Positions 1-64,000 of a DNA stretch of 64,000 bases are shown piece after piece (position 1 is the stretch's first letter; every line of letters starts with the position of its first letter). Under the pieces are notes generated by a model, which saw nothing but the letters and a program-made list of their open reading frames with translations, did not search any database and was not told where the DNA came from. The stretch comes from Fibrobacter sp. Lineage in GTDB: Bacteria > Fibrobacterota > Fibrobacteria > Fibrobacterales > Fibrobacteraceae. The stretch is taken from positions 1-64,000 of the forward strand of contig JAKSIM010000008.1 of assembly GCA_024398845.1 (NCBI GenBank), read 5' to 3'. A program made the position numbers and the translations under genes.

Positions 1-173
1 AGGAATCTTCCAGCAGTGAAGAGGTTTCCTCCAGTAGTGAAGAGGAATCTTCCAGCAGTGAAGAGGTTTCCTCCAGTAGTGAAGAGGAATCTTCCAGTAG
101 CGAAGAAATTGATCCGGCATCATCTAGCGAAGCAGCCCCAGCGTCTCAAAGCAGTGATTCCTCGGAAGAATAA
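1..173 (+). CDS. C-terminal end of a Ser/Glu-repeat protein (partial)
   Basis: The frame is open from the left edge to a TAA at 171-173 and encodes about 56 residues. It reads as alternating SSSSEE and V/E spacers, then a short end rich in Ala, Ser and Asp (SQSSDSSEE). Such Ser-rich, acidic segments are common as linkers or tails in Fibrobacter surface and lipoproteins. The functional part lies outside the window, so no role can be assigned. The next gene starts 30 bases downstream on the same strand, so the two may be co-transcribed. Confidence 0.7.
   Translation, partial: ESSSSEEVSSSSEEESSSSEEVSSSSEEESSSSEEIDPASSSEAAPASQSSDSSEE
3..110 (+). repeat. 42-bp in-frame tandem repeat coding for SSSSEE units
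   Basis: A 42-bp unit beginning GAATCTTCCAGCAGTGAAGA is repeated about 2.5 times with few changes, and each unit contains two 21-bp half units. The near identity at synonymous positions suggests recent expansion by slippage or recombination. Confidence 0.75.
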
Positions 174-203
174 GTTTAAAAAACAACAAACAAAGGACAA
201 ACA

Positions 204-1553
204 ATGAATATCAAACTGATTTCCCTGACTGCAGCTCTCGCATTTACGTCAGCAATGGCTCAGAATTATGCAGGCAATCCAGCCGAAACAGTGAACCAAG
301 CTCCCGCAGGGCAAGCCGTAGCTCCGGCTCCTGTTGAGGACTCTGCCCAAGTTCAGGCACCGGCTCCGACTCCTGCTCCGGCTCCTGCTCCGCAAGCACA
401 GGCTGCTCCGACGGACACGGCCTCAAATTCGCCGTTTGACGTGCTTCGCGGCAATGCCTACAATCCTATAGAAAACCAGGCAGCAGCATCGACCGTTAAC
501 GACAATCTTGCTTCTCCTTACAAAATGGCTGGTGCCAAGTTCGTCTACCTTGAACCGACTGACGATTTTGCCGCAGTGGCATTTGGTACAGACCTCACCA
601 AGTTCTTGGTCTTTACGAATCACGAAAATCTCGGCATCATAACCGCCGGTATCGCCAAAAAGAGCTTTGGTTTCGCCGTTGACTTTGCCTTTGCCAAAGA
701 CCTCGTTCTTTCGGAAACGACCACTGCCTACGACAAGACTTCTACAACCAGTAGAACCGTCGGAAAAGGCGACATCATCCGTTTGACGTTCGCAGCCCCC
801 TTGGGAGCTCTCGATTTCACAGCTAGCGGCTACTGGGAAACTTTCGATACCGAAAAAAACATTTCTACCGAATACAAGGATTTCGACAGCAAGAGCGAAT
901 CTGAAGAAGACAACGATTTCTGGGATCTTGGCGTCAACGCGGGCATTTCCAATACACCTTCCGGAAAGGACATGTTCTGGAGTCTGAACCTCGCCCTCAA
1001 GCGTCATGAAAACTATACGGAAACTTCCGTAAACAAAAACGAAAGCGAAGTCACCCATCCGGACGCCTATATTTATATTCAACCGAGTTTCAACATTGGT
1101 CTCTCGGTTCTCCAAAGCTCCAACGCCCGAGTTCTCCTTGGTTTGAATACTCGTCTTCCCATTGTATTCTACGATGAAATTAAAGATGAAAATAGCGGTA
1201 ACAAAGACAACTACCATTCCCTGGGAATCTTCACAAGTCCCAATATCTTGGCAGAACTCGCTCTTAGCGAATGCTGGATGATCTTTGGTGGAGCCAAATT
1301 TGATTGGACCATATTCTCTATGAATCAGGGCGAATTCATTTCTGATTACGACGATGAATACGACATGACCAAAGTAGAATACACGCTCATTTCAAGCAAG
1401 ACCAATGTCACCACCGTTACCGCAGGCGCTCGTTTTCAGTACAAGAACTTCGCTTTGGAAGCAGGCATCGAAGACTCCTTCTACAACAATCCGTTTGAAG
1501 GCTTCAATGGTAACGAATTTATCGGCCATGTCGGTGGCTTCATCTATTTCTAA
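204..1553 (+). CDS. Putative outer-membrane beta-barrel protein
   Basis: This 449-residue protein starts with a signal peptide (MNIKLISLTAALAFTSAMA, cleavage near residue 19). A Pro/Ala-rich linker of about 45 residues (PAPTPAPAPAP) follows. From about residue 110 to the end there are many alternating, amphipathic segments typical of beta strands, and the last residue is Phe in GGFIYF, as is usual for outer-membrane barrels. I recognise no named family. The Pro/Ala segment may span peptidoglycan or separate an N-terminal tail from the barrel. ACAAACA precedes the ATG instead of a clear Shine-Dalgarno. A small lipoprotein gene follows 15 bases after the stop, which suggests one transcript. Confidence 0.6.
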   Translation: MNIKLISLTAALAFTSAMAQNYAGNPAETVNQAPAGQAVAPAPVEDSAQVQAPAPTPAPAPAPQAQAAPTDTASNSPFDVLRGNAYNPIENQAAASTVNDNLASPYKMAGAKFVYLEPTDDFAAVAFGTDLTKFLVFTNHENLGIITAGIAKKSFGFAVDFAFAKDLVLSETTTAYDKTSTTSRTVGKGDIIRLTFAAPLGALDFTASGYWETFDTEKNISTEYKDFDSKSESEEDNDFWDLGVNAGISNTPSGKDMFWSLNLALKRHENYTETSVNKNESEVTHPDAYIYIQPSFNIGLSVLQSSNARVLLGLNTRLPIVFYDEIKDENSGNKDNYHSLGIFTSPNILAELALSECWMIFGGAKFDWTIFSMNQGEFISDYDDEYDMTKVEYTLISSKTNVTTVTAGARFQYKNFALEAGIEDSFYNNPFEGFNGNEFIGHVGGFIYF

Positions 1554-1568
1554 TCAAGGAGATATAAC

Positions 1569-1718
1569 ATGAAGAAAATCATTTCTACCCTGTTTATCGC
1601 TTCTATACTTTGCATTTTAACGGCCTGTTCCGGAGGAAAGGACAGTAGCATTTCCTCCCCCAGAATTTGCCTAGACGAAACTGTACAAGATTTCAATTGC
1701 AGCGATTTGGATGATTAA
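1569..1718 (+). CDS. Small lipoprotein, 49 residues
   Basis: A short gene with AAGGAGAT placed 6-7 bases before the ATG. The product begins MKKIISTLFIASILCILTAC, a lipoprotein signal with lipobox LTAC, so the mature lipoprotein has only about 30 residues (starting CSGGKDSS) with two further Cys (ICLDE, FNCSD). It lies 15 bases downstream of the putative barrel gene and just before a terminator, so it is probably the last gene of that unit. It could be an accessory lipoprotein of the barrel. Function unknown. Confidence 0.65.
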   Translation: MKKIISTLFIASILCILTACSGGKDSSISSPRICLDETVQDFNCSDLDD

Positions 1719-1759
1719 AATACGTTGAACTACCATCCGGTAGTTTTCGGTTTATACAA

Positions 1760-1785
1760 AAGAGCCTCCTTTTCAGGAGGCTCTT
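1760..1785. terminator. Bidirectional rho-independent terminator
   Basis: An 11-bp perfect stem (AAGAGCCTCCT / AGGAGGCTCTT) with a 4-base loop, followed by A/T-rich sequence on both sides. It lies between two convergent genes. Confidence 0.85.
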
Positions 1786-1810
1786 AAATTTTTAGAATTT
1801 GAAATTTAAA

Positions 1811-3478
1811 TTAAAAAGCTTTCTCCTTAATTACATTGATAACGTTACGCTGTTCCTCAGTTAAGTCTCTAGGAATTTGGAAATCAAAGAAGTTATGATT
1901 CCAGAACTTAAGAACATCATAGGATTTGTTGAAAAGTTTTCTTCCCAACAAAGTAACTTCCGCACCGGCTTCCACGACCCAGCCGCCATCAAGCTTGACA
2001 TAACCCGTATCCGGGATAAATCCAACCCAAGTGCCTCTGTCAGAGAATTGTTTTTCGGAACCAAATTCACCATTTAAGTTAAAGCGATACCCTACGGCAA
2101 GAGTAGGCCCAGCAACATTGTACAAGAGGCAAGCGACTTTAAAATAAACTCCAGCAGAAGCCTTTCCGGTGAGCGTCAAATCCAAATTCGAGAAAATTTC
2201 TTTCCAGTTGCCGTCATTTGCGCTTCTGGTACTGGAGCCTTCGTTAATTCCCTTCACCGAAGATCCCTTTTCCCAAGAAAGGCCAACCTTTGACGTACTC
2301 GTCGTTTTCAACTGCCAGTTATAATTCATCAGTGCATAAGCCTGTGCATTATATTTAAACACCAAATTCGGTTTAATCGTAATAGCAACGGGAACAACAC
2401 CCACCATAAACACGAATGTTTTTCCACTGAAGTTCGTCAGTTTGAATTCACCCGTACTAGCGCCACCCAATCCAAGGCCGAGATTCGAAATATCGTAGCC
2501 GCCTTCAGATTTGATATAAGCAGCAAACTTGTTCGGGATACCCCAAGAAGTAGAAATATCCAGGAACAAATCAACTTTAGACCTATAATGAAGCGTATCC
2601 AAGCGGACAAAAGCCTTTATGGTATTTATCGCCTTGCCTCTGCTTGAGCCTGTATCTTTAGGAACAATGCCGTCATAATTGCCCGTCATGGCCTTATCAA
2701 TCAAACCAGACAAAACATAAGAATAATTATCCGCATCTTTTACGGCTTTAGATATGTCAATCAGCCCCGGATGAAATTCATAATCAAAATTGATGACATT
2801 CCAGCTCTTCGATCCGTTTGCCGTCACAAGCTTTCGAACATCCACATATTCGTTTTCTTCAAACGGGTTTTCTTTACAAGAGTAACATATAGTGTTTGAA
2901 ATGCCATTTTCATCCGAAAGTTCTTCCGGTTCATTAATAACAACTACAGGGTGGTACGAATTATCCTCCTTATTGTAAAATACTCCAGCCCCGAGATCGT
3001 TAGAATTTTCATTCATTTTATTCGGATCAAAATATATATCCGTGCCAAACTTGTAGTCGCCATCGGGCATCGCGTTAAAAACGGTCGCCGGATCCACGTC
3101 AATAAGCATGCGTTCCTTGTCCATCTTTGTAGAACGGACACGTAAATAGAACGGAGCTTTATTGACAGCATCCCACACGACAACGACATTACCTGTTTTT
3201 GGCAAATCGCTTACATCCTTCGCATAGAGGGTATCCACAGAAATCTGGGTAGTATCAGCATCCATGATTTTGACATCACCCGGAGAGAGAAACTGATCAT
3301 AGCGATACACGACAACTTTTGAAGAATCTTCGTGAGTCGCCATAGAGAGTGCAACACCAACATCTGCATCTGTATCGGCCTCGGCTTCGGCAGCCACCGC
3401 TGACGTAGAACTATCATTTGAGCAACCCGCAAAAAATGCAAGTGCCAAAATTGGAAAAGAAAGTAACAGCTTCTTCAT
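1811..3478 (-). CDS. Large lipoprotein of unknown function
   Basis: A 555-residue protein if started at the ATG at 3476-3478, which is preceded by AGGGGAA; the longer frame upstream has no good start. It begins MKKLLLSFPILALAFFAGC, a lipoprotein signal with lipobox FAGC, then NDSSTSAVAAEAEADTDAD, an acidic spacer. The mature part is rich in Tyr, Asp and Gly with alternating hydrophobic segments, and contains a CYSC pair near the middle. No catalytic motif or named family was recognised. It has its own transcription unit, convergent with the gene to its left. A surface or periplasmic binding or structural role is possible but not shown. Confidence 0.6.
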   Translation of the reverse strand: MKKLLLSFPILALAFFAGCSNDSSTSAVAAEAEADTDADVGVALSMATHEDSSKVVVYRYDQFLSPGDVKIMDADTTQISVDTLYAKDVSDLPKTGNVVVVWDAVNKAPFYLRVRSTKMDKERMLIDVDPATVFNAMPDGDYKFGTDIYFDPNKMNENSNDLGAGVFYNKEDNSYHPVVVINEPEELSDENGISNTICYSCKENPFEENEYVDVRKLVTANGSKSWNVINFDYEFHPGLIDISKAVKDADNYSYVLSGLIDKAMTGNYDGIVPKDTGSSRGKAINTIKAFVRLDTLHYRSKVDLFLDISTSWGIPNKFAAYIKSEGGYDISNLGLGLGGASTGEFKLTNFSGKTFVFMVGVVPVAITIKPNLVFKYNAQAYALMNYNWQLKTTSTSKVGLSWEKGSSVKGINEGSSTRSANDGNWKEIFSNLDLTLTGKASAGVYFKVACLLYNVAGPTLAVGYRFNLNGEFGSEKQFSDRGTWVGFIPDTGYVKLDGGWVVEAGAEVTLLGRKLFNKSYDVLKFWNHNFFDFQIPRDLTEEQRNVINVIKEKAF

Positions 3479-3631
3479 ATTATTTCCCCTGAATAATTTT
3501 TCCGATTTTCTGGACTTCTTTCCACAAGAAATTCTCCTCCAGACATCACGATAATATACACACATTAAATGGCATCGGAGTATTTTTTTTTCAAAATGTA
3601 TTCCAAATCACAATATTTCCTCGTAAAGGGT

Positions 3632-3663
3632 AAAAAAGATCATCCCGTTTATGGAATGATCTT
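3632..3663 (-). terminator. Rho-independent terminator for the rfb genes
   Basis: On the minus strand a hairpin with arms AAGATCATTCC and GGGATGATCTT is followed by TTTTTTA. It lies 40 bases past the stop of rfbB. Confidence 0.75.
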
Positions 3664-3702
3664 CAAATTGACTTGGATTATGGATTTTTGGCGAGCTAGA
3701 GC

Positions 3703-4836
3703 CTAGCGGTTCTTGTACATGTTCTCGTAATACTTTTCGTAATCGCCGCTCGTGATGTTGTCGAGCCAATCCTGGTTGTCCAAATACCAGCGCACGGTCT
3801 TCTCGATGCCTTCCTCGAACTGGAGGCTCGGTTCCCAGCCAAGTTCCTTCTGGAGTTTGGTGGAATCGATAGCATAGCGAGCATCGTGACCCAGGCGATC
3901 CGTCACGTAGGTAATGAGGTTCATGTCCTCGCCCTCGGCACGGCCAAGCAAACGGTCCACGGTCTTAATCACGACCTTGATGATGTCGATGTTCTTCCAT
4001 TCGTTGAAGCCACCGATGTTGTATGTTTCGGCAATCTTCCCGTTGTGGAAAATCATGTCAATCGCGCGGGCGTGGTCTTCGACGAACAACCAGTCGCGAA
4101 CATTTTCGCCCTTGCCGTAAACCGGAAGCGGCTTCTTGTGGCGGATGTTGTTGATGAATAGCGGAATCAACTTCTCCGGGAACTGGTACGGGCCGTAGTT
4201 GTTGCTGCAGTTCGTCACAATGGTCGGCATGCCGTAAGTATCGTGGAACGCGCGAACAAAGTGGTCGGAACCCGCCTTCGAAGCGGAATACGGAGAGTGC
4301 GGCGTGTACTTCGTCGTCTCGTAAAAGAAGTCCTCGCCATACGCCAAGTGATGTTCGGAACTCGAAGCCGTCGTCGTGAACGGAGGCTCGATTCCTTCCG
4401 GATGCGTCATCTTGAGGGCGCCGTAAACTTCGTCGGTAGAAATATGGTAGAAGCGCTTGCCTTCGTACTTTTCCGGGAGGCTTTCCCAGTAGAGTTTCGC
4501 GGCCTGCAACAACGTCAAAGTTCCCATCACGTTCGTACGGGCGAAAGTGAACGGATCCTTGATGGAACGGTCCACGTGGCTTTCTGCCGCCAGATGGATG
4601 ATGCCATCAACTTTCTCGTCTTGCATAAGCTTGTAAAAGGCATCGAAGTCGCAGATATCCATCTTCACGAACTTGTAGTTCGGCTTGTTCTCGATATCCT
4701 TGAGGTTCGCGAGGTTGCCAGCATAAGTGAGCTTGTCCAAGTTGATAATCTTGTAGTCCGGGTACTTGTTCACGAACAAGCGAACCACGTGACTCCCGAT
4801 AAAACCAGCACCACCCGTAATGACGATGTTCTTCAT
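3703..4836 (-). CDS. rfbB: dTDP-glucose 4,6-dehydratase
   Basis: RfbB (RmlB) converts dTDP-glucose to dTDP-4-keto-6-deoxyglucose, the second step of dTDP-L-rhamnose synthesis for cell-surface glycans, in the cytoplasm. The 377-residue protein has the NAD-binding GGAGFIGSHV motif at residues 8-17, LDKLTYAGN typical of the family, HLAAESHVDRS, the STDEVYG segment carrying the catalytic Thr-Asp-Glu, and a YSASKAGSDH segment with the catalytic Tyr and Lys. Length is slightly above the usual 350-360. rfbD lies 74 bases upstream on the same strand. rfbA and rfbC are not in the window. A GC-rich repeat lies in the gap before it. Confidence 0.95.
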   Translation of the reverse strand: MKNIVITGGAGFIGSHVVRLFVNKYPDYKIINLDKLTYAGNLANLKDIENKPNYKFVKMDICDFDAFYKLMQDEKVDGIIHLAAESHVDRSIKDPFTFARTNVMGTLTLLQAAKLYWESLPEKYEGKRFYHISTDEVYGALKMTHPEGIEPPFTTTASSSEHHLAYGEDFFYETTKYTPHSPYSASKAGSDHFVRAFHDTYGMPTIVTNCSNNYGPYQFPEKLIPLFINNIRHKKPLPVYGKGENVRDWLFVEDHARAIDMIFHNGKIAETYNIGGFNEWKNIDIIKVVIKTVDRLLGRAEGEDMNLITYVTDRLGHDARYAIDSTKLQKELGWEPSLQFEEGIEKTVRWYLDNQDWLDNITSGDYEKYYENMYKNR

Positions 4837-4864
4837 ATTCTTTCCTCTTTAATCAAATTTCTTT

Positions 4865-4900
4865 GTGACGGATTCCCGCGGCTACGCCGCGAGAATGACG
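4865..4900. repeat. Dispersed palindromic repeat between rfbD and rfbB
   Basis: GATTCCCGCGGCTACGCCGC followed by GAGAATGACG forms a GC-rich hairpin (CGCGGC / GCCGCG). The same element in degenerate form sits inside the coding sequence of the U32 gene near 8352-8380. This suggests a mobile or amplifying REP-like family. Confidence 0.6.
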
Positions 4901-4910
4901 CAGGTTCTCA

Positions 4911-5822
4911 TCAACCAATTTCCTTCAGGTACCTTGCGAGGGCGTCTTGCCAGGTGGGAAGTGGCTTGAAACCCGCCGCCACAAGCTTACTCTTGTCCAG
5001 ACGGCTGTTGAACGGGCGCGCCGCCTTGCTGAGCCCGTATTCGGCAGTCGTCACCGGCACGACCTTCGTAGAAAGCCCCGCCTGGCGGTAAATTTCACAC
5101 GTGAAATCATACCAGCTAATATAGCCGCCCTCATTCGTTGCATGGTAATAACCGAACTTTTCCGTCTCGTTCATATCCACAAGCAAACGGGAAAGATCAA
5201 ACGTATACGTTGGCGTACCAATCTGGTCGTTCACCACACGCACCGTGTCGTGAGTCTTGCCCACGTTGAGCATCGTCTTGATGAAATTCTTTCCATTGAG
5301 ACCGAACACCCAGGCGATGCGCACAATAAAGAACTTTTCGAGCGTCCCAGACACCGCGAGTTCCCCCTCGAGTTTGGTCTGCCCGTAAACATTCAACGGC
5401 TTGTAGGCCTTGCAGTCCGGTTGCCACGGTTCCGTGCCCTGACCATCGAACACATAGTCCGTGCTGATGTAAGTCATTTTGCAATCCAGCTTTTTACACA
5501 CGGTGGCGATATTCTGCGTACCGCCGGCATTGATGGCGCGGACCTTTTCTACAAGAGCATCATCCTCGGCCATGTCCACGGCGGTCCAGGCGGCGCAGTG
5601 AATGACGGCATCGGGTTTTACTTCACTAATCACGCGCTCCACGGCTATAGCGTCCGTAATATCGAGCTGCACATACGGCATGGTCGTCACGGCGCTACCG
5701 TCGGCAACACCACTGTATGCCGGAGCAATGTCACTCCCCACCCCCGTATGACCACGGCGGGCAAGTTCATTCATCACGTCGTGGCCCAGCTGGCCACCCA
5801 CACCAGTAACAAAAAACTTCAT
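4911..5822 (-). CDS. rfbD: dTDP-4-dehydrorhamnose reductase
   Basis: RfbD (RmlD) reduces dTDP-4-keto-L-rhamnose to dTDP-L-rhamnose with NAD(P)H, the last step of the pathway. The protein has 303 residues from the ATG at 5820-5822, preceded by AGAGG; an upstream TTG would add five residues but lacks a ribosome site. It shows the Rossmann motif GVGGQLGHDV near the N-terminus, HCAAWTAVDMAE typical of RmlD, STDYVFDG, the Tyr-Lys pair in NVYGQTKLEGE, and RIAWVFG. It is co-directional with rfbB, the preceding pathway step. Confidence 0.93.
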   Translation of the reverse strand: MKFFVTGVGGQLGHDVMNELARRGHTGVGSDIAPAYSGVADGSAVTTMPYVQLDITDAIAVERVISEVKPDAVIHCAAWTAVDMAEDDALVEKVRAINAGGTQNIATVCKKLDCKMTYISTDYVFDGQGTEPWQPDCKAYKPLNVYGQTKLEGELAVSGTLEKFFIVRIAWVFGLNGKNFIKTMLNVGKTHDTVRVVNDQIGTPTYTFDLSRLLVDMNETEKFGYYHATNEGGYISWYDFTCEIYRQAGLSTKVVPVTTAEYGLSKAARPFNSRLDKSKLVAAGFKPLPTWQDALARYLKEIG

Positions 5823-5862
5823 AAAAGCCTCTAACAAGAAATTCCTTGCTTAAAATTACAAA

Positions 5863-6087
5863 TTATGGAGCCATGTCAAGATTTTTGAGGACCGCACGAA
5901 GCGAATCCGTCTGCACTTTCATGGAATCCAGCGTTTTTTGAAGGGATTCTGCACGATTTTCAAGTTCTGCATTTTCGGCCTTCAACTGAGCAATTTTAGC
6001 TTCGCCCTCAGGATTCGAACAGGCTGCAAGCCCCATTGCCCCCAAAGTGCATATAATTGACAACAAAATAATTTTTTTTATTTTCAT
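5863..6087 (-). CDS. Small coiled-coil lipoprotein
   Basis: From the ATG at 6085-6087 the product has 74 residues: a lipoprotein signal ending in lipobox LAAC, then about 50 residues with a heptad pattern (IAQLKAENAELENRAESLQK) that should form a coiled coil. This resembles Lpp- or YgdR-like small lipoproteins in design, not in clear sequence. It may lie in the periplasm as a trimeric rod or bind an envelope partner. The longer TTG-started frame has a charged N-terminal extension that would spoil the signal peptide. The gene is divergent from the next one. Confidence 0.65.
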   Translation of the reverse strand: MKIKKIILLSIICTLGAMGLAACSNPEGEAKIAQLKAENAELENRAESLQKTLDSMKVQTDSLRAVLKNLDMAP

Positions 6088-6150
6088 ACATTCCCATAAT
6101 AGCTTTTTTTCTTTATATTTGTCTTGTAAAATTTTCAAAAATAGGTTATT

Positions 6151-6504
6151 ATGCTAGATGAACTTTGGATGCGCTTTAAAAAGGCGAATTATTGCGGATC
6201 TATATCCATTAAACAAGCAGATACCTTCATAGAAAAAAGTGACTCCGCCGAGAGCGACGCCCCCATATACGAAGCCGTTTACAACATTGACCCTGAATAT
6301 ACATCAGCTTGCATTATAAAAAAGGGATTCAAAGGGGAAATTTCAAACCTTCCGATTATTGGTTTTGAAGGAGTTTCCAAAGAAGAACTTTCTTTGGCTT
6401 TTGATAACGCCATTTTAGAAGGCTTGGCTCACAAAAAGGCATTCGTTGTCAAAGAAACAGGAGCTGTCGTGCGATTCGGCTACGAAGGCGACAACATCCT
6501 TTAA
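6151..6504 (+). CDS. Conserved-looking hypothetical protein, 117 residues
   Basis: A cytoplasmic-looking protein without signal or membrane segment, starting MLDELWMRFKKANYCGSISI. A C-terminal GAVVRFGYEGDNIL segment and a mix of charged residues suggest a small alpha/beta domain. I do not recognise the family. The ATG is preceded by a weak TAGG. It lies 20 bases before the U32 family gene on the same strand, so they may be co-transcribed. Codon use is more A/T-rich than that of its downstream neighbour. Confidence 0.55.
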   Translation: MLDELWMRFKKANYCGSISIKQADTFIEKSDSAESDAPIYEAVYNIDPEYTSACIIKKGFKGEISNLPIIGFEGVSKEELSLAFDNAILEGLAHKKAFVVKETGAVVRFGYEGDNIL

Positions 6505-6524
6505 ACTTTACTAACTTTAGGGCT

Positions 6525-9275
6525 GTGAACAAGCCTGAATTACTGCTCCCCGTTGGAACTCGCGAAATGCTCGAGGCTGCCATCCAGAATGGCGCCGATG
6601 CGGTGTACTTTGGCGTACCTCATTGGAATGCCCGCGGGCGCACCGAAGACTTTAGCATTGACGATGTTCGCGAGATGATTCGTTACGCGAGGGTTCGCGG
6701 CGTGCGAACGTTCCTTGCGATGAACGTTCTCGTCTTTGAGCGCGAGATGCAGGGCTTGCCTGAATTTTTGGAGCAGATAATCTCTCTGGAACCCGACGCC
6801 TTTATTATTCAGGACATCGGCCTCGCCCGTTTGATTCGAGCCATCGCACCGAACCAGGAAATTCACGCAAGCACGCAAATGACTCTTGCAAGTGCCGAAG
6901 CCGTCAACTTGGTTTCGGCCCTCGGATTCAACCGGGCCGTTTTAGCGCGAGAACTCTCGTTAAAGCAGATTGCTTCCATCAAAAGCGCAACGGACTTGGA
7001 GTTGGAAGTTTTTATCCACGGAGCCCTCTGCGTAAGCTATTCGGGGCAGTGCCTCACCAGCGAAAATTTCGGCGGACGAAGCGCGAACCGCGGGCAATGC
7101 GCCCAGAGTTGCAGGCTTCCCTACCGCATTTTTGTAGATGGCCGCGAGTACACCAAAACGAACGCTCAGTACTTGTTCAGCACACGCGATTTATGCGCCG
7201 TCGATAAAATTGACGAGATGTGCGAAATCGGAGTAGACTCTCTCAAGGTCGAGGGGCGTTTGAAGAGTCCTGAATACGTGGCCGCCGTTTCAAAAGCTTA
7301 TCGCAAGGTTTTGGATAACACAGGTGATTTGACCCCCGCCGACAGGGAACCGCTAGAGGTTCTGTTCAGCCGCGGGCTCGGTCCAGGTTGGCTCGACGGA
7401 GTAAACCACCAGGAATTGGTAGACGGCACGTTCAGCAACCACCATGGCGAATTCCTCGGGAAAGTGGTCAAAATGGACCGCGGAGGAATTCTCGTAGAAG
7501 AAATTTTATCTGATGCATCGCAATCTCAAGTTCGTACTGCGCTGCAATCTCAGGTTCGTACTGCGCAGCAATCTCAGGTTCGTACGGCGCCGCGTCTGGG
7601 CGACGGCATTTTATTTGAGAATCCAGAATTTAGCGTAAGCATTGGCGGTCGACTGTTCGGAATTCGGTCAGCGCAGGGAAAAAGCGGAGCACAGGGATTT
7701 TGGCTTGACATGGGTCGCGACTTTGACATGCGTAAGGTCGCCCTCGGTATGAAGGTTTACCGCAACGACTCCCCCGCATTAGAAAAGGAATTGCACCGCA
7801 CGTTCGCGGAGCGCGAATTCGCGAAGCACTTGCCCGTGAACATGACTTTGTACGGTCGCGTTGGCGAAGCGCTCCGCCTCACGATTTATGATGGCGATGG
7901 CCACAAGGTTCAAGTGGAAAGCGAACTCCCGCTGGACGCTGCCAGGAATGAAACGTCCGCGGCCCGCATTGCGGAACTCGCCCACAAGGAACTAGCGGCG
8001 CTCAGTGCCACGGCGTACAGCCTCAAGTCTCTGGATGTGCAGGTAGACACGAACGCGTTTGTCCCGGGCAAGGTTCTGCGAGTGCTCCGGCAAAACGCCG
8101 TGGCCGCGCTGGACGATACCCGCTGCCAGTGGAAATCACTTGCGCCCAGCGCAAACTCGGGGCGCAAGCTACTGGACTCCGTCAAAACCGAGTTTCTGAG
8201 CGCCTCGCACACCAAGTCAGCAACAACGTTACCCACTGCGTCATCCTTACGCAGCACTCATGGGGCGTTCACCAATCCGCAAGAGTCCTCCACCGCGTCA
8301 TCCTCGAGCGAAGTTCGGGGATCCATACAGAACCTACAAGACGCAAACACAGGATTCCCGTGGACTTGCCGCGAGAACGACTCTACCTCGCCCCACAGCG
8401 CACAAGATTCAACTCAAATTTCGGTTCTTGTCCGCAATCCAGAACAAATTGAGGCTCTCCGCGGGCTTGACATAGACAACGTTGTTATGGATTTTGACTG
8501 GGGCGTCAAATACGACGAATCGCTAGCCCAAATTAGAGATTACGGTTTCAAGGCCGGCATGGCGACGCTCCGCATCCACAAACCTGGCGAAAACCACTAC
8601 CTCAAAAACATTTTGCGACTAGCTCCTGACTTTGCACTAGTTCGCAGCCTAGGCGCTCTCGCCATTTTGCGCGAAAACGGAATTTCTCTCCGCGGTGATT
8701 ACAGTCTGAATGCAGCCAACAGCCTCAGTTACGATTGGCTGCTTTCGCTCGGGCTCGAAACGCTCCACCCCTCGTGGGACCTGAACAGCACCCAGCTTTT
8801 CGATTTGCTGCAAAACATTGACGGACACCGTATGGAAATCGCCCTGCATCAATACATGCCCGCCTTCCACTCGGAATACTGCGCCTTCGCGCGCGCCCTC
8901 ACAGACGGAAGGCGATTCCCGGAATGCGGCAAAATCTGTACGCAGCACAAGGTCGAAATTCTTGACCACAAGGGCGAGCGCCACTTTTTGCAGAGCGACG
9001 CCGAATGCCGCAACACGCTATTTGTAGGCAAGCCTCAATCCGCCTTCAAGTTGCTTCCGCAGCTCAGGACCGCGGGAGTTCGCAGTTACCGCATTGAACT
9101 TCTCGACGAAACTCCCGACATTGTGCGCCGCAAAGTGCAAATCTACTCGCAGGCCATCCGCGGCAAGCTCCCCATCGAGAGCGCCATCCGTCAAGCCGGA
9201 GTCGAAGAAAAATACGGCCTCAGCGAAGGCCAACTCTTTAACGAGAGCACTTGGGTGGACCGCAAAAAAAACTGA
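6525..9275 (+). CDS. U32 family protein (RlhA/YegQ-like), with repeat-derived insertions
   Basis: A 916-residue member of the peptidase U32 family, GTG start at 6525. The family signature appears as EVFIHGALCVSYSGQC, followed by SANRGQCAQSCRLPY, which supplies the Cys residues expected to hold an iron-sulfur cluster. U32 members such as RlhA and TrhP hydroxylate rRNA or tRNA bases using prephenate-dependent chemistry; others were described as collagenases. The early part (LLLPVGTREMLEAAIQNGAD) is typical, and Cys residues near 805-815 (CGKICTQHK) fit the C-terminal U32 domain. It is longer than the usual 400-750 residues. Part of the excess is two low-complexity insertions: three copies of QSQVRTA around residues 333-356, and about 50-70 residues from 8170 to 8440 that read through a dispersed intergenic repeat. 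The exact substrate is unknown. Confidence 0.8.
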   Translation: MNKPELLLPVGTREMLEAAIQNGADAVYFGVPHWNARGRTEDFSIDDVREMIRYARVRGVRTFLAMNVLVFEREMQGLPEFLEQIISLEPDAFIIQDIGLARLIRAIAPNQEIHASTQMTLASAEAVNLVSALGFNRAVLARELSLKQIASIKSATDLELEVFIHGALCVSYSGQCLTSENFGGRSANRGQCAQSCRLPYRIFVDGREYTKTNAQYLFSTRDLCAVDKIDEMCEIGVDSLKVEGRLKSPEYVAAVSKAYRKVLDNTGDLTPADREPLEVLFSRGLGPGWLDGVNHQELVDGTFSNHHGEFLGKVVKMDRGGILVEEILSDASQSQVRTALQSQVRTAQQSQVRTAPRLGDGILFENPEFSVSIGGRLFGIRSAQGKSGAQGFWLDMGRDFDMRKVALGMKVYRNDSPALEKELHRTFAEREFAKHLPVNMTLYGRVGEALRLTIYDGDGHKVQVESELPLDAARNETSAARIAELAHKELAALSATAYSLKSLDVQVDTNAFVPGKVLRVLRQNAVAALDDTRCQWKSLAPSANSGRKLLDSVKTEFLSASHTKSATTLPTASSLRSTHGAFTNPQESSTASSSSEVRGSIQNLQDANTGFPWTCRENDSTSPHSAQDSTQISVLVRNPEQIEALRGLDIDNVVMDFDWGVKYDESLAQIRDYGFKAGMATLRIHKPGENHYLKNILRLAPDFALVRSLGALAILRENGISLRGDYSLNAANSLSYDWLLSLGLETLHPSWDLNSTQLFDLLQNIDGHRMEIALHQYMPAFHSEYCAFARALTDGRRFPECGKICTQHKVEILDHKGERHFLQSDAECRNTLFVGKPQSAFKLLPQLRTAGVRSYRIELLDETPDIVRRKVQIYSQAIRGKLPIESAIRQAGVEEKYGLSEGQLFNESTWVDRKKN
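7521..7592 (+). repeat. 24-bp tandem repeat, three copies, in frame
   Basis: Three consecutive copies of CAATCTCAGGTTCGTACTGC plus GCAG (24 bp), with one or two changes, inside the U32 gene. They encode three QSQVRTA-type units. The length is a multiple of three, so the frame is kept. Confidence 0.8.
8239..8380 (+). repeat. Dispersed intergenic-type repeat embedded in a coding sequence
   Basis: The stretch contains GCGTCATCCTCGAGCGAAGT (from 8295), TCGGGGATCC, and then GGATTCCCGTGGACTTGCCG with CGAGAACGAC. This matches in layout the repeat GATTCCCGCGG...CCGCGAGAATGACG at 4870-4900. A second partial copy of the left half (GCGTCATCCTTACGCAGCAC) starts at 8239. All is read through in frame by the U32 gene. 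Confidence 0.6.
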
Positions 9276-9365
9276 GCAGCACAAAACACAAAATATTTTT
9301 TATATTGCGCTCCAAGTTGTTAAAAGGCGTCGGCGATACTTGCCGGCCTATAAAAAAGGATTTTT

Positions 9366-9983
9366 ATGAAGATTGCCGACAAGACCGTCGTCCAAATGCA
9401 CTACACCCTCACCTCCGACGAAGGTCAAGTAATTGACTCCTCTGCCGGACGCGAACCGCTCCAGTACATTCAGGGAGCCCACATGATTGTTGTCGGTCTC
9501 GAAAAGGCCATGGTCGGCCATGAAGTCGGCGACAAATTCGACGTAAAGGTCATTCCGAGAGAAGGCTACGGCGAATACGATGAACGCATGACGCAAGAGG
9601 TCCCGCTGAACGTTTTCCAGGGTGTTGACAAAGTCGAACCGGGCATGCAGTTCTACGCCCAGACACCAGCCGGCCCTATGCCCATCCGCATCAAGAGCGT
9701 GAACGGTGACAAAGCCGTGATTGACGCAAACCACGAACTCGCAGGCAAGAACCTGAACTTCGCCATCGAAGTCGTGAGCGTCCGCGAAGCAACCGACGAG
9801 GAACTCACTCCGTTTGAGCATCACTGCTGCTGTGGCAAGAACAAGGACGGCGAAGGCGAATGCTGCGGCAAGGGCGAATGCGGCGAAAGCAAATGCGAGT
9901 GCGGAGGCGAAGGCAAAAAGGAAAACTGCGACGGCAACGGCGGCTGCGGTTGTCCACACCACGCCGAGCACCACGGAAAGTAA
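9366..9983 (+). CDS. slyD: FKBP-type peptidyl-prolyl isomerase SlyD
   Basis: SlyD isomerises peptidyl-proline bonds, acts as a chaperone and delivers nickel to hydrogenase maturation in other bacteria. The 205-residue protein shows the split FKBP domain (VVQMHYTLTSDEGQVIDSSA, then GLEKAMVGHEVGD) with the inserted-in-flap chaperone domain at about residues 70-125 (REGYGEYDERMTQEVPLNVF). After residue 150 comes a metal-binding tail very rich in Cys and His (HHCCCGKNK, CCGKGECGESKCECGG, CGCPHHAEHH). Length is typical of SlyD. No Shine-Dalgarno close to the ATG beyond AAAAGGA at 9354-9360. It is a single-gene unit ended by a terminator. Confidence 0.93.
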   Translation: MKIADKTVVQMHYTLTSDEGQVIDSSAGREPLQYIQGAHMIVVGLEKAMVGHEVGDKFDVKVIPREGYGEYDERMTQEVPLNVFQGVDKVEPGMQFYAQTPAGPMPIRIKSVNGDKAVIDANHELAGKNLNFAIEVVSVREATDEELTPFEHHCCCGKNKDGEGECCGKGECGESKCECGGEGKKENCDGNGGCGCPHHAEHHGK

Positions 9984-10019
9984 ATTTCCGCCAGTTCACA
10001 AGCAAGAATAAGCATTTAG

Positions 10020-10062
10020 GCATGCTGAACTTGACCAAAAGTCAATTTAGCATGCTTTTTTT
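10020..10062 (+). terminator. Rho-independent terminator of slyD
   Basis: GCATGCTGAACTTGAC and GTCAATTTAGCATGC form a long stem with a short CAAAA loop, followed by a run of T from 10056. Confidence 0.85.
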
Positions 10063-10082
10063 ATAGAACGTTTTTCAAAAAA

Positions 10083-10778
10083 TTATCGTACCAGACGGCG
10101 AAATGTTTGGCGCAACACGCGAAAGCCGTAACTAACAACATTCAGGTTGGATTTTTCACCGGCATAGCGCGTGGGAATCGGAAGTTCGCCAATCGCAAAA
10201 CCACGGGAATCCGCTATGGAGATAAGCTCCAAGTCAATATCAAAACTGGGGCTTAATTTATCGAGATTCACAGTCTTTAAGAATTCAGCGGAATAGACAA
10301 TAAAACCGCTATGACGGTCCGTCAGTTTTTGCCTGAAGGCGATGTTCTCGATTGCGGTGAGAACGGCGCCACCTATGCGCTTGTACAAGGGCATGCCACC
10401 TGAGCGGGCCGCGCCCGCCACCGCGTGGCGGGAACCCTGCAGCAAAGCGAGACCACAGCGGTCCAGTTCCGCAATAAACTCGTCGAGCTTTTCTGCAGGG
10501 TACTGGCCGTCGCCATGAAGGCAAGCTATGTACTTGGCGCCGGCCGCGAGGCCCGCCGCAATGCCGAACTTCACTACCGCACCGTAACCTTGGTTTTGCG
10601 AAAATCTATGCACAACAACATTTGTCGCCGCCAAAACTTCTATCGCAGGCAACGAGCCATCGTCAATCACGAGCACCTTGGAACGCGCCCTCATTGCAGG
10701 AGAAATTTTCGAGAGAACGTCGGCAATCGTACTTTGTACGTTATAAGCAGGAACGAATATAAAAACGTCCCGCTCCAT
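10083..10778 (-). CDS. Family 2 glycosyltransferase (ArnC/Dpm1-like)
   Basis: A 231-residue GT-A glycosyltransferase. It starts with VFIFVPAYNVQSTIADVL, has VIDDGS at residues 37-42, the QNQGYGAVVKFGIAAG segment and the metal-binding HGDGQYPAEKL motif. This layout matches dolichyl-phosphate mannose synthase and undecaprenyl-phosphate sugar transferases. It lacks the C-terminal membrane helices found in ArnC, so it is a soluble or peripheral form. The start is 2 bases after the stop of the upstream epimerase gene, so the two are translationally coupled and probably act on the same sugar for an envelope glycan or lipid. Confidence 0.85.
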   Translation of the reverse strand: MERDVFIFVPAYNVQSTIADVLSKISPAMRARSKVLVIDDGSLPAIEVLAATNVVVHRFSQNQGYGAVVKFGIAAGLAAGAKYIACLHGDGQYPAEKLDEFIAELDRCGLALLQGSRHAVAGAARSGGMPLYKRIGGAVLTAIENIAFRQKLTDRHSGFIVYSAEFLKTVNLDKLSPSFDIDLELISIADSRGFAIGELPIPTRYAGEKSNLNVVSYGFRVLRQTFRRLVR

Positions 10779-10780
10779 AC

Positions 10781-11983
10781 TTAACCCGCGACGCAGTTCT
10801 TGCCAGAGGAAGCAGTCGCATCCTTGCCAGAGGAAGCTGTAGCATCCTTGCTAAAAGAAGCTGCTGCATCCTCGTCAGAGGCTACTGCGCCGTCTACAAA
10901 ATAATGTTCCACGAACCACGTGAGGGAATCTCGCAAGCACTCGTCAATCGGAGTCGCTGCGCGGAACCCGAGCATCCGCTCGGCCTTGCCCACACTGGGC
11001 AAGCGGCGCAAAGAATCGTCATAGCCCACACCGTAATACGCTTCGCCCGAGACCTCAACCGGCACAGGCACAGATTCTACCGCAACGCCCTTAATAGATG
11101 CGTAAATCTTGCGCATTCTTTGCGCGAGTTCCGCGATAGTCAATTCATTGTCAGGATTTCCGACGTTAAAGGCCTGCGAATAGGCTGGAGAATCCGTAAA
11201 TTCGGACGTTCCTCCCGCTTCCGCCATATTCAACTGCCGTCCACTGCCAGCCGCAAAAAGCGCAAACATAAAATCCACGGCGTCGTATACGCTGGTAAAA
11301 CAACGCCTCGCAACGCCGCCATTTACAAGTTTCATGGGCTCGCCGCGCACCAAGGCACTCGAAAAATTCGCAAGCACGCGCGGAATTCCCTCGCCATCAA
11401 CGCCCGGCATAAAGTCCATGTACGGACCCACAAAATTGAACGGTCTTACCACAGTCCACTTAAGTCCCGAGAGTCCCGCCATATAGCGTTCCGTCAACAG
11501 TTTTGCCGTAGCATAACTCCAGCGGCTTGCGGCAACCGGCCCCAAAACCACAGGAGTCGAATCTTCGTCCAACAGTCCGGAATCGTCCGCGGTCCGCCCG
11601 TAAATTTCGGACGTTGAAAAATGAATAAGCCACGAACCAGACTTTGCGCAAGCCTCGGCGAGCGCCGCCGGATGGTCGTAATTACTGCGAATAACCGCAG
11701 CCGCCTCCGCCATGTAGCGGCTCGGCGTACATATGGCAGCGAGATTCACCACCACAGGGTATTTTGCAATGCGTTCAACAACCGCAGGGTCTGCCAGGTC
11801 ACCGCACAAAAATTCGCAGCGTTCGTTATTTAGCTTGTCCTGAATTCTGTAAAAATCTAGGTCCACGCCAAAAACACGCCACTTAGTGCGACACAAAACG
11901 GCATTCAGCAAATGATAACCCACAAAGCCACCGCAGCCAACAATAGCCACGGTGACCGAACGGTCATTAAACTGGAGGTTCAT
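10781..11983 (-). CDS. NAD-dependent sugar epimerase/decarboxylase (ArnA C-terminal-domain-like)
   Basis: A 400-residue extended short-chain dehydrogenase with the Rossmann motif GCGGFVGYHLL at residues 16-26, VVNLAAICTP, FSTSEIYG and the Tyr-Lys pair in YATAKLLTERY. The segment PFNFVGPYMDFMPG and the RRCFTSVYDAVD part match UDP-glucuronate C-4'' decarboxylases such as the ArnA C-terminal domain and UDP-apiose synthase. The likely role is to make a UDP-pentose or related sugar for the coupled glycosyltransferase. The last 30 residues are low-complexity (KDATASSGK repeats), coded by a tandem repeat at about 10791-10880. Its ATG overlaps the stop of the upstream lipoprotein gene (TAATG). Confidence 0.82.
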   Translation of the reverse strand: MNLQFNDRSVTVAIVGCGGFVGYHLLNAVLCRTKWRVFGVDLDFYRIQDKLNNERCEFLCGDLADPAVVERIAKYPVVVNLAAICTPSRYMAEAAAVIRSNYDHPAALAEACAKSGSWLIHFSTSEIYGRTADDSGLLDEDSTPVVLGPVAASRWSYATAKLLTERYMAGLSGLKWTVVRPFNFVGPYMDFMPGVDGEGIPRVLANFSSALVRGEPMKLVNGGVARRCFTSVYDAVDFMFALFAAGSGRQLNMAEAGGTSEFTDSPAYSQAFNVGNPDNELTIAELAQRMRKIYASIKGVAVESVPVPVEVSGEAYYGVGYDDSLRRLPSVGKAERMLGFRAATPIDECLRDSLTWFVEHYFVDGAVASDEDAAASFSKDATASSGKDATASSGKNCVAG

Positions 11984-12462
11984 TACTCCTTGACCTTAAT
12001 GGTACCGGAGTTCGAGCCCTTAACCTGCTTGCTGTAAGGATAAACGCGAATATAGGCATCATCAGCCGGTTCTACACCAAGATCTTCGTCCAATACGACC
12101 TTGACCTCGTTGCAAGTCTTACCGTCGACAACACCATCATAAGATTCATCGAGCAAGCCAACCTTTTCGGCACCGTCATCATAGCGGTATTCAATGCCAA
12201 AGCCACCAAAGTCCATGTCACTACCAAAGACAACCGTGATGGTATCGCCCACCTTGAACGAATCGCCTTCCTTCGGGGAAACGACCTTTACACCGTCCGT
12301 CACAGAGCAGTCTAACTTGGTATCTTCTTTAGAAGACTTGTCTTCGCTGGACTTTTCGGAAGCAGAAGAATCTGGTTCAGCGCCGGAAGAAGACGAAGAA
12401 TCATCGCCACATGCCAAAAAAGCAAGTGTGCTAGCCATCATCATTACGTAAGAGAATTTCAT
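11983..12462 (-). CDS. Acidic Ser-rich lipoprotein
   Basis: A 159-residue protein from the ATG at 12460-12462, preceded by AGAGG. It begins MKFSYVMMMASTLAFLACGD with lipobox FLAC, then a 30-residue Ser/Glu/Asp linker. The rest is a small beta-rich domain (VVSPKEGDSFKVGDTITVVF, then YIRVYPYSKQVKGSNSG), which looks like an immunoglobulin-like or Ser-Thr-rich GPI-type beta domain. One base overlaps the start of the downstream epimerase gene, so the lipoprotein, epimerase and glycosyltransferase form one operon. Role unknown. Confidence 0.65.
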   Translation of the reverse strand: MKFSYVMMMASTLAFLACGDDSSSSSGAEPDSSASEKSSEDKSSKEDTKLDCSVTDGVKVVSPKEGDSFKVGDTITVVFGSDMDFGGFGIEYRYDDGAEKVGLLDESYDGVVDGKTCNEVKVVLDEDLGVEPADDAYIRVYPYSKQVKGSNSGTIKVKE

Positions 12463-12513
12463 AAATAACCTCTTTAAATTGAAAACCAATATACAAAAAA
12501 AACGTTTTAAAAC

Positions 12514-13059
12514 CTAGCGAGCAACCACCTGTTTGCGGATTTTTTTTGCAAGTTCCTCGCCACCCATGTGGGCAATGCAAGCAAAAGCGAATTCCTCGGC
12601 CGTACCAGCGCCACGACTCGTAACAACATTTCCATCAACAACCACGCGATCTTCGGAGAACTCGTTACAGACAAGTTCCACTTCGCAGCCAGGGAAGCAC
12701 GTCACCTTGCGGTCCACTAGGATTCCCGCCTTGCTCAAAACAAGCGGAGCCGCACAAATAGCAAAGATACGCTTGTCGGCATCATTAAAATTGCAAACCA
12801 CTCTCTCCACAGCGACGCTCGCCTTGAGGTTCGCAACGCCAGGGCCTCCACCCGGAAGACAAATAGCATCAAAATCCATAGCCTTGGAAACATCCAAAGG
12901 CATATCGGCAGTGATTTTCAAGCCATGAGCGCCACTCACCAGCAAATTGCCCGAAACAGAAGCCAAAGCCACCTGAATTCCAGCGCGCTGGAAATAATCA
13001 AACGGGGTCACAAACTCGGTTTCTTCAAAACCATCAGCCATCAAAAAAAGAACTTGCAT
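12514..13059 (-). CDS. DJ-1/PfpI family protein
   Basis: A 181-residue protein starting MQVLFLMADGFEETEFVTPF at an ATG preceded by AAGGAG. It carries the conserved Glu in GFEETE and the nucleophile-elbow Cys in FAICAAP, as in YajL, ThiJ and DJ-1, which act as chaperones or glyoxalase/deglycase-like stress proteins; activity of individual members is debated. SRGAGTAEEFAFA matches the conserved C-terminal SRGPGTA segment. Hsp33 lies directly upstream on the opposite strand, so a redox-stress gene pair is plausible. A longer frame upstream has no ribosome site. Confidence 0.88.
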   Translation of the reverse strand: MQVLFLMADGFEETEFVTPFDYFQRAGIQVALASVSGNLLVSGAHGLKITADMPLDVSKAMDFDAICLPGGGPGVANLKASVAVERVVCNFNDADKRIFAICAAPLVLSKAGILVDRKVTCFPGCEVELVCNEFSEDRVVVDGNVVTSRGAGTAEEFAFACIAHMGGEELAKKIRKQVVAR

Positions 13060-13107
13060 AAAAACTCCTTGTTTGTGCATAATATATATTTTTCTATATT
13101 TGCGCGC

Positions 13108-13986
13108 ATGAATTTCAAAGATCGCATAATTCGCGCTACGGGCACAAAAACACCCTTCCGCCTTATTGTTGTGGATTTGACCTCCACCATGAACGAAATC
13201 GGCAAAAAGCATAACGCTCAGGGCTACGCCCTGAAGCTCCTCGCCGAGAACTCCATTGCAAGTCTATTTTTGAGCTCGGGCCTCAAGTTCGCAGGAACCG
13301 TCAGCTTCACCACAAAATTCAGCGGCGAAATCACGACCATCCAGTCGGATTCGACTCCGATGGGGCTTATTCGCGCCATGATCCCGCAGTCCGAGCTCCA
13401 GGCTGTAGGCGCAAACGAACCAGCCGCCATCCCGCAAAACGTAGACGTCGTGAAAATCAACGAGCACGGCAAGCGCGTTCACGAAAGCATCATCGAAGCG
13501 TCGAGCCTCTCGATGGGCCAGAACCTCGCCATGTACCTGCTACAATCCGAGCAGGTGCGTTCGGCTGTCGGTATTGAAGCCCGCTTCAACAAAGAGGATC
13601 CGAGTAAGCTGGACTATGCAGCCGGATTCTACATAGAAGCATTCCCGGACCTCGAAGAAAAGGACATCAACCTCCTCGAAGTCATCGTGCAGAACCTCCC
13701 GAAGTTCGCCGATCTCTACAAGCCCGAAGGCTTTGACCTGGACGAACTTTTGGACCAGCTTCGCGGGCCATACGACATTGAAGTCATCCGCGAAATCGAG
13801 CCCAAGGCCTACTGCCCGTGCAGTTTGGAACGCATGATTTCTTCCGTTGCAGCCCTCCCGCTCAAGGATCTCGAAGAACTCGAAAAAGACGGCGAAGACC
13901 TCGACGTCACCTGCGATTTCTGCCGCAACAAGTACAAAATCACCCTCGCCGACCTGCGCGGAATCATCAACGAACGCCGCAAATAG
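13108..13986 (+). CDS. hslO: Redox-regulated chaperone Hsp33
   Basis: Hsp33 is a cytoplasmic holdase switched on by oxidation of a zinc-binding Cys centre. The 292-residue product from the ATG at 13108 carries the centre CPC at 236-238 and CDFC at 269-272, the expected CxC-(about 30)-CxxC spacing. The N-terminal domain includes DLTSTMNEIGKKHNAQGYAL and a GLIRAMIPQ segment; the family's usual pattern is recognisable though diverged. There is no Shine-Dalgarno, and a TATATT box lies only 7 bases before the ATG, so the mRNA could be leaderless. It is divergent from the DJ-1 family gene. A heptad repeat region separates it from thrH. Confidence 0.9.
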   Translation: MNFKDRIIRATGTKTPFRLIVVDLTSTMNEIGKKHNAQGYALKLLAENSIASLFLSSGLKFAGTVSFTTKFSGEITTIQSDSTPMGLIRAMIPQSELQAVGANEPAAIPQNVDVVKINEHGKRVHESIIEASSLSMGQNLAMYLLQSEQVRSAVGIEARFNKEDPSKLDYAAGFYIEAFPDLEEKDINLLEVIVQNLPKFADLYKPEGFDLDELLDQLRGPYDIEVIREIEPKAYCPCSLERMISSVAALPLKDLEELEKDGEDLDVTCDFCRNKYKITLADLRGIINERRK

Positions 13987-13997
13987 ACGAAAGATTT

Positions 13998-14122
13998 AGT
14001 ATACAGTAAGCAGTGGTTAGTAAACAGTTGAATAATGGCGCCGTAGGCGCATCATTACAATGCGGCAAAGCCGCCAAACTTTCCCCTAGCCACTAACCCC
14101 TAACCACTAACCACCAACCACT
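13998..14122 (+). repeat. Heptad-repeat intergenic module between hslO and thrH
   Basis: Five AGTNNNN heptads (AGTATAC AGTAAGC and so on) run from 13998 to 14032. Two GC hairpins follow (GGCGCCGTAGGCGC and GCGGCAAAGCCGC). The reversed type CCACTAACCCCTAACC runs from 14089 to 14122 up to seven bases before the thrH ATG. Confidence 0.8.
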
Positions 14123-14128
14123 TACACC

Positions 14129-14746
14129 ATGTTCACTAAGCAATGCGTTGTCACTCTTGACTTGGAAGGCGTTCTCGCCCCAGAAATTTGGATTGCTGTC
14201 GCCGAAAAGACAGGCATCCCGGAACTGCGCCTCACCACACGCGACATCCCCGACTACGACGTGCTCATGAAGGGCCGCATCAAGATTCTAGAACGTGAAC
14301 ACATCACGCTCAGTACCATCCAGAACGTCATCGGGAACCTCGGGCTGCTCGATGGCGCCCGCCAGTTCATGGACACGCTTCGTGACGAAGCCCAGGTGAT
14401 TATCCTCAGCGATACGTTCCAGGAATTCGCCTACCCCATCATGAAGAACCTCGGCATGCCGACCATCTTCTGCCACAACCTGATTGTGGAAAACGACATG
14501 ATTAAAGGCTACCACCTGCGCATGACGGACCAGAAGACAAAGGTCGTGAAGCACCTGCAAGACTTGAACTTCAAGGTGTTCGCGAGCGGCGATTCCTTCA
14601 ACGACACGGGCATGCTCAAGCAGGCAAACAAGGGCGTATTCTTCTGCGCACCGGACTCCATCGTGGCCCAGTTCCCGCAGCTCGAAGCGACCAAGAACTA
14701 TACGGAACTCCTCGAAAAGTTCCACCAGTTCCAAGACACTCTGTAA
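14129..14746 (+). CDS. thrH: Phosphoserine phosphatase/homoserine phosphotransferase ThrH
   Basis: A 205-residue HAD-family enzyme. ThrH removes phosphate from phosphoserine and can transfer it to homoserine, linking serine and threonine synthesis. It contains the nucleophile segment TLDLEGVLAPEIWIAVAEKT, TTRDIPDYDVLMKGR typical of ThrH, VIILSDTFQEF, and GDSFNDTGML for metal binding. The length matches known ThrH (about 205). No Shine-Dalgarno is present; the sequence before the ATG is the CCAACCACTTACACC end of a repeat module. It is followed by a terminator. Confidence 0.93.
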   Translation: MFTKQCVVTLDLEGVLAPEIWIAVAEKTGIPELRLTTRDIPDYDVLMKGRIKILEREHITLSTIQNVIGNLGLLDGARQFMDTLRDEAQVIILSDTFQEFAYPIMKNLGMPTIFCHNLIVENDMIKGYHLRMTDQKTKVVKHLQDLNFKVFASGDSFNDTGMLKQANKGVFFCAPDSIVAQFPQLEATKNYTELLEKFHQFQDTL

Positions 14747-14793
14747 CAATCACAGAACATTCTATTAGAACTTTTGTGAATTCTTTCAACAGA

Positions 14794-14820
14794 AAGGGCC
14801 GGTTTTATCCGGCCCTTATT
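14794..14820. terminator. Terminator between thrH and the CE15 gene
   Basis: AAGGGCCGG and CCGGCCCTT form a 9-bp GC-rich stem with a TTTTAT loop, followed by ATT. The genes on either side are convergent, so it may serve both. Confidence 0.75.
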
Positions 14821-14849
14821 GTGTAACAAAACAAATTAGAAGTGTAAAA

Positions 14850-16514
14850 TTAGTTCAAGGTCGGCGTCGTCCAATCAATCCATTCAGACTTATTCCAGTT
14901 GATGGTCTGCGTATTCTTGCTATAGTCGATCTTGCCCGTCTTGACGTCCTTGCCAAGGAGGAACTTGTTGATGAAGTCCTTCACTTCGTCGAACTGTTCG
15001 CTCGGAAGCGAGCAGTGAGCATGGCCGCCCTCCTGCGTGTAGGTGTAGTTTTCGGTTACGCCGAGAGCATCGAAGACTTCCTTGGAAGCCTGGCCGCAGT
15101 AGTTCGACGGAACTTCGCCAAGCCATTCCTGACCAGCGTTGTCGATAACCAAGAGTGCGCGAGGAGCGACCATTGCGGTAAGCATGTGCTGATCCATCGG
15201 GAGGGTATTTTCCTTGCCGTCATAGTTCTTGAAGGAGCCAATCATCCAGTTGCCTTCGGATCCGGCGCTGCCCAAGCCTTGTACGAACTGTTTGCCCTTC
15301 TGCTTGTTGACCTGAGCACCGACGCGCCAGAGGGAGGCGCCACCGGAACCGGATTCCTGCGGGATGGTGAGAGCAATGCGTTCATCAAAAGCGCCAATGG
15401 CGAGAGCAGCCTTGCCCAAGCGAGAGCAACCTGTTACAGCGAGGTGATGAACATCGATACCTGCACTCGGGTCATTTTCAAGAGCGTCAATCAAGCGGCT
15501 CACACCCCAAGCCCAGGCAATGATGGTGCCCGGAACAGAGTAAAGCTTACCAAAAGCACCACCGGACGGAGAATTTTCGGGAGCGAGGTCGTTCGTGTTG
15601 AACGTAATCATCGCGATATCAAGGCCGCTTGTAGCATTACCGAGGCTTCCGCATGTGCCGAACCCCTGATCTAACCCGATGAGAGCCGGCTTCGGTTTGT
15701 CCGCGGTACCAGCAGATTTCACTGTGACACTGAAGGAGGCTGTTTTACCCTTGTCCGTAACAGTCACGGTGTACTTGCCACCGGACATTTTGCCCTCGAC
15801 CTTTTCTGGATTGCGAGGCTTCTCGCCGAACATGACCTTTTCGTAAATGGCGCCGATTTCTTCACGGCGACACTTCCACTGATCCTTCGAGGAAATCACA
15901 GTACCGTCAAGCATCTTGAACGGGTCCGGGAGTTTTGCATTGTTGACGCTCGTCTGGATATTGCCAATCGTGCATTCACTGCGGTGGTCTTCCTTGAATT
16001 CAGGAGCCTGCGGAATCACGACTTCGACACTGGAACTGGAAGTAACAATCGCCGCACTGCTGCCAGGAACGACCATCGCACTGCTACCGGGATTGACAGC
16101 CGCACTGCTGCCGGGAACGACGGCTGCGCTGCTACCGGGAACAGCCGCACTACTACCGGGAACAGCATCACTGCTACCAGGAGCAGAAGCATCACTGCTG
16201 TCAGGAACAACGGCTCCGCTGCTAGTAGGAATCACAGCACCGCTACTCAGCGGGTCTGCAGCAGCGCTGCTCAATGAATCTTCACCATTACCGAAATTTG
16301 TCGGAATGGAATCTCCACCCTGCATATTTTGCAATGCAGCATTGATTGAATCTAGTATTGCCTGGTTTGCAGAATCGGCGTTAAATTCGCCATATTTCTG
16401 GATGAGGCATTCCTCGGTGGTACATTCTGCAGAGTTCGCACCATTGTCGTCTCCACAGGCCCAAAGTCCAATGGCAACAGATGCCACCGGAAATAGATAT
16501 TTCCATGATTTCAT
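14850..16514 (-). CDS. CE15 glucuronoyl esterase lipoprotein
   Basis: CE15 enzymes cleave ester bonds between lignin alcohols and 4-O-methyl-glucuronic acid on xylan. The 554-residue protein (ATG at 16512-16514) has a lipoprotein signal ending LWACGDD, a low-complexity linker of about 100 residues built from (V/A)PGSSAA units, and a catalytic domain from about residue 190. The hallmark VTGCSRLGKAALAIGAF holds the nucleophile Ser364, followed by the acid Glu387 in TIPQESGSGG and His498/His500 in EGGHAHCSLP. A cell-surface role in opening lignin-carbohydrate complexes fits a fibre degrader. An upstream TTG start would add four residues. The linker DNA is a short tandem repeat at about 16040-16260. 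Confidence 0.9.
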   Translation of the reverse strand: MKSWKYLFPVASVAIGLWACGDDNGANSAECTTEECLIQKYGEFNADSANQAILDSINAALQNMQGGDSIPTNFGNGEDSLSSAAADPLSSGAVIPTSSGAVVPDSSDASAPGSSDAVPGSSAAVPGSSAAVVPGSSAAVNPGSSAMVVPGSSAAIVTSSSSVEVVIPQAPEFKEDHRSECTIGNIQTSVNNAKLPDPFKMLDGTVISSKDQWKCRREEIGAIYEKVMFGEKPRNPEKVEGKMSGGKYTVTVTDKGKTASFSVTVKSAGTADKPKPALIGLDQGFGTCGSLGNATSGLDIAMITFNTNDLAPENSPSGGAFGKLYSVPGTIIAWAWGVSRLIDALENDPSAGIDVHHLAVTGCSRLGKAALAIGAFDERIALTIPQESGSGGASLWRVGAQVNKQKGKQFVQGLGSAGSEGNWMIGSFKNYDGKENTLPMDQHMLTAMVAPRALLVIDNAGQEWLGEVPSNYCGQASKEVFDALGVTENYTYTQEGGHAHCSLPSEQFDEVKDFINKFLLGKDVKTGKIDYSKNTQTINWNKSEWIDWTTPTLN

Positions 16515-16718
16515 TTTTTTAACCAACCCCTTAACAACACCGTGAATTCGGTATTCCTAGGTAATGCTTAAAATAGATTTGAAAAAAAGCATTCAATTAT
16601 TCTCAAAAAACAAAGCGTTGTTTGTAAATACAACAGGATACAAAAAGAATACAATTTTTTTCATTTTCATCTACATAAATTAGCGCTATACACACAAAAA
16701 AAAGCAAATTTTTTGTAT

Positions 16719-16776
16719 ATATTTATAGTTAGAAGATGACAATGAAAATATTTATAGTTTGGAGATGACAATGAAA
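16719..16776 (+). repeat. 29-bp tandem duplication of a translation start region
   Basis: Copies 16719-16747 and 16748-16776 abut exactly and match at 27 of 29 bases (ATATTTATAG, then TTAGAAGATG or TTTGGAGATG, then ACAATGAAA). The second holds the GGAG and ATG of the lipoprotein gene. The first starts a nine-codon reading frame at 16742 ending in TGA at 16766-16768. Confidence 0.85.
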
Positions 16777-17349
16777 ATTTACAAACATTGGAAAAAAATG
16801 GCTCTCGTTCTCACGAGCTTTTTCTGGGCAAGTTGCGGTGATGACTCCTCAAGCACGGCACCGATAACAACATCTGCCGAAAGCTCCTCCGCCATACAAA
16901 GTTCTAGCTCCGTAGGACCAACCTCCAGCAGCGGGGCAGCCCCCGAATCCAGCAGCGAGGTTGCCCCCGAATCCAGCAGCGCAACCCCGACCTCCAGCAG
17001 CGGCGAAAAAATCGCCTGCGAAGAAGCAACACTTCTCCGCACAGGTCCTTCGGAACCCTGTATCGAAGATATTTGCCCAGAATATGGTGTACCCTTATAC
17101 GAGATTTCAGGATTAAAATGCGAGGACGGCAAGGAATACGAACTGGAATCCATCTGCCCGGATTACGGAATAGACCTTCCCTGTACGAACACGTACATTG
17201 GCGAAGACGGCAAGCGATTAAGCGAAGAGGAATTCAAGGAAATTTACCGAATGGCAAAACCCGAAGGAGAATCCTCCAGCAGCACGGGTACAGAAATCGA
17301 TCCTCTGTATGGAGTAGAGATGCCCGCAGAAAATCAAGATATCAACTAA
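16771..17349 (+). CDS. YGV-motif lipoprotein, likely partner of the radical SAM enzyme (copy 1)
   Basis: A 192-residue lipoprotein with GGAG six bases before the ATG. It begins MKIYKHWKKMALVLTSFFWA with lipobox ASC, then CGDDSSS and a Ser/Pro/Glu linker (residues about 30-80). The C-terminal part is Cys-rich and has three related motifs: CPEYGVPLYE, CPDYGIDLPC and DPLYGVEMPA. The EYGVP type of motif recalls lipoproteins that accompany radical SAM enzymes of the rSAM/lipoprotein type in Bacteroidetes (from memory of those families). The same N-terminus (KHWKK...FWASCGDD) occurs in four more genes before 20.4 kb. It probably serves as a substrate or partner of the enzyme at 17966. The stop codon touches an inverted-repeat element. 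Confidence 0.7.
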   Translation: MKIYKHWKKMALVLTSFFWASCGDDSSSTAPITTSAESSSAIQSSSSVGPTSSSGAAPESSSEVAPESSSATPTSSSGEKIACEEATLLRTGPSEPCIEDICPEYGVPLYEISGLKCEDGKEYELESICPDYGIDLPCTNTYIGEDGKRLSEEEFKEIYRMAKPEGESSSSTGTEIDPLYGVEMPAENQDIN

Positions 17350-17350
17350 C

Positions 17351-17511
17351 GGTCACCTCTAAAAATTCAATTTTCAAAAATTTGGTTGCGACTCTTCGCG
17401 CTGGTTCGTCATTCAAAGTGGCAAATACCACCAGTATTCGCCACTTTTCATTCCTGCCATCGCTCGGTCTCACTCAAATTTTCTTAACCAAAGCAATTTT
17501 TAGAGGTGCCC
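17351..17511. mobile_element. MITE-like element with 17-bp terminal inverted repeats
   Basis: The ends GGTCACCTCTAAAAATT and AATTTTTAGAGGTGCCC are inverted repeats with one mismatch, 127 bases apart. CTAAC flanks the element on both sides (17346-17350 and 17511-17515), a candidate target duplication of the CTAA type seen with IS5-like elements. There is no transposase gene. A hairpin with arms AAAGTGGCAAATA and TATTCGCCACTTT at 17415-17447 lies inside and could end transcription of the upstream gene. Confidence 0.6.
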
Positions 17512-17572
17512 TAACCTAATCTACGAAAACTGAAGCAAGAACAATTAACACAAAAATTCATCAGGGAAAATC

Positions 17573-17813
17573 ATGAATCAATTTTTCCACAAGCATTGGA
17601 AGCACCTGTTTTTCACACTGGCCACCTTCTTCTGGGTCGGCTGTGGAGATGAGTTCTAGCAGTTCCGCAGAATTCCCCTTCTTCGCGAACAATTGTGAAG
17701 AAGTCAGCCTTTGCGTTGACGGCGTAGATGCAGAAGGCACCCCAACTGGAGGACGCCACCCCACCCTCGAATGCCCACCCAAAGAAAAACCTATTACCCC
17801 AGCGAACAACTAG
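17573..17813 (+). pseudogene. Frameshifted lipoprotein gene of the same family (copy 2)
   Basis: The ATG at 17573 opens a frame for a 28-residue peptide with the family N-terminus (KHWKHLFFTLATFFWVGCGDE) that ends at TAG 17657-17659. One base after GAT (17651) the frame that continues the family pattern, SSSSSAEF and so on, starts at 17652 and runs to TAG at 17811-17813. Reading one frame into the other restores CGD-Ser-linker and a Cys-containing tail (NNCEEVSLCVDG). A change of one base in one direction or two in the other explains this. No YGV motif is left in the tail. Confidence 0.7.
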
Positions 17814-17822
17814 TGTAGATTT

Positions 17823-17960
17823 ATGATTTCATTTATTCAAAACCACTGGAAAAGGATTGTTCTCTCCCTTTGTGCGCTGTTCTGAAGCGGCCGCGGAGAC
17901 GATGATGATTTCACCTACACCGAAAGCGAATTCAATTCCAAGTATTACGTCAAGGAATAG
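17823..17960 (+). pseudogene. Lipoprotein gene with nonsense change and lost lipobox Cys (copy 3)
   Basis: The frame MISFIQNHWKRIVLSLCALF is followed by TGA where the paralogs have Trp (TGG), then SGRGDDDD where they have SCGDDS. So the lipobox Cys codon TGC has become CGC. The frame then runs to TAG at 17958-17960 and is only 45 codons long. Both changes would abolish a lipoprotein. Its end supplies AAGGA, the ribosome site of the radical SAM gene 5 bases later, which could explain why the remnant persists. Confidence 0.7.
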
Positions 17961-17965
17961 AACTG

Positions 17966-19042
17966 ATGAAGATTGACCTCAAAAAGAAACTCGCGCTTGA
18001 ATTTTACCGTCTTTATCGCCACAACGAAATCAAGACGCACCCGCTTACGTACTTTTTCTGGGAATGCACACTGCGCTGCAACCTGCACTGTTTGCACTGC
18101 GGCAGCGACTGCGTCAAGGACGCCATTCCCGACATGCCCCGCGAAGACTTTATGCGCGTGCTCGACAGTTTAAAGCCGCACATCGACCCGCAGCATTTTA
18201 TCGTGGTGATTACCGGCGGCGAACCCTTGATGCGCCCCGACTTGGAAGAATGCGGCAAGGAAATCCAGAAGCGCGGCTACCCGTGGGGCATGGTCAGTAA
18301 CGGACTCGCGATGACGCCGGAACGCTACACCCGCCTTTTGAACGCGGGCCTCAAGAGCCTCACCATCAGTTTGGACGGTCTCGAAAGCAGCCACAACCAC
18401 TTCCGCGGCGACCCGCATAGCTTTGACCGCGCCTTCCGCGCCATCAACATGGCTGCTCACACCAGGGGCCTCACCTTCGACGTCATGACCTGCGTCAACA
18501 GGGAAAACCTCGCCGAGCTCCCGGAAATCCGCGACATGCTCATCCGCATTGGAGTGCCACGCTGGCGCATCGCAACGGTATTCCCGAAGGGAAGAGCCAA
18601 GGACAATCCGCTGTTCCAGCTCACGAACCACGAATTCCGCCAGGTGTTCGACTTCATCCGCGAAACAAAGGCGATGAAGAAAATCAGCGTGAACTACGGC
18701 TGCGAAGGGTTCCTCGGCAGTTACGAAAAGGCCGCCCGCAACTATCCGTTCTTCTGCCGTGCCGGCGTGAACGTGAGTTCCGTGCTCTGCGACGGAAGCA
18801 TTTCCGCATGTCCGAGCCTCCGCGGCGATTACATCCAAGGTAACATCTACAAGGACGACCTGTGGGACGTTTGGCAGAACCGCTACCAGGTGATGCGCGA
18901 CCGCAGCTGGGCAAAAATCGGCGACTGCAAAAAATGCAAGTACTGGCGCTACTGCGAAGGTTCGAGCCTGCACCTGCGCGACGAAAAGACGAAGGAACTC
19001 GCCTACTGCCACGTGAAACGCCTGGAAGACGCGGGAGCGTGA
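17966..19042 (+). CDS. Radical SAM/SPASM enzyme, rSAM/lipoprotein system type
   Basis: A 358-residue radical SAM protein. The SAM-binding cluster motif CNLHCLHC uses C38, C42 and C45 (CxxxCxxC), followed by GGEPLMRPDLEECG and the SLDGLESSHNHFRG segment. The C-terminal third has a SPASM-like set of Cys: FFCRAGVN, ISACPSL, CKKCKYWRYCEG and AYC. NYGCEGFLGSYE and QGNIYKDDLWDVW are wording I know from the family annotated in Bacteroidetes as radical SAM enzyme of the rSAM/lipoprotein system (TIGR04133). It should install a radical-based modification on a peptide or lipoprotein. It sits amid five paralogous lipoprotein genes. AAGGA at 17951-17955 serves as ribosome site. Confidence 0.88.
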   Translation: MKIDLKKKLALEFYRLYRHNEIKTHPLTYFFWECTLRCNLHCLHCGSDCVKDAIPDMPREDFMRVLDSLKPHIDPQHFIVVITGGEPLMRPDLEECGKEIQKRGYPWGMVSNGLAMTPERYTRLLNAGLKSLTISLDGLESSHNHFRGDPHSFDRAFRAINMAAHTRGLTFDVMTCVNRENLAELPEIRDMLIRIGVPRWRIATVFPKGRAKDNPLFQLTNHEFRQVFDFIRETKAMKKISVNYGCEGFLGSYEKAARNYPFFCRAGVNVSSVLCDGSISACPSLRGDYIQGNIYKDDLWDVWQNRYQVMRDRSWAKIGDCKKCKYWRYCEGSSLHLRDEKTKELAYCHVKRLEDAGA

Positions 19043-19045
19043 TTT

Positions 19046-19118
19046 AGTGGTTAGTGGTTGGTGGCTAGTGATTAGGGGGCGGCTGCGCCGCCATTATAAA
19101 TTCTGTTTACTGCTTACT
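19046..19118 (+). repeat. Heptad-repeat intergenic module after the radical SAM gene
   Basis: AGTGGTT AGTGGTT GGTGGCT AGTGATT starts at 19046, three bases after the stop codon. The hairpin GGCGGCTGCGCCGCC at 19078-19092 follows, then ATTATAAATTCTGTTTACTG, a tail also found at 46735-46760. Confidence 0.8.
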
Positions 19119-19132
19119 AGAAGGGAGATTAT

Positions 19133-20107
19133 ATGAACATTCGCAAGCATTGGAAAAAAGTCATTTTGAGTTGTGCGGCGGCCTTATGGGCTGGTTGTGG
19201 AGATGATTCTTCAACACACCCCGTCCAGACAGAAAGTTCCGATTCTATCGGCCCACAAAGCAGCGCTTCCGAGAATTCAAGTTCGTCGGATTTTGTACAG
19301 GAGTCCAGTTCTGGCACATTTGAAGGAAACTCATCCAATAATACAACAGCCCCCTTGTACGGAGTCTATTATCAAGACACCATTCACCAAGTAAGCGACA
19401 CGACCGTCACCGAAGAATCTTCCGATGAAAAAATCGCAGAAGAAGTCATTAACGAAGGCAAAAAAACATTGGATTCTCTATCCAACCTCGAAAACGCCTC
19501 CAAGGATTTAAAGAATTGTCTTGACATTTCAAAAGACGACCTTCTTTACGAATCTTATATTCCCGACGATGTAATGGCCGAAAGGCAAAAACAAACCGAC
19601 AAGAAAAAAGATTTCGAAGCTCGATTCCAGCGAAGAATTGAAAGTTGCATTGAAAATTACACCCCAAAAACAATTAATGACACCCTCGATCCCATGACGA
19701 CACCAGTCAACACAAAAGAAGGCGACAAGATTGTCTCCAACGGGGATACCTGCGAAGTCATTTCCACATACAGTAGCTGGTTTGGAGAGATGACCGGATA
19801 TGGAGCCGGTTCACAAGACGGCGCAGAAGATGCCGACCATAAAATCGATTCGCTTATCATCGAAAATAACGGTAAAAAGTCGAAGCAGGAATGCCTTGAG
19901 GCCATTAAAGACCAACTGAACAGGGGTGTCGCCATCTACGGCCCCCTGCCCGAGAATTATCCCCAGGAAATTAAGTGTAACGATGGAGTCGTCAAAGAAA
20001 CCGAGCACTACAAAGCTAGACTCCAAGATTACAACAAGAGCGTTGAAAATGGTTACAAAGAAACAATCGCTCGCGCAAACGAAATGATCGACAATTGCAA
20101 CAAATAA
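19133..20107 (+). CDS. YGV-motif lipoprotein (copy 4)
   Basis: A 324-residue lipoprotein with AAGGGAGA before the ATG. N-terminus MNIRKHWKKVILSCAAALWA with lipobox AGC, then CGDDSS and a Ser-rich linker to about residue 70. APLYGVYYQD at about residues 73-82 and AIYGPLPENY near residue 270 match the Y-G-V/P motif of copy 1. Between them lies a mostly helical, Lys/Glu-rich region with a few Cys (LKNCLDI, ESCIENY, GDTCEVI, KQECLEA). It lies 90 bases after the radical SAM gene on the same strand. It is larger than copy 1, so it may be a substrate-carrying or partner lipoprotein; this is inference. Confidence 0.65.
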   Translation: MNIRKHWKKVILSCAAALWAGCGDDSSTHPVQTESSDSIGPQSSASENSSSSDFVQESSSGTFEGNSSNNTTAPLYGVYYQDTIHQVSDTTVTEESSDEKIAEEVINEGKKTLDSLSNLENASKDLKNCLDISKDDLLYESYIPDDVMAERQKQTDKKKDFEARFQRRIESCIENYTPKTINDTLDPMTTPVNTKEGDKIVSNGDTCEVISTYSSWFGEMTGYGAGSQDGAEDADHKIDSLIIENNGKKSKQECLEAIKDQLNRGVAIYGPLPENYPQEIKCNDGVVKETEHYKARLQDYNKSVENGYKETIARANEMIDNCNK

Positions 20108-20222
20108 ACGAAAGATAGAAACGAGGTATGAGGGCGGCCTGCGGCCTTTGAGGTGTGAGGGCGCCCACTGCGTGGGCTTTGAGGTGTGAGGTATGAGGTC
20201 GCGGCGTTGCCGCTCTGAGGCC
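20108..20222 (+). repeat. GAGGTRT heptad variant of the intergenic module
   Basis: GAGGTAT, GAGGTGT and GAGGTGT GAGGTAT GAGG units alternate with GC-rich hairpins (GGCGGCCTGCGGCC, GCGCCCACTGCGTGGGC, GCGGCGTTGCCGC). The 7-base step and position after a stop codon match the AGTGGTT modules, but the unit sequence differs. Confidence 0.7.
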
Positions 20223-20278
20223 GGCATTGTAAAAAAAGCCCGACATTGTACAATTTGTCAACAGAAATTAAAAAAAAG

Positions 20279-20303
20279 CCCCTTTTTCGCCTCGAAAAAG
20301 GGG
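20279..20303. promoter_or_regulatory. Perfect 11-bp hairpin in the leader of the next lipoprotein gene
   Basis: CCCCTTTTTCG and CGAAAAAGGGG pair perfectly with a three-base loop. On the minus strand it is followed by a run of eight T and looks like a terminator, yet no minus-strand gene ends here. On the plus strand it lies 33 bases before the ATG at 20336 and could affect the leader RNA. Confidence 0.55.
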
Positions 20304-20335
20304 TAAATTTGTATGTAGCAAAGGAGAACGATATT

Positions 20336-21421
20336 ATGAACATTCGCAAACATTGGAGAAAAGCGGTTATCAGCATTGCGGCGGCCTTCTGGGCCAGCTG
20401 CGGTGATGATTCCGCAACATCGACACAAGTCGAGGTTATTGTTGATGGAAACACTTCCAGCGAAGCTGTTCTTGGCAGCAGTGCTGCAGTCCCAACAAGC
20501 AGTGAAAGCATCTTTCCCGGCAGCAGCGAAGTTGCCCCGGCAAGTAGCGAAGCCATTCTCGCCAGCAGCAGTTCGGAAGCCACATCCAGTTCCGAAGCAA
20601 TCCAAAGTTCGAGCAGCAATGACTTGATCCGCCGTGCAAGCGATACAACCATCACTTGCGAAACCAGAACAACTACAGAAACATTTTACCTATCGTCTAA
20701 CAACAACACAGTGGATCCTTGTGAGAACTTGAAAAATTCCCTAGAAAACGACGTCCTCTCAGTCGAAGAAATCATCGAAAAAGAAGACGACTTGGCAGAT
20801 TGCGGGGGCTACAAATTTCAACCCGTTTACGGAGTATCAACACCAAACATAGGGACCAGAACAATAGTTACATATAACTGTTCCGACGGCCATAACTGGA
20901 GCCAAGGTGATGTCAAAATCAAAGACAACCTGCTGTATTCAGTCAAAGAATACCTCGAGGCTTTCCCTCCTAGTTCCAGTTCTGTTGAGAGTTCAAGTTC
21001 TGTCGAAAGTTCCAGTTCTGTTGAGAGTTCAAGTTCTGTCGAAAGTTCCAGTTCTGTTGAGAGTTCAAGTTCTGTCGAAAGTTCCAGTTCCAAAATCATT
21101 GAAAACCAGGGCTGCAACAAAACCGACTTTATCAGTAAAGACGCAGCTATTGATTCGCTGGTTCAAGAAAACCACAATATGCTGGATTCTGCAATAAACG
21201 CCATCGGTGCAACCGGCAAACTAAAATATTGCATCGAGAACGCTATCCAATGGACAGAAAATCTTTCAGGCGCTTGCTCGGGATACATAGCCAAAACGCA
21301 AAAATGCCCCGACGGAACAACCTCCGAAAACGAGCGTTTCACCCAACTTGACGAAAACGTCAAGCAAATCTTCAAAGAACGAATCAACAACTGTACAGAC
21401 GAGTATTCCAACTTGGAATAG
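20336..21421 (+). CDS. YGV-motif lipoprotein (copy 5)
   Basis: A 361-residue lipoprotein; the ATG at 20336 has AAAGGAG before it, and the family N-terminus MNIRKHWRKAVISIAAAFWA with lipobox ASC then CGDDSA confirms this start. A Ser-rich linker follows, then QPVYGVSTPN at about residue 165, equivalent to the YGV motif of the paralogs, with TYNCSDGHNW next to it. A second linker of SSSSVE units (about residues 213-252) is coded by a 36-bp tandem repeat at 20972-21090. The C-terminal 110 residues have four Cys and look helical. It ends the family cluster; no terminator with a T run was seen. Confidence 0.65.
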   Translation: MNIRKHWRKAVISIAAAFWASCGDDSATSTQVEVIVDGNTSSEAVLGSSAAVPTSSESIFPGSSEVAPASSEAILASSSSEATSSSEAIQSSSSNDLIRRASDTTITCETRTTTETFYLSSNNNTVDPCENLKNSLENDVLSVEEIIEKEDDLADCGGYKFQPVYGVSTPNIGTRTIVTYNCSDGHNWSQGDVKIKDNLLYSVKEYLEAFPPSSSSVESSSSVESSSSVESSSSVESSSSVESSSSVESSSSKIIENQGCNKTDFISKDAAIDSLVQENHNMLDSAINAIGATGKLKYCIENAIQWTENLSGACSGYIAKTQKCPDGTTSENERFTQLDENVKQIFKERINNCTDEYSNLE

Positions 21422-21506
21422 TCACATTCCAAGTTAGAACCTTATTTTTGCGTTATTTTCGCAAAAAAAGCCGTTTTCATAAATTTATAATAGTAAATTA
21501 TATGGT

Positions 21507-23651
21507 ATGGAAACGCTCAATTTGACAACGAACGAAGAGCACATTGTAAGTGTGCTTCTCAGGAAGAACCCCGAGCTGGACGAGGGTGTTCTCAAGAGCG
21601 CTGTTGCCTTTATCGCCGATGCCCACGATGGTCAATACCGCAAAAGCGGCATGCCCTACACAGAGCATCCCTATGAAGTGGCGAAAATTCTCGCTGACCT
21701 AAAACAGGACCAGGCCACGGTCCTCGCCGGTCTTTTGCACGATGTGGTAGAAGACACCCCGCACACGCTCAAGGAAATTTCTGAAAAATTTGGTGAAGAC
21801 ACCGCGTTCATGGTGGATGCCGTTACAAAGATTACGGCAGTTCAAGAGGCGAGCAAGACAGCCCAAAAGGCAGGGACCTACCGCAAGCTCATTACCGCCA
21901 TGGCGAAAGACCCGCGCGTCATCATGATTAAAATTGCAGACCGCATCCACAACATGCGCACCATGCAATACATGAAGCCCGAAAAGCGCAAGCTTATCGC
22001 GCAGGAGACCCTCGACATTTACGTACCGCTCACCCACCGTTTTGGTCTGTACAAGCTCAAAACGGAACTTGAAGATTTGAGTTTCAAGTACGTGAACCCG
22101 GTAGAATACCAAAAGCTGGTGGACGCTCTTATTGAGGGCAAGGACAAACGCGAAAAGTACGTCCAGTCCGTCATCGGGCCGCTTCAAATCAAAATGGCCC
22201 TCGAAGACTTTGACTGCACCATCCAGGGGCGCACCAAGAACATCTACAGCATCTACAACAAGATGCTTGCGCGAGACTGCCAGTTCGAGGACATCTTCGA
22301 TATCTTTGCCATCCGCATTATCGTAGAGACCATCCCCGAATGCTACCTCGCGCTGGGGTACGTCCACAACCTGTGGACTCCGATGCAGAGTCGCTTTAAA
22401 GACTACATCGCGACCCCGAAGCCGAATCTTTACCAGAGCATCCATACCACGGTCATCGGTCCCGAAAACAAGATGGTCGAAGTCCAGATTCGCACCAAGG
22501 ACATGGACCTCACCGCCGAAAAGGGTTTCGCCGCCCACTGGGCCTACAAAATGGAAACCCAGCACGAAGGCGAGGAACTCGCGTGGCTAGACCACATGGT
22601 CAAGTTGCAATCCGAAATTTCGGACTCCAAGGAATACCTGGACTTTTTGAAGGTTGACCTCAAGCCCGAGGGCATGACCGTTTTTACCCCGAAGGGAACA
22701 TCCATTGAACTCCCCGACGGGGCCATCGTATTGGACTTCGCCTTCGCCGTCCACACGGAACTCGGGCTCCACTGCATTGGTGCAAAAATTAACGACGAGG
22801 TGGTGAGCCTCGACAAGCCGGTCCCACACGGCGCAACCATTCAGGTTCTCAAGAGCCCCGCTCAGGAACCAAGTCCCGAATGGCTTGACATGGTCAAGAC
22901 CGTCAAGGCAAAGCAGGAACTGCGCAAGTGGATGAAGACCAGCATTACCCAACAGTCTTACGACCTGGGCAAAGAAATCTGGACCCGAGAACTTCGACTT
23001 GCGAAAATCGAAAAAGATAAGCGCCCCAAGGAAGATGCCATCAACAAATACTTTGGCACCTTTAACATGGACGACTTTTACGAACGCATCGGCCAGGGCG
23101 AACTGCCGCTGCAAGACGTTCACAGGTTTTTGACCGGAGAGAATTCCGATTCCAAGGATACCTCCACCCTCAGATTCTTCCCCACGTTCAACAAGGACAA
23201 AAAGAACACCGTCCGCGACGACATGCCGCTTATGATTGGGCAAGAAACCAGTTTGCTCATCCATTTTGCCACATGCTGCGGCCCTATTCCCGGAGACCAG
23301 ATTGTAGGCGTGATGCGTCCGCAAACAGGCATCGAAGTTCACAATGTAAACTGTCCTTGCCTCAAGGAATTCCCCGTTGAACAAATTTTGCCCGTAGACT
23401 GGAGTGCCGATGTGTCCCAGCCGTTTATGACGCATCTGACCATAGATACGGACAACCGTAAAAACATTACGCTCGAAATTTTGCAAGAACTCAAAAACGC
23501 AGGCCTCTTCCTTGAGCGCATGAGTGTCGCAAGTTCACAAGTTTCCGGAAGAATCCGTATGGAATTCAAGGCTTTCCGCAAAGACCAGGTCGACGGGCTC
23601 ATTGTAAGAATCAAACAAATCAACGGCGTACGAGAGGTTACCAAGGCATGA
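21507..23651 (+). CDS. spoT: Bifunctional (p)ppGpp synthase/hydrolase
   Basis: A 714-residue RelA/SpoT homolog that makes and breaks the alarmone (p)ppGpp in response to starvation. Domains in order: HD hydrolase (GLLHDVVEDT at residues 75-84 and KIADRIHNMRT, so hydrolysis looks intact), synthetase (RFKDYIATPKPNLYQSIHT at about 297-315), TGS (KGTSIELPDGAIVLDFAFAV), a helical/zinc-finger-like region with THFATCCGP-type Cys (HFATCCGPIPGDQIVG) and a C-terminal ACT domain. Length is typical. No obvious Shine-Dalgarno. The stop TGA overlaps the ATG of the next gene by 4 bases. Confidence 0.95.
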   Translation: METLNLTTNEEHIVSVLLRKNPELDEGVLKSAVAFIADAHDGQYRKSGMPYTEHPYEVAKILADLKQDQATVLAGLLHDVVEDTPHTLKEISEKFGEDTAFMVDAVTKITAVQEASKTAQKAGTYRKLITAMAKDPRVIMIKIADRIHNMRTMQYMKPEKRKLIAQETLDIYVPLTHRFGLYKLKTELEDLSFKYVNPVEYQKLVDALIEGKDKREKYVQSVIGPLQIKMALEDFDCTIQGRTKNIYSIYNKMLARDCQFEDIFDIFAIRIIVETIPECYLALGYVHNLWTPMQSRFKDYIATPKPNLYQSIHTTVIGPENKMVEVQIRTKDMDLTAEKGFAAHWAYKMETQHEGEELAWLDHMVKLQSEISDSKEYLDFLKVDLKPEGMTVFTPKGTSIELPDGAIVLDFAFAVHTELGLHCIGAKINDEVVSLDKPVPHGATIQVLKSPAQEPSPEWLDMVKTVKAKQELRKWMKTSITQQSYDLGKEIWTRELRLAKIEKDKRPKEDAINKYFGTFNMDDFYERIGQGELPLQDVHRFLTGENSDSKDTSTLRFFPTFNKDKKNTVRDDMPLMIGQETSLLIHFATCCGPIPGDQIVGVMRPQTGIEVHNVNCPCLKEFPVEQILPVDWSADVSQPFMTHLTIDTDNRKNITLEILQELKNAGLFLERMSVASSQVSGRIRMEFKAFRKDQVDGLIVRIKQINGVREVTKA

Positions 23652-24238
23652 TAACACCCCTGCATCACAGCGACTACACCCTCAAGAATCGCGCCTTCAA
23701 CTGTCGAATGCGCAATCGCTACTACGAGGAAGTGTACTACGCCTTCAGGGCTTTACTACCAGCCGATTCCACAGCAGACTCAACCGGCGAAGAACTTGAC
23801 CAAGCCTGGTTCCAAAACCTGAGCAAGGAAGTCCGCCGCTACGAGCGACTCATCACTACTTGTTTGGAATACGCCCAAGCAGCCATCTTTTACGGCAAGG
23901 CCGATTACGCAACGCTTTACTCCAAGGACAAGCGCTGGGGTATTTTGCAAGAAGAAATCTTCCTAGTCCACTTTTTGCAGGAACTACTCTCCACAATCCG
24001 GTATATTATCGCCCGCCTCGATACCGACAAGATGCTGCACGATTGGAGCACCTCCATGCAAGACATGAAGACAAAGCCCGTGCGTGACGGCTTCGTGAGT
24101 TCCATTCAAGAAAAATTAACCGCTATGGCGGCAACGACCATCGATGAATTTAAGGATTTGCTCAAGCATCTTTTGGATCGTTTCCAGATTGGCAACACGT
24201 TGTTCGGAACCGTACAGGAGCTGCAGAATTTCTATTAA
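23648..24238 (+). CDS. Hypothetical protein coupled to spoT
   Basis: A 196-residue, soluble, mainly helical protein with many aromatic and charged residues (YYEEVYYAFRALL, EVRRYERLITTCLEYAQAAI). I recognise no family. Its ATG overlaps the spoT stop (ATGA), which indicates translational coupling and perhaps a role linked to the stringent response or only shared expression. It ends two bases before a heptad-repeat array. Confidence 0.65.
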   Translation: MITPLHHSDYTLKNRAFNCRMRNRYYEEVYYAFRALLPADSTADSTGEELDQAWFQNLSKEVRRYERLITTCLEYAQAAIFYGKADYATLYSKDKRWGILQEEIFLVHFLQELLSTIRYIIARLDTDKMLHDWSTSMQDMKTKPVRDGFVSSIQEKLTAMAATTIDEFKDLLKHLLDRFQIGNTLFGTVQELQNFY

Positions 24239-24241
24239 ATT

Positions 24242-24269
24242 AGTGGTTAGTGGTTGGTGGTTAGTATTT
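24242..24269 (+). repeat. Short AGTGGTT heptad array
   Basis: AGTGGTT AGTGGTT GGTGGTT AGT immediately after the stop of the spoT-coupled gene. No hairpin or CCACTAA half is present here, so this is a partial module. Confidence 0.8.
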
Positions 24270-24306
24270 GTCTGTTTTTTGATTAGATTTATGTTATAGG
24301 TAGAAA

Positions 24307-24687
24307 ATGTCCGAGTATATAATTCTTTCGATATTCCTTTTTCTGGGAGCGTTCATCGCCCTCGCAGCGACCGTCACAGGTCTATTGCTTGGCTACCGCA
24401 CCAAAAAGACAAAGAACAAAATGGCTCCGTACGAATGCGGTATGCAGACCATCGGAAACGCACGCATTCAGTTCAAGGTAGGTTACTACCTGTTCGCACT
24501 TTTGTTCCTCGTGTTTGACATCGAAGCGCTGTTCCTATTTCCCGTGCTTATGAACTACAAGTCCATTATGGCAGGGAATACACCGCTCTCGCCAACTATC
24601 GTCGTTATCGACCTCGTAATTTTCATGGCGGTTCTCGTATCGGGTCTCGCCTACGCCTGGAAAAAAGGAATTCTCAAATGGGAATAA
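24307..24687 (+). CDS. nuoA: NADH-quinone oxidoreductase subunit A
   Basis: First gene of the complex I operon; a 126-residue membrane subunit with three helices. [20 protein letters not shown] matches the conserved loop with the Cys near the quinone site, and [11 protein letters not shown] the second helix. The stop overlaps the nuoBC start by 10 bases. A TATGTTATAG stretch 10-20 bases before the ATG may be the -10 region of the operon promoter, but no good -35 was seen. Confidence 0.93.
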
Positions 24688-25937
24688 TAAATTTTGCCCC
24701 TAAGATTCTAGATCCGATTCCCGGCGGCAAGTACGTCGTGAACGCCATTGACTATGTAGTCAACTGGGCGCGAGCCAACTCCATTTGGCCGCTCACCTAC
24801 GGCACCAGCTGTTGCGCCATCGAAATGATGTCGTCTTCTATGGCCCGCTACGACATTGCCCGCTTTGGAAGCGAAGTGTTCCGCAGTTCTCCGAGACAGG
24901 CGGACCTTTTTATTTTGGCAGGCACCATCACTCGCCGCATGGCTCCAGCCATCCAGATGCTGTGGGAACAGATTCCTGGCCCCAAGTACGTAATTGCAAT
25001 GGGCGCATGCACCATCAGTGGCGGCCCCTTCATTTACGATAACTACTCCGTGGTGCGCGGTGCGCAGAACCTGATTCCGGTGGACGTTTTTGTTCCGGGA
25101 TGCCCGCCTCGACCCGAGGCGCTCTTCCACGGGCTCCTCACGCTCCGCGACAAAATCCTGAAAGAGACCTGCCGTAACCCGTGGCACGAAGGTGAACCGC
25201 GTGACGTCTCCACCATGGACCGCTATCGGGAAGCAGCCAACACGTGGGCCGCTCTTGAACGCATGAAAGACGAAGAGATGGCCGAAGCCCGCGCAAAATT
25301 CAAGGAAGAAAATCCCGATTACAAATCGAGTTTTAAACCTGTGCGCATAAAGAAGGAAGAATTCCCTGAAGTCGAGCGTATTCCGTGCAAACGCTTTGGC
25401 CTCACGCAGGCGGAACTTTTCAACAAGCTCCGCGCCAAGTTCCCGAACGTGACCGTCCATACGCATAGCGAAGACCCCATCGAAGACGTGGTGGCGCAAA
25501 TGCCCGCCGACCGACCGCTCGAAGTGATGGTCACTCCCGAAGACTACCTCCCGATTGTGGAATTCGTGAAAAACGACGCCGAATTCAAAATGGACTACCT
25601 CATTGAAGTGACCGCCATTGACTACGACGACCACTTTGACATGGTGACCCAACTCCGCAGCATGGATCACGGCCACAAGATATTCCTTTGCCTGCAGCTC
25701 AAAAAAGACTTCAGCATCGAAGAAGACAAGCGAGCCACCTCTATTTTGGCGACCGCCCCGAGCATTAGCCACCTCTACCCCGCAGCCGAATTCAAGGAAC
25801 GCGAGGTTTACGACATGTTCGGCATAGGCTTTGATGGCCACCCGGATTTGCGCCGCATCTTCTTGGATAAGGACTTTGTTGGATTCCCGCTCAGGAAGGA
25901 CTTTACCCACCCGGAAATGATTAGGAGGCCCGTATGA
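24678..25937 (+). CDS. nuoBC: NADH-quinone oxidoreductase subunits B and C, fused
   Basis: A 419-residue fusion. Residues 1 to about 170 are NuoB, which holds the last iron-sulfur cluster N2: [21 protein letters not shown] and [10 protein letters not shown] carry its Cys. A charged, helical linker (about 175-245) leads to NuoC, recognised by [33 protein letters not shown] and [10 protein letters not shown]. coli has the NuoCD fusion instead; a B-C fusion is less common. The product forms part of the peripheral arm. It overlaps nuoD by 4 bases (ATGA). Confidence 0.93.
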
Positions 25938-27070
25938 GTCAATTACCTCCGGGATTCCGCATTACCCGCGAAACGAACACGGAAGAATTCTTTATCAACA
26001 TGGGTCCGCAGCACCCGAGTACGCATGGCGCTCTCCGCCTTGCACTCCGCATGGAAGGCGAAACCATCATAGAACTTGTGCCGCACTTTGGTTACATCCA
26101 CCGCGGTATCGAAAAGCAAGCCGAATCGATGAGTTACCTGCAATACATTGCGCTTTCGGACCGTCAAGATTACCTGACCGCCATTCAAAACAACCTGGGC
26201 GTCGTCATCGCACTTGAAAAAGGCATGAACATTGGCGTTCCCGAAAAGCAGGAATACATTCGCGTGATGCTCCAGGAACTGGGCCGCATCGCAAGCCACC
26301 TCGTATTCTTCGGTTGCTTTGGCGGCGACTTGGGCGGGCAAACCTGCCTGTTGTTCGGCTTCAAGGAACGTGAAATGATTCACGACATTCTCGAAGAAGT
26401 CACAGGATCCCGCCTCACCACGAACTACTTCCGCCCCGGTGGAAGCCGATTTGACGTTCCCGACACATTCATCCCGCGCGTCAAAGCCTTTGTGGACCAT
26501 CTCGAAGGCGCCATGAGCGACTACGAAAGGTTCCTCTCCAAGAACATCATTGTGCTGGATCGCAGCGTGGGTATCGGCATTCTCTCCAAGGAAGACGCCA
26601 TTGCCTATGGTTGCTCGGGTCCCGTGCTCCGTGCAAGCGGCGTGAACTTTGACGTGCGTCGCGCAAACCCCTACAGCATTTACGACCAAATGGATTTTGA
26701 AGTTCCCGTGGCTTACAATGGCGACTGCTATGACCGCTACAAAGTCCGCATTGCTGAAATTCACGAATCCATGAAGATTTTGCGTCAGTGCATAGACAAG
26801 TTCCCCAAGGAGGGAGCTTGGCGCGCCAAGGAAAAGCCAGTGCGCCTCCCCGTAGGCCGCTACTACAGCGAAATCGAAACCGCAAAGGGATTGTACGCCA
26901 CCTATGTAGTGGCGGCAACAACCGGCGAGAAGCCCTACCGCATTCACACGCGCGGGCCAAGCTTCCCGCACATTGCGGCTCTTAACAAGATGGTTCAAGG
27001 CCACAAGATTTCGGACCTTGTAACTATTCTAGCGACACTTGACCCTGTGATCCCGGAAATTGACAGGTAG
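25934..27070 (+). CDS. nuoD: NADH-quinone oxidoreductase subunit D
   Basis: A 378-residue 49-kDa-type subunit that forms the quinone site with Nuo[21 protein letters not shown] at the N-terminus is the classic signature, with [20 protein letters not shown], and the C-terminal [12 protein letters not shown]. Length is usual for a separate NuoD. It overlaps nuoBC by 4 bases and is followed by nuoH after 3 bases. Confidence 0.95.
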
Positions 27071-27073
27071 CCT

Positions 27074-28195
27074 ATGTTTGTACCCAGTATTACGAACCCC
27101 GTTGGCGATTTTGTTCGCGAATTGGTGCCCCAGCTGGCAGCATTTTTGCCCGCAAGCCTGCAATCCGATACGCTGAACAGCATTGTCGCCTTTTTGGTAA
27201 ACGCCCTCATTTGCGTAATCGCCGTATGCATTGTGAACATCGGGTCCGCCCCGATTCTCATTTACATGGAACGCAAGGTTTGCGCCCACGTACAATGCCG
27301 ACTCGGTCCCATGCGCCTTGGCTGGCACGGGACCATCCAGACCATCGCCGACGTTCTGAAGATGCTCTTCAAAGAGGTTTACGCCCCGAGCGGCGCCGAC
27401 AAGCTGATGTTCTACCTCGCACCGCTCATCGTGCTCATCGCGCCGTTCATCGTGTGCGCCTTGATTCCGTTCGGTCGCAACTTGGTCGTCGCGGACGTCT
27501 CGATGGGAATTCCGCTCATCATCGCCGTGAACGGCTTTGGCGTGCTCGGCATCTTGCTTGGCGGCTGGAGCAGCAACAACAAGTATTCGCTTTTGGGAGC
27601 CCTCCGCAGCGGCGCCCAGATGATCAGTTACGAAATTTCGTTCGCGATGATTCTTTTGTTCGTCGTGATGATTTCGGGTTCCACGAACCTCATGAGCATT
27701 ACGCTCGGCCAGGAAGGCACCATTTTTGACTGGTGGATTTTCAAGGTTCCGGTCCTTGGGATTATCGCCTTCATCCTGTTCTTTATTTCAAGTACCGCCG
27801 AAATGAACCGCGCGCCCTTCGACATCGCCGAAGCGGAACAGGAACTCACCGGTGGATACCACACCGAATACAACGGCACACCGTTCGCCATGTTCTACCT
27901 GGCCGAATACATTGCCCTTGTTACGAACTCCTCCCTTGCAGTCACTTGCTTCTTGGGCGGGTTCTACGCGCCTTGCATTGGGATTTCGTTCATTGACCAA
28001 TACCTGAACATGGTCCCGGGCGTCATCTGGTTCTTTGCAAAAGTCTTCTTTATGATTTGGTGCTACATGATGGTCCGCTGGACGTTTGTGCGTCCGCGCG
28101 TGGACCAACTCATGGACTTTGAATGGAAATTTTTGTTGCCGGTAAACCTTGTTCTGCTGGTCGCGGGAGCAGCATTTATAGCAATAAGTGGTTAG
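27074..28195 (+). CDS. nuoH: NADH-quinone oxidoreductase subunit H
   Basis: A 373-residue membrane subunit with about eight helices, joining the arms and lining the quinone chamber. YMERKVCAHVQCRLGPMRLG and the charged loop RAPFDIAEAEQELTGGYHTE are diagnostic. The last codons AGT GGT TAG belong to an AGTGGTT repeat array, so the repeat provides the stop codon. nuoG, which often precedes nuoH, is missing. Confidence 0.95.
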   Translation: MFVPSITNPVGDFVRELVPQLAAFLPASLQSDTLNSIVAFLVNALICVIAVCIVNIGSAPILIYMERKVCAHVQCRLGPMRLGWHGTIQTIADVLKMLFKEVYAPSGADKLMFYLAPLIVLIAPFIVCALIPFGRNLVVADVSMGIPLIIAVNGFGVLGILLGGWSSNNKYSLLGALRSGAQMISYEISFAMILLFVVMISGSTNLMSITLGQEGTIFDWWIFKVPVLGIIAFILFFISSTAEMNRAPFDIAEAEQELTGGYHTEYNGTPFAMFYLAEYIALVTNSSLAVTCFLGGFYAPCIGISFIDQYLNMVPGVIWFFAKVFFMIWCYMMVRWTFVRPRVDQLMDFEWKFLLPVNLVLLVAGAAFIAISG

Positions 28196-28362
28196 TATGC
28201 AGTGGTTCGTAAACAGGATTTATAATGGCGGCGCAGCCGCCCACTAACCACCAACCACTAGCCACCAACCACTAATTAGACGAGAAACGGCCTACAGACG
28301 AGAGATGAAATAATGACGGCGCAGCCGCCCACCAACCACAAACCACTAACCACTAACCACTA
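28187..28362 (+). repeat. Heptad-repeat module between nuoH and nuoI
   Basis: AGTGGTT AGTATGC AGTGGTT CGTAAAC (28187-28214) starts inside nuoH. The hairpin GGCGGCGCAGCCGCC at 28227-28241 is followed by CCACTAACCACCAACCACTA, a GACGAGA-type spacer, a second GGCGCAGCCGCC hairpin near 28318, and CCACTAACCACTAACC up to four bases before the nuoI ATG. Confidence 0.85.
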
Positions 28363-28366
28363 ATCC

Positions 28367-28828
28367 ATGACTTTATTTCAATATTTCAAAAGATATTTTA
28401 AGCGCTGTATTACCGGGCCGTGGAGCCTCATGTGCGGCCTTTCGGTCACGTTAAAGTATTTCTTTAACCCCAAGCGCATTGTCACGGAGCAGTACCCCGA
28501 AAACAGAAAGACGCTCAAGATGCACGAACGTTACCGCGGGCGCCTCCAAATGATCGAGGATGCCGAAGGGAACAACCATTGCACCGCTTGCGGCATGTGC
28601 GAGCGCGCCTGCCCCAACGCCTCCATTAACGTTTTGCCTACAAAAAATATCGCGGGTAAAAAAGTGCTAGGGCGTTACGTTTACCACTACGCGAGCTGCA
28701 CGCAATGCGGCCTTTGCGTAGAAGCCTGTCCGTTTGGAGCCATCCGCATGGCACAGGATTTTGAAGTCGCCACGACCGACGTGAACACGCTCGAAATGAT
28801 TTTGAACAAAAAGGAGGGACAAGGTTAA
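28367..28828 (+). CDS. nuoI: NADH-quinone oxidoreductase subunit I
   Basis: A 153-residue ferredoxin-like subunit that carries two [4Fe-4S] clusters: CTACGMCERACPNASI and CTQCGLCVEACPFGAI. It passes electrons to NuoB. There is no Shine-Dalgarno; the CCACTAACCACTAATCC end of a repeat lies against the ATG. The last base is shared with the start of nuoJ. Confidence 0.94.
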   Translation: MTLFQYFKRYFKRCITGPWSLMCGLSVTLKYFFNPKRIVTEQYPENRKTLKMHERYRGRLQMIEDAEGNNHCTACGMCERACPNASINVLPTKNIAGKKVLGRYVYHYASCTQCGLCVEACPFGAIRMAQDFEVATTDVNTLEMILNKKEGQG

Positions 28829-29424
28829 TGTTCCCAAGTTTTTCACTTCCTGATTTGCCACTCGCATTCCCGCTTGGCGGCATGGACATTGCGTTCTATG
28901 CAGTCGCCATCGTGATGATTGTGATGGCCGTGATGACGGTTGCAGTCAAGAACATTTTGCAAAGCGCCATCTTCCTCATTTTCTCTTTTGTGGGGACCGC
29001 AATTCTCTATTTGCTGCTGCACGCAGAATTTGTCGCACTCGCGCAAATCATGGTGTATATCGGCGGCGTAGTGATTTTCGTGGTGTTCACGATTCTACTC
29101 ACAAGCCACCTTGGCGAAGACGCCTTTGCCACAAAGATTCCTCGAATTTTTGCGGCTTTTGCACTCTCCATCGCATTTGTTTTCGTGATGATCAAATGCA
29201 TTTTGCCGACTCCGGACCTCTCTAGCGGCGCGGTCAACGCCCCCGAAGGTTTTGCAAGCCTCGAGCAATTTGCGGTGCGCCTACTCGGGTATGGACCCGA
29301 CGGTTTTATTATTCCCTTTGAAGTCGTGAGCATCCTTTTGCTTATGACCCTCATTTGCGCCATTACCGTGGCCCGCAAGAGCAAAGACGAAGTAGAAACC
29401 GGAAACCAGAAGGAGGCAAAATGA
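28828..29424 (+). CDS. nuoJ: NADH-quinone oxidoreductase subunit J
   Basis: A 198-residue membrane subunit with five predicted helices; AEFVALAQIMVYIGGVVIFV is typical of NuoJ. It contributes to the proton path near NuoK. Its stop overlaps the nuoK start (ATGA) and AAGGAGG lies at 29410-29416 within its end. Confidence 0.92.
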   Translation: MFPSFSLPDLPLAFPLGGMDIAFYAVAIVMIVMAVMTVAVKNILQSAIFLIFSFVGTAILYLLLHAEFVALAQIMVYIGGVVIFVVFTILLTSHLGEDAFATKIPRIFAAFALSIAFVFVMIKCILPTPDLSSGAVNAPEGFASLEQFAVRLLGYGPDGFIIPFEVVSILLLMTLICAITVARKSKDEVETGNQKEAK

Positions 29425-29726
29425 ACCTTCTGAATTGTTTGATTCTAGCCTTTTTGCTGTTTGGCATTGGCGTGTGGGGCCTTATGCGCAGACGTCACTT
29501 GATTGGTATGCTCATCTCGATTGAGCTTATGCTAAACGCAGCAAACATCAACTTTATCAGTTTTGCCTACTTTACCGCACACGATGCTACGGCAGGCGCA
29601 CTTTTCAGTATTTTTGTCATCGCCGTGACGGCATGCGAAATGGCAATCGCTCTTGCCATTATCGTCTCCATGTACCGCCGCCACAAGAGCCTTGACGCAG
29701 ACCAGTTGAGGGACCTCCATGATTAA
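29421..29726 (+). CDS. nuoK: NADH-quinone oxidoreductase subunit K
   Basis: A 101-residue, three-helix membrane subunit. The start at 29421 is set by AAGGAGG five bases upstream and by homology (MNLLNCLILAFLLFGIGVWG). MLISIELMLNAANINF and CEMAIALAIIVSMYRR hold the conserved Glu residues of the proton channel. It overlaps nuoL by 8 bases. Confidence 0.93.
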   Translation: MNLLNCLILAFLLFGIGVWGLMRRRHLIGMLISIELMLNAANINFISFAYFTAHDATAGALFSIFVIAVTACEMAIALAIIVSMYRRHKSLDADQLRDLHD

Positions 29727-31674
29727 CGACGTCACCCTCGGATATCTCATTTTGTTGTTGCCGCTGTTCACTTTTGTGGTGAACGGGCTCTTCCTCGGAC
29801 ACAAGCACCACAAGGCAGCAGCAGCCCTCGCGGTCACCTGCAACGGTCTCGCCGCAGCAAGTGCCATCTTGCTCGCCATCCATTACTTCTGTTCGTCATT
29901 TGCCCCGCAAAAGGCGATTCTGTTTGAATATGAGTTCATCCCGTTTGTCGGGGAGCTTGTCGCAAAAATCGGCATGCTCATTGACCCACTTTCTGTGATG
30001 ATGCTCGTGGTCGTGACGTTCATCAGCTTTATGGTGAACATTTACAGCATTGGCTACATGCGCGAGGACCGCTCTGCAGGCAGATTCTTTAGTTTGCTTT
30101 CGCTGTTCAGCTTTAGCATGCTGGGACTTGTCGTTGCGACAAACCTCTTCCAGATGTTTATTTTCTGGGAATTGGTCGGCGTTTCAAGTTACCTGCTCAT
30201 TGGCTTCTGGTACCACAAGCCAAGCGCCGTAAGCGCTAGTAAGCAAGCGTTTATACTCACCCGCTTCGCCGACAGTTTCTTTTTGCTCGGCATTGTGCTC
30301 GTGAGCTATGTAGTCGGTAGCTTTGACTTTAGCGTTTTGAATTCACTCGGCCTGGCAGGTTTCAAGTACGACCTCATAAACCTCGGCATTTGCGAAGTCA
30401 AGCGTTCTACAGCACTCGTAATCGGTTCCGTTTTGATATTTACCGGTGGCTGGGGCAAGTCGGCCATGTTCCCGATGCATATTTGGCTTCCGAACGCCAT
30501 GGAAGGTCCAACGCCCGTGAGTTCCATTATTCACAGTGCCACCATGGTGGTCGCAGGCGTCTACCTTGTCGCCCGCCTCTTCCCGTTCTTTGCCATTTGC
30601 GAAAACACGCTCACGCTCATCATGTGGGTAGGCGCGTTTACAATGGTTTTTGCAGCCGTCATCGCCTGCACACAAAAAGACATCAAGCGAATACTCGCTT
30701 ACTCCACGCTTTCGCAACTCGGATACATGATGTTTGCACTCGGCGTCTGCAAAATCGGACAAGTCGTAGCCGTTACCGGTTGGACCGCAAGTACCTTCCA
30801 CATCTTTACGCACGCATTCTTCAAGTGCAGCCTATTCCTCATTGCGGGTAGCCTCATCCATCAGGTCCATACCAACGACCTCGACGCCATGGGCGGCCTC
30901 CGCAAAAAAATGCCTCTAACCTACGTTTGCGCCCTCATTTCGATTCTCGCCATTTCGGGCATTCCGCCATTCTCCGGATTCTTCTCGAAGGACGAAATCA
31001 TCCTGGCCGCATTCCAGGGCCGCCATTACGCCGTGTTTGGACTCGCTTTGTTCACAAGCGGGCTCACCACGTTCTACATGTTCCGTCTGTTCTTCCTAGC
31101 TTTCCACGGGGAACCGCGCCATGAAGGCGTCAAGGCGGGCCATGTTCACGAAGATTTTGCGATGACCCTCCCGATTGTCATTCTCGCCATTCCCGCCCTC
31201 TTGAGCGGCATTCTCGGCAAGGGTCTCTTCGAAAAATTCTTTATACCAGGAAGGCTTCACGTACCGCAACTCATGCGCCTTGCTCATGCCGACTGGATTC
31301 CGTTAGCGGCTGTAGGCATTGCAGTTTTGGCTTTGCTTATCGCCTGGTTCCTTTATGCAAGCCCCAAGGCCAAAATCGCCCGAGCCCTCGATGAAACGAA
31401 CCGCAGCGGATTATACAAGGTAGTCTATCATAAATTCTACTTTGACGAAATGTATTACACGGTTGTTCGCCAATTTATTTTTGGTGGAGTCGCCCGCGTT
31501 TCCAGAGCCTTTAACGACATCGTGATTGAAGGTCTCCTCGCATTCTGCATTTGGTTCATCCACAAGCTTGGCAATTTGGTGCGCACGGCACAGGCGGGTT
31601 ACCTGCCGTTCTACCTGGGCACCTTGATTATCGGCGTTCTCATTTGGCGATTCTTTGGTCAACTTCCCCTGTAG
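29719..31674 (+). CDS. nuoL: NADH-quinone oxidoreductase subunit L
   Basis: A 651-residue antiporter-like subunit with about 15 helices and the long lateral C-terminal helix region. FIFWELVGVSSYLLIGFWY, GKSAMFPMHIWLPNAMEGPT and HSATMVVAGVYLVAR are conserved proton-channel segments. Length matches the family (about 610-670). It lies between nuoK and nuoM with short spacing. Confidence 0.95.
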   Translation: MINDVTLGYLILLLPLFTFVVNGLFLGHKHHKAAAALAVTCNGLAAASAILLAIHYFCSSFAPQKAILFEYEFIPFVGELVAKIGMLIDPLSVMMLVVVTFISFMVNIYSIGYMREDRSAGRFFSLLSLFSFSMLGLVVATNLFQMFIFWELVGVSSYLLIGFWYHKPSAVSASKQAFILTRFADSFFLLGIVLVSYVVGSFDFSVLNSLGLAGFKYDLINLGICEVKRSTALVIGSVLIFTGGWGKSAMFPMHIWLPNAMEGPTPVSSIIHSATMVVAGVYLVARLFPFFAICENTLTLIMWVGAFTMVFAAVIACTQKDIKRILAYSTLSQLGYMMFALGVCKIGQVVAVTGWTASTFHIFTHAFFKCSLFLIAGSLIHQVHTNDLDAMGGLRKKMPLTYVCALISILAISGIPPFSGFFSKDEIILAAFQGRHYAVFGLALFTSGLTTFYMFRLFFLAFHGEPRHEGVKAGHVHEDFAMTLPIVILAIPALLSGILGKGLFEKFFIPGRLHVPQLMRLAHADWIPLAAVGIAVLALLIAWFLYASPKAKIARALDETNRSGLYKVVYHKFYFDEMYYTVVRQFIFGGVARVSRAFNDIVIEGLLAFCIWFIHKLGNLVRTAQAGYLPFYLGTLIIGVLIWRFFGQLPL

Positions 31675-31680
31675 GCGATT

Positions 31681-33210
31681 ATGGAAACAATTCTTTTTAA
31701 TTTAATCTGGGTAATTCCACTGCTGACCGTACTCGTGTGCGCGCCCATTTCGGCTAGCCACGAAAAAGTCCTCAAAGCTTTGCACGCCACCTCGGCAACT
31801 TTCGTTTTGTTCGTCGTTTGCGTGCTCACCTACCGCGTTTACGCCCTTTCGGGAACCCCGACCGACGAAGCTGCAGCTCCGTTCCTCCTCAGGTTCTTTA
31901 CCGACATCCCGTGGCTTAGCGCTTTTAACGCCCATTACATTGTGGGCGCCGATGGACTCAACATGCTGCTGCTTGCGCTCACCGCCTTTATCGTGTGGGC
32001 AGGCGTTTTGGTCAGCTGGAACATCAAAGGAAACCAGAAGGTATTCTTTGCGCTCATCCAACTGCTTGCGACAAGCGTTTACGGTGTTTACATGAGTTTT
32101 GACCTGGTGCTGTTCTTTGTCTTCTACGAGATGGAAGCGCTGTGCATGTACCTGATGATCGCCTGCTACGGAAGCGGCCGCAGGGATTACGGTGGTAAAA
32201 AACTCACCTTGACGCTCGCGTTCGGATCTTCCATGATTTTGGCAACGCTATTTGGCCTCTATTTTGAAGGCGGCGTTCACAGCTGGAGCATCATGGAACT
32301 TTCGAAAGTCACGCTCCCGATGGATTTCCAGATGTGGGCCTTCCCGCTCATGTTCATGGGATTCGCCGTTTCGAGCAGCCTTTTCCCGTTCCACTTCTGG
32401 AGTCCGGACGGTCACTCCGCAGCACCGACCGCAGTTTCGATGCTCGCTGCAGGCGTCATGATGAAGATGGGCGCTTACGGATGCCTCCGCGTCGCCATGT
32501 TCCTCATGCCCGAAGCCGCAAAAATTTGGCTCCCCTACGTGGTAGCGCTTCTCATCTTTAACGTGGTGCTAGGCCCCTTCATCGCCATCCGACACAAGGA
32601 CCTCAAGTACATTACCGCTTACAGTTCCATTAGCCACCTGGGCCTTATTTTCCTCGGGCTCGCGGCCCTCACGCCAGTAGGCCTTCGCGGAGCAAGCCTC
32701 CAGATGATTTCGCACGGATTCCTCACCGGGCTCTTCTTCGCGACCATCGGTATGATTTACGAGCGCACGCACACCCGCGACATTACCGAGATGGGCGGCA
32801 TCATGCGCAAAATGCCTTTCCTTGGCGTAGGCTTTGTGCTCGCCGGTTTTGCGGGGTTAGGCCTTCCGGGCTTCTCCGGATTCATCGCCGAAAGCACGAT
32901 TTTCATCGGCGCCTTCCAGCAGGATTCTACGTTAACCCGCGTGGTGACGATTCTCGCCATACTCTCGATTACAACAACCGCCGTCTACATTTTGCAAACG
33001 GCGAACCGCATGCTCCACGGCAATATGCCCGCGAAATACGAAGCGCTTACCGACGGCTGCCTTCGCGAAAAACTCGTCATCGTGGTCCTCGTGGCATGCC
33101 TACTCTTTATCGGTATTTGCCCGGGCTGGATTTCCGAAATTCTAGACCAGAGTATAGCCCCGATATTTGCGAAGATTTCTGCGGCCGCAGTACCCGCCGT
33201 AGGAGGTTAA
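31681..33210 (+). CDS. nuoM: NADH-quinone oxidoreductase subunit M
   Basis: A 509-residue antiporter-like subunit. FYEMEALCMYLMIACYG has the key Glu, FPFHFWSPDGHSAAPTAVSM the conserved Lys-neighbour loop (here without the usual LPDAH wording), and SSISHLGLIFLGLAA the broken helix region. The C-terminus is Ala-rich. One base separates it from nuoN. Confidence 0.94.
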   Translation: METILFNLIWVIPLLTVLVCAPISASHEKVLKALHATSATFVLFVVCVLTYRVYALSGTPTDEAAAPFLLRFFTDIPWLSAFNAHYIVGADGLNMLLLALTAFIVWAGVLVSWNIKGNQKVFFALIQLLATSVYGVYMSFDLVLFFVFYEMEALCMYLMIACYGSGRRDYGGKKLTLTLAFGSSMILATLFGLYFEGGVHSWSIMELSKVTLPMDFQMWAFPLMFMGFAVSSSLFPFHFWSPDGHSAAPTAVSMLAAGVMMKMGAYGCLRVAMFLMPEAAKIWLPYVVALLIFNVVLGPFIAIRHKDLKYITAYSSISHLGLIFLGLAALTPVGLRGASLQMISHGFLTGLFFATIGMIYERTHTRDITEMGGIMRKMPFLGVGFVLAGFAGLGLPGFSGFIAESTIFIGAFQQDSTLTRVVTILAILSITTTAVYILQTANRMLHGNMPAKYEALTDGCLREKLVIVVLVACLLFIGICPGWISEILDQSIAPIFAKISAAAVPAVGG

Positions 33211-33211
33211 A

Positions 33212-34648
33212 ATGTATTCCATTCCACATTTTATAATTCCAGATTTAATTTTGCTCGTTTTCCCGTTCATCGTCATCGGGAGCCGTCTCTTTTGCGATTA
33301 CAAATCCAAAATTCCATGGCGCATTGCAAACATCGGCTTGATGCTTATCTTTGTGCTTTTGAACCTCATTCCGCTCGCAAGCGGAGAGGGCCAGTTCTTT
33401 ATTAGCAATTGGCGCGTAGATGACTTTGGCGTCCTTATGCGCGAAGTGCTTATCCTCTCGGCCCTTTTGGGCGTCTGGCTTTCTAAGGACTACTTTGAGC
33501 ACGGAGCCGATGGCAAGCCGCAAATGCACCAGATTGCAGAATTCATCGGCGCCATTGCTTTCGCGACCTTTGGCGGCATCACCGTCGTGAGCGCCTGCGA
33601 CACCCTCACCTTCTTCCTCGGCCTTGAAATCGCGACCATCCCGATGTACGCACTCACCGCCTGGAACAAAAAAGACCAGATGGGTACCGAAGCGGCCACC
33701 AAATATATTTTGATGGGTTCCGTCGCAACGGCATTCGAGCTGTTCGGCTTCAGCTACCTCTTTGGTTTTGCAGGAGGCCTCCACTTTAGCGAAATTCACG
33801 CCGCTGTGGCAGCAGGTACAAGCCCACTCCTGTGGGTTGCCGTACTCTTCCTCTTCTGCGGAATCGGTTTCAAGCTCACGCTCTTCCCGTTCTACACCTG
33901 GGCCCCGGACGTTTACGAAGGTGCCCCGACGCCTGTGACCGCCGTTCTCTCGGTGACATCCAAGGCCACGGCCATCGCATTCCTCGCAGTACTCGTTTAC
34001 GGTCCCCTCGCCCCGATTCAAGAGCAAATCGCCCCGTTAATCGCCCTCCTCGCAGGCGTTACACTGTTTGTGGGTAACCTCGGCGCCCTCAAGCAAAGCA
34101 GACTCCGTCGATTCATGGCGTACAGTTCCATCGCCCAGGCGGGCTACATTATGGTCGCCCTCCTTGGCCCTGCAGAAATCGGCAAGACGGCCATAGTCTA
34201 TTATCTGTTCGTGTACGCGATTTCGAACTACCTCGCCTTCTTTGTATTCGGCATCATCGGGCACCACCGCGAAGAAACGTTCGCCTCCCTGCGCGGACTT
34301 TCCAAGCAGAATCCGAGTCTCGCAATCGCTCTTGCGATTTCGATGTTCAGCCTTGCGGGCATTCCGCCTCTCGCCGGCTTCTTCGGCAAGTTCCACCTGT
34401 TCTTTAGCGGGGCTACCACTGGGCACTACATGCTTGTAACCTTCGCTGTACTGAACAACGTGCTCGCGCTGTTCTACTACATTCAGCTCATCAAGAGCGC
34501 CTGGGTCGACGAACCCGACGGACACCTTACACCGCTACGCCTCACCAAGCGCCAGCGCGCCGTTGTGATTTTCCTCTCCATAGGCGTCGTTGCAATCGGC
34601 TTTTTACCGTTCCTCAGCAACAACATCTTTGCGGGATTCAACTACTAG
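33212..34648 (+). CDS. nuoN: NADH-quinone oxidoreductase subunit N
   Basis: A 478-residue antiporter-like subunit. FFLGLEIATIPMYALTAWNK, KLTLFPFYTWAPDVYEGAPT and YSSIAQAGYIMVALLG are standard NuoN segments. It is the last nuo gene; the operon encodes 11 subunits in ten genes, with no nuoE, nuoF or nuoG. tatC starts 30 bases later. Confidence 0.95.
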   Translation: MYSIPHFIIPDLILLVFPFIVIGSRLFCDYKSKIPWRIANIGLMLIFVLLNLIPLASGEGQFFISNWRVDDFGVLMREVLILSALLGVWLSKDYFEHGADGKPQMHQIAEFIGAIAFATFGGITVVSACDTLTFFLGLEIATIPMYALTAWNKKDQMGTEAATKYILMGSVATAFELFGFSYLFGFAGGLHFSEIHAAVAAGTSPLLWVAVLFLFCGIGFKLTLFPFYTWAPDVYEGAPTPVTAVLSVTSKATAIAFLAVLVYGPLAPIQEQIAPLIALLAGVTLFVGNLGALKQSRLRRFMAYSSIAQAGYIMVALLGPAEIGKTAIVYYLFVYAISNYLAFFVFGIIGHHREETFASLRGLSKQNPSLAIALAISMFSLAGIPPLAGFFGKFHLFFSGATTGHYMLVTFAVLNNVLALFYYIQLIKSAWVDEPDGHLTPLRLTKRQRAVVIFLSIGVVAIGFLPFLSNNIFAGFNY

Positions 34649-34677
34649 GGCGATTTTCAACTAAGGCGTAATTCAAT

Positions 34678-35448
34678 TTGAGCATGATTGACGGGCAACC
34701 ACAAGAGTCCTCGCTAGCCTTCCACCTGGAAGCACTGCGTTTGACCCTAATCCGTTGCCTTGTAGCACTTGGCATTGGGATTATCCCGATGTTTTTGCTA
34801 TCGCCCTATGCGTTGAACTGGTTCACTAGCCAAATGGAATTCCAGACGGGATCCACACTTCACTACTTCGCCCCCATGGAAGTCTTTTTGTTGCAATTCA
34901 AAATGGCGGCACTCTTTGATTGCATCCTCTGTTCGCCCTTTATTGCATGGAATCTTTGGAAATTCATTCTACCAGCGCTTTACAATAACGAAAAAAAATT
35001 CGTACGCACCATCGCCTTTTTGACGAGTTTTTTGTTCATTGCAGGCGTCGCCTTCTGCCTCACAGTCTGCTTTCCGCTGATTGTGCGGTTCGGCCTCAGT
35101 TTTCAAAACGACTCGCTGCAACCCGTTATCGGCGTTTCAAGCGTCATCTCACTCGCCCTATGGCTTTCACTCGCCTTTGGCAGCATGTTCCAATTCCCTC
35201 TCGTGACCTACGCCATTATCCGCGCCGGAATCGTGCGCTACGAAACCGTTTGCCATTGCAGGCCCTACGTGCTCATTGCCATTTTGGTATTTGCAGCTCT
35301 CCTCACTCCACCCGACATTTTGAGCCAGCTCATCCTCGGCATTCCCACTTACCTGCTATTTGAGGCAGGCCTTCTCGCCGCGCGAAGATTCAAAACAAAA
35401 ACGAGTGAAACAATTTACGACAAAGACCACAAAGATGGTCTTTATTGA
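34678..35448 (+). CDS. tatC: Twin-arginine translocase subunit TatC
   Basis: TatC recognises twin-arginine signal peptides and forms the core of the Tat export channel in the inner membrane. The 256-residue protein has six predicted helices; FHLEALRLTLIRCL matches the conserved N-terminal FLxELRxR region, and FAALLTPPDILSQLIL the conserved ALLTPPD segment. A TTG start at 34678 has AAGG 11 bases upstream; the ATG at 34684 is the alternative. The 3' end overlaps the converging gene by 7 bases, and a hairpin (AAAGACCA / TGGTCTTT, 35422-35443) lies there. Confidence 0.9.
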   Translation: MSMIDGQPQESSLAFHLEALRLTLIRCLVALGIGIIPMFLLSPYALNWFTSQMEFQTGSTLHYFAPMEVFLLQFKMAALFDCILCSPFIAWNLWKFILPALYNNEKKFVRTIAFLTSFLFIAGVAFCLTVCFPLIVRFGLSFQNDSLQPVIGVSSVISLALWLSLAFGSMFQFPLVTYAIIRAGIVRYETVCHCRPYVLIAILVFAALLTPPDILSQLILGIPTYLLFEAGLLAARRFKTKTSETIYDKDHKDGLY

Positions 35449-38435
35449 ATTTGCACTTGTTTCAGGGAGTCCAGGACCGCATTGATTCGTGAGGTTATCA
35501 CAAGGCCACCCTCATAGTTGAGATGGTCTATGTCAAAGGCGTGATTATCGCCGTAATCGTGATTTCCCATCTTATTTTCGTCCATAAATACGAAGTTCGG
35601 GTAGCTTTTTTGAAGATCTGTGATGTTTTCAATTGCGCCTTCGATATAATCACGATCCATTCCATAGTAACCGAAGTACTCTGAATTCTTGAATGCTGGA
35701 GCTTGCGGGAAAATGACGCCAATGACGTAGACTCCCTTTTCTTGGGCGTTTGAAATCAGTTGAACCATGGCGTCGTAAGATTCTTCGAAATAAGATGTCT
35801 TGTTGCTGCTTTGTACAATATTATAGTGAAGAGACGTCGGCCATCCGGAGCCAGTTCCCGTGTCTTCAAATCCAAGAGTCGATAGGAATTTAGAATAGCC
35901 CGAACCGATGGATTCGTGGGTTGCCAGGTAGATTGTATTCGTCTCGTAGCCCTTCCAAAAATCGTGGTTCTCGTCATAGACGTATCCGGGGTATTTTTTG
36001 GAGATGTCGTAAAAGAAATTGCCTGCAGCATTGGCTGTGTGGCTCCACATATCCAAATCAAGAGCAACGACAAGGTACTTCAACTTTTTGAAGTGCGGTA
36101 AAATGTAATTCTCCGTCAGGTAAAGGCTTTCGTAAATGGTAAAGTAGGCGTTCCCTAAATTTATTACCTTATAGTCAGCGCTGAAGGATTTGGGAATAAT
36201 GGAATTTTTCGGTCTAGAAGAACCGAGAACGACCACGTCTGCCGAGTCTGCGAACTGCCAAAGCAGTTCCATTTTGTAGCGCATGATTCCAGCCTGCATA
36301 TTGTTGACGCCGTAATACACGCCCAAACTGTCCGAATCGTAATCTTCGAACGGCAAGAGTGAGCTTTCCTGCGTATGCGTGTCTTGCTGAGATGACGAAG
36401 AATATTCGCTTGCGGATGTATTCGCCAATGACGAGTCTATGGAGAAAAGCGAATCTGAGGAAGCGGAAACCGTGGAGAATGAGGTTGAATCTGTGTGGAC
36501 ATTTGAGTCAGAGGAAATACATTTATCTGCATTTTTTTCTGATTCCGATGAGCTAGAGAGCCCCTTGCTTGTATTTTCGGGAGGACTCACCTTGGAAGAA
36601 TCGGTTGAGGTGGATGTACTGGGCGTCACAAGCGTTTTCTGATATACCCAGAGCGACGGATGCCAAAGTTCATCGCCGTCAACGATTTCATGAACATCCC
36701 CGTTTTCCATATTTACGAGAGCAATCGTCTTGTGGTTCCCATCGGCATTGACCAAAGTAACTATAGACAAGGACTTGTCACCAGTATTTACCCATTCGCT
36801 ATGATCGAACGAAAACCCCTTGGGAGCCGGAATTGCTTGTATTAAATCGCCGGAACTGTCAGCGACCAAAATCATTTCGTGCACTCCGTAATTAGTGCCT
36901 ACGAAATTGCGACCTGTTGTTCCCCCGAAATCAAGGAACAGCGTGCGAAGGCTTCCATCTTGGGCGAGCGAAACATTGCAGGCTTGTTCGCCATTGTACC
37001 ATAGTTGATTTTGGGAATGAGCGTGTACGCGCAACAGCCTGGATCCTGTGACGGCCATTGAAGTCTTGGGGTCGTAACCTCCATGGAATGAACCGTCCAT
37101 CAATTTTTGGGGAACACCGAACTTTCCGTTGGCAAAAGGAACCTGCCAGGTGCTTTGACTTGCCCATTTTGTCGAGTCGCTGTTGTTGTTTGCGCTGGTC
37201 GCGTATACGATGACGGTATCGCCATTGTCAAGAATTCTCCAGCGAGGGGCGATTGCTGATTTGACATCTAGTTTTACGAGGCTGTTGTTCTCATCCCCAA
37301 TACCACGCACATATACGGAAGAAGGTTGGTCCAGACCTTCTATTCCGGTGCAGAAGGCTACGTATTGACCGTTTGGAGAAATTTCGGGATGAAAGGCAGA
37401 AATGGAATCCTCAATGACGACAGCTTTCAATGGGCTGCGGTTAAAGTCAATGTATTCAAGCCTTTCTTGGGCACCATTTCTGAATACCAGTTTTGCACGA
37501 CTGCTTCCAGCAATGGACTTGAATGTCGTTGACGAAACCAGTGGGGTGACAGAATAGTTTTCCACACTGCCAGTTTCGTTCAGGTAGTGAAAATGTGGAA
37601 TTTTCCCAAGCGCTAGACGGAATCCGACATGATCGGAGTACGAATAGGAAGTGATGGAATACACGTCGGTTCGGTTGTAAGCGTAGATAGTTTCTGGGGC
37701 GTGGAAGAATGCACCACCCTTTAGAATGCGCTCGGCGAGTTTGTTCGGTCCGTTCGCTCCGACGAAGTTCGACAAGGTAGTATCCGCGAATGGCCCCATC
37801 CAATCGTTTACCCATTCCATGACGTTGCCTTCAAAATCGCAAAATGTGGAATTGCTCTTTTCGTTGGTGCAGATGACGTGCACATGATTTTCGGAATTAT
37901 TCTTCGTCCAGCTGTCGTTCACGTCCCATTCTAGCGAGGCGGCAAGCATCCATTCGGCTTCGGTCGGAAGTCGGTACCCCTCTTTTTCTAGATGGAAAGC
38001 GAATCCTTCCAAGTCAACGCAATGCGGGCCGTCATATATCGCCGTCTTGTAGGTATAAACCGTATCCTTTCCTTCGTTCTTACTTTTTTCGTTTGCGAAA
38101 AGGATGGCATCAAAATACGTGACATTGACTATCGGCAAACTGTCGTTGTCACATTGAGTTTTCACGAGAGCTGCGTATTCACCGCATGTAGTTTCGTGCT
38201 TGTCCATAAAGAAATCGTAGTCAAGTGAGACCTTCATGGAGGGCCTTGCCGCTTTGTTGGCCGCTTGGTTCGTCGTTCCGAGATTGACTGTTGATTGATG
38301 GACGAACGCCATTTTATCGTTCTGGACTTCACCGGATTCGGAAGCGAGTTCGCAAATGCTTTCACCGGAGGAGCTTTGACATCCTCCCAAAAGCGCTCCC
38401 ATAGCCAAAAAAAATAAAGCTGATATTTTTTTCAC
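35442..38435 (-). CDS. Fibrobacter paralogous family TIGR02171-like lipoprotein
   Basis: A 997-residue protein when started at the GTG at 38433-38435 (KKISALFFLAMGALLGGC, lipobox LGGC); upstream in-frame codons would destroy the signal. Three parts can be seen. Residues about 40-275 look like a formylglycine-generating-enzyme-type fold (MDKHETTCGEYAALV, GYRLPTEAEWMLAASLEW, GNVMEWVNDW, LKGGAFF, GFRLA). About 290-600 look like TolB-type propeller repeats (HPEISPNGQYVAFCTG). A Ser-rich linker leads to a 300-residue C-terminal domain (VVVLGSSRPKNSIIP) with an SGNH-hydrolase-like start. The order agrees with what I remember of TIGR02171. Function is unknown; the enzyme domain may be a structural relic. 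Confidence 0.75.
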   Translation of the reverse strand: MKKISALFFLAMGALLGGCQSSSGESICELASESGEVQNDKMAFVHQSTVNLGTTNQAANKAARPSMKVSLDYDFFMDKHETTCGEYAALVKTQCDNDSLPIVNVTYFDAILFANEKSKNEGKDTVYTYKTAIYDGPHCVDLEGFAFHLEKEGYRLPTEAEWMLAASLEWDVNDSWTKNNSENHVHVICTNEKSNSTFCDFEGNVMEWVNDWMGPFADTTLSNFVGANGPNKLAERILKGGAFFHAPETIYAYNRTDVYSITSYSYSDHVGFRLALGKIPHFHYLNETGSVENYSVTPLVSSTTFKSIAGSSRAKLVFRNGAQERLEYIDFNRSPLKAVVIEDSISAFHPEISPNGQYVAFCTGIEGLDQPSSVYVRGIGDENNSLVKLDVKSAIAPRWRILDNGDTVIVYATSANNNSDSTKWASQSTWQVPFANGKFGVPQKLMDGSFHGGYDPKTSMAVTGSRLLRVHAHSQNQLWYNGEQACNVSLAQDGSLRTLFLDFGGTTGRNFVGTNYGVHEMILVADSSGDLIQAIPAPKGFSFDHSEWVNTGDKSLSIVTLVNADGNHKTIALVNMENGDVHEIVDGDELWHPSLWVYQKTLVTPSTSTSTDSSKVSPPENTSKGLSSSSESEKNADKCISSDSNVHTDSTSFSTVSASSDSLFSIDSSLANTSASEYSSSSQQDTHTQESSLLPFEDYDSDSLGVYYGVNNMQAGIMRYKMELLWQFADSADVVVLGSSRPKNSIIPKSFSADYKVINLGNAYFTIYESLYLTENYILPHFKKLKYLVVALDLDMWSHTANAAGNFFYDISKKYPGYVYDENHDFWKGYETNTIYLATHESIGSGYSKFLSTLGFEDTGTGSGWPTSLHYNIVQSSNKTSYFEESYDAMVQLISNAQEKGVYVIGVIFPQAPAFKNSEYFGYYGMDRDYIEGAIENITDLQKSYPNFVFMDENKMGNHDYGDNHAFDIDHLNYEGGLVITSRINAVLDSLKQVQIQ

Positions 38436-38772
38436 AATATAAATTAGTGGACAAACATACCATTCCCCCCACCCCAAATATAAAAAAAAAAATTGAATGC
38501 TTTCAGTTTTTTTTTGCATATTCAAACATCATCTCGTATTTGAACGACAATTCTTTAAATAATTTTACATTTTACTGCACAAAAAGTCACTAAAAAGTCA
38601 AATTTTGACTCTAGCATTTTCTATTTTTCAAAACGAAAGCCGGGAATTATCTAAAATTTGTCAACCCCACCTAGGGTGGCGGTTTAAAGCCGATTTTAGC
38701 GGATTTTCAAGAAAAATTCAATAAACGAAGAGTTTAAATTCGATTGTTTATAAGTTAAGGACCTAGCGATTT
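38436..38772. promoter_or_regulatory. A/T-rich divergent region with a perfect operator-like palindrome
   Basis: This 337-base region lies between the divergent lipoprotein gene and parE. At 38596-38610 AGTCAAATTTTGACT is a perfect 7-1-7 inverted repeat, a possible regulator site. A CCACCTAGGGTGG palindrome-like sequence lies near 38668-38680. No open frame or RNA gene was recognised. Confidence 0.4.
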
Positions 38773-40623
38773 ATGGCAAGTAATTACGACGAACGGAACA
38801 TTAAAACTTTGGAGTGGTACGAGCATATCCGGATGCGTCCGGGCATGTACATCGGTAAGCTGGGCGATGGCCAGAGCCCCGACGACGGCATTTACGTGCT
38901 CGCAAAAGAAGTGATAGACAACTCCATCGACGAATTCGCAATGGGTGCGGGTAAAAAGATTATCATCGAGATGCAGGACCGCAGTTGCCGCGTGCGCGAC
39001 TTTGGCCGAGGCATCCCTCTTGGCAAGGTAATTGATTGCGTTTCCAAGATGAACACAGGCGGAAAGTACGATTCCGAAGCCTTCCAAAAATCCGTGGGCA
39101 TGAACGGCGTGGGTACCAAAGCAGTAAACGCGCTCTCCACGAATTTTGTAGTGACGAGCTTCCGCGACGGGCGCTGCAAAAAAGCTGAATTCAGCAAGGG
39201 CATTCTCGTCAAGGAATACAAGGAATGCGCCACGACCGAAAAAAACGGCACCGAAATCTTCTTTGAACCGGACGCCGAACTTTTCAAGAACTACCGTTTT
39301 CTCCCCGCCTACATGGAAGAGAAAATTTGGAATTACGCCTACCTGAACACGGGCCTCACGATGGTCATGAACGACAAGCAGTACGTGAGCCCGAACGGGC
39401 TTTTGGACTTGCTCAAGAGCCGTGTCGACGAAACCATCCGCTACGACATCATTCACTGCAAGCTCAAGGACCTGGAATTCGCGATTACGCATTCCAACCA
39501 GGAAGGCGAACACTACTTCAGCTTCGTAAACGGCCAGCACACTACGCAGGGCGGCACCCACCTTGCCGCATTCCGTGAAGCCGTAGTCAAGGGCATCCGC
39601 GACCACTTCAAAAAGGAATTTGACGCAAGCGACGTGCGCAACTGCATTATCGGCGCCGTCTCGGTACGCATTCAGGAGCCGGTTTTTGAATCGCAGACCA
39701 AAACTAAACTAGGCAGCACGACGACTGCCCCGAACGGGCCCGCCCTCCGTTCCTGGATTGTGGACAGCGTTTCGAAGGAACTGGACAACTACTTGCACAA
39801 GAACGAGGCCGTCGCAAAGGCCATTCTTGACCGCATCAACCAGAACGAAAAGCTCCGCAAGGAACTCGCCGGCGTTAAGAAACTTGCGAACGAGCGCGCC
39901 AAAAAGGCAAACCTCAACAACAAGAAGCTTCGTGACTGTTCCGTACACTTGAGCGACGCCAAGAACCCGCTCAAGACCGAAACCATGATCTTCATTACCG
40001 AAGGTAACTCCGCTTCCGGCACCATCACCACGGCCAGGAACCCCAAAACGCAGGCCGTATTCAGCCTTCGCGGTAAGCCCAAGAACAGTTTTGGACTTTC
40101 CAAGAAGATTGTGTACGAAAACGAGGAATGGAACCTTTTGCAGGCGGCCCTGAACATCGAAAACGGGCTCGACGACCTGCGCTACGACAAAGTGATTATC
40201 GCAACCGATGCCGATGTGGATGGTATGCACATTCGCCTGCTCGTGATGACCTTCTTTTTGCAATTCTTCCCGGAACTCGTAGAACAGAAGCACCTGTACA
40301 TTTTGCAAGCGCCCCTCTTCCGCGTAAGAAACCGCAAAGACAAGAAAAAGACCTTCTACTGCTACGATGAAGAAGAACGCGACAAGGCTGCAAAGGAAAT
40401 CAACAAGAAAGACCTCGAAATCACCCGATTCAAAGGCCTTGGCGAAATGGACTCCGAGGACTTCAAGCTCCTCATTGGCGAAAACATGCACTTAGAGACC
40501 GTCACCATGCCGACGGACGCCTCCCTCGGCAAGATGCTCGAATACTACATGGGCAAAAACACACAGGATCGCCAAGACTACATTGTCGAGAACCTAAGAA
40601 CGGAAGCGGTCGAGGAACTGTAA
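38773..40623 (+). CDS. parE: Type IIA topoisomerase subunit B (ParE-like)
   Basis: The 616-residue ATPase subunit of topoisomerase IV or gyrase. It has the GHKL ATP-site motifs EVIDNSIDEFAMG, RDFGRGIPLGK and GMNGVGTKAVNAL, and the TOPRIM parts ITEGNSASGTI, KVIIATDADVDGMHIRLLVM and the C-terminal RFKGLGEMDSEDFKLL. Length and the IYVLAKEVIDNS wording match the ParE form seen in Bacteroidetes. Paired with parC 257 bases downstream. The gap holds a repeat module rather than a terminator. Confidence 0.92.
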   Translation: MASNYDERNIKTLEWYEHIRMRPGMYIGKLGDGQSPDDGIYVLAKEVIDNSIDEFAMGAGKKIIIEMQDRSCRVRDFGRGIPLGKVIDCVSKMNTGGKYDSEAFQKSVGMNGVGTKAVNALSTNFVVTSFRDGRCKKAEFSKGILVKEYKECATTEKNGTEIFFEPDAELFKNYRFLPAYMEEKIWNYAYLNTGLTMVMNDKQYVSPNGLLDLLKSRVDETIRYDIIHCKLKDLEFAITHSNQEGEHYFSFVNGQHTTQGGTHLAAFREAVVKGIRDHFKKEFDASDVRNCIIGAVSVRIQEPVFESQTKTKLGSTTTAPNGPALRSWIVDSVSKELDNYLHKNEAVAKAILDRINQNEKLRKELAGVKKLANERAKKANLNNKKLRDCSVHLSDAKNPLKTETMIFITEGNSASGTITTARNPKTQAVFSLRGKPKNSFGLSKKIVYENEEWNLLQAALNIENGLDDLRYDKVIIATDADVDGMHIRLLVMTFFLQFFPELVEQKHLYILQAPLFRVRNRKDKKKTFYCYDEEERDKAAKEINKKDLEITRFKGLGEMDSEDFKLLIGENMHLETVTMPTDASLGKMLEYYMGKNTQDRQDYIVENLRTEAVEEL

Positions 40624-40717
40624 TTTAGACGAGATATACGAAACTTGCTACTTTAGTAGCTTAGTTGAGTTATCCTCTATGAGGAGAATGGCGCCTCGCG
40701 CCTACAGACGAGAAAGT

Positions 40718-40867
40718 AGTAAACAGTATGCAGTAGTTAGTAAATAGTGGTTATGAATCTTAGATTCCGTTTGCAGTAAAACAGTGGCGCCGTAGGCGCA
40801 CGACGGAAAGGCAGCGAAGCTGCGTAACTAAATCCTAACCACCAACCACTAACCACGAACCACTACC
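40718..40867 (+). repeat. Heptad-repeat module between parE and parC
   Basis: Five exact heptads AGTAAAC AGTATGC AGTAGTT AGTAAAT AGTGGTT lie at 40718-40752. Hairpins GGCGCCGTAGGCGC and GCAGCGAAGCTGC follow, then CTAACCACCAACCACTAACC up to 40867. Flanking ACGAGA motifs (TAGACGAGAT at 40627, AGACGAGAA at 40707, ACGAGAGAT at 40870) recur in other modules. Confidence 0.85.
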
Positions 40868-40880
40868 ACACGAGAGATTT

Positions 40881-43421
40881 ATGAATGACGATCAGACTTT
40901 AGGACTTTCGAACGTAAACCACCTAGAAAAGCTGTACAACGGCTGGTTCCTGGATTACGCAAGCTACACCATTTTGGATCGCGCAGTCCCTTATTTTGAA
41001 GACGGCCTCAAACCCGTGCAACGTCGCATTTTGCATACCATGTTCGAAATGCACGACGGCAGTTTCCACAAGGTAGCAGGCATCGTCGGTGACACCATGC
41101 ACTATCACCCGCACGGTGACGCTTCCATCTACACGGCCCTCGTGAACATGGGCCAAAAGAACCTGCTCATCGAGCCGCAGGGTAACTGGGGTAACCCGCT
41201 CACGGGCGACGAGGCCGCTGCCCCGCGTTACATCGAAGGCAAGCTCAGCGACTTTGCGCTTGACGTGATGTTCAACCCCGAAACCACGGAATGGATCCCG
41301 AACTACGACGGACGTTCCAAGGAACCGGTGACGCTCCCCGCCAAGTTCCCGATTTTACTCGCCCAGGGCGTGGACGGCATCGCCGTTGGCCTCGCCACCA
41401 CAATCCTTCCCCACAACTTCAAGGAACTTTGCCAGGCAAGCATCGATTACCTGCGCGGGCGTAAATTTACGCTGTATCCGGACTTCTTTACCGGTGGCAT
41501 CATCGACGTCTCGGAATATAACGATGGAGCCCGCGGCGGACGCCTCAAGGTGCGCGCCCGAATCGAAAAGCTCGACAACAAAACGCTCGTCATCAAGGAA
41601 ATCCCGTTCGGCACTACAACCGACAGTCTCATCGATTCCATCGTGGCCGCGAACGACAAGGGCAAAATCAAGGTCAAGCAAATAGTGGACCACACCACCG
41701 AAAACGTGGAAATCCAGATTCTATTGCAGCCGGGGACTGACCCGCAAGTCGCCATAGACGCGCTTTACGCCTTTACCGACTGCCAAACGACTCTTGCAGC
41801 CAACAGTTGCGTGATTATTGACAAAAAGCCAAAGTTCAGCAACACGACCGAACTTTTAAAGCTCTCCACGGACCATACGGTCAAACTTTTAGACTGGGAA
41901 CTCGACAACGAGCTCAAGCACCTGCAAGACCAGTGGCACATGACGAGCCTCGAAAAAATCTTTATCGAGCACGAAGTCTACGAAGTCATTAAGCAGGCCA
42001 AGAGCCACGACGAAATGGTGGAACTCATTGACGCAGGTCTCAAGCCTTACGTGAAAAAACTCCGCCGCGAGGTGACCCGCGAAGAAATCCTGAAGCTCGC
42101 CGAAATCCCGGTACGTCGCATCAGCCGATTTGACCGCAAAAAGGCCGACGAACTTTTGAAGGAACTTGACCAGAAAATCGACGAGGTGAACTTCAACAAA
42201 GAACACCTCACCGACTACGCCGTGAACTACTTCAAGAACATTCTCAAGAAGTACGGCGAAGGCCGCGACCGCAAAACGGAAATTTCCGAATTCGGCACCG
42301 TGAACGCAGTCCATGTGGCACTCGCAAACCAAAAGCTCTACGTAAACCGCAAGGAAGGCTTTGTCGGCACGGGAATGAAGAAGGAGGAATACCTCTTCGA
42401 CGTCTCCGAATACGACGACCTCATTGTATTCAAGGCCGACGGCAGCTTCAAAATCGTGAAGGTCAGCGACAAGGACTTTGTAGGTAAAGACATCGTTCTT
42501 GTTGAAAAGTTCAACAAGGAAGACGAACGTCACATTTACAACGTCATCCACCAGGACGGTAAAGAAGGCACCGCCTACATCAAGAGATTCAACGTGGGCG
42601 GCGTCACCCGCGACAAAGATTACTACATGGGCAAGAACAAACCCGGCAGCAAGCTTTTGTACCTTTCAAGCAACCTGAACGGCGAAGCCGAAGTCGTAGA
42701 AGTCGTCCTGAAACCGCGTCCGCGCATCAAGCTGAATTTCGAAGTGGATTTCAGCACGGTTGAAGTCAAGAACCGCAGCGCCATGGGTAACATCGTTACC
42801 AAGTACCCGGTCAAGACCGTCAAGCGCATCCGCAAGGGCGTGAGCACCCTCGGCGCCCGCGTACTGTACTTTGACGCCCCCTCGGGCATCATCAGCACCC
42901 AGAAGAAGGGCGACCGCATTGGCGAATTCGGCGAGAAGGACAAGATTCTCATCGTAAAGGAGAACGGCACCGCCCGCGTCCACGACATGGCGGATCCGAT
43001 TCTCGTGGGCAGCGGAGTCAAGTACGTCCACAAGTTCGACCCCACGCAGGTATTCACGATCCTGTACTTCGAAGGCGGAAACTTCAACTACATGGTCAAG
43101 CGCTTCAACCTCGAAGGCTGCCCCATGACGACGGAATTCTCGCTGGTCACCGACCACAAGGATACCCAAATGGTGGAATTCTTCGCAACGGACGACGCCC
43201 GCCAACTCATGGAATACCAGGTCGGCCGCGAAGTGCAGAAGGAAGAACTCGACCTCACCGAAGTGGCCGAAGTCAAGGGCTACAAGGCTCTCGGCAGCAA
43301 GTTCACCGCGAAGAAGGTCAAACGCACCAGCCGAATCACCCCGCCCGACCCGTTTGACGACGGGAGCGACGAAGGCGAGAGCGACAGCGCGAACGACCGC
43401 GAAGAACCGAGCCTGTTCTAG
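40881..43421 (+). CDS. parC: Type IIA topoisomerase subunit A (ParC-like)
   Basis: The 846-residue DNA breakage-reunion subunit partner of ParE. KPVQRRILHTMFEM, the region around DTMHYHPHGDASIY, and AAAPRYIEGKLS with the catalytic Tyr117 are clear. The C-terminal half has the beta-propeller-type DNA-wrapping domain (SEYDDLIVFKADGSFKIVKV, GTARVHDMADPILVGSG), ending in an acidic tail. Ribosome site GAGAG is 6 bases before the ATG. A terminator follows 25 bases after the stop. Confidence 0.93.
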   Translation: MNDDQTLGLSNVNHLEKLYNGWFLDYASYTILDRAVPYFEDGLKPVQRRILHTMFEMHDGSFHKVAGIVGDTMHYHPHGDASIYTALVNMGQKNLLIEPQGNWGNPLTGDEAAAPRYIEGKLSDFALDVMFNPETTEWIPNYDGRSKEPVTLPAKFPILLAQGVDGIAVGLATTILPHNFKELCQASIDYLRGRKFTLYPDFFTGGIIDVSEYNDGARGGRLKVRARIEKLDNKTLVIKEIPFGTTTDSLIDSIVAANDKGKIKVKQIVDHTTENVEIQILLQPGTDPQVAIDALYAFTDCQTTLAANSCVIIDKKPKFSNTTELLKLSTDHTVKLLDWELDNELKHLQDQWHMTSLEKIFIEHEVYEVIKQAKSHDEMVELIDAGLKPYVKKLRREVTREEILKLAEIPVRRISRFDRKKADELLKELDQKIDEVNFNKEHLTDYAVNYFKNILKKYGEGRDRKTEISEFGTVNAVHVALANQKLYVNRKEGFVGTGMKKEEYLFDVSEYDDLIVFKADGSFKIVKVSDKDFVGKDIVLVEKFNKEDERHIYNVIHQDGKEGTAYIKRFNVGGVTRDKDYYMGKNKPGSKLLYLSSNLNGEAEVVEVVLKPRPRIKLNFEVDFSTVEVKNRSAMGNIVTKYPVKTVKRIRKGVSTLGARVLYFDAPSGIISTQKKGDRIGEFGEKDKILIVKENGTARVHDMADPILVGSGVKYVHKFDPTQVFTILYFEGGNFNYMVKRFNLEGCPMTTEFSLVTDHKDTQMVEFFATDDARQLMEYQVGREVQKEELDLTEVAEVKGYKALGSKFTAKKVKRTSRITPPDPFDDGSDEGESDSANDREEPSLF

Positions 43422-43445
43422 ACAAGCCAGGGCGAACCCAGTTGG

Positions 43446-43484
43446 AAAGCCGCCGCTGTCCCAATCGACCGCGACGGCTTTTTC
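43446..43484 (+). terminator. Rho-independent terminator of parC
   Basis: AAAGCCGCCGCTGTC and GACCGCGACGGCTTT pair with two mismatches around a CCAATC loop, followed by TTC and A/T-rich sequence. Confidence 0.75.
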
Positions 43485-43521
43485 ATTTGAAAAATCGGTT
43501 TGGGCAATGAATCCTAGCAAC

Positions 43522-43595
43522 TAAGCGAGTTTGGTTTTTCCCGTCCAGCCAAGTTTTTCACGAAGTGCGCCCACGAATCCGGTATGGCGCATGCG
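43522..43595 (-). pseudogene. Duplicated 3' end of NAD kinase
   Basis: These 74 bases match 45674-45747, the 3' end of the NAD kinase gene, at 66 of 74 positions. On the minus strand they still read RMRHTGFVGALREKLGWTGK then TKLA and a stop, against KEKLGW and GKPKLA in the intact gene. No other part of the gene is present here. It is a relic of a second, slightly diverged copy. Confidence 0.85.
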
Positions 43596-43735
43596 TCTAT
43601 CCCGACAATCATTTTTCTTTTCTACCGAGAATCCCACCCTTATTTGGCAAAATCCGGCCTGTTTTAGTATCGCCCCCTTTTTTTAGGGAAAATTCGGTCC
43701 GTTTTACACGTTCTCAAAATTTTTCTCATTTTCTA

Positions 43736-43764
43736 TTGACTTTTAAAAATACATTTCTTATATT
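43736..43764 (+). promoter_or_regulatory. Sigma-70-type promoter of the pectate lyase gene
   Basis: TTGACT at 43736-43741 and TATATT at 43759-43764 are separated by exactly 17 bases. This leaves an untranslated leader of about 60 bases before the ATG at 43833. The leader contains GGGATG but a weak ribosome site. Confidence 0.7.
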
Positions 43765-43832
43765 AGACTGCGTAAAGAACTTGTATTTACAAGTAATTTA
43801 CTTAATGGTGTTAAAAAAGGGATGTAACAAAA

Positions 43833-45410
43833 ATGTTCTCAAAATTTACAAAGACATTCAATTTCAAATCTAACTTTTCGCCAATCACGGCATCCGCCGT
43901 CATTTCGGTTCTGACACTCACCGCCGCCAATGCCGCGACCACCCCAAACTTCGACATGGTCGGTTTCGCCACCCTGGAAGGCGGAACCACTGGCGGTAAC
44001 GGCGGCAAGGTCGTCGAGGTTTCGAATTTCGAGGAATTCAAGCAGTACGCCGAAGACCTCGAGACCCCCTACGTAATCATCGTCAAGGGCGAAATCAACA
44101 CAGGCATCAAGACGCACATCGACGGAAACGGCCATGTGGCAACCTCGGGCACGGAAACCACATACGGCGAGCTCGTGCAAGTCGGCAACAACAAGACCAT
44201 CGTCGGCAAAGGCGACAAGGCATTCTTCAACCGCGTCGGGCTTGCCATCCAAAACAAGCACAATATCATCATCAGGAACATCAAGTTCACGATGAGCGAC
44301 GTGCCAATCAGCAAGACCGACGAAAACAAGGTCGTCGCATTCCGCAATGGCGCCGAAGTCGTGCTGAACGACCCGGACTGCATCGCCATTTCCGCGGATT
44401 CCGCCGTCACCAACTGGGAAGGCAAAAGCAAGCAAGCCAGTCACAATATCTGGATTGACCACTGCGAATTCTACAACGCCCCGACCAGCAACAAGGACCG
44501 CTACGACGGGCTCCTGGACGCAAAGAACAACATTTACAACGCCACCTTCAGTTGGAACTTTTTCCACGATCACCACAAAGGGAGCCTCGTTGGCAACAGC
44601 AACGGCGACAGCCTGCGTCACGAAATCACGTTCCACCACAACTACTACAAGAACCTGGACGCGCGCACGCCCATGATGCGCTACAACAACAGCCACCTGT
44701 ACAACAACTTCGTGGAAGGCGAAGGCAGCGGCAACGGCCCTAACGTGCGTCAAGGCAGCGACGTCTACTTCGAGAACAACCATTACGCGGGCTTAAGCAA
44801 GGCCATTTTCGCAGGCGACAACGGGGTCGCCACCATCGTAGGCAACTACTACGAAGGCTGCGCCAACTTCAAGGACAGCGGCTGCAACAGCAAGAAGATG
44901 AAGATTTCCGTAAACCCGGGCACTTCGCTCAGCAGCAAGGACACCGCCTGGGTCACCTACGACGAGGAAATAGCCAAGGGAAAATTTGACCCAAAGAAGT
45001 TCTACAGCTACACCGCCGACCCCGTCAGTGAAGTGAAAACGCTGGTTACCACATACGCGGGCATCGGCAAAATAGACATCAGCGAATACGAGAACGGGAC
45101 GAAAATCGAGCCTACTTTAAGCAGTTCAAGTTCCGCGACCGAGCCGGAGTCAAGTTCCGCCGCCGAATCCGGTTCAAGCGCCACGGTCGAATCCAGTTCA
45201 AGCGCCGCCGAGGGCGATTCGCAAGGGGTCATTTCCAGCACCCTGGAATACAGCATCCCGTCCAACGCAGAAATCCAGATTTTCTCCATGACCGGGAAAC
45301 TCCTCCGCAAAGGCACTTACGCCGAACGCGAGCAACTCAAGGCAAGCCTCCCCCACGGCAACTACCTAATGCGCATCAAGAGCAAAACCACCCGTTTCAA
45401 CATCAGGTAA
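43833..45410 (+). CDS. Secreted pectate lyase, family PL1, with C-terminal sorting-type domain
   Basis: Pectate lyases cut polygalacturonate by calcium-dependent beta-elimination. The 525-residue product has a signal peptide (SVLTLTAANAA, cleavage near residue 35), then a parallel beta-helix domain. Family marks include NKTIVGKGDKAFF, NIIIRNIKF, NIWIDHCEFYNA, YDGLLDAKN, WNFFHDHHKGSLVGNS and the catalytic-Arg segment LDARTPMMRYNNSHLYNNF. After a Ser/Ala/Glu linker (about 430-458) comes a 60-residue end (NAEIQIFSMTGKLLRKGTYA, then LPHGNYLMRI) resembling type IX secretion sorting domains. It is flanked by a duplicated NAD kinase end, so it may have been inserted here. Confidence 0.9.
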   Translation: MFSKFTKTFNFKSNFSPITASAVISVLTLTAANAATTPNFDMVGFATLEGGTTGGNGGKVVEVSNFEEFKQYAEDLETPYVIIVKGEINTGIKTHIDGNGHVATSGTETTYGELVQVGNNKTIVGKGDKAFFNRVGLAIQNKHNIIIRNIKFTMSDVPISKTDENKVVAFRNGAEVVLNDPDCIAISADSAVTNWEGKSKQASHNIWIDHCEFYNAPTSNKDRYDGLLDAKNNIYNATFSWNFFHDHHKGSLVGNSNGDSLRHEITFHHNYYKNLDARTPMMRYNNSHLYNNFVEGEGSGNGPNVRQGSDVYFENNHYAGLSKAIFAGDNGVATIVGNYYEGCANFKDSGCNSKKMKISVNPGTSLSSKDTAWVTYDEEIAKGKFDPKKFYSYTADPVSEVKTLVTTYAGIGKIDISEYENGTKIEPTLSSSSSATEPESSSAAESGSSATVESSSSAAEGDSQGVISSTLEYSIPSNAEIQIFSMTGKLLRKGTYAEREQLKASLPHGNYLMRIKSKTTRFNIR

Positions 45411-45459
45411 CGCCACAAAGTCACTTTTTTATCGATCAAAATCGATTTTTCGCGAAATT

Positions 45460-45600
45460 GATGGACCAAATTCAATTTTTTGAGGATTTGGTCCATCAAA
45501 AACAGCGACTTTTGACACGGGGAACGAAAATTCCGCCAATTCAACATTACTTTGTTCTAAAAATTGTGGACCAAAAGAACAATTTCGCCGTTTTGGTCCA
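45460..45600. repeat. Two successive palindromes sharing TGGACCAAA
   Basis: GATGGACCAAA / TTTGGTCCATC at 45460-45497 and TGGACCAAAA / TTTTGGTCCA at 45567-45600 are perfect arms with loops of 16 and 14 bases. The shared arm core suggests one duplicated element, perhaps a regulator site or transcript end of the pectate lyase gene. A direct repeat CCGCGAATTCAA lies at 45632 and 45653. Confidence 0.7.
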
Positions 45601-45672
45601 TCATTTTTCGAAAAACAGGTAGTTGGCAAGCCCGCGAATTCAAAAATGGGGTCCGCGAATTCAACAGCTCTT

Positions 45673-46548
45673 TTAAGCGAGTTTGGGTTTTCCCGTCCAG
45701 CCGAGTTTTTCCTTGAGGGCCCCCACGAATCCGGTATGGCGCATGCGAATGAATGTGGTCACCGCTTCACTTTCGGTGAGAATCACATGATCGCCGGGAT
45801 TCATCACGGTGGTGATGCGGCCATCGAACACGAGGTCTACGGGGCACTTGACCGCCGAGGCAATCTTGAGTTTCTTGGGCGAAAGCGAGAGGACGAGCGG
45901 TCGCATGGAAAGGCTGCTCGGGGCAACGGGAGTAAGCACCACCGCGGGGGTCGCCGGGTGGATAATGGGGCCGCCGGCCGCGAGGTTATAGGCGGTAGAG
46001 CCCGTCGGAGTCGACACGAGGAGGGAATCGGCCCAATATTCGGTGAGGGCGGTGCCGTTGTATTCCACATCCACGTTGACCATACGTTCGGGAGCGTGGG
46101 CACGCACGTGGACTTCGTTCAAAACGGTCTGCTTCGAAATGCATTTTTTGCCGCGATAGACGCAAGCGTCAATCATCATGCGCTCTCGAGTGGAAAAATC
46201 GCCAGCGGCGAGGTCGTCCAGAGTACGTTTGAGGTCTTCGACGCGGGTTTCGGCGAGGAAGCCGACTCGACCCGCATTCACGCCAAGAATGGGAATGCCG
46301 TAGCCCAGCGCCAGGTGCGCCGCGGTCAAAACGGTTCCGTCCCCGCCAATCGCAATCAGCAGGTCACACTTGCGGAGTCCCGATTCCTTTACTATGCGGA
46401 TAGGCTTGTTCGCAAGTTCGCGCAGGCTTTCGAGCGCGCAAAATGTCACACTGCGGTGAGTCATTGCCCACACCGTAATTTGATTCAAGGCGCAAGCCAA
46501 ATCTGCGCTTTTGTCCTTGAAACCCACAATGCCGATCGTCTTGAACAT
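45673..46548 (-). CDS. nadK: NAD kinase
   Basis: Phosphorylates NAD to NADP in the cytoplasm. The 291-residue protein has LIAIGGDGTVLTAAHLALGY with the GGDG motif at residues 68-71, ILGVNAGRVGFLAE, LNEVHVRA, and the DSLLVSTPTGSTAYNLAAGG segment, all standard. Length is usual. No Shine-Dalgarno is seen; eight heptads of a repeat end six bases before the ATG. A copy of its last 24 codons lies at 43522-43595 beyond the pectate lyase gene. Confidence 0.95.
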   Translation of the reverse strand: MFKTIGIVGFKDKSADLACALNQITVWAMTHRSVTFCALESLRELANKPIRIVKESGLRKCDLLIAIGGDGTVLTAAHLALGYGIPILGVNAGRVGFLAETRVEDLKRTLDDLAAGDFSTRERMMIDACVYRGKKCISKQTVLNEVHVRAHAPERMVNVDVEYNGTALTEYWADSLLVSTPTGSTAYNLAAGGPIIHPATPAVVLTPVAPSSLSMRPLVLSLSPKKLKIASAVKCPVDLVFDGRITTVMNPGDHVILTESEAVTTFIRMRHTGFVGALKEKLGWTGKPKLA

Positions 46549-46553
46549 ATTTT

Positions 46554-46762
46554 AGTGGTTAGTGGTTGGTGGTTAGTGGTTGGTGGTTAGTGGTTAGTGG
46601 TTAGTGAGAAGTTTGGCGGCTGCGCCGCACAGTAATGATGCGCCTACGCCGCCATTATTCCACTATTTACTAACCACTGCTTACTGTTTACTATATCTCT
46701 CGTCTAATTGATGGTTGGTGGGCGGCTGCGCCGCCATTATAAATCCTGTTTACTGCTTACTA
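46554..46762 (-). repeat. Heptad-repeat module between aroA-like gene and nadK
   Basis: Eight heptads (AGTGGTT/GGTGGTT) fill 46554-46609, followed by the GGCGGCTGCGCCGC hairpin, a GGCGCATCATT-type hairpin, AGTAAACAGTAAGCAGTGGTT read on the minus strand near 46655-46692, a TAGACGAGAGATATA motif, and a second GGCGGCTGCGCCGCC hairpin at 46731-46745. In minus orientation the order is the same as in the other modules: AGT heptads after the stop, CCACTAA before the start. Confidence 0.85.
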
Positions 46763-48139
46763 TCAAGTAGTTGGTTCACTTTTTTCTGTTTTTTCGGCAA
46801 TCAAAACCTTTTTGAGTTTTTCCAAAACACCGGGGTACGTCGCTTCGACAAGGTCCACGTTCGCCACCGGTTCATCGTTTCCAAGCGTCATAGAGAGCAC
46901 AGAGAGCGCAAGGCCAATTTCAGGCCACTTGCCGCCATCAAAATCGCTCCCGTTCACAATGGTTTCCATGCCACGAATCACGAGGCCATCGTCATAGACG
47001 CCCACTTCTACGCCGGTCTTACGCAGGTTCTCGGCAAGGAATTCGTTGACCGGACGCATATCCGCACGAACTTCGCGAGGCACGCGCAAAATCGTTTCGC
47101 CTTCGGCAAAGCAGGCAGCCACTGCCATGAGGGCGTATTCCTCAAAACCGGTCGCCATGGAATCTTCGCTAAAGCGACGCCCCTGCAGGCGTTTTCCAGC
47201 GGCCAGCGGGTAGATTTCCACATCGCCAAAAACGTCACCGAACTTTTCACGACGGGTGACGTTCTCAAGATTCACGCCCATGCGTTTGAGACAAGTGAGG
47301 GCGCCAGCGCGGGTGCTGTTCAAATCAACATTCAAAAGACGCACCATATTTTCTTTAGGTACGTTCGCAATCGCCATCAAAACGGCAAAAGCGGTCGCTT
47401 CGGTAGCATCGCCAGGCACGTAATAATCGCGAGCCGTAATCACACGCGTTTCGCTGAGTTCCGTGAACTGGGTGCGTTCAATCTTTTTGCCCTGCGCAAT
47501 CATCAGGCGGCGTTCAAACTCGCTCAGCTGCTCCATGCCACGGCCTTCGTACTTCACGTTCGCGCCAAAGTACATCAAAAGTTTGGTCCACTGGTCATGA
47601 ATCGTCGACTTTTCTTCGAAGCTCAAGTATTCGTTGCGAACAAGTGCGCGCAAAAGCATACGGTTGCGCATCACATAAGGGACGTTCCCGAGGGAATCCT
47701 TTTTGATGTTCGGCTCCGCCATGTCAAAGTGGAACACAAACTTTGCCGGTTCATCCGTTTCGGTTTTCACCTTGAAGTACTTCTGGAGCAATTCCTTGGC
47801 CGCGTTCACCTGCGCTACGCCAGCCTCGTCGGCCTCGGCGGCAAAAGTGTAAAATTGTTCGGAATCCTTGCTCGCAAGCGTCCAAATCAAAACGTTTTCG
47901 GCTTCGCCAAAATCAAACGGCAACATAGACGGGAGTGCATACTGGAAGCCCTTGCCATTCAGCACCAGCTGGTGGCCTTGTTGTTCGTACTCCAGCCCAA
48001 ATTCCTTGAGGGCACTCGCAAAACGCGCGGAGCCACTAGCCCAGGCGAAATCCTCGAGCACGGTGCGGCCATTCACAAGGAGGCACATCACCAATGTCAG
48101 GTTCATCCGTTCACGGTCAGGGTTCAGCAAAAATTCCAT
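46763..48139 (-). CDS. Divergent EPSP synthase-like protein
   Basis: A 458-residue protein of the EPSP synthase/enolpyruvyl transferase fold. VPGDATEATAFAVLMAIANV equals the conserved PGD(I/A)SSA segment, and FAEGETILRVPREVRADMRP equals the FADGT...KESDR segment. Canonical catalytic residues look replaced: the N-terminal PGSKSxSNR becomes NPDRERMNL and KESDR becomes RADMR, so the Lys/Arg and Glu used for phosphoenolpyruvate binding are changed. It may be an inactive paralog or carry out another step. It follows tyrA directly (TAA then ATG) in an operon with chorismate mutase. A role in aromatic amino acid synthesis is likely; true EPSP synthase activity is doubtful. Confidence 0.75.
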   Translation of the reverse strand: MEFLLNPDRERMNLTLVMCLLVNGRTVLEDFAWASGSARFASALKEFGLEYEQQGHQLVLNGKGFQYALPSMLPFDFGEAENVLIWTLASKDSEQFYTFAAEADEAGVAQVNAAKELLQKYFKVKTETDEPAKFVFHFDMAEPNIKKDSLGNVPYVMRNRMLLRALVRNEYLSFEEKSTIHDQWTKLLMYFGANVKYEGRGMEQLSEFERRLMIAQGKKIERTQFTELSETRVITARDYYVPGDATEATAFAVLMAIANVPKENMVRLLNVDLNSTRAGALTCLKRMGVNLENVTRREKFGDVFGDVEIYPLAAGKRLQGRRFSEDSMATGFEEYALMAVAACFAEGETILRVPREVRADMRPVNEFLAENLRKTGVEVGVYDDGLVIRGMETIVNGSDFDGGKWPEIGLALSVLSMTLGNDEPVANVDLVEATYPGVLEKLKKVLIAEKTEKSEPTT

Positions 48140-49384
48140 TTAACGTTCCTTCACTTCGTATCCAAGGTACTTCAAAATCTTCACCGCGCGAGCGGCTTCG
48201 TCCTGCGTTTTGAAAGCTAGCAACAACGTACCCGCCACATTTTCGCGGACCTTCATGAGTTCGATATCGCGAACGTTCAGCCCTTCTTGGGCCAAAGGCT
48301 GCATCACGCTCAGGAGGGCGCCCGGCTTATCCTTGAGCATCACCGTAATTTCAAAGAAAGCAGAGGCGGCATTGCGGCCAGGCGCAAAGAGACTCGCGCG
48401 ACCGTCGTTACCCGCCTTGAAAATGGCTGACAACGCATCGCTGTTGTCGAGGCAAGCGGACTTATCGCATTCGCTGTTCGAAACGGCGCCAGCAATGGCG
48501 GCGGCGCAATCAATAGCCTTCATGGCATCAATCGTCCGGCTAGCACCATCGCGCACTTCCGTTAACGCGCGCACCGTTTCATCGCGGTTCGTCACGGCAA
48601 TATCGTGCCACATTCCCCAGCCACTTGCAGCAATGCGGGTCATGTCGCGGAACGCGCGCCCGGCGTAATGCTGGTAATTGTGTTTGAGCAAGCGTTCGGG
48701 CAAATTCCCGGCCAACGTGGAGCTCAGCATTTGCGGCATGTGGCTCACCCACGCCATGGTACGGTCGTGGTGCTCCGGCGGGAACACTACTGCATTCGCC
48801 CCCAGGAACTTGATGAGTTCAAGCAGCGGCGCGTACACAGATTCCCTGGTACCTTCGGGCGGGCATACAAACCAGTAGGCATTCTCGAAAATAGCGGGGT
48901 CGTTGTATTCGCAGGTGCGTTTTTCGGAACCCGCCATCGGGTGACTCCCCACGAAACAAAACGGCGGAGGCAGTTTCATGCCGGCCTTGCAGATTTCAAC
49001 CTTCGTGGACCCGATGTCACTCACCAGGCACTGACCTTGCGCGGCACCCGAAGTCGCATCATTCACAGTATTCGAAGTTCCGGCATTCACGGCACCCGAG
49101 GCGCCAGCACCTGAAACACCCGCCCACGAGACTTTGCCCAAAGCATCAATGGTCTTTAAAATATGGAGAATCGGCGCACACAGCAAAATGAGGTCGCAAT
49201 CCTTCGCCCATTCTTCCGTCTGGTCGTATTCAAAAAACTCGTCGGCCAAATCCAATTCGCGGGCGCGCTTGAGCGTCGCTGGGGAACTCACCGCACGAAT
49301 GACCGTCGGCAACTTCGCCTGCTTCACAGCCGCGGCAATGGAACTCGCCAAAAGTCCAAAACCCACAAGAGCGATTCTTTTCAC
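48140..49384 (-). CDS. tyrA: Prephenate dehydrogenase with ACT domain
   Basis: TyrA oxidises prephenate to 4-hydroxyphenylpyruvate for tyrosine. The 414-residue protein has GFGLLASSIAAAV for NAD binding, LILLCAPILHILKTI, LVSDIGSTK, FVGSHPMAGSEK with the catalytic His, and a C-terminal ACT domain (FFEITVMLKDKPGALLSVMQ) that may bind tyrosine as feedback inhibitor. A low-complexity Gly/Ala/Ser/Thr insertion (about residues 89-118) sits in the Rossmann domain loop. GTG start directly after the chorismate mutase stop. Confidence 0.92.
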   Translation of the reverse strand: MKRIALVGFGLLASSIAAAVKQAKLPTVIRAVSSPATLKRARELDLADEFFEYDQTEEWAKDCDLILLCAPILHILKTIDALGKVSWAGVSGAGASGAVNAGTSNTVNDATSGAAQGQCLVSDIGSTKVEICKAGMKLPPPFCFVGSHPMAGSEKRTCEYNDPAIFENAYWFVCPPEGTRESVYAPLLELIKFLGANAVVFPPEHHDRTMAWVSHMPQMLSSTLAGNLPERLLKHNYQHYAGRAFRDMTRIAASGWGMWHDIAVTNRDETVRALTEVRDGASRTIDAMKAIDCAAAIAGAVSNSECDKSACLDNSDALSAIFKAGNDGRASLFAPGRNAASAFFEITVMLKDKPGALLSVMQPLAQEGLNVRDIELMKVRENVAGTLLLAFKTQDEAARAVKILKYLGYEVKER

Positions 49385-49648
49385 TTAATCCTCCACCTTG
49401 CGAGTTTCTTCCATAATGGTCTGGAAAATTCTTTTGAACGATTCAACGCTAAGCGGACCACCCGCCTTCACGGCCTTCGCGGCAATCGCCTCGAGCACGG
49501 CGTTTTCACGAGACGCATCGAACACAGGCAAACCCTTTGCTTTTTTGATTTTGCCAATTTCTGTTGCAAAACCAGCCCTCTTGTTCAAAAGGGCAATCAG
49601 TTCGTCGTTCAATTCGTCAATGCGTATGCGCCAATCGTTAATATCCAT
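49385..49648 (-). CDS. Chorismate mutase, AroQ type
   Basis: An 87-residue protein that converts chorismate to prephenate, the substrate of the next enzyme. IDELNDELIALLNKRAGFAT with the conserved Arg/Lys pattern, IGKIKKAKGLPVFDASRENAVL and the C-terminal FKRIFQTIMEETR are typical of the helical AroQ fold. Length is that of a single-domain enzyme. It is the first gene of the chorismate mutase, tyrA, aroA-like operon. Confidence 0.93.
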   Translation of the reverse strand: MDINDWRIRIDELNDELIALLNKRAGFATEIGKIKKAKGLPVFDASRENAVLEAIAAKAVKAGGPLSVESFKRIFQTIMEETRKVED

Positions 49649-49661
49649 AATCTAAAAGATA

Positions 49662-49690
49662 GAAAAAAGCGGGCGCATTCACCACCCGCT
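49662..49690 (-). terminator. Rho-independent terminator of the Cys-rich lipoprotein gene
   Basis: On the minus strand AGCGGG and CCCGCT pair around an 11-base loop, followed by TTTTTT. It lies 91 bases beyond the stop of the gene at 49781 and just before the chorismate mutase gene. Confidence 0.7.
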
Positions 49691-49780
49691 ATCGTGCCAA
49701 GACAAACGAAATGAGCGGTTTTGCCTTCCTCGACGTTATCGCCCAAATCGTTAATCATAGCATTGCATTAAAAAAGTTCA

Positions 49781-50581
49781 TCAATTTTCAACGCAAACAC
49801 CATTTTCGATATGGCCTCTTTTTCCACCATATTCTTCTGTTTCGCATTCCATTTCGTCATTTTCATTCCAATCACAATTCAGCCTTATTCCAAACTCAGT
49901 CAAACAAGGTTTTTCAACATGCATACAAAGTCCTTCCACACCGCAGGTTCCATCGTTCCATTCTCCGTTGCAGTCATAGTCGTTGACTTCAACGCCACAA
50001 CGTTTTCTTCCATCATCAAAAGTAAGAACCCGGCAATTTGCCTTTTCCGAAAGGACCTCGCCCCTACCAACCCTTTGATCACCTAAACGCACCCCAAGAA
50101 GTTTTGTACTCACGACCTTACATGATACGTTGTATTCAATTTCAAGTGAATTTTTATCCGTTTTCATGCATAAACTCGAGCCTTCGACTTTACTACCCTT
50201 GACCCACTTGCCCTCGTCGCAAATGTAGGACGCTTCTATTTTTTTACCGCCAGCGACATCAACGCAGAAGTCATTCATGGCAGCTTCGCATTTCGGGAGT
50301 TTTTCGTATTCGGTAACCAACACGTTAATTGGCATCCATTCGCCTTCAAAACATGTGAAAAAGCCCTTTTCATCAAATACTTGAACAGCAATACCATCGA
50401 ACTTGTCGCAACTCGGCAAGTCGGACTTTGAGTCAAACACCTTGACATCTTTCCAAATACTTGCGTTTTTCTTTACATCATTCGATGGAGCGGAGCTGCT
50501 GGAATCATCAGAACATGCAACAGCACCGAATAAGGCAACACAAAGTACGCTAGCCAATAGAAGTTTGGAGTAATTTTTCAT
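49781..50581 (-). CDS. Cys-rich lipoprotein
   Basis: A 266-residue lipoprotein (MKNYSKLLLASVLCVALFGA, lipobox AVAC, then SDDSSSS). The mature protein has about 16 Cys and two related modules: LPSCDKFDGI...FFTCFEGEWMPI (about 55-85) and LPKCEAAMND...YICDEGKWVKG (about 94-128), each a LPxC start and a CxxGxW end. The rest has further Cys pairs, suggesting several disulfides in the periplasm or on the surface. I know this LPxC/CxxGxW module only as a pattern common in Fibrobacter lipoproteins; no function is known. Monocistronic with its own terminator. Confidence 0.65.
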   Translation of the reverse strand: MKNYSKLLLASVLCVALFGAVACSDDSSSSAPSNDVKKNASIWKDVKVFDSKSDLPSCDKFDGIAVQVFDEKGFFTCFEGEWMPINVLVTEYEKLPKCEAAMNDFCVDVAGGKKIEASYICDEGKWVKGSKVEGSSLCMKTDKNSLEIEYNVSCKVVSTKLLGVRLGDQRVGRGEVLSEKANCRVLTFDDGRKRCGVEVNDYDCNGEWNDGTCGVEGLCMHVEKPCLTEFGIRLNCDWNENDEMECETEEYGGKRGHIENGVCVEN

Positions 50582-50688
50582 AACGGAACCACCTTGTTAA
50601 AAAACACCGTTCAAACCTAATGTATGCAAAAAAGCAATTTTTGGATAAAAAAAATTACATTCAGGTTATTCTATATTAGATTAGCGAT
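50582..50688. promoter_or_regulatory. Divergent intergenic region
   Basis: This 107-base A/T-rich gap separates the Cys-rich lipoprotein gene from the binding-protein/peptidase unit. TATATT at about 50669-50674 could be the -10 box for the plus-strand gene, but no matching -35 at 17 bases was seen. Confidence 0.3.
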
Positions 50689-51756
50689 ATGCGGCACTAT
50701 TTTTCTCTTTTTTTTCTAATTCCTTTTGGGCTCTTCCTTTTTAGTGCCTGCAGCAATTCGTCGCCAGTTTCAACCGAAGATACCGAACAAGCGAACTTTT
50801 ATTCCGTTCTCACCGTCTACTCGCCCAACGGGCTTGGTGACTTGAGTTACAACGACAATATCTACAAGGGATTCCGCGAAGCCTTGAAAGCTCACGAAAA
50901 TCTCGCCGTCGAAGCGTACACTCCAATTGACGAAGACGATGCAGAAAAGGTCATTGAACTATGGTTTGCCGAAAAAGACAACCCGGCAGTCAACGACTTT
51001 GTCAAGAAGCGACTTCTCGTTTTGACCGATGCGTCGTTTGAAACGCTTCTAGAAAATCACAGCGACTGGAAAAATTCCGACGGGAACGAAATTCTGTGGC
51101 TCGATAGCCGCAATCTCGATTCTCTGGACGTGTACAGCAGATACATTCCTCTCTACGGCGCAAGCCATTTGGCAGGGCAAGTCATTCATGAGTTCGGCGT
51201 AAAAAAAGCAGCCTGCGTCCTCGCCAATCCTGAGCTTGAGCCGCTAGAACAATCGCTCGAAGGATTCAGGGACGGATTCAAAGAATCCGGCGGAACGTTT
51301 GACGCAAATGACGTTTATTACCTGGCGACAAGCGCAAGGGCGGGCTTCAATATGGCCGACAGCCTTTACCGTCTTTCGTACAAACTGGATTCCATAGGGT
51401 ATCGTTTTGTATTCCCCGTGGCGGGCGGTTCCAGCGCCGGGATTCTGCGTTACACCCGTGAATTTGCCGACAGCAATACGTTCTACACCTGCGGCATGGA
51501 TTCCGACCAACAGACATATTCAAAACGAGTCGCATTCTCCGTGATAAAGCGCATGGATACCGTAGTCAAGGATTTCGTGAATCAATGGATGGCGGATTCA
51601 ACACCTGAATTGACGAAAACTTACGGGCTATTGGACGGCTACGCAGACATCGTCATCGCCGATGCGTTCAAGGATGCCGAAAGCAAATACGCAAAGCAGC
51701 GCGAAATCGCCGCAAAAGCAGAAGAAAACTACTTGAAGAAAACAGGACGGAGATGA
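50689..51756 (+). CDS. BMP/PnrA-like substrate-binding lipoprotein
   Basis: A 355-residue lipoprotein (lipobox FSAC at residues 18-21). The mature part opens with VLTVYSPNGLGDLSYNDNIY then KGFREAL, which matches the GxxDxSFNxxxxxG start of BMP-family proteins such as PnrA (nucleoside binding), and has VFPVAGGSSAGILRY and CGMDSDQQTYSKRV in the usual places. It should fold as a two-lobed periplasmic binding protein. No permease or ATPase gene is near, so it may sense or present a ligand rather than feed a transporter. Its stop overlaps the start of the next gene by 4 bases (ATGA), so the two products are probably made together. Confidence 0.8.
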   Translation: MRHYFSLFFLIPFGLFLFSACSNSSPVSTEDTEQANFYSVLTVYSPNGLGDLSYNDNIYKGFREALKAHENLAVEAYTPIDEDDAEKVIELWFAEKDNPAVNDFVKKRLLVLTDASFETLLENHSDWKNSDGNEILWLDSRNLDSLDVYSRYIPLYGASHLAGQVIHEFGVKKAACVLANPELEPLEQSLEGFRDGFKESGGTFDANDVYYLATSARAGFNMADSLYRLSYKLDSIGYRFVFPVAGGSSAGILRYTREFADSNTFYTCGMDSDQQTYSKRVAFSVIKRMDTVVKDFVNQWMADSTPELTKTYGLLDGYADIVIADAFKDAESKYAKQREIAAKAEENYLKKTGRR

Positions 51757-53918
51757 AAATGAAAAAGATTTTATTTCTATCCTGTTTCCTACTTTTGGCG
51801 AGCCTTTTCTGCACGGCATGTTCCGAAAATTCGTCAACAAGCGAATCCAGCAGCGAAGCGTTTCCCTTGAAGAAAGTCAAAATCGCGATGATCCTCCCCC
51901 GCGACGAAATCAACGCCAAGCGGTACGATAGGCTCGTAAACTGGTTTGACGAAAATTTATCCAAGACGCGCCAAGTGATGCAAACTCTAACAGATTCCGC
52001 ATTCACCTTTGAATACGAATGGTACGACGAAAATACGGTAAACATCGATAGCGTCTCGAGGGCGCTCGCCAAGCGGAAAGACATTTTCGCCATCGTCGGA
52101 CCAAGGAAATCAAGCAATGTCGATATTGCGGCAAGTAACTGCGCCCGCACAGGCAAGACGCTCTTTGCGCCAACGGCGACTTCTGCAGAAATCATCCGCA
52201 AGTACGCCCACAAAAAATGGTTCTGGGCTCTTTCCGAAACGGACATCACCCAAAGCGAACTTCTCATTGCACAGGCGCAGGCGTATGGAGCAAAGAAAAT
52301 TTCCCTGCTCTCTTCGGACGGAATCATCGGGAAAACGTTCGTAGACTGGTTCGCATTCCAGGCAAAAGAACTCGGTGTCGAAATCGGGAAAATCCACACC
52401 TACAACGGGGCAGAAAACCTGGAAACTACAGCAAAAGCAGCAATGGATGACGAGAGCGACATCGTCATCGTCGCCCCGGAAAAAAAGGAAGATGTCGAAG
52501 TCATTCTCCAGGCACGGCAAAAATCCCGGAACAAGCCCATTTTGCAGTTCTCCGATGTCGCTTTTGCTCCTGCCATACTCACCTATGAAGGCTCAGAAGG
52601 CATTGAGGGAACATCCATGTATGCCGACCCCGAATCCGGATTTGAAATTGCTTACGAAGTGCAGTTTGGCGAAGTTCCGGTCAACAGCGAAGCCCAGGTT
52701 TACGACGCCCTGTTGATTTTAGCCTTTGCCGAAACAGACATATTGAATGGAAACGCAAGCGATTTGGACGAAGCCATCACGCATGTGGTTGCCGATTCCG
52801 CAAAATCCGAATACATCGCCTGGGACTACGAGGGCATGAGCCGCACCATGGCGGGCATCGCTTCGAGCGACTATTACAACATCCGCGGTGCAAGCGGAAA
52901 ACTGAACTTCGACAGCGAAAACGGTTCCGTCGTCACGCAATCCATTTACTGCCACTGGATGATTTACGAAGGCAAATTTCTGCCGCTGGAATATATTTCC
53001 GCAACCGGCTCCAACAGGACTTCGGCGACACTCGCCAGCTGGAACTGGAACACGACCAAGATGCAGAAGTTCAACGAAGGCGGGAAATTCACCTACCCCG
53101 AACACAAATCCAACTACGCACTTCTTGTCGCCGCTTCCAAAACCTGGGAGAATTACCGCCACCAAGCCGACATTCTGAACGTGTACCAAATCTTGAAATA
53201 CCTCGGCTATGACGACGACCACATCGTTTTGATTATGGAAGACGACCTCGCCGAGAACCCACAAAATCCCCACATGGGCGAAGTCCGCCGACACGACGGG
53301 CAAAACCTGTACGTTGACGTGAACGTGGATTACAAGCTTAAGGATTTGGAAAGCGGAGACATCGTGAAAATTTTAATGGGGCAAAAAAGTACAAGGTTGA
53401 AGCACGTGATTGATGCCGACTCAAGCACCGATGTTCTTGTCTACTGGAGCGGACACGGCACCCCGAATTTCCTTGCATGGGGAGAGAAATCTGCTTTTAC
53501 GTACAACCAAATGGAGACAGCCCTCAAGGAACTTCACGAAAGCGCCAAGTACCGCAAAATGCTCTGGCTTATTGAAGCCTGCTTCAGCGCAAGCGTCTGT
53601 GCTGCCGCCGAAGACAGCGAAATTCCAGGCGTCATGTGCATCACCGCCGCCAACGAGAACGAGACCTCCAAGGCCGATGTTTATAACAACGACTACGGCG
53701 TTTACATGACGAATCGCTTTACCGAAATTCTCACCGGGCTCCTCAGCGAAGTGGTCGCCAAGAAACAGGCAGGCGAAACACCGGACATGCAGTTCAGCGA
53801 CATCTACTATCATCTTTTCAAATACTCGCTCGGTTCCCACGTCACTGTGGTCAATGCGAGTAATTTTGACAACCTCTACACCGCCGGCATACGCGAGTTC
53901 ATCGTACCGATGAAGTAA
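51753..53918 (+). CDS. Binding protein fused to a legumain/Gpi8-type (C13) cysteine peptidase, lipoprotein
   Basis: A 721-residue lipoprotein (Cys23 in CTACSEN). Residues about 40-410 form a type I periplasmic binding domain like leucine/amide receptors (VKIAMILPRD, IFAIVGPRKSSN, LFAPTATSAEII, ISLLSSDGIIG, AQVYDALLILAF). Residues about 450-640 match C13 peptidases, close to GPI-transamidase Gpi8: YALLVAASKTWENYRHQADI, YDDDHIVLIMEDDLAENPQN, YVDVNVDYK, then VLVYWSGHGTPNFL with His568 and MLWLIEACFSASVC with Cys610, the expected His-Cys dyad. The ATG at 51759 with GGAG six bases upstream is an alternative start. Such a fusion would let a ligand control a peptidase outside the inner membrane; its substrate is unknown. 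Confidence 0.85.
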   Translation: MKMKKILFLSCFLLLASLFCTACSENSSTSESSSEAFPLKKVKIAMILPRDEINAKRYDRLVNWFDENLSKTRQVMQTLTDSAFTFEYEWYDENTVNIDSVSRALAKRKDIFAIVGPRKSSNVDIAASNCARTGKTLFAPTATSAEIIRKYAHKKWFWALSETDITQSELLIAQAQAYGAKKISLLSSDGIIGKTFVDWFAFQAKELGVEIGKIHTYNGAENLETTAKAAMDDESDIVIVAPEKKEDVEVILQARQKSRNKPILQFSDVAFAPAILTYEGSEGIEGTSMYADPESGFEIAYEVQFGEVPVNSEAQVYDALLILAFAETDILNGNASDLDEAITHVVADSAKSEYIAWDYEGMSRTMAGIASSDYYNIRGASGKLNFDSENGSVVTQSIYCHWMIYEGKFLPLEYISATGSNRTSATLASWNWNTTKMQKFNEGGKFTYPEHKSNYALLVAASKTWENYRHQADILNVYQILKYLGYDDDHIVLIMEDDLAENPQNPHMGEVRRHDGQNLYVDVNVDYKLKDLESGDIVKILMGQKSTRLKHVIDADSSTDVLVYWSGHGTPNFLAWGEKSAFTYNQMETALKELHESAKYRKMLWLIEACFSASVCAAAEDSEIPGVMCITAANENETSKADVYNNDYGVYMTNRFTEILTGLLSEVVAKKQAGETPDMQFSDIYYHLFKYSLGSHVTVVNASNFDNLYTAGIREFIVPMK

Positions 53919-53920
53919 AT

Positions 53921-53944
53921 AGTGGTTAGTGATTGGTGGTTGGT
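53921..53944 (+). repeat. Short AGTGGTT heptad array
   Basis: AGTGGTT AGTGATT GGTGGTT GGT starts two bases after the stop codon of the peptidase fusion gene. No hairpin or CCACTAA half follows. Confidence 0.75.
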
Positions 53945-54054
53945 TCGAAAAGAAACAAAACACTTAATACACTTTGTTTATTTTTACATTACATTTCATT
54001 GCGAACAACTCCCATCAAACCTATTTTTGTGTACAGACATGTTAGGAGTTAAAA

Positions 54055-55113
54055 ATGAACTTTAAGGGTATTCTTTTAACAGGGATGGTGGCAGCAATGG
54101 CAATTACAGCAAGCGCCAAGGATTTTAGCGGTGCAGAACTCTACACCTTGCAAGAATACACATACGGCAAATATGAGGCACGCATGCAGATGGCGGCAGT
54201 TTCGGGCACGGTCAGTTCCATGTTCCTCTACCAGAACGGTTCCGAACAGGCGTCCGCAGAACGCTGGGTCGAAGTGGATATCGAAGTTCTCGGCAAGGAT
54301 CCAAGCCAGTTCCAATCGAACATCATCACCGGCAAGGCCAATGCACAGGTGAAGAGCGAAAAGCTCCACACGATAAGCCCCGCCGCAACCCAGGCATTCC
54401 ACACGTACGGCCTTGAATGGACACCGAATTATGTGCGCTGGACAGTTGACGGCAAGGAAGTCCGCAAGACCGAGGGCGGCCAGGTTTCCAACTTGATTGG
54501 AACCCAGGGTCTCCGCTTTAACCTCTGGTCTTCCGAAGATCCGGGTTGGGTGGGCAATTTTGACCCGAACCAGCTCCCGATTTTCCAGTTCATCAACTGG
54601 GTCAAGGTTTACAAGTACACCCCGGGTCAAGGCCCGGACGGCAGCGACTTTACGCTCGACTGGACCGACAACTTTGACACCTTTGACAAAAGCCGCTGGG
54701 GCAAGGGCGATTGGACCTTTGACGGCAACCGCGTGGACCTCACCGACAAGAACATTTATTCTAAGGACGGCATGCTGATTCTCGCCCTCACCCGCAAGGG
54801 CCAGGAAATGTTCAACGGCCAAGTCCCGAAAGACGACGAACCTTCCCCAGTTTCTTCTAGCAGCCAGCAGGTAAATCCCCAAAGTTCCAGTTCGCAGACA
54901 GCATTCCCGCAGAGTTCTAGCTCGCAGCAAGTACTTCCGCAGAGTTCCAGTTCGCAGCAGATTATTCCGTCGATGAGTTCTTCCTCCGAATCCACGTCCA
55001 TCAAACAGACGCGCACACAGGTTCAAAGCAGGGAAATCCACGGCACTGTAAACGCCAAGGGCGCACATGTCAAAGACGCGAAGAATCGCTACCGCGTCAA
55101 CTTTAAATATTAG
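54055..55113 (+). CDS. Circularly permuted mixed-linkage beta-glucanase, GH16
   Basis: An endo-1,3-1,4-beta-glucanase (lichenase) that cuts mixed-linkage glucans of cereal walls. The 352-residue product has a signal peptide (ending ITASA, cleavage before KDFSGAELY) and closely follows the known F. succinogenes enzyme. The catalytic strand WVEVDIEVLG (Glu73, Asp75, Glu77) lies near the N-terminus and TLDWTDNFDTFDKSRWGKGD, normally at the start of GH16 domains, near residue 200, which shows the circular permutation. Five PxSSSSQQ-type linker units and a basic C-terminal tail (VNAKGAHV...RYRVNFKY) follow. TAGGAG precedes the ATG. A terminator follows. Confidence 0.95.
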   Translation: MNFKGILLTGMVAAMAITASAKDFSGAELYTLQEYTYGKYEARMQMAAVSGTVSSMFLYQNGSEQASAERWVEVDIEVLGKDPSQFQSNIITGKANAQVKSEKLHTISPAATQAFHTYGLEWTPNYVRWTVDGKEVRKTEGGQVSNLIGTQGLRFNLWSSEDPGWVGNFDPNQLPIFQFINWVKVYKYTPGQGPDGSDFTLDWTDNFDTFDKSRWGKGDWTFDGNRVDLTDKNIYSKDGMLILALTRKGQEMFNGQVPKDDEPSPVSSSSQQVNPQSSSSQTAFPQSSSSQQVLPQSSSSQQIIPSMSSSSESTSIKQTRTQVQSREIHGTVNAKGAHVKDAKNRYRVNFKY

Positions 55114-55141
55114 CGTGTATTGGAAACTCCCCAAACAACAG

Positions 55142-55177
55142 AACTCACGTGACTTGTGCCACGTGGGTTTTGTTTTA
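55142..55177 (+). terminator. Rho-independent terminator of the beta-glucanase gene
   Basis: AACTCACGTG and CACGTGGGTT pair (one G-T pair) around an 8-base loop, followed by TTGTTTTAT. Confidence 0.8.
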
Positions 55178-55189
55178 TATATTTAGGAT

Positions 55190-56554
55190 ATGCGCGAAGA
55201 ACTTGCTCAAAAATTATTGGAATCCGACCACAAGGACGGCGACCGCCTTCCAAGTATCAGGGATTTAGCCAAAGCCTACGGCGTATCGCCAAATACGATT
55301 CAAGCCACCTTAAAGATTCTTGAAAGCGGCACCAAAATCCGTTGCATCCAAGGCAAGGGAAGTTTTTGGACAAGTAACGGATTATTGCCTATCATCGATC
55401 CCCCGCAGCCTCGCGAATCTGCGAGCGAAAAACTGAATCGACTTTTTAAAGAAGACTGGGAAAGAGGCATTTTAAAAACTGACGAAGCCCTCCCCCTAAT
55501 GAAGGAACTCGCCCAACGCTACAACATTTCGCAAACACTTATCCGCAAGTTTTTAAGCACGCTTGTACGCCAAGGCATTTTGATTCGTTCGGGGCGCCAA
55601 TTCTTTTTTACGCCCAAAAAGCAAGTAGCCGAGCAAACGCCACTCAGCGAGCTGCTGTTTGTCACGCGTTGCAATAGCTGGGGCGGATTCACCGCCGAAA
55701 GCGAACGAGAAATGGACTTTATCCGTATGGTCTATAAAAAAGCTGGCGCAAGTCACTACAAGCTCTCCCTACTCGGCATTAACGAGAAAAACGGCAAGCT
55801 CATTGACCGCAGTGGCAAGACCTGCAAACTAAGCGAATTCAAGAATGCCGTGGGCGCCATTCTCTCAACGATGCTCGTAAACGACCCTCAACATTTGCTC
55901 CAAATTTTTGCGGGCGTCAAATTTCCCGTGGCCGTATGGTGGGAGCACCCCGAGCAAAACTTGCCTCCACGCTTTTTTAACAAGCCAAACTGGGCCTTCT
56001 TTAATTCAACCTTCGGCTCGATTCCGGGGCAAGAAATGGGAAAGCAGTTGCAATTAAACGGCATTACGCAAATCGCATACTTTTCCCCCTATCACAACAG
56101 TTCCTGGTCCGTAGACCGTCTGATCGGCCTTAAAAATTCTGGGCTCAAAGTGAAAGAATACACGGACAGCGAATTCGCAAGCCCATGGGACTTTAAGCAA
56201 ATCGCCCGCAAAAAAGTGGAAAAATTATCCGTTGAAGCTTACGCCCGAGAAATTCTCAAAAAGAAAATCATTCTCCTTACCAACAAAAACAAAGATTACG
56301 AGCAGCTTCCCATTGTTTGCGTCAACGACGAAGTTGCAAGTGTACTTTTGGAACTCGCCGACGAAAAGCGTCTAAACATTTCCAAGCAAATTTACGGGTT
56401 CGACAACTCCGCCGAAAGTTACCTGTTGCGCCTTCCCTCTTACGATTTCAACACGCAGGCACTTGTGGACCATATGTTCTTTAGCATAGAGAATACGGAT
56501 ACAGTCCTGCAAAAAAAGATGCAACAAATTTTAGGGCAAGTCGTTGAGAAATAA
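55190..56554 (+). CDS. GntR-type regulator with LacI-like sensor domain
   Basis: A 454-residue transcription regulator. Residues 1-65 are a winged helix of the GntR type (DRLPSIRDLAKAYGVSPNTI, KIRCIQGKGSFW). A second winged-helix-like segment at about 95-145 (PLMKELAQRYNISQTLIRKF, RQGILIRSGRQFFF) makes the N-terminus a tandem. The rest resembles a LacI/periplasmic-binding sensor fold (GITQIAYFSPYHNSSWSVDR, LPIVCVNDEVASVLLELAD). Bacteroidetes-type GntR/LacI hybrids have one winged helix. It lies 76 bases after the beta-glucanase gene and could govern glycan use, but no operator was identified. Confidence 0.8.
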   Translation: MREELAQKLLESDHKDGDRLPSIRDLAKAYGVSPNTIQATLKILESGTKIRCIQGKGSFWTSNGLLPIIDPPQPRESASEKLNRLFKEDWERGILKTDEALPLMKELAQRYNISQTLIRKFLSTLVRQGILIRSGRQFFFTPKKQVAEQTPLSELLFVTRCNSWGGFTAESEREMDFIRMVYKKAGASHYKLSLLGINEKNGKLIDRSGKTCKLSEFKNAVGAILSTMLVNDPQHLLQIFAGVKFPVAVWWEHPEQNLPPRFFNKPNWAFFNSTFGSIPGQEMGKQLQLNGITQIAYFSPYHNSSWSVDRLIGLKNSGLKVKEYTDSEFASPWDFKQIARKKVEKLSVEAYAREILKKKIILLTNKNKDYEQLPIVCVNDEVASVLLELADEKRLNISKQIYGFDNSAESYLLRLPSYDFNTQALVDHMFFSIENTDTVLQKKMQQILGQVVEK

Positions 56555-56578
56555 TCGGTTTAAAACGATTGTTTTCAA

Positions 56579-57274
56579 TTACTTCTTCACCAATCGCATG
56601 ATTCCCTCACGGTTAAATTCCGGGGAATCCTTTGCAAACGGGCTCTTGGACTCGGCACGAAGCGTAAACATGCCGGCATCGCCGCCATCCACTTCTGTAC
56701 CTGATTTCGATGAAACCCCATCAATAAAAAGCGTATCGGCAACAACCGCAAGAATATTGCGAAGTTCGTCAGCGTCGGCTCCCGTGCGGGCAATACACAA
56801 ATCCGGGAGATTGAATGTCGCCAAACCAAGTGTATAAAGCACTTCGGGGCCTTCTACAAAATTAATCCACGGATCCATCGGGAATTCAGCATCATCAAGT
56901 TCTTCGCGGAATCCATTTGCGGTCCAAGCCGTACCAGACTGCTGCATATACACGCCCATAGCCCCCGCAGAAAGGAGCTTTAAAATGGCGCTATTGACCA
57001 TACGCAGGTCTTCACCACTCTTTAACGTTCCAAGCAAAAATAAAAGCGACTTGTGAGCCTCTATTGCAGAAGCCTCTTCAGCAGAAATTGTCTGGTGTTC
57101 CTTGAAAATATCTGCGAGACCTACAGCGGCGGCATGGCGAACCACATTGAACTGAACGCTGCAACCAGGCACCATCAACGTTTTGGCATCTGCAGCAACT
57201 TGCACAGTTTCGGTAATGGTAAATGGATCCGTTACGGCAACGGGTATCGGGAACGCCAACACAAATTGATTCAT
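56579..57274 (-). CDS. Hypothetical protein, possibly DUF4261-like
   Basis: A 231-residue soluble protein starting MNQFVLAFPIPVAVTDPFTI. The segment GAMGVYMQQSGTAWTANGF and the YTLGLATFNLPDLCIAR part resemble the pattern I associate with DUF4261 proteins, a family of unknown function; this is uncertain. No membrane segment or signal peptide. Its ATG overlaps the stop of the upstream glycosyltransferase gene by 4 bases, so it is the last gene of that operon. Confidence 0.5.
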   Translation of the reverse strand: MNQFVLAFPIPVAVTDPFTITETVQVAADAKTLMVPGCSVQFNVVRHAAAVGLADIFKEHQTISAEEASAIEAHKSLLFLLGTLKSGEDLRMVNSAILKLLSAGAMGVYMQQSGTAWTANGFREELDDAEFPMDPWINFVEGPEVLYTLGLATFNLPDLCIARTGADADELRNILAVVADTLFIDGVSSKSGTEVDGGDAGMFTLRAESKSPFAKDSPEFNREGIMRLVKK

Positions 57275-58395
57275 TTTAAATTCCTTAATTTCGCCTTACA
57301 AGAGGCAAATACATTAACGACCGTGTTTTGCAGCAAGTTTTGCGGAGGAGGCGGAGGCAAAGCGACCTTAGCCTTAAAAGCATCCATCATCGTCTCGGCC
57401 GTCAAATTTTGCGCCGGAATATGAGCCGCATAACCTGCAGCCTCTAAATTTTGAGCAAGCATAATTTGTTCGTACTGCCCTGGAGTTGGAACGCAAATAC
57501 ATTTTGCATCTAGCACAGCCATGTCCATAATAGTGCTGTAGCCGCCTCGGCTCACCACCCACTTGGCATGCCTTACGGCATCAGCAAATTCTTCCATGGG
57601 CAAGTGACTATAAAATTCAATATTTCCTTCGGTCCATGAACGGCGTGTCGCCGAAGGCTGTCCAAGAATCATCACATGATGCCCGGGGACATCCGAAAGC
57701 GATTCACGCAGCTGGTCTTCGAATTCTGTACGGGCAGGTTCCACACCCGAAACGACCGCCACCACACCAATGTTTTTATTTTTCGAAAGACGATCGCTAA
57801 TTCTCTGCGCCACAGGATTGTACGTAGAAAAACGGGACAAAGCCCCCACATAATGCATATTAGCAGGAGTTTCTTCTAAATGAGAAAGTGGCCCCGCGTA
57901 CCCAGGAGACTCTTGCAAATCGGGGACCCACACCTCATCGAACTTCTTCATGAGTTTGGCGTGCCACTTGATACCCACATTTTCAAATTTTGAAAGAGCC
58001 CTCGGGAACGCAATACGACGCTGGTGCGTCATATATATGCAATACGCTTTTTTAGAATAAAAGGCAAAACGGTTATCCGAGAACAAAACATCATAGCCAT
58101 GGCGTTCCACCATTTCTTCGGCGTAGCGATGTTCAAAACGCATCACCTTATTCAAATGGCCGCTGTTTTTTAAAAGCCAAAGCGCCATATTGAACCCATG
58201 TTTAGGGTACACGATGTTGTAGCTCGGCGCTATACGTTGACGCACATCCGGAAAAATTTCACGGAAAAAATTCGCATTCGCCTTAACCACCGCAAGTTCA
58301 ACCTCAGCACCTTGACGAAGAAACTCTCTGATTACGGGCACGCATCGAGCCGCATGCCCCAAGCCCCAATCAAGAGGAGCTATCAGAACCTTCAT
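57271..58395 (-). CDS. GT28/MurG-type glycosyltransferase
   Basis: A 374-residue GT-B fold glycosyltransferase. The N-terminus MKVLIAPLDWGLGHAARCVP is the glycine-rich acceptor-side motif of the family (cf. GxGHAxR), and HAKWVVSRGGYSTIMDMAVL followed by CICVPTPGQYEQIMLAQNLE is the nucleotide-sugar site. The length matches Bacteroidetes-type proteins annotated as glycosyltransferase family 28. A conserved-looking THQRRIAFPRAL part lies between the domains. It overlaps both neighbours by 4 bases. The operon context with a PMT-like transferase suggests envelope glycan synthesis, acceptor unknown. Confidence 0.8.
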   Translation of the reverse strand: MKVLIAPLDWGLGHAARCVPVIREFLRQGAEVELAVVKANANFFREIFPDVRQRIAPSYNIVYPKHGFNMALWLLKNSGHLNKVMRFEHRYAEEMVERHGYDVLFSDNRFAFYSKKAYCIYMTHQRRIAFPRALSKFENVGIKWHAKLMKKFDEVWVPDLQESPGYAGPLSHLEETPANMHYVGALSRFSTYNPVAQRISDRLSKNKNIGVVAVVSGVEPARTEFEDQLRESLSDVPGHHVMILGQPSATRRSWTEGNIEFYSHLPMEEFADAVRHAKWVVSRGGYSTIMDMAVLDAKCICVPTPGQYEQIMLAQNLEAAGYAAHIPAQNLTAETMMDAFKAKVALPPPPPQNLLQNTVVNVFASCKAKLRNLK

Positions 58396-60947
58396 TTAGC
58401 CTCCAGCCAAGCATTCGCCCAGTCACCATGGTCGCAGTCCTTATTTTCGCCTTCTTCCACGGCCAAATCTAAATGACGAACGCCACTCACATCAATATTC
58501 AAAATTTGCTTTTCTGTAGAATAAAGTTTTTTAGAGCGGAACAGTTCTCGACCATCGCCCTTGACCACAAAATAGGCACCATCACCGCAGGCGCTCTCAT
58601 CATCAAGGCCAACCACGGCATGGAATTCATCAAAGGCTCTGGGTAACGTATACTGCAAAGACGAAGTTGCGTGCGAGCCAATGCCATAACGGAACGGTTC
58701 CCTATCCAAGGTAATTTTATGATGGTCCACCGTTTCGTTAATTTGCGGAGAACCCCACGCTTGGCTAAAGCGTTCCATTTTCATATTCGAAAGTAGAGCA
58801 ACCTTTTCGCCTTCAATAAAGAAATCCCTATACATGGTAAGCGTATCGCCATCGGGCATAGAGCAAAGAAATACAGAACGGTTCATACCATAGCGAATCT
58901 TCGCCGAGTCCAAATGGAGCGTATCCGTTTCGGCAGATACAAGCAATTCCGTTTGCGGTTCGCCGTTCAATGTGTATTCACAGGCAATTGATTCAGGGAA
59001 ATGCTTGTTCAAAACAAACTGTCCATCGGCCTGGTCACTCAACAAGAAATTTTGTTCATAACGGGAAACTCCCTTCTTGGAATTGATCTTATAAATCACC
59101 AGAGGGTAACCAAACAATTTTGGTTCAACTAGCACGCGTTCATTCTTGTAACCATCCAAAATCTGATCAATTTGATCCGTCGTTTTAAAGCCAACCACAC
59201 GGCTATCGCGATTCACCTTACCATAGCCATCTTGGCCGCGAACCAGGTAAATATTGCCATTCGTCTTTTGCATCCATTCAGCAAAAGTTTCGGTACTCCA
59301 GCCCTCAAAAGTACGTTCGCTAAAGGAACTATGCCCAGAAGCGAGCATTTGCCAAGGTCTAGAATAGATAAACACTGAGTTTTTGGGGTAACTCGCAAGT
59401 TCAGTATTCAAAAAATCTTCTTCGCCAAGAAGTTTATTCTTGTAGTAGAGCATGTTGTTCTTGTAGCTTGGCGCATGTACAAGCATAAGTCCAAGCGAGA
59501 GCAAACAAGCAACAATCATCACAATCTTGGCAGCGGCATCAGGCTTCATGTTGGTCGCAAACTGCAAAGCATCATACAAGCCAAGGGCCATCAACAGCGC
59601 AAACAACGGGAGTGCCACCAACACATAACGCTGGTTAATATCAATCGTAAATGTTCCCGACACGTTCAGGAGAATCACAAAAATCTGGAGACAGAAAAAA
59701 ACGCCAAGCACAAAACCGCGAATGTACTTGCGCGAATAGAACATGCGGAACAAAAGCCACGCCGTCGACGCAAGGAGGATTACCGTAAACGTCGTGTAGA
59801 ACGGGTTATTCATGATGCCGCCAAACGACGTATCAGGCTCAAGGTTCATCATGACTTCGATATTCGTTTTAAGGTTGAACCAGAGGTTCTCAAACGAATG
59901 GGCCGCATGGTCACCGCCCTGGAAGTCGTAACCGCGGTAGGCAGCCATGGTATTGACACTCGGCCAACTCACTGCAATTACCGAGAGCACAAACGCCGGC
60001 AAACGATACGGTTTTTCGAGGAAGTAGCGATAATAGTAAAGAGCAAACGGAACAAAAGCAAACACAGTCTCCTGGCGGGTCTGCGCAAAGAATCCCAACA
60101 GAGGAACCGTAAGCAAAAAGTGCTTCCAAGTAACTTTATTCGTTGGTACAAACGCATACCAAGCCATGAGGGCTGTAAGCAGGAATATATACAACACCTC
60201 GGTCGAAGCAGACCTCGCCTGCAGCAAGTAAATGGGCATACCTCCCAAAAACGCCACCGCCGCAAGTGCCAGTTTTTCACTTCTAAACCATCGACTTAGC
60301 GCAAAGAAGAACGCAATAAGGCTCAAAATGTAGAACGGGTAGTTCACCAGCAAAGCGGAATCGCGATTGGGTTCCATAAAGTTGAACACTAGCGAGTACA
60401 CAAAGCCAAGAGCCTTGCCCTTAAAGTTGTTCACCTCGGTTTTGCAATCCAGCACACCATCGGTCCACACACCTTCGTTGCAAATTCCTCCCGAATGCTG
60501 GAAGTACATTTGCAAGCCCATCGATTCCCAGCTCGTTTCGTCACTCAACACGCGGTGCGTATTGCCAATGTTCCCGAACATGAACACCGAGAAAATGATG
60601 AGCAAAATGGCGAGTCCACAAATACCTCGACCACCTGGTCTATATTCACGGAAATGCTTTGCCACGTACGGAACGTTTACCACAACGCCAACAACAAGCA
60701 AAACAAACGTCAAGAGAATGGCGATATAGCCCCATTCAATATCCCAGCGACGTGCGTACGAAACAGTCAGGTTATTAAAAATAAGGAACGCGGCAACCAA
60801 AACCACCAAAGTGACAGCCGCCATCACCGCCTGGGGTTTACCCAAGTGCAGCGAAGCTAGCCATTCCTTTGCAGATTGTTTTAACGATTTCTTTTCAACT
60901 TTACTAGACGGCTTTACGGCCAAATTCTTCTGTTTCGAGTTCTTCAT
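58392..60947 (-). CDS. PMT-like membrane glycosyltransferase with C-terminal NPCBM-like module
   Basis: An 851-residue protein. After a Lys-rich cytoplasmic N-terminus (about 40 residues) come about 12 hydrophobic helices to residue 500, with SDETSWESMGLQ in the first long periplasmic loop, as in GT39/GT83 transferases that use polyprenyl-phosphate sugars, and ARSASTEVLYIFLL. A periplasmic part follows, and residues about 735-851 (SQAWGSPQINETVDHHKITL, RYGIGSHATSSLQYTLP, FHAVVGLDDESACGDGA) match NPCBM carbohydrate-binding modules, usually found in secreted glycosidases. The fusion suggests the enzyme binds a glycan on the outer side. Coupled to the downstream glycosyltransferase. Confidence 0.8.
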   Translation of the reverse strand: MKNSKQKNLAVKPSSKVEKKSLKQSAKEWLASLHLGKPQAVMAAVTLVVLVAAFLIFNNLTVSYARRWDIEWGYIAILLTFVLLVVGVVVNVPYVAKHFREYRPGGRGICGLAILLIIFSVFMFGNIGNTHRVLSDETSWESMGLQMYFQHSGGICNEGVWTDGVLDCKTEVNNFKGKALGFVYSLVFNFMEPNRDSALLVNYPFYILSLIAFFFALSRWFRSEKLALAAVAFLGGMPIYLLQARSASTEVLYIFLLTALMAWYAFVPTNKVTWKHFLLTVPLLGFFAQTRQETVFAFVPFALYYYRYFLEKPYRLPAFVLSVIAVSWPSVNTMAAYRGYDFQGGDHAAHSFENLWFNLKTNIEVMMNLEPDTSFGGIMNNPFYTTFTVILLASTAWLLFRMFYSRKYIRGFVLGVFFCLQIFVILLNVSGTFTIDINQRYVLVALPLFALLMALGLYDALQFATNMKPDAAAKIVMIVACLLSLGLMLVHAPSYKNNMLYYKNKLLGEEDFLNTELASYPKNSVFIYSRPWQMLASGHSSFSERTFEGWSTETFAEWMQKTNGNIYLVRGQDGYGKVNRDSRVVGFKTTDQIDQILDGYKNERVLVEPKLFGYPLVIYKINSKKGVSRYEQNFLLSDQADGQFVLNKHFPESIACEYTLNGEPQTELLVSAETDTLHLDSAKIRYGMNRSVFLCSMPDGDTLTMYRDFFIEGEKVALLSNMKMERFSQAWGSPQINETVDHHKITLDREPFRYGIGSHATSSLQYTLPRAFDEFHAVVGLDDESACGDGAYFVVKGDGRELFRSKKLYSTEKQILNIDVSGVRHLDLAVEEGENKDCDHGDWANAWLEAK

Positions 60948-60987
60948 AGCAATGGAAAAATAGCATTTTTAAATTCCGCACATTTAG

Positions 60988-63900
60988 CTAGTTGGCACAT
61001 AAACCCAGCCGTTCCATAGCAATTTTCTTACCCATTTGCACATCAGCCTTCCCTGAACCGAGTCTCGGCAATTCATCAACCTTCACCACGGCTCCAGGAA
61101 CCATAATGGGAGGTAACCCGAGTTGACGAAGCAGCCCCTTCATTTCTTCTTCTGAAGGTGCCCCGGCATAAACGAGCACTATTTTTTCGCCTTTTGCACC
61201 ATCGGGGACGGCAACTGCAAAATGATCAATAGTATCAAACAACGGAGACTCCGAGATTTTGAAATCCACCGCCCCGAGACTCACCATTTCGCCCCCAAGT
61301 TTTGCGAATCGACTGTAACGGTCCACAATAGTAATAAAGCCATCTTCGTCAATATGACCCTTGTCCCCCGTCTTGTACCAACGCTTGCCATTTATAACAG
61401 CAATCGCCTTCTCTGTACGTTCGGGGTCATTCAGGTACCCGCGCATAATCTGAGCTCCACCTACAAGCAAAAGGCCATCTTCGCCCAAGGGGAGTTCTTC
61501 CATAGTATCAGGATCAACCACACGGAATTGGCTCCCGGGCATCGGCACCCCCACGGTCCCCGGCTTATTCCCAACGATTACCGTCTTATAATCATTGAGC
61601 ATCACATCACGGGTATTCACCGACGCCACGGGAGTCGTCTCCGTACAACCGAAGCCTTCAAATATTTCGAGTTTGAATTTTGAACGGTACAAATTGCGAA
61701 CGTCTTCGCGAATCTTTTCGGCACCCGCAAAAACAATGCGCACATGTTCAAACATAAGCGGGTGAATGTAACGGCTAGTTCCCCACATACGCAAGAACGT
61801 TCCTGTAGCAAGCAAAATCGTCACCTTGAATTCCGCACAAACACGTCCAATGAGGCGAATATCCGTCGGGTCTGGGCACGTAGCCACAGGGATTCCTTCG
61901 ACCATGCAAAGCATTGTGGTAATGCTAAATCCAAACGCATGGAACAGCGGCAAAAGCCCAAGGAATACATCTTCGGGGCCAATGTTCAAAACACTTGCGC
62001 ACTGCTTAATGTTCCCCATCAAATTGAAATGCGTAAGCTCCACTCCCTTCGGGCGCCCCTCAGAACCAGAGCTAAAAATAATCGTCGCAACGTCGTCAAG
62101 ATTCACCTTCTTAAAGAAACGGAGTTCCAAATACCAAGCGGGCAAAAGCAATACGCGTGCAAAGTTCAGCACCAATGTCGGTTTTCGCAAACTGCGGTTT
62201 AAGTCTTCAAGATAATAAATCGTATAATGATCTAAAAGTTTATCAAGGTCCATCCCCTTTTGCTTTAATTTATCTACAAAAGCGTGAGCCGTGATAATCG
62301 TTTTAACGCCCGCCACCTGGCAGCAGTAATTCATATTTTCGGGGGTACTGGAGTAATTCAAATTGCAAACCGTTTTACCGCGAATGAGTAGAGCGAGGTT
62401 CGCCATAATTCCCGGGCCAGAAGGCGGAATCAAAACTCCAATACTTTTTTCGTCTCCAACAAGTTTTTCAAAAATTCGGCTAAACGCAAGGGACGCCGTC
62501 GCAAGAGAATAACCCGAAAAATGCTTTCCATCGGGGCTAAAGACCATCGGCGCGAACCTTTTGCGCTTCATGGTGCGAATCCAACTCGCCGCCACAGGAC
62601 GAAGCCCGCGAAGGTACGCTTCCCATGCGGTAATCGAAAGTTCCTGAATAGCGCGCATCACTTTCACATTATCCGTATCGACCGGCAACGGTTCGCCAAA
62701 AGCTACGGAAACCACACGTCCATCACTATGAACCACATTGCGATAACCGGCTCCAGCCATGGAATACGTACTACCCCACAAGCCTTGCGTATAAATCGGG
62801 ACCAATTTTAATTTTGGAACATTCTTAATCGCAGCACTATAATCCAAGCGGAATTTATTCACGTTTCCTGTGCGCGTAAGGCTATTCTCCGGGAATATAA
62901 CCACAGCTTCGCCATGCAAAAGCGCATCGTGAGCAGCGGACATCGCAATTTCGGGGTGCATCAAATCCAAGTTGATTACATTCATTTGCGTAAGTATCAA
63001 GCGAATGTACCATTTTTCGTAAGAGCGCCTGCTTAACACAAAACGAAGCGGACGCGGGCTCGCCATTTGAATAAGCGCCCAATCGATATACGAAATATGA
63101 TTTCCGACCAAAAGCACGGGGCCTTCCCAAGGCAGATTCTTGAGCCCATTCACAAGGAACTTGTAATGCAACGAAAGTGTTGCACGCAAAAGCTGGCGCA
63201 GCAGGGACTGGGGCATAACCCACAAAGACCACACAGTCCCCGCCACGCAAAATATTCCAAGCACAAAGAACAAATCCATGCGCAAAACGCCAAGAAAGCG
63301 CATCGCCGCCACAGCCAAAGCATCAAACACAATCACACAAAGATTTTGTGCGGAATTCGAGAGTGCCAAAACGTGCCCTGCGGAACGTGGCTTGGTATGG
63401 TACAAAAGCATGGCAAACATCGGGAGGGCATAAATCCCGCCACAAAAACCAAGAGCCGCAAAAGCAATTGCGTTATAAGGTCTAGGCACAAACGGAATCA
63501 AAAAGATAAGCGCCGCCGCTCCCGCCGTACCCATTGGAACAAGTCCCATTTCAATAAAATTCCTGGACATCCTCATGGCAAATACAAAACCCGCCAAAAG
63601 CCCAAACGCCGTACCCAAAATAGCGTAATTAACCAAAGCATCCCTATGGAATAAGCTACCCGAGCCAAACTGATCCTGAATGACAAACACCATCAAAAAA
63701 ATCATCATCCAGAACATGCTGAGTCCAATGATGGACTGGCGAAGGGCGCGATTATTCCAAGCCTTTGAAATTTTGCGGCGAGCAAACTTCAAATTCAAAT
63801 AACGGTCCCACGGGAACTCCAAATCCAAATCATAAGCGCCAATAGCGGGCAAACACACTGCAAACACAAGGCCAAACAACTGCAGGCCTCCAAGCGCTAC

Positions 63901-64000
63901 AAGCATCGGCGTAGTCACGTCGCCAAGGCTCGCAAAGGCAATCCCCGCCCCCGCAAGCACAATCGCGGCAAACAGCACAATCATCAAAATGCCAGAGCCA
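60988..64000 (-). CDS. LplT-Aas-type fusion: MFS transporter, acyltransferase and acyl-ACP synthetase (partial)
   Basis: The frame is open to the right edge, so the N-terminus is missing; 1003 codons are in the window. Residues up to about 270 are membrane helices of an MFS transporter resembling LplT (lysophospholipid flippase). Then comes a PlsC acyltransferase with NHISYIDWALI (H-x4-D) and FPENSLTRTGNV, then an AMP-forming domain: IIFSSGSEGRPKGVELTH, FEGFGCTETTPVASV, YKTGDKGHIDEDGFITIVDR. Together they would import a 2-acyl lysolipid and re-acylate it, as LplT and Aas do as two proteins in E. coli. It ends the envelope operon region; a 40-base gap separates it from the PMT-like gene. Confidence 0.88.
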   Translation of the reverse strand, partial: GSGILMIVLFAAIVLAGAGIAFASLGDVTTPMLVALGGLQLFGLVFAVCLPAIGAYDLDLEFPWDRYLNLKFARRKISKAWNNRALRQSIIGLSMFWMMIFLMVFVIQDQFGSGSLFHRDALVNYAILGTAFGLLAGFVFAMRMSRNFIEMGLVPMGTAGAAALIFLIPFVPRPYNAIAFAALGFCGGIYALPMFAMLLYHTKPRSAGHVLALSNSAQNLCVIVFDALAVAAMRFLGVLRMDLFFVLGIFCVAGTVWSLWVMPQSLLRQLLRATLSLHYKFLVNGLKNLPWEGPVLLVGNHISYIDWALIQMASPRPLRFVLSRRSYEKWYIRLILTQMNVINLDLMHPEIAMSAAHDALLHGEAVVIFPENSLTRTGNVNKFRLDYSAAIKNVPKLKLVPIYTQGLWGSTYSMAGAGYRNVVHSDGRVVSVAFGEPLPVDTDNVKVMRAIQELSITAWEAYLRGLRPVAASWIRTMKRKRFAPMVFSPDGKHFSGYSLATASLAFSRIFEKLVGDEKSIGVLIPPSGPGIMANLALLIRGKTVCNLNYSSTPENMNYCCQVAGVKTIITAHAFVDKLKQKGMDLDKLLDHYTIYYLEDLNRSLRKPTLVLNFARVLLLPAWYLELRFFKKVNLDDVATIIFSSGSEGRPKGVELTHFNLMGNIKQCASVLNIGPEDVFLGLLPLFHAFGFSITTMLCMVEGIPVATCPDPTDIRLIGRVCAEFKVTILLATGTFLRMWGTSRYIHPLMFEHVRIVFAGAEKIREDVRNLYRSKFKLEIFEGFGCTETTPVASVNTRDVMLNDYKTVIVGNKPGTVGVPMPGSQFRVVDPDTMEELPLGEDGLLLVGGAQIMRGYLNDPERTEKAIAVINGKRWYKTGDKGHIDEDGFITIVDRYSRFAKLGGEMVSLGAVDFKISESPLFDTIDHFAVAVPDGAKGEKIVLVYAGAPSEEEMKGLLRQLGLPPIMVPGAVVKVDELPRLGSGKADVQMGKKIAMERLGLCAN

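What the first reader, a model, noticed from the sequence alone, without database searches (positions are those of the whole stretch)
50689..53918. Ligand-binding receptor fused to a Gpi8/legumain-type peptidase, coupled with a second binding lipoprotein
The gene at 51753 joins a type I periplasmic binding domain to a C13 cysteine peptidase domain with a clear His568 (SGHG) and Cys610 (EAC) dyad. The peptidase part resembles the eukaryotic GPI-transamidase subunit, including NYRHQADI and MEDDLAENPQNP. A 4-base overlap couples it to a BMP/PnrA-like lipoprotein gene, and no transporter genes are near. I infer a ligand-gated peptidase or transpeptidase at the envelope, with two receptor modules. 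It may process or anchor surface proteins. I know of no described system with this design.
Basis: partly seen in the sequence, partly recalled or inferred. Interest (0 to 1): 0.87.

Follow-up and report, generated by a model that had tools for sequence, protein, structure and literature searches.

The report
Surface receptor-protease pair, toxin-linked in relatives
A gut/rumen bacterium (Fibrobacter) carries a two-gene unit in which a small-molecule receptor is fused to a legumain-like protein-cutting enzyme and always comes with a second receptor; in related strains the unit sits next to genes for pore-forming toxins, which suggests, but does not prove, a sensor that clips and releases surface weapons when it detects a signal.

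Summary
51753-53918 encodes a predicted lipoprotein joining a type I periplasmic-binding domain to a genuine C13 peptidase domain (Pfam E 3e-47). His568 and Cys610 are invariant in 17 homologs. A 4-base ATGA overlap couples it to a PnrA/BMP-type lipoprotein (50689-51756). The pair is a real unit: in Fibrobacterota both genes occur in exactly the same 18 of 168 genomes, adjacent at all 19 loci. The ATGA-coupled arrangement recurs in another phylum. dN/dS is about 0.1-0.2.

New here: in a sister Fibrobacter clade, all 13 loci have, just upstream, a lipoprotein gene with a shared N-terminal BACON-like domain; 12 of 13 loci include one with a MACPF (perforin) domain. That domain occurs in 15 of 80 Fibrobacter genomes and at no locus demonstrably unlinked to the module. 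It ends in an invariant QxYxGDYxDN motif at the junction with the effector, a plausible C13 (Asn) cleavage site.

Best explanation: a ligand-gated surface protease that clips client lipoproteins. Transpeptidase or anchoring activity has no support. The window's own client is unknown (no MACPF match in its genome). Single precedents exist for the separate parts. I rate it a new variant of a known kind.

The parts
50689..51756 (+). PnrA/BMP-like lipoprotein gene (355 aa; lipobox Cys21), second receptor
   Evidence: Profile A2 vs PDB Lbp 1e-11 and PnrA; PF02608 in 9 of 17 members; fold match PnrA; Cys21 invariant
51753..51756 (+). ATGA: 4-base overlap of the stop of gene 1 and the start of gene 2 (translational coupling)
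   Evidence: Sequence; same ATGA overlap in 6 of 6 loci of this clade, 14-base overlap in the sister clade, ATGA overlap in another phylum
51753..53918 (+). PBP-I::C13 fusion gene (721 aa), predicted lipoprotein receptor-protease
51753..51821 (+). signal peptide and lipobox, Cys23 lipidation site
   Evidence: Cys23 and Ser24 invariant in 17 homologs
51870..52982 (+). type I periplasmic-binding (LivJ/ANF_receptor-like) domain, about residues 40-410
   Evidence: PF01094 and PF13458; LivK 3td9 and LivJ 4gnr folds
53001..53081 (+). variable, low-confidence linker, residues 417-443
   Evidence: pLDDT below 50; 1 of 29 columns invariant
53112..53915 (+). C13 peptidase domain, residues 454-721; no C-terminal prodomain, no TM helix
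   Evidence: PF01650 2.9e-47; legumain TMt 0.89
53454..53456 (+). catalytic His568
   Evidence: invariant
53580..53582 (+). catalytic Cys610 (EAC)
   Evidence: invariant
50196..53918 (+). block shared at 92% DNA identity with a horse-faeces Fibrobacter contig; ends exactly at the fusion stop codon
   Evidence: blastn window vs L090
49781..50581 (-). divergently transcribed small lipoprotein, candidate (unproven) client; relative also next to the module in G085
   Evidence: no Pfam family

Best explanation
A two-component, ligand-gated envelope protease. The fusion is a lipoprotein whose type I binding domain senses a small molecule (amino-acid-like by fold) and controls a tethered C13 cysteine peptidase. 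The co-translated PnrA/BMP-like lipoprotein is a second, nucleoside-type receptor and partner. On ligand binding the peptidase cuts neighbouring client lipoproteins after Asn (or Asp), freeing or activating the part carried beyond the lipid-anchored N-terminus. In the sister clade the clients carry a shared BACON-like N-terminal tag ending in QxYxGDYxDN, followed by a MACPF pore-forming or Fib_succ_major domain. Cleavage at the Asn would release or activate an antibacterial pore-former. Shown: domains, invariant catalytic residues, obligate pairing, and linkage to tagged clients in the sister clade. Inferred: gating, cleavage, site, surface location, antibacterial role. For the window's own copy the client is unknown.
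For: C13 and PBP-I assignments; His, Cys, oxyanion Gly and S1 Arg invariant; purifying selection, dN/dS about 0.07-0.18 for the whole fusion and 0.11-0.20 for its partner; both genes in the same 18 of 168 genomes, adjacent at 19 of 19 loci; ATGA-coupled pair in another phylum. Tagged lipoproteins lie 30-75 bases upstream, same strand, in the 12 sister-clade loci measured, and just upstream in the 13th. The tag is found in 15 of 80 Fibrobacter genomes: the 13 sister-clade genomes plus two with fusion remnants. MACPF in 12 of 13 loci. The motif at the tag-effector junction holds 7 of 24 invariant columns, including an invariant Asn. Precedent: surface C11 (clan CD) lipoprotein proteases activate CDCL pore-forming toxins, and BACON-MACPF lipoproteins exist.
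Against: The window's genome (83% complete) has neither a MACPF match nor a tagged client, and no QxYxGDYxDN motif lies in its neighbourhood, so the toxin reading cannot be universal. Legumain Asp231 is Asn654 here, so specificity may differ. The sister-clade loci are related, so their linkage counts are not independent. One locus (G097) has only a Fib_succ_major client. No ligand, cleavage or localisation was measured. In another phylum one of the fusion copies has no partner gene beside it and has a propeller lipoprotein downstream instead.
Confidence: 0.5

Rival explanations
1. Envelope house-keeping or nutritional protease: the two binding domains capture peptides, amino acids or nucleosides and the C13 domain degrades proteins for nutrition. 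Neighbouring lipoproteins are coincidental passengers of a variable lipoprotein hotspot.
For: Fibrobacter loci are rich in small lipoproteins; neighbours differ among clades; no transporter nearby, so other uptake systems would be needed.
Against: The tag domain was found at no locus demonstrably unlinked to the module or a remnant of it, which is not expected of a random hotspot. Patchy presence (18 of 168) is odd for a basic nutritional enzyme.
Confidence: 0.2
2. Signal-transducing receptor: the C13 domain is activated on ligand binding and cleaves an anti-sigma factor or other membrane regulator, as in regulated proteolysis, rather than secreted clients.
For: The receptor-protease architecture resembles the ANF_receptor-metacaspase seen once in Cyanothece (PMC3501461). 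The window clade has no evident effector client.
Against: No regulator gene is consistently adjacent; the protein is a lipoprotein with no membrane-spanning signal path.
Confidence: 0.15
3. Transpeptidase or sorting enzyme that anchors surface proteins, as the first reader suggested (GPI-transamidase or gingipain-type sortase logic).
For: C13 includes Gpi8; single-sequence search ranks Gpi8 first.
Against: Profile search ranks legumain above Gpi8. No Gpi8 partner subunit or recognised sorting signal was seen in the families scanned. Presence in 18 of 168 genomes does not fit a core sortase.
Confidence: 0.05
4. Immunity or decoy function: receptor-like lipoproteins protect the producer from its own MACPF toxin, as receptor orthologues do beside BSAP-1, with the C13 domain destroying excess toxin.
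For: BSAP-1 producers carry a protective receptor orthologue next to the toxin gene (PMC7872030); same-strand linkage to MACPF in 12 of 13 loci.
Against: The module exists without a MACPF gene over the family cut-off in seven genomes and also occurs in another phylum without one.
Confidence: 0.1

Closest known systems
Legumain / asparaginyl endopeptidase (MEROPS C13)
   Same: C13 fold (TMt 0.89), His-Cys dyad, NYRHQAD S1 Arg, EAC motif
   Different: No C-terminal AP/LSAM prodomain; N-terminal PBP-I domain instead; Asp231 replaced by Asn654; predicted bacterial lipoprotein
GPI-anchor transamidase catalytic subunit (Gpi8/PIG-K)
   Same: Best single-sequence PDB hit (9.8e-32); NYRH and DDxAxNPxNP motifs
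   Different: No TM helix, no partner subunits, no GPI substrate; profile is nearer legumain
ANF_receptor-metacaspase of Cyanothece PCC 7424 (PMC3501461)
   Same: A ligand-binding PBP-I-type domain fused to a clan CD cysteine peptidase
   Different: C14 metacaspase, a single described sequence, no paired BMP lipoprotein
Bacteroidota surface C11 proteases (fragipain, CDCL activators) with BSAP/CDCL pore-forming toxins
   Same: Surface clan CD lipoprotein protease acting on secreted toxins; BACON-MACPF lipoproteins occur among BSAPs (PMC12853789, PMC11952106)
   Different: C11, Arg/Lys specific, no receptor domain, no dedicated co-transcribed pair described there
PnrA/BMP (PF02608) nucleoside-binding lipoproteins
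   Same: Fold, GxGDxSxND and GMDxDQ motifs, lipobox
   Different: No ABC permease or ATPase nearby; translationally coupled to a protease

Membership tests
Peptidase C13 (PF01650) | Profile match over curated cut-off | tested here: met
   161.8 bits vs 22.8
Peptidase C13 (PF01650) | Catalytic His-Gly ... Cys dyad conserved | tested here: met
   His568, Gly569, Cys610 invariant in 17 homologs
Peptidase C13 (PF01650) | Proteolytic activity with Asn/Asp at P1 | not testable with these tools
   S1 Arg469 and Ser639 kept; Asp231 is Asn654 in all
Legumain subfamily | C-terminal AP/LSAM regulatory domain | tested here: not met
   Protein ends at the peptidase domain, residue 721
GPI transamidase (Gpi8) | C-terminal TM helix and GPI-T partner subunits | tested here: not met
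   No C-terminal extension beyond the peptidase domain; no GPI-T partner family among the neighbours scanned
Type I periplasmic-binding / ANF_receptor domain | Profile match over cut-off and fold | tested here: met
   39.8 and 37.3 bits over cut-offs 25.4 and 31.7; LivJ/LivK fold
ABC transporter substrate-binding system | Adjacent permease/ATPase genes | tested here: not met
   None among the neighbours in the window or evident in related loci
PnrA/BMP lipoprotein (PF02608) | Profile match and fold | tested here: met
   9 of 17 members hit PF02608, the window member itself does not; PnrA fold top hits
PnrA/BMP lipoprotein (PF02608) | Nucleoside binding | not testable with these tools
   GMDxDQ and GDxSxxD motifs present
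Clan CD activator of pore-forming toxins | Genetic or physical link to a MACPF/CDC toxin | tested here: inconclusive
   12 of 13 sister-clade loci linked; not in the window's genome

The most novel reading that the evidence does not exclude
A ligand-gated receptor-protease module, conserved across two phyla, that recognises client lipoproteins by a dedicated N-terminal tag ending in QxYxGDYxDN and cleaves them after the Asn to launch MACPF pore-formers and other effectors. This would be a bacterial analogue of sensing-triggered complement or perforin activation.
Probability: 0.33. Interest if true: 0.88.

Novelty: new variant of a known kind. Interest (0 to 1): 0.73.

Why it matters
If true, bacteria would have a way to fire surface-tethered pore-forming toxins only when a chemical cue is sensed, with the sensor and the scissors in one polypeptide. 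It would give bacterial C13 peptidases a first concrete role, supply a testable cleavage motif, and offer a comparison for how receptor control and clan CD proteases became joined. Even the modest reading defines an obligate two-gene receptor-protease unit that family annotation alone does not reveal.

Tried and rejected
ABC transporter component: no permease or ATPase nearby. GPI-type or sortase anchoring: no partner, no signal, patchy presence. Phage or plasmid origin: no match in 72,556 plasmid records or viral contigs. Defence-system protein: only a weak caspase hit in PADLOC (1e-4). A MACPF partner for the window copy was sought and not found. The QxYxGDYxDN motif was sought in the window and window-clade loci and not found. 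Literature searches for bacterial C13 or Fibrobacter C13 returned nothing relevant; one for MACPF with Fibrobacter returned two general papers only. Distant PF01650 hits elsewhere in the phylum are weak and, where examined, include a caspase (C14) protein, so they were not counted as the same thing. Complex prediction of the two products was not possible, because only single proteins can be folded here.

Full report
What is there. The 721-aa product of 51753-53918 starts with a signal peptide and lipobox (Cys23), followed by a type I periplasmic-binding domain (PF01094 3.7e-10, PF13458 3.2e-9) and a C13 peptidase domain (PF01650 2.9e-47). AlphaFold2 models the two domains well, with a low-confidence linker at 417-443. 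Foldseek matches the C-terminal part to legumain (TMt 0.89) and GPI transamidase (0.72), and the N-terminal part to LivK/LivJ (0.77-0.80). The 355-aa partner is a predicted lipoprotein of the PnrA/BMP type: nine of 17 family members reach PF02608 although the window's own copy does not, the family profile matches Lbp and PnrA in the PDB, and the model's top fold hits are PnrA structures.

Is it a conserved unit? Yes. Searching 168 genomes of the phylum, the intact fusion (split by an apparent frameshift in G135) and the partner occur in the same 18 genomes, and at all 19 loci the partner lies directly upstream and overlapping. The overlap is ATGA (4 bases) in the window's clade and 14 bases in a sister clade. 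The window's genome has a second, 42% identical copy with its own partner. Outside the phylum, a broad sample of bacterial genomes gave one genome (G355) with the same fusion, at two places. At the end of one of its contigs a BMP homolog is followed, through the same ATGA overlap, by the beginning of a PBP domain of this type (Pfam Bmp 3e-24 and Peripla_BP_6 5e-11). Another contig carries the C-terminal half of a fusion, cut by the contig end; whether these are the two halves of one gene cannot be decided from the contigs. A complete copy in G355 has no partner beside it. The catalytic residues are invariant and the genes are under purifying selection, with dN/dS about 0.07-0.18 for the whole fusion and 0.11-0.20 for the partner in the eight pairs computed. 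Compared with a horse-faeces Fibrobacter MAG (same contig as G085), the DNA match spans window 50196-53918 and stops exactly at the fusion's stop codon. Beyond it the neighbours differ, so the unit behaves as a movable cassette. Four further genomes hold only C-terminal remnants of the fusion.

Active site. Aligned to legumain, the window protein keeps Arg44 (Arg469), His45 (His470, Phe in the sister clade), Ser216 (Ser639), His148 (His568) and Cys189 (Cys610). Asp231 is replaced by an invariant Asn654. Arg44, His45, Ser216 and Asp231 are the residues that shape legumain's Asn/Asp-selective S1 pocket (PMC4357240); the catalytic numbering is from memory. Asn or Asp at P1 is therefore the likely specificity, with some uncertainty. 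The C-terminal prodomain by which legumain is kept inactive is absent; in its place the fusion has the N-terminal binding domain. That is the main structural reason to suspect ligand gating.

What does it act on? In the sister clade, all 13 loci have a lipoprotein gene immediately upstream on the same strand; the gap measured in 12 of them is 30-75 bases, and the thirteenth (L103) is similarly close by its coordinates. Twelve of the 13 loci include a MACPF-domain protein (PF01823 about 1e-13), and several also have a protein with a Fib_succ_major domain. Both kinds share an N-terminal domain of about 130 residues that resembles BACON only weakly in Pfam. Across 80 Fibrobacter genomes this domain was found 25 times, in 15 genomes: the 13 sister-clade genomes with the fusion and two genomes (G075, G111) with fusion remnants. 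Twenty-four copies lie within a few kilobases of the fusion or a remnant; the last is on a small separate contig, so its linkage cannot be judged. Fisher p is 7e-10, with the caveat that these genomes are related. MACPF genes elsewhere in the genus that are not near the module (G067, G078, G092, a second one in G104) were not among the tag hits. The shared domain ends in QxYxGDYxDN. Seven of the 24 positions invariant across both client classes fall in those ten residues, and sequence similarity stops directly after the Asn, where the MACPF or Fib_succ_major part begins. An invariant Asn in a probable inter-domain linker, next to a legumain-type protease gene, is a natural candidate for the cut site, but it is only a prediction.

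Precedents. In Bacteroidota, surface-exposed MACPF lipoproteins (BSAPs) kill related strains, some with an N-terminal BACON domain of unknown role (PMC12853789). The related CDCL toxins need proteolytic activation, by C11-type clan CD proteases (PMC11952106). A clan CD protease fused to an ANF_receptor domain has been noted once, as a metacaspase of Cyanothece (PMC3501461). No description of a receptor-fused C13 protease, of its pairing with a BMP lipoprotein, or of its linkage to MACPF proteins was found in the library searched; subscription journals are mostly not held.

Limits. The window's own genome (83% complete) has no MACPF match and no tagged protein, so its client is unknown; the divergent lipoprotein at 49781-50581 is only a candidate. 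In G086/G087 the neighbours are an M30-like metallopeptidase and an unassigned lipoprotein; in G355 a complete fusion gene is followed by a DUF6528 propeller lipoprotein, and the truncated copy is followed by a related gene. The common theme is a receptor-protease cassette beside varied secreted lipoproteins. Surface location, ligand, gating, cleavage and antibacterial effect are all inferred.

Verdict. The most likely function is ligand-controlled clipping of neighbouring lipoproteins (0.5), in the sister clade probably pore-forming antibacterial proteins.

Noticed in passing
L086, L089, L093-L096, L098-L103 (upstream of the BMP gene): MACPF and Fib_succ_major lipoproteins share an N-terminal BACON-like domain ending in invariant QxYxGDYxDN, found in the genus at no locus demonstrably unlinked to the module.
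   Followed up: yes
L081:2627-4918 and L082:5310-6227 (G355): A DUF6528/propeller lipoprotein gene lies just downstream of a complete PBP-C13 gene in a genome of another phylum, and a related gene lies downstream of the truncated copy.
   Followed up: partly
L150:8043-9938 (end of G355:C38): BMP homolog followed by an ATGA-overlapping PBP start at a contig end; possibly the missing 5' part of the copy on C185, not proven.
   Followed up: partly
L103 / L023 (G135): The fusion is split by an apparent frameshift between the PBP and C13 domains; natural split or assembly error not decided.
   Followed up: no
L087, L088, L091, L092 (G067, G068, G075, G111): Remnants of the C13 domain only, signs of repeated loss of the module.
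   Followed up: partly
window 1856-3478 (-): Unassigned lipoprotein about 51% identical to the one divergently upstream of the module in G086/G087; no Pfam family.
   Followed up: no
L084:2814-4733 (G087): M30-like metallopeptidase lipoprotein two genes upstream of the module.
   Followed up: no
G000:C52:13517-16719 (L083): A second, 42% identical BMP + PBP-C13 pair in the same genome as the window.
   Followed up: yes
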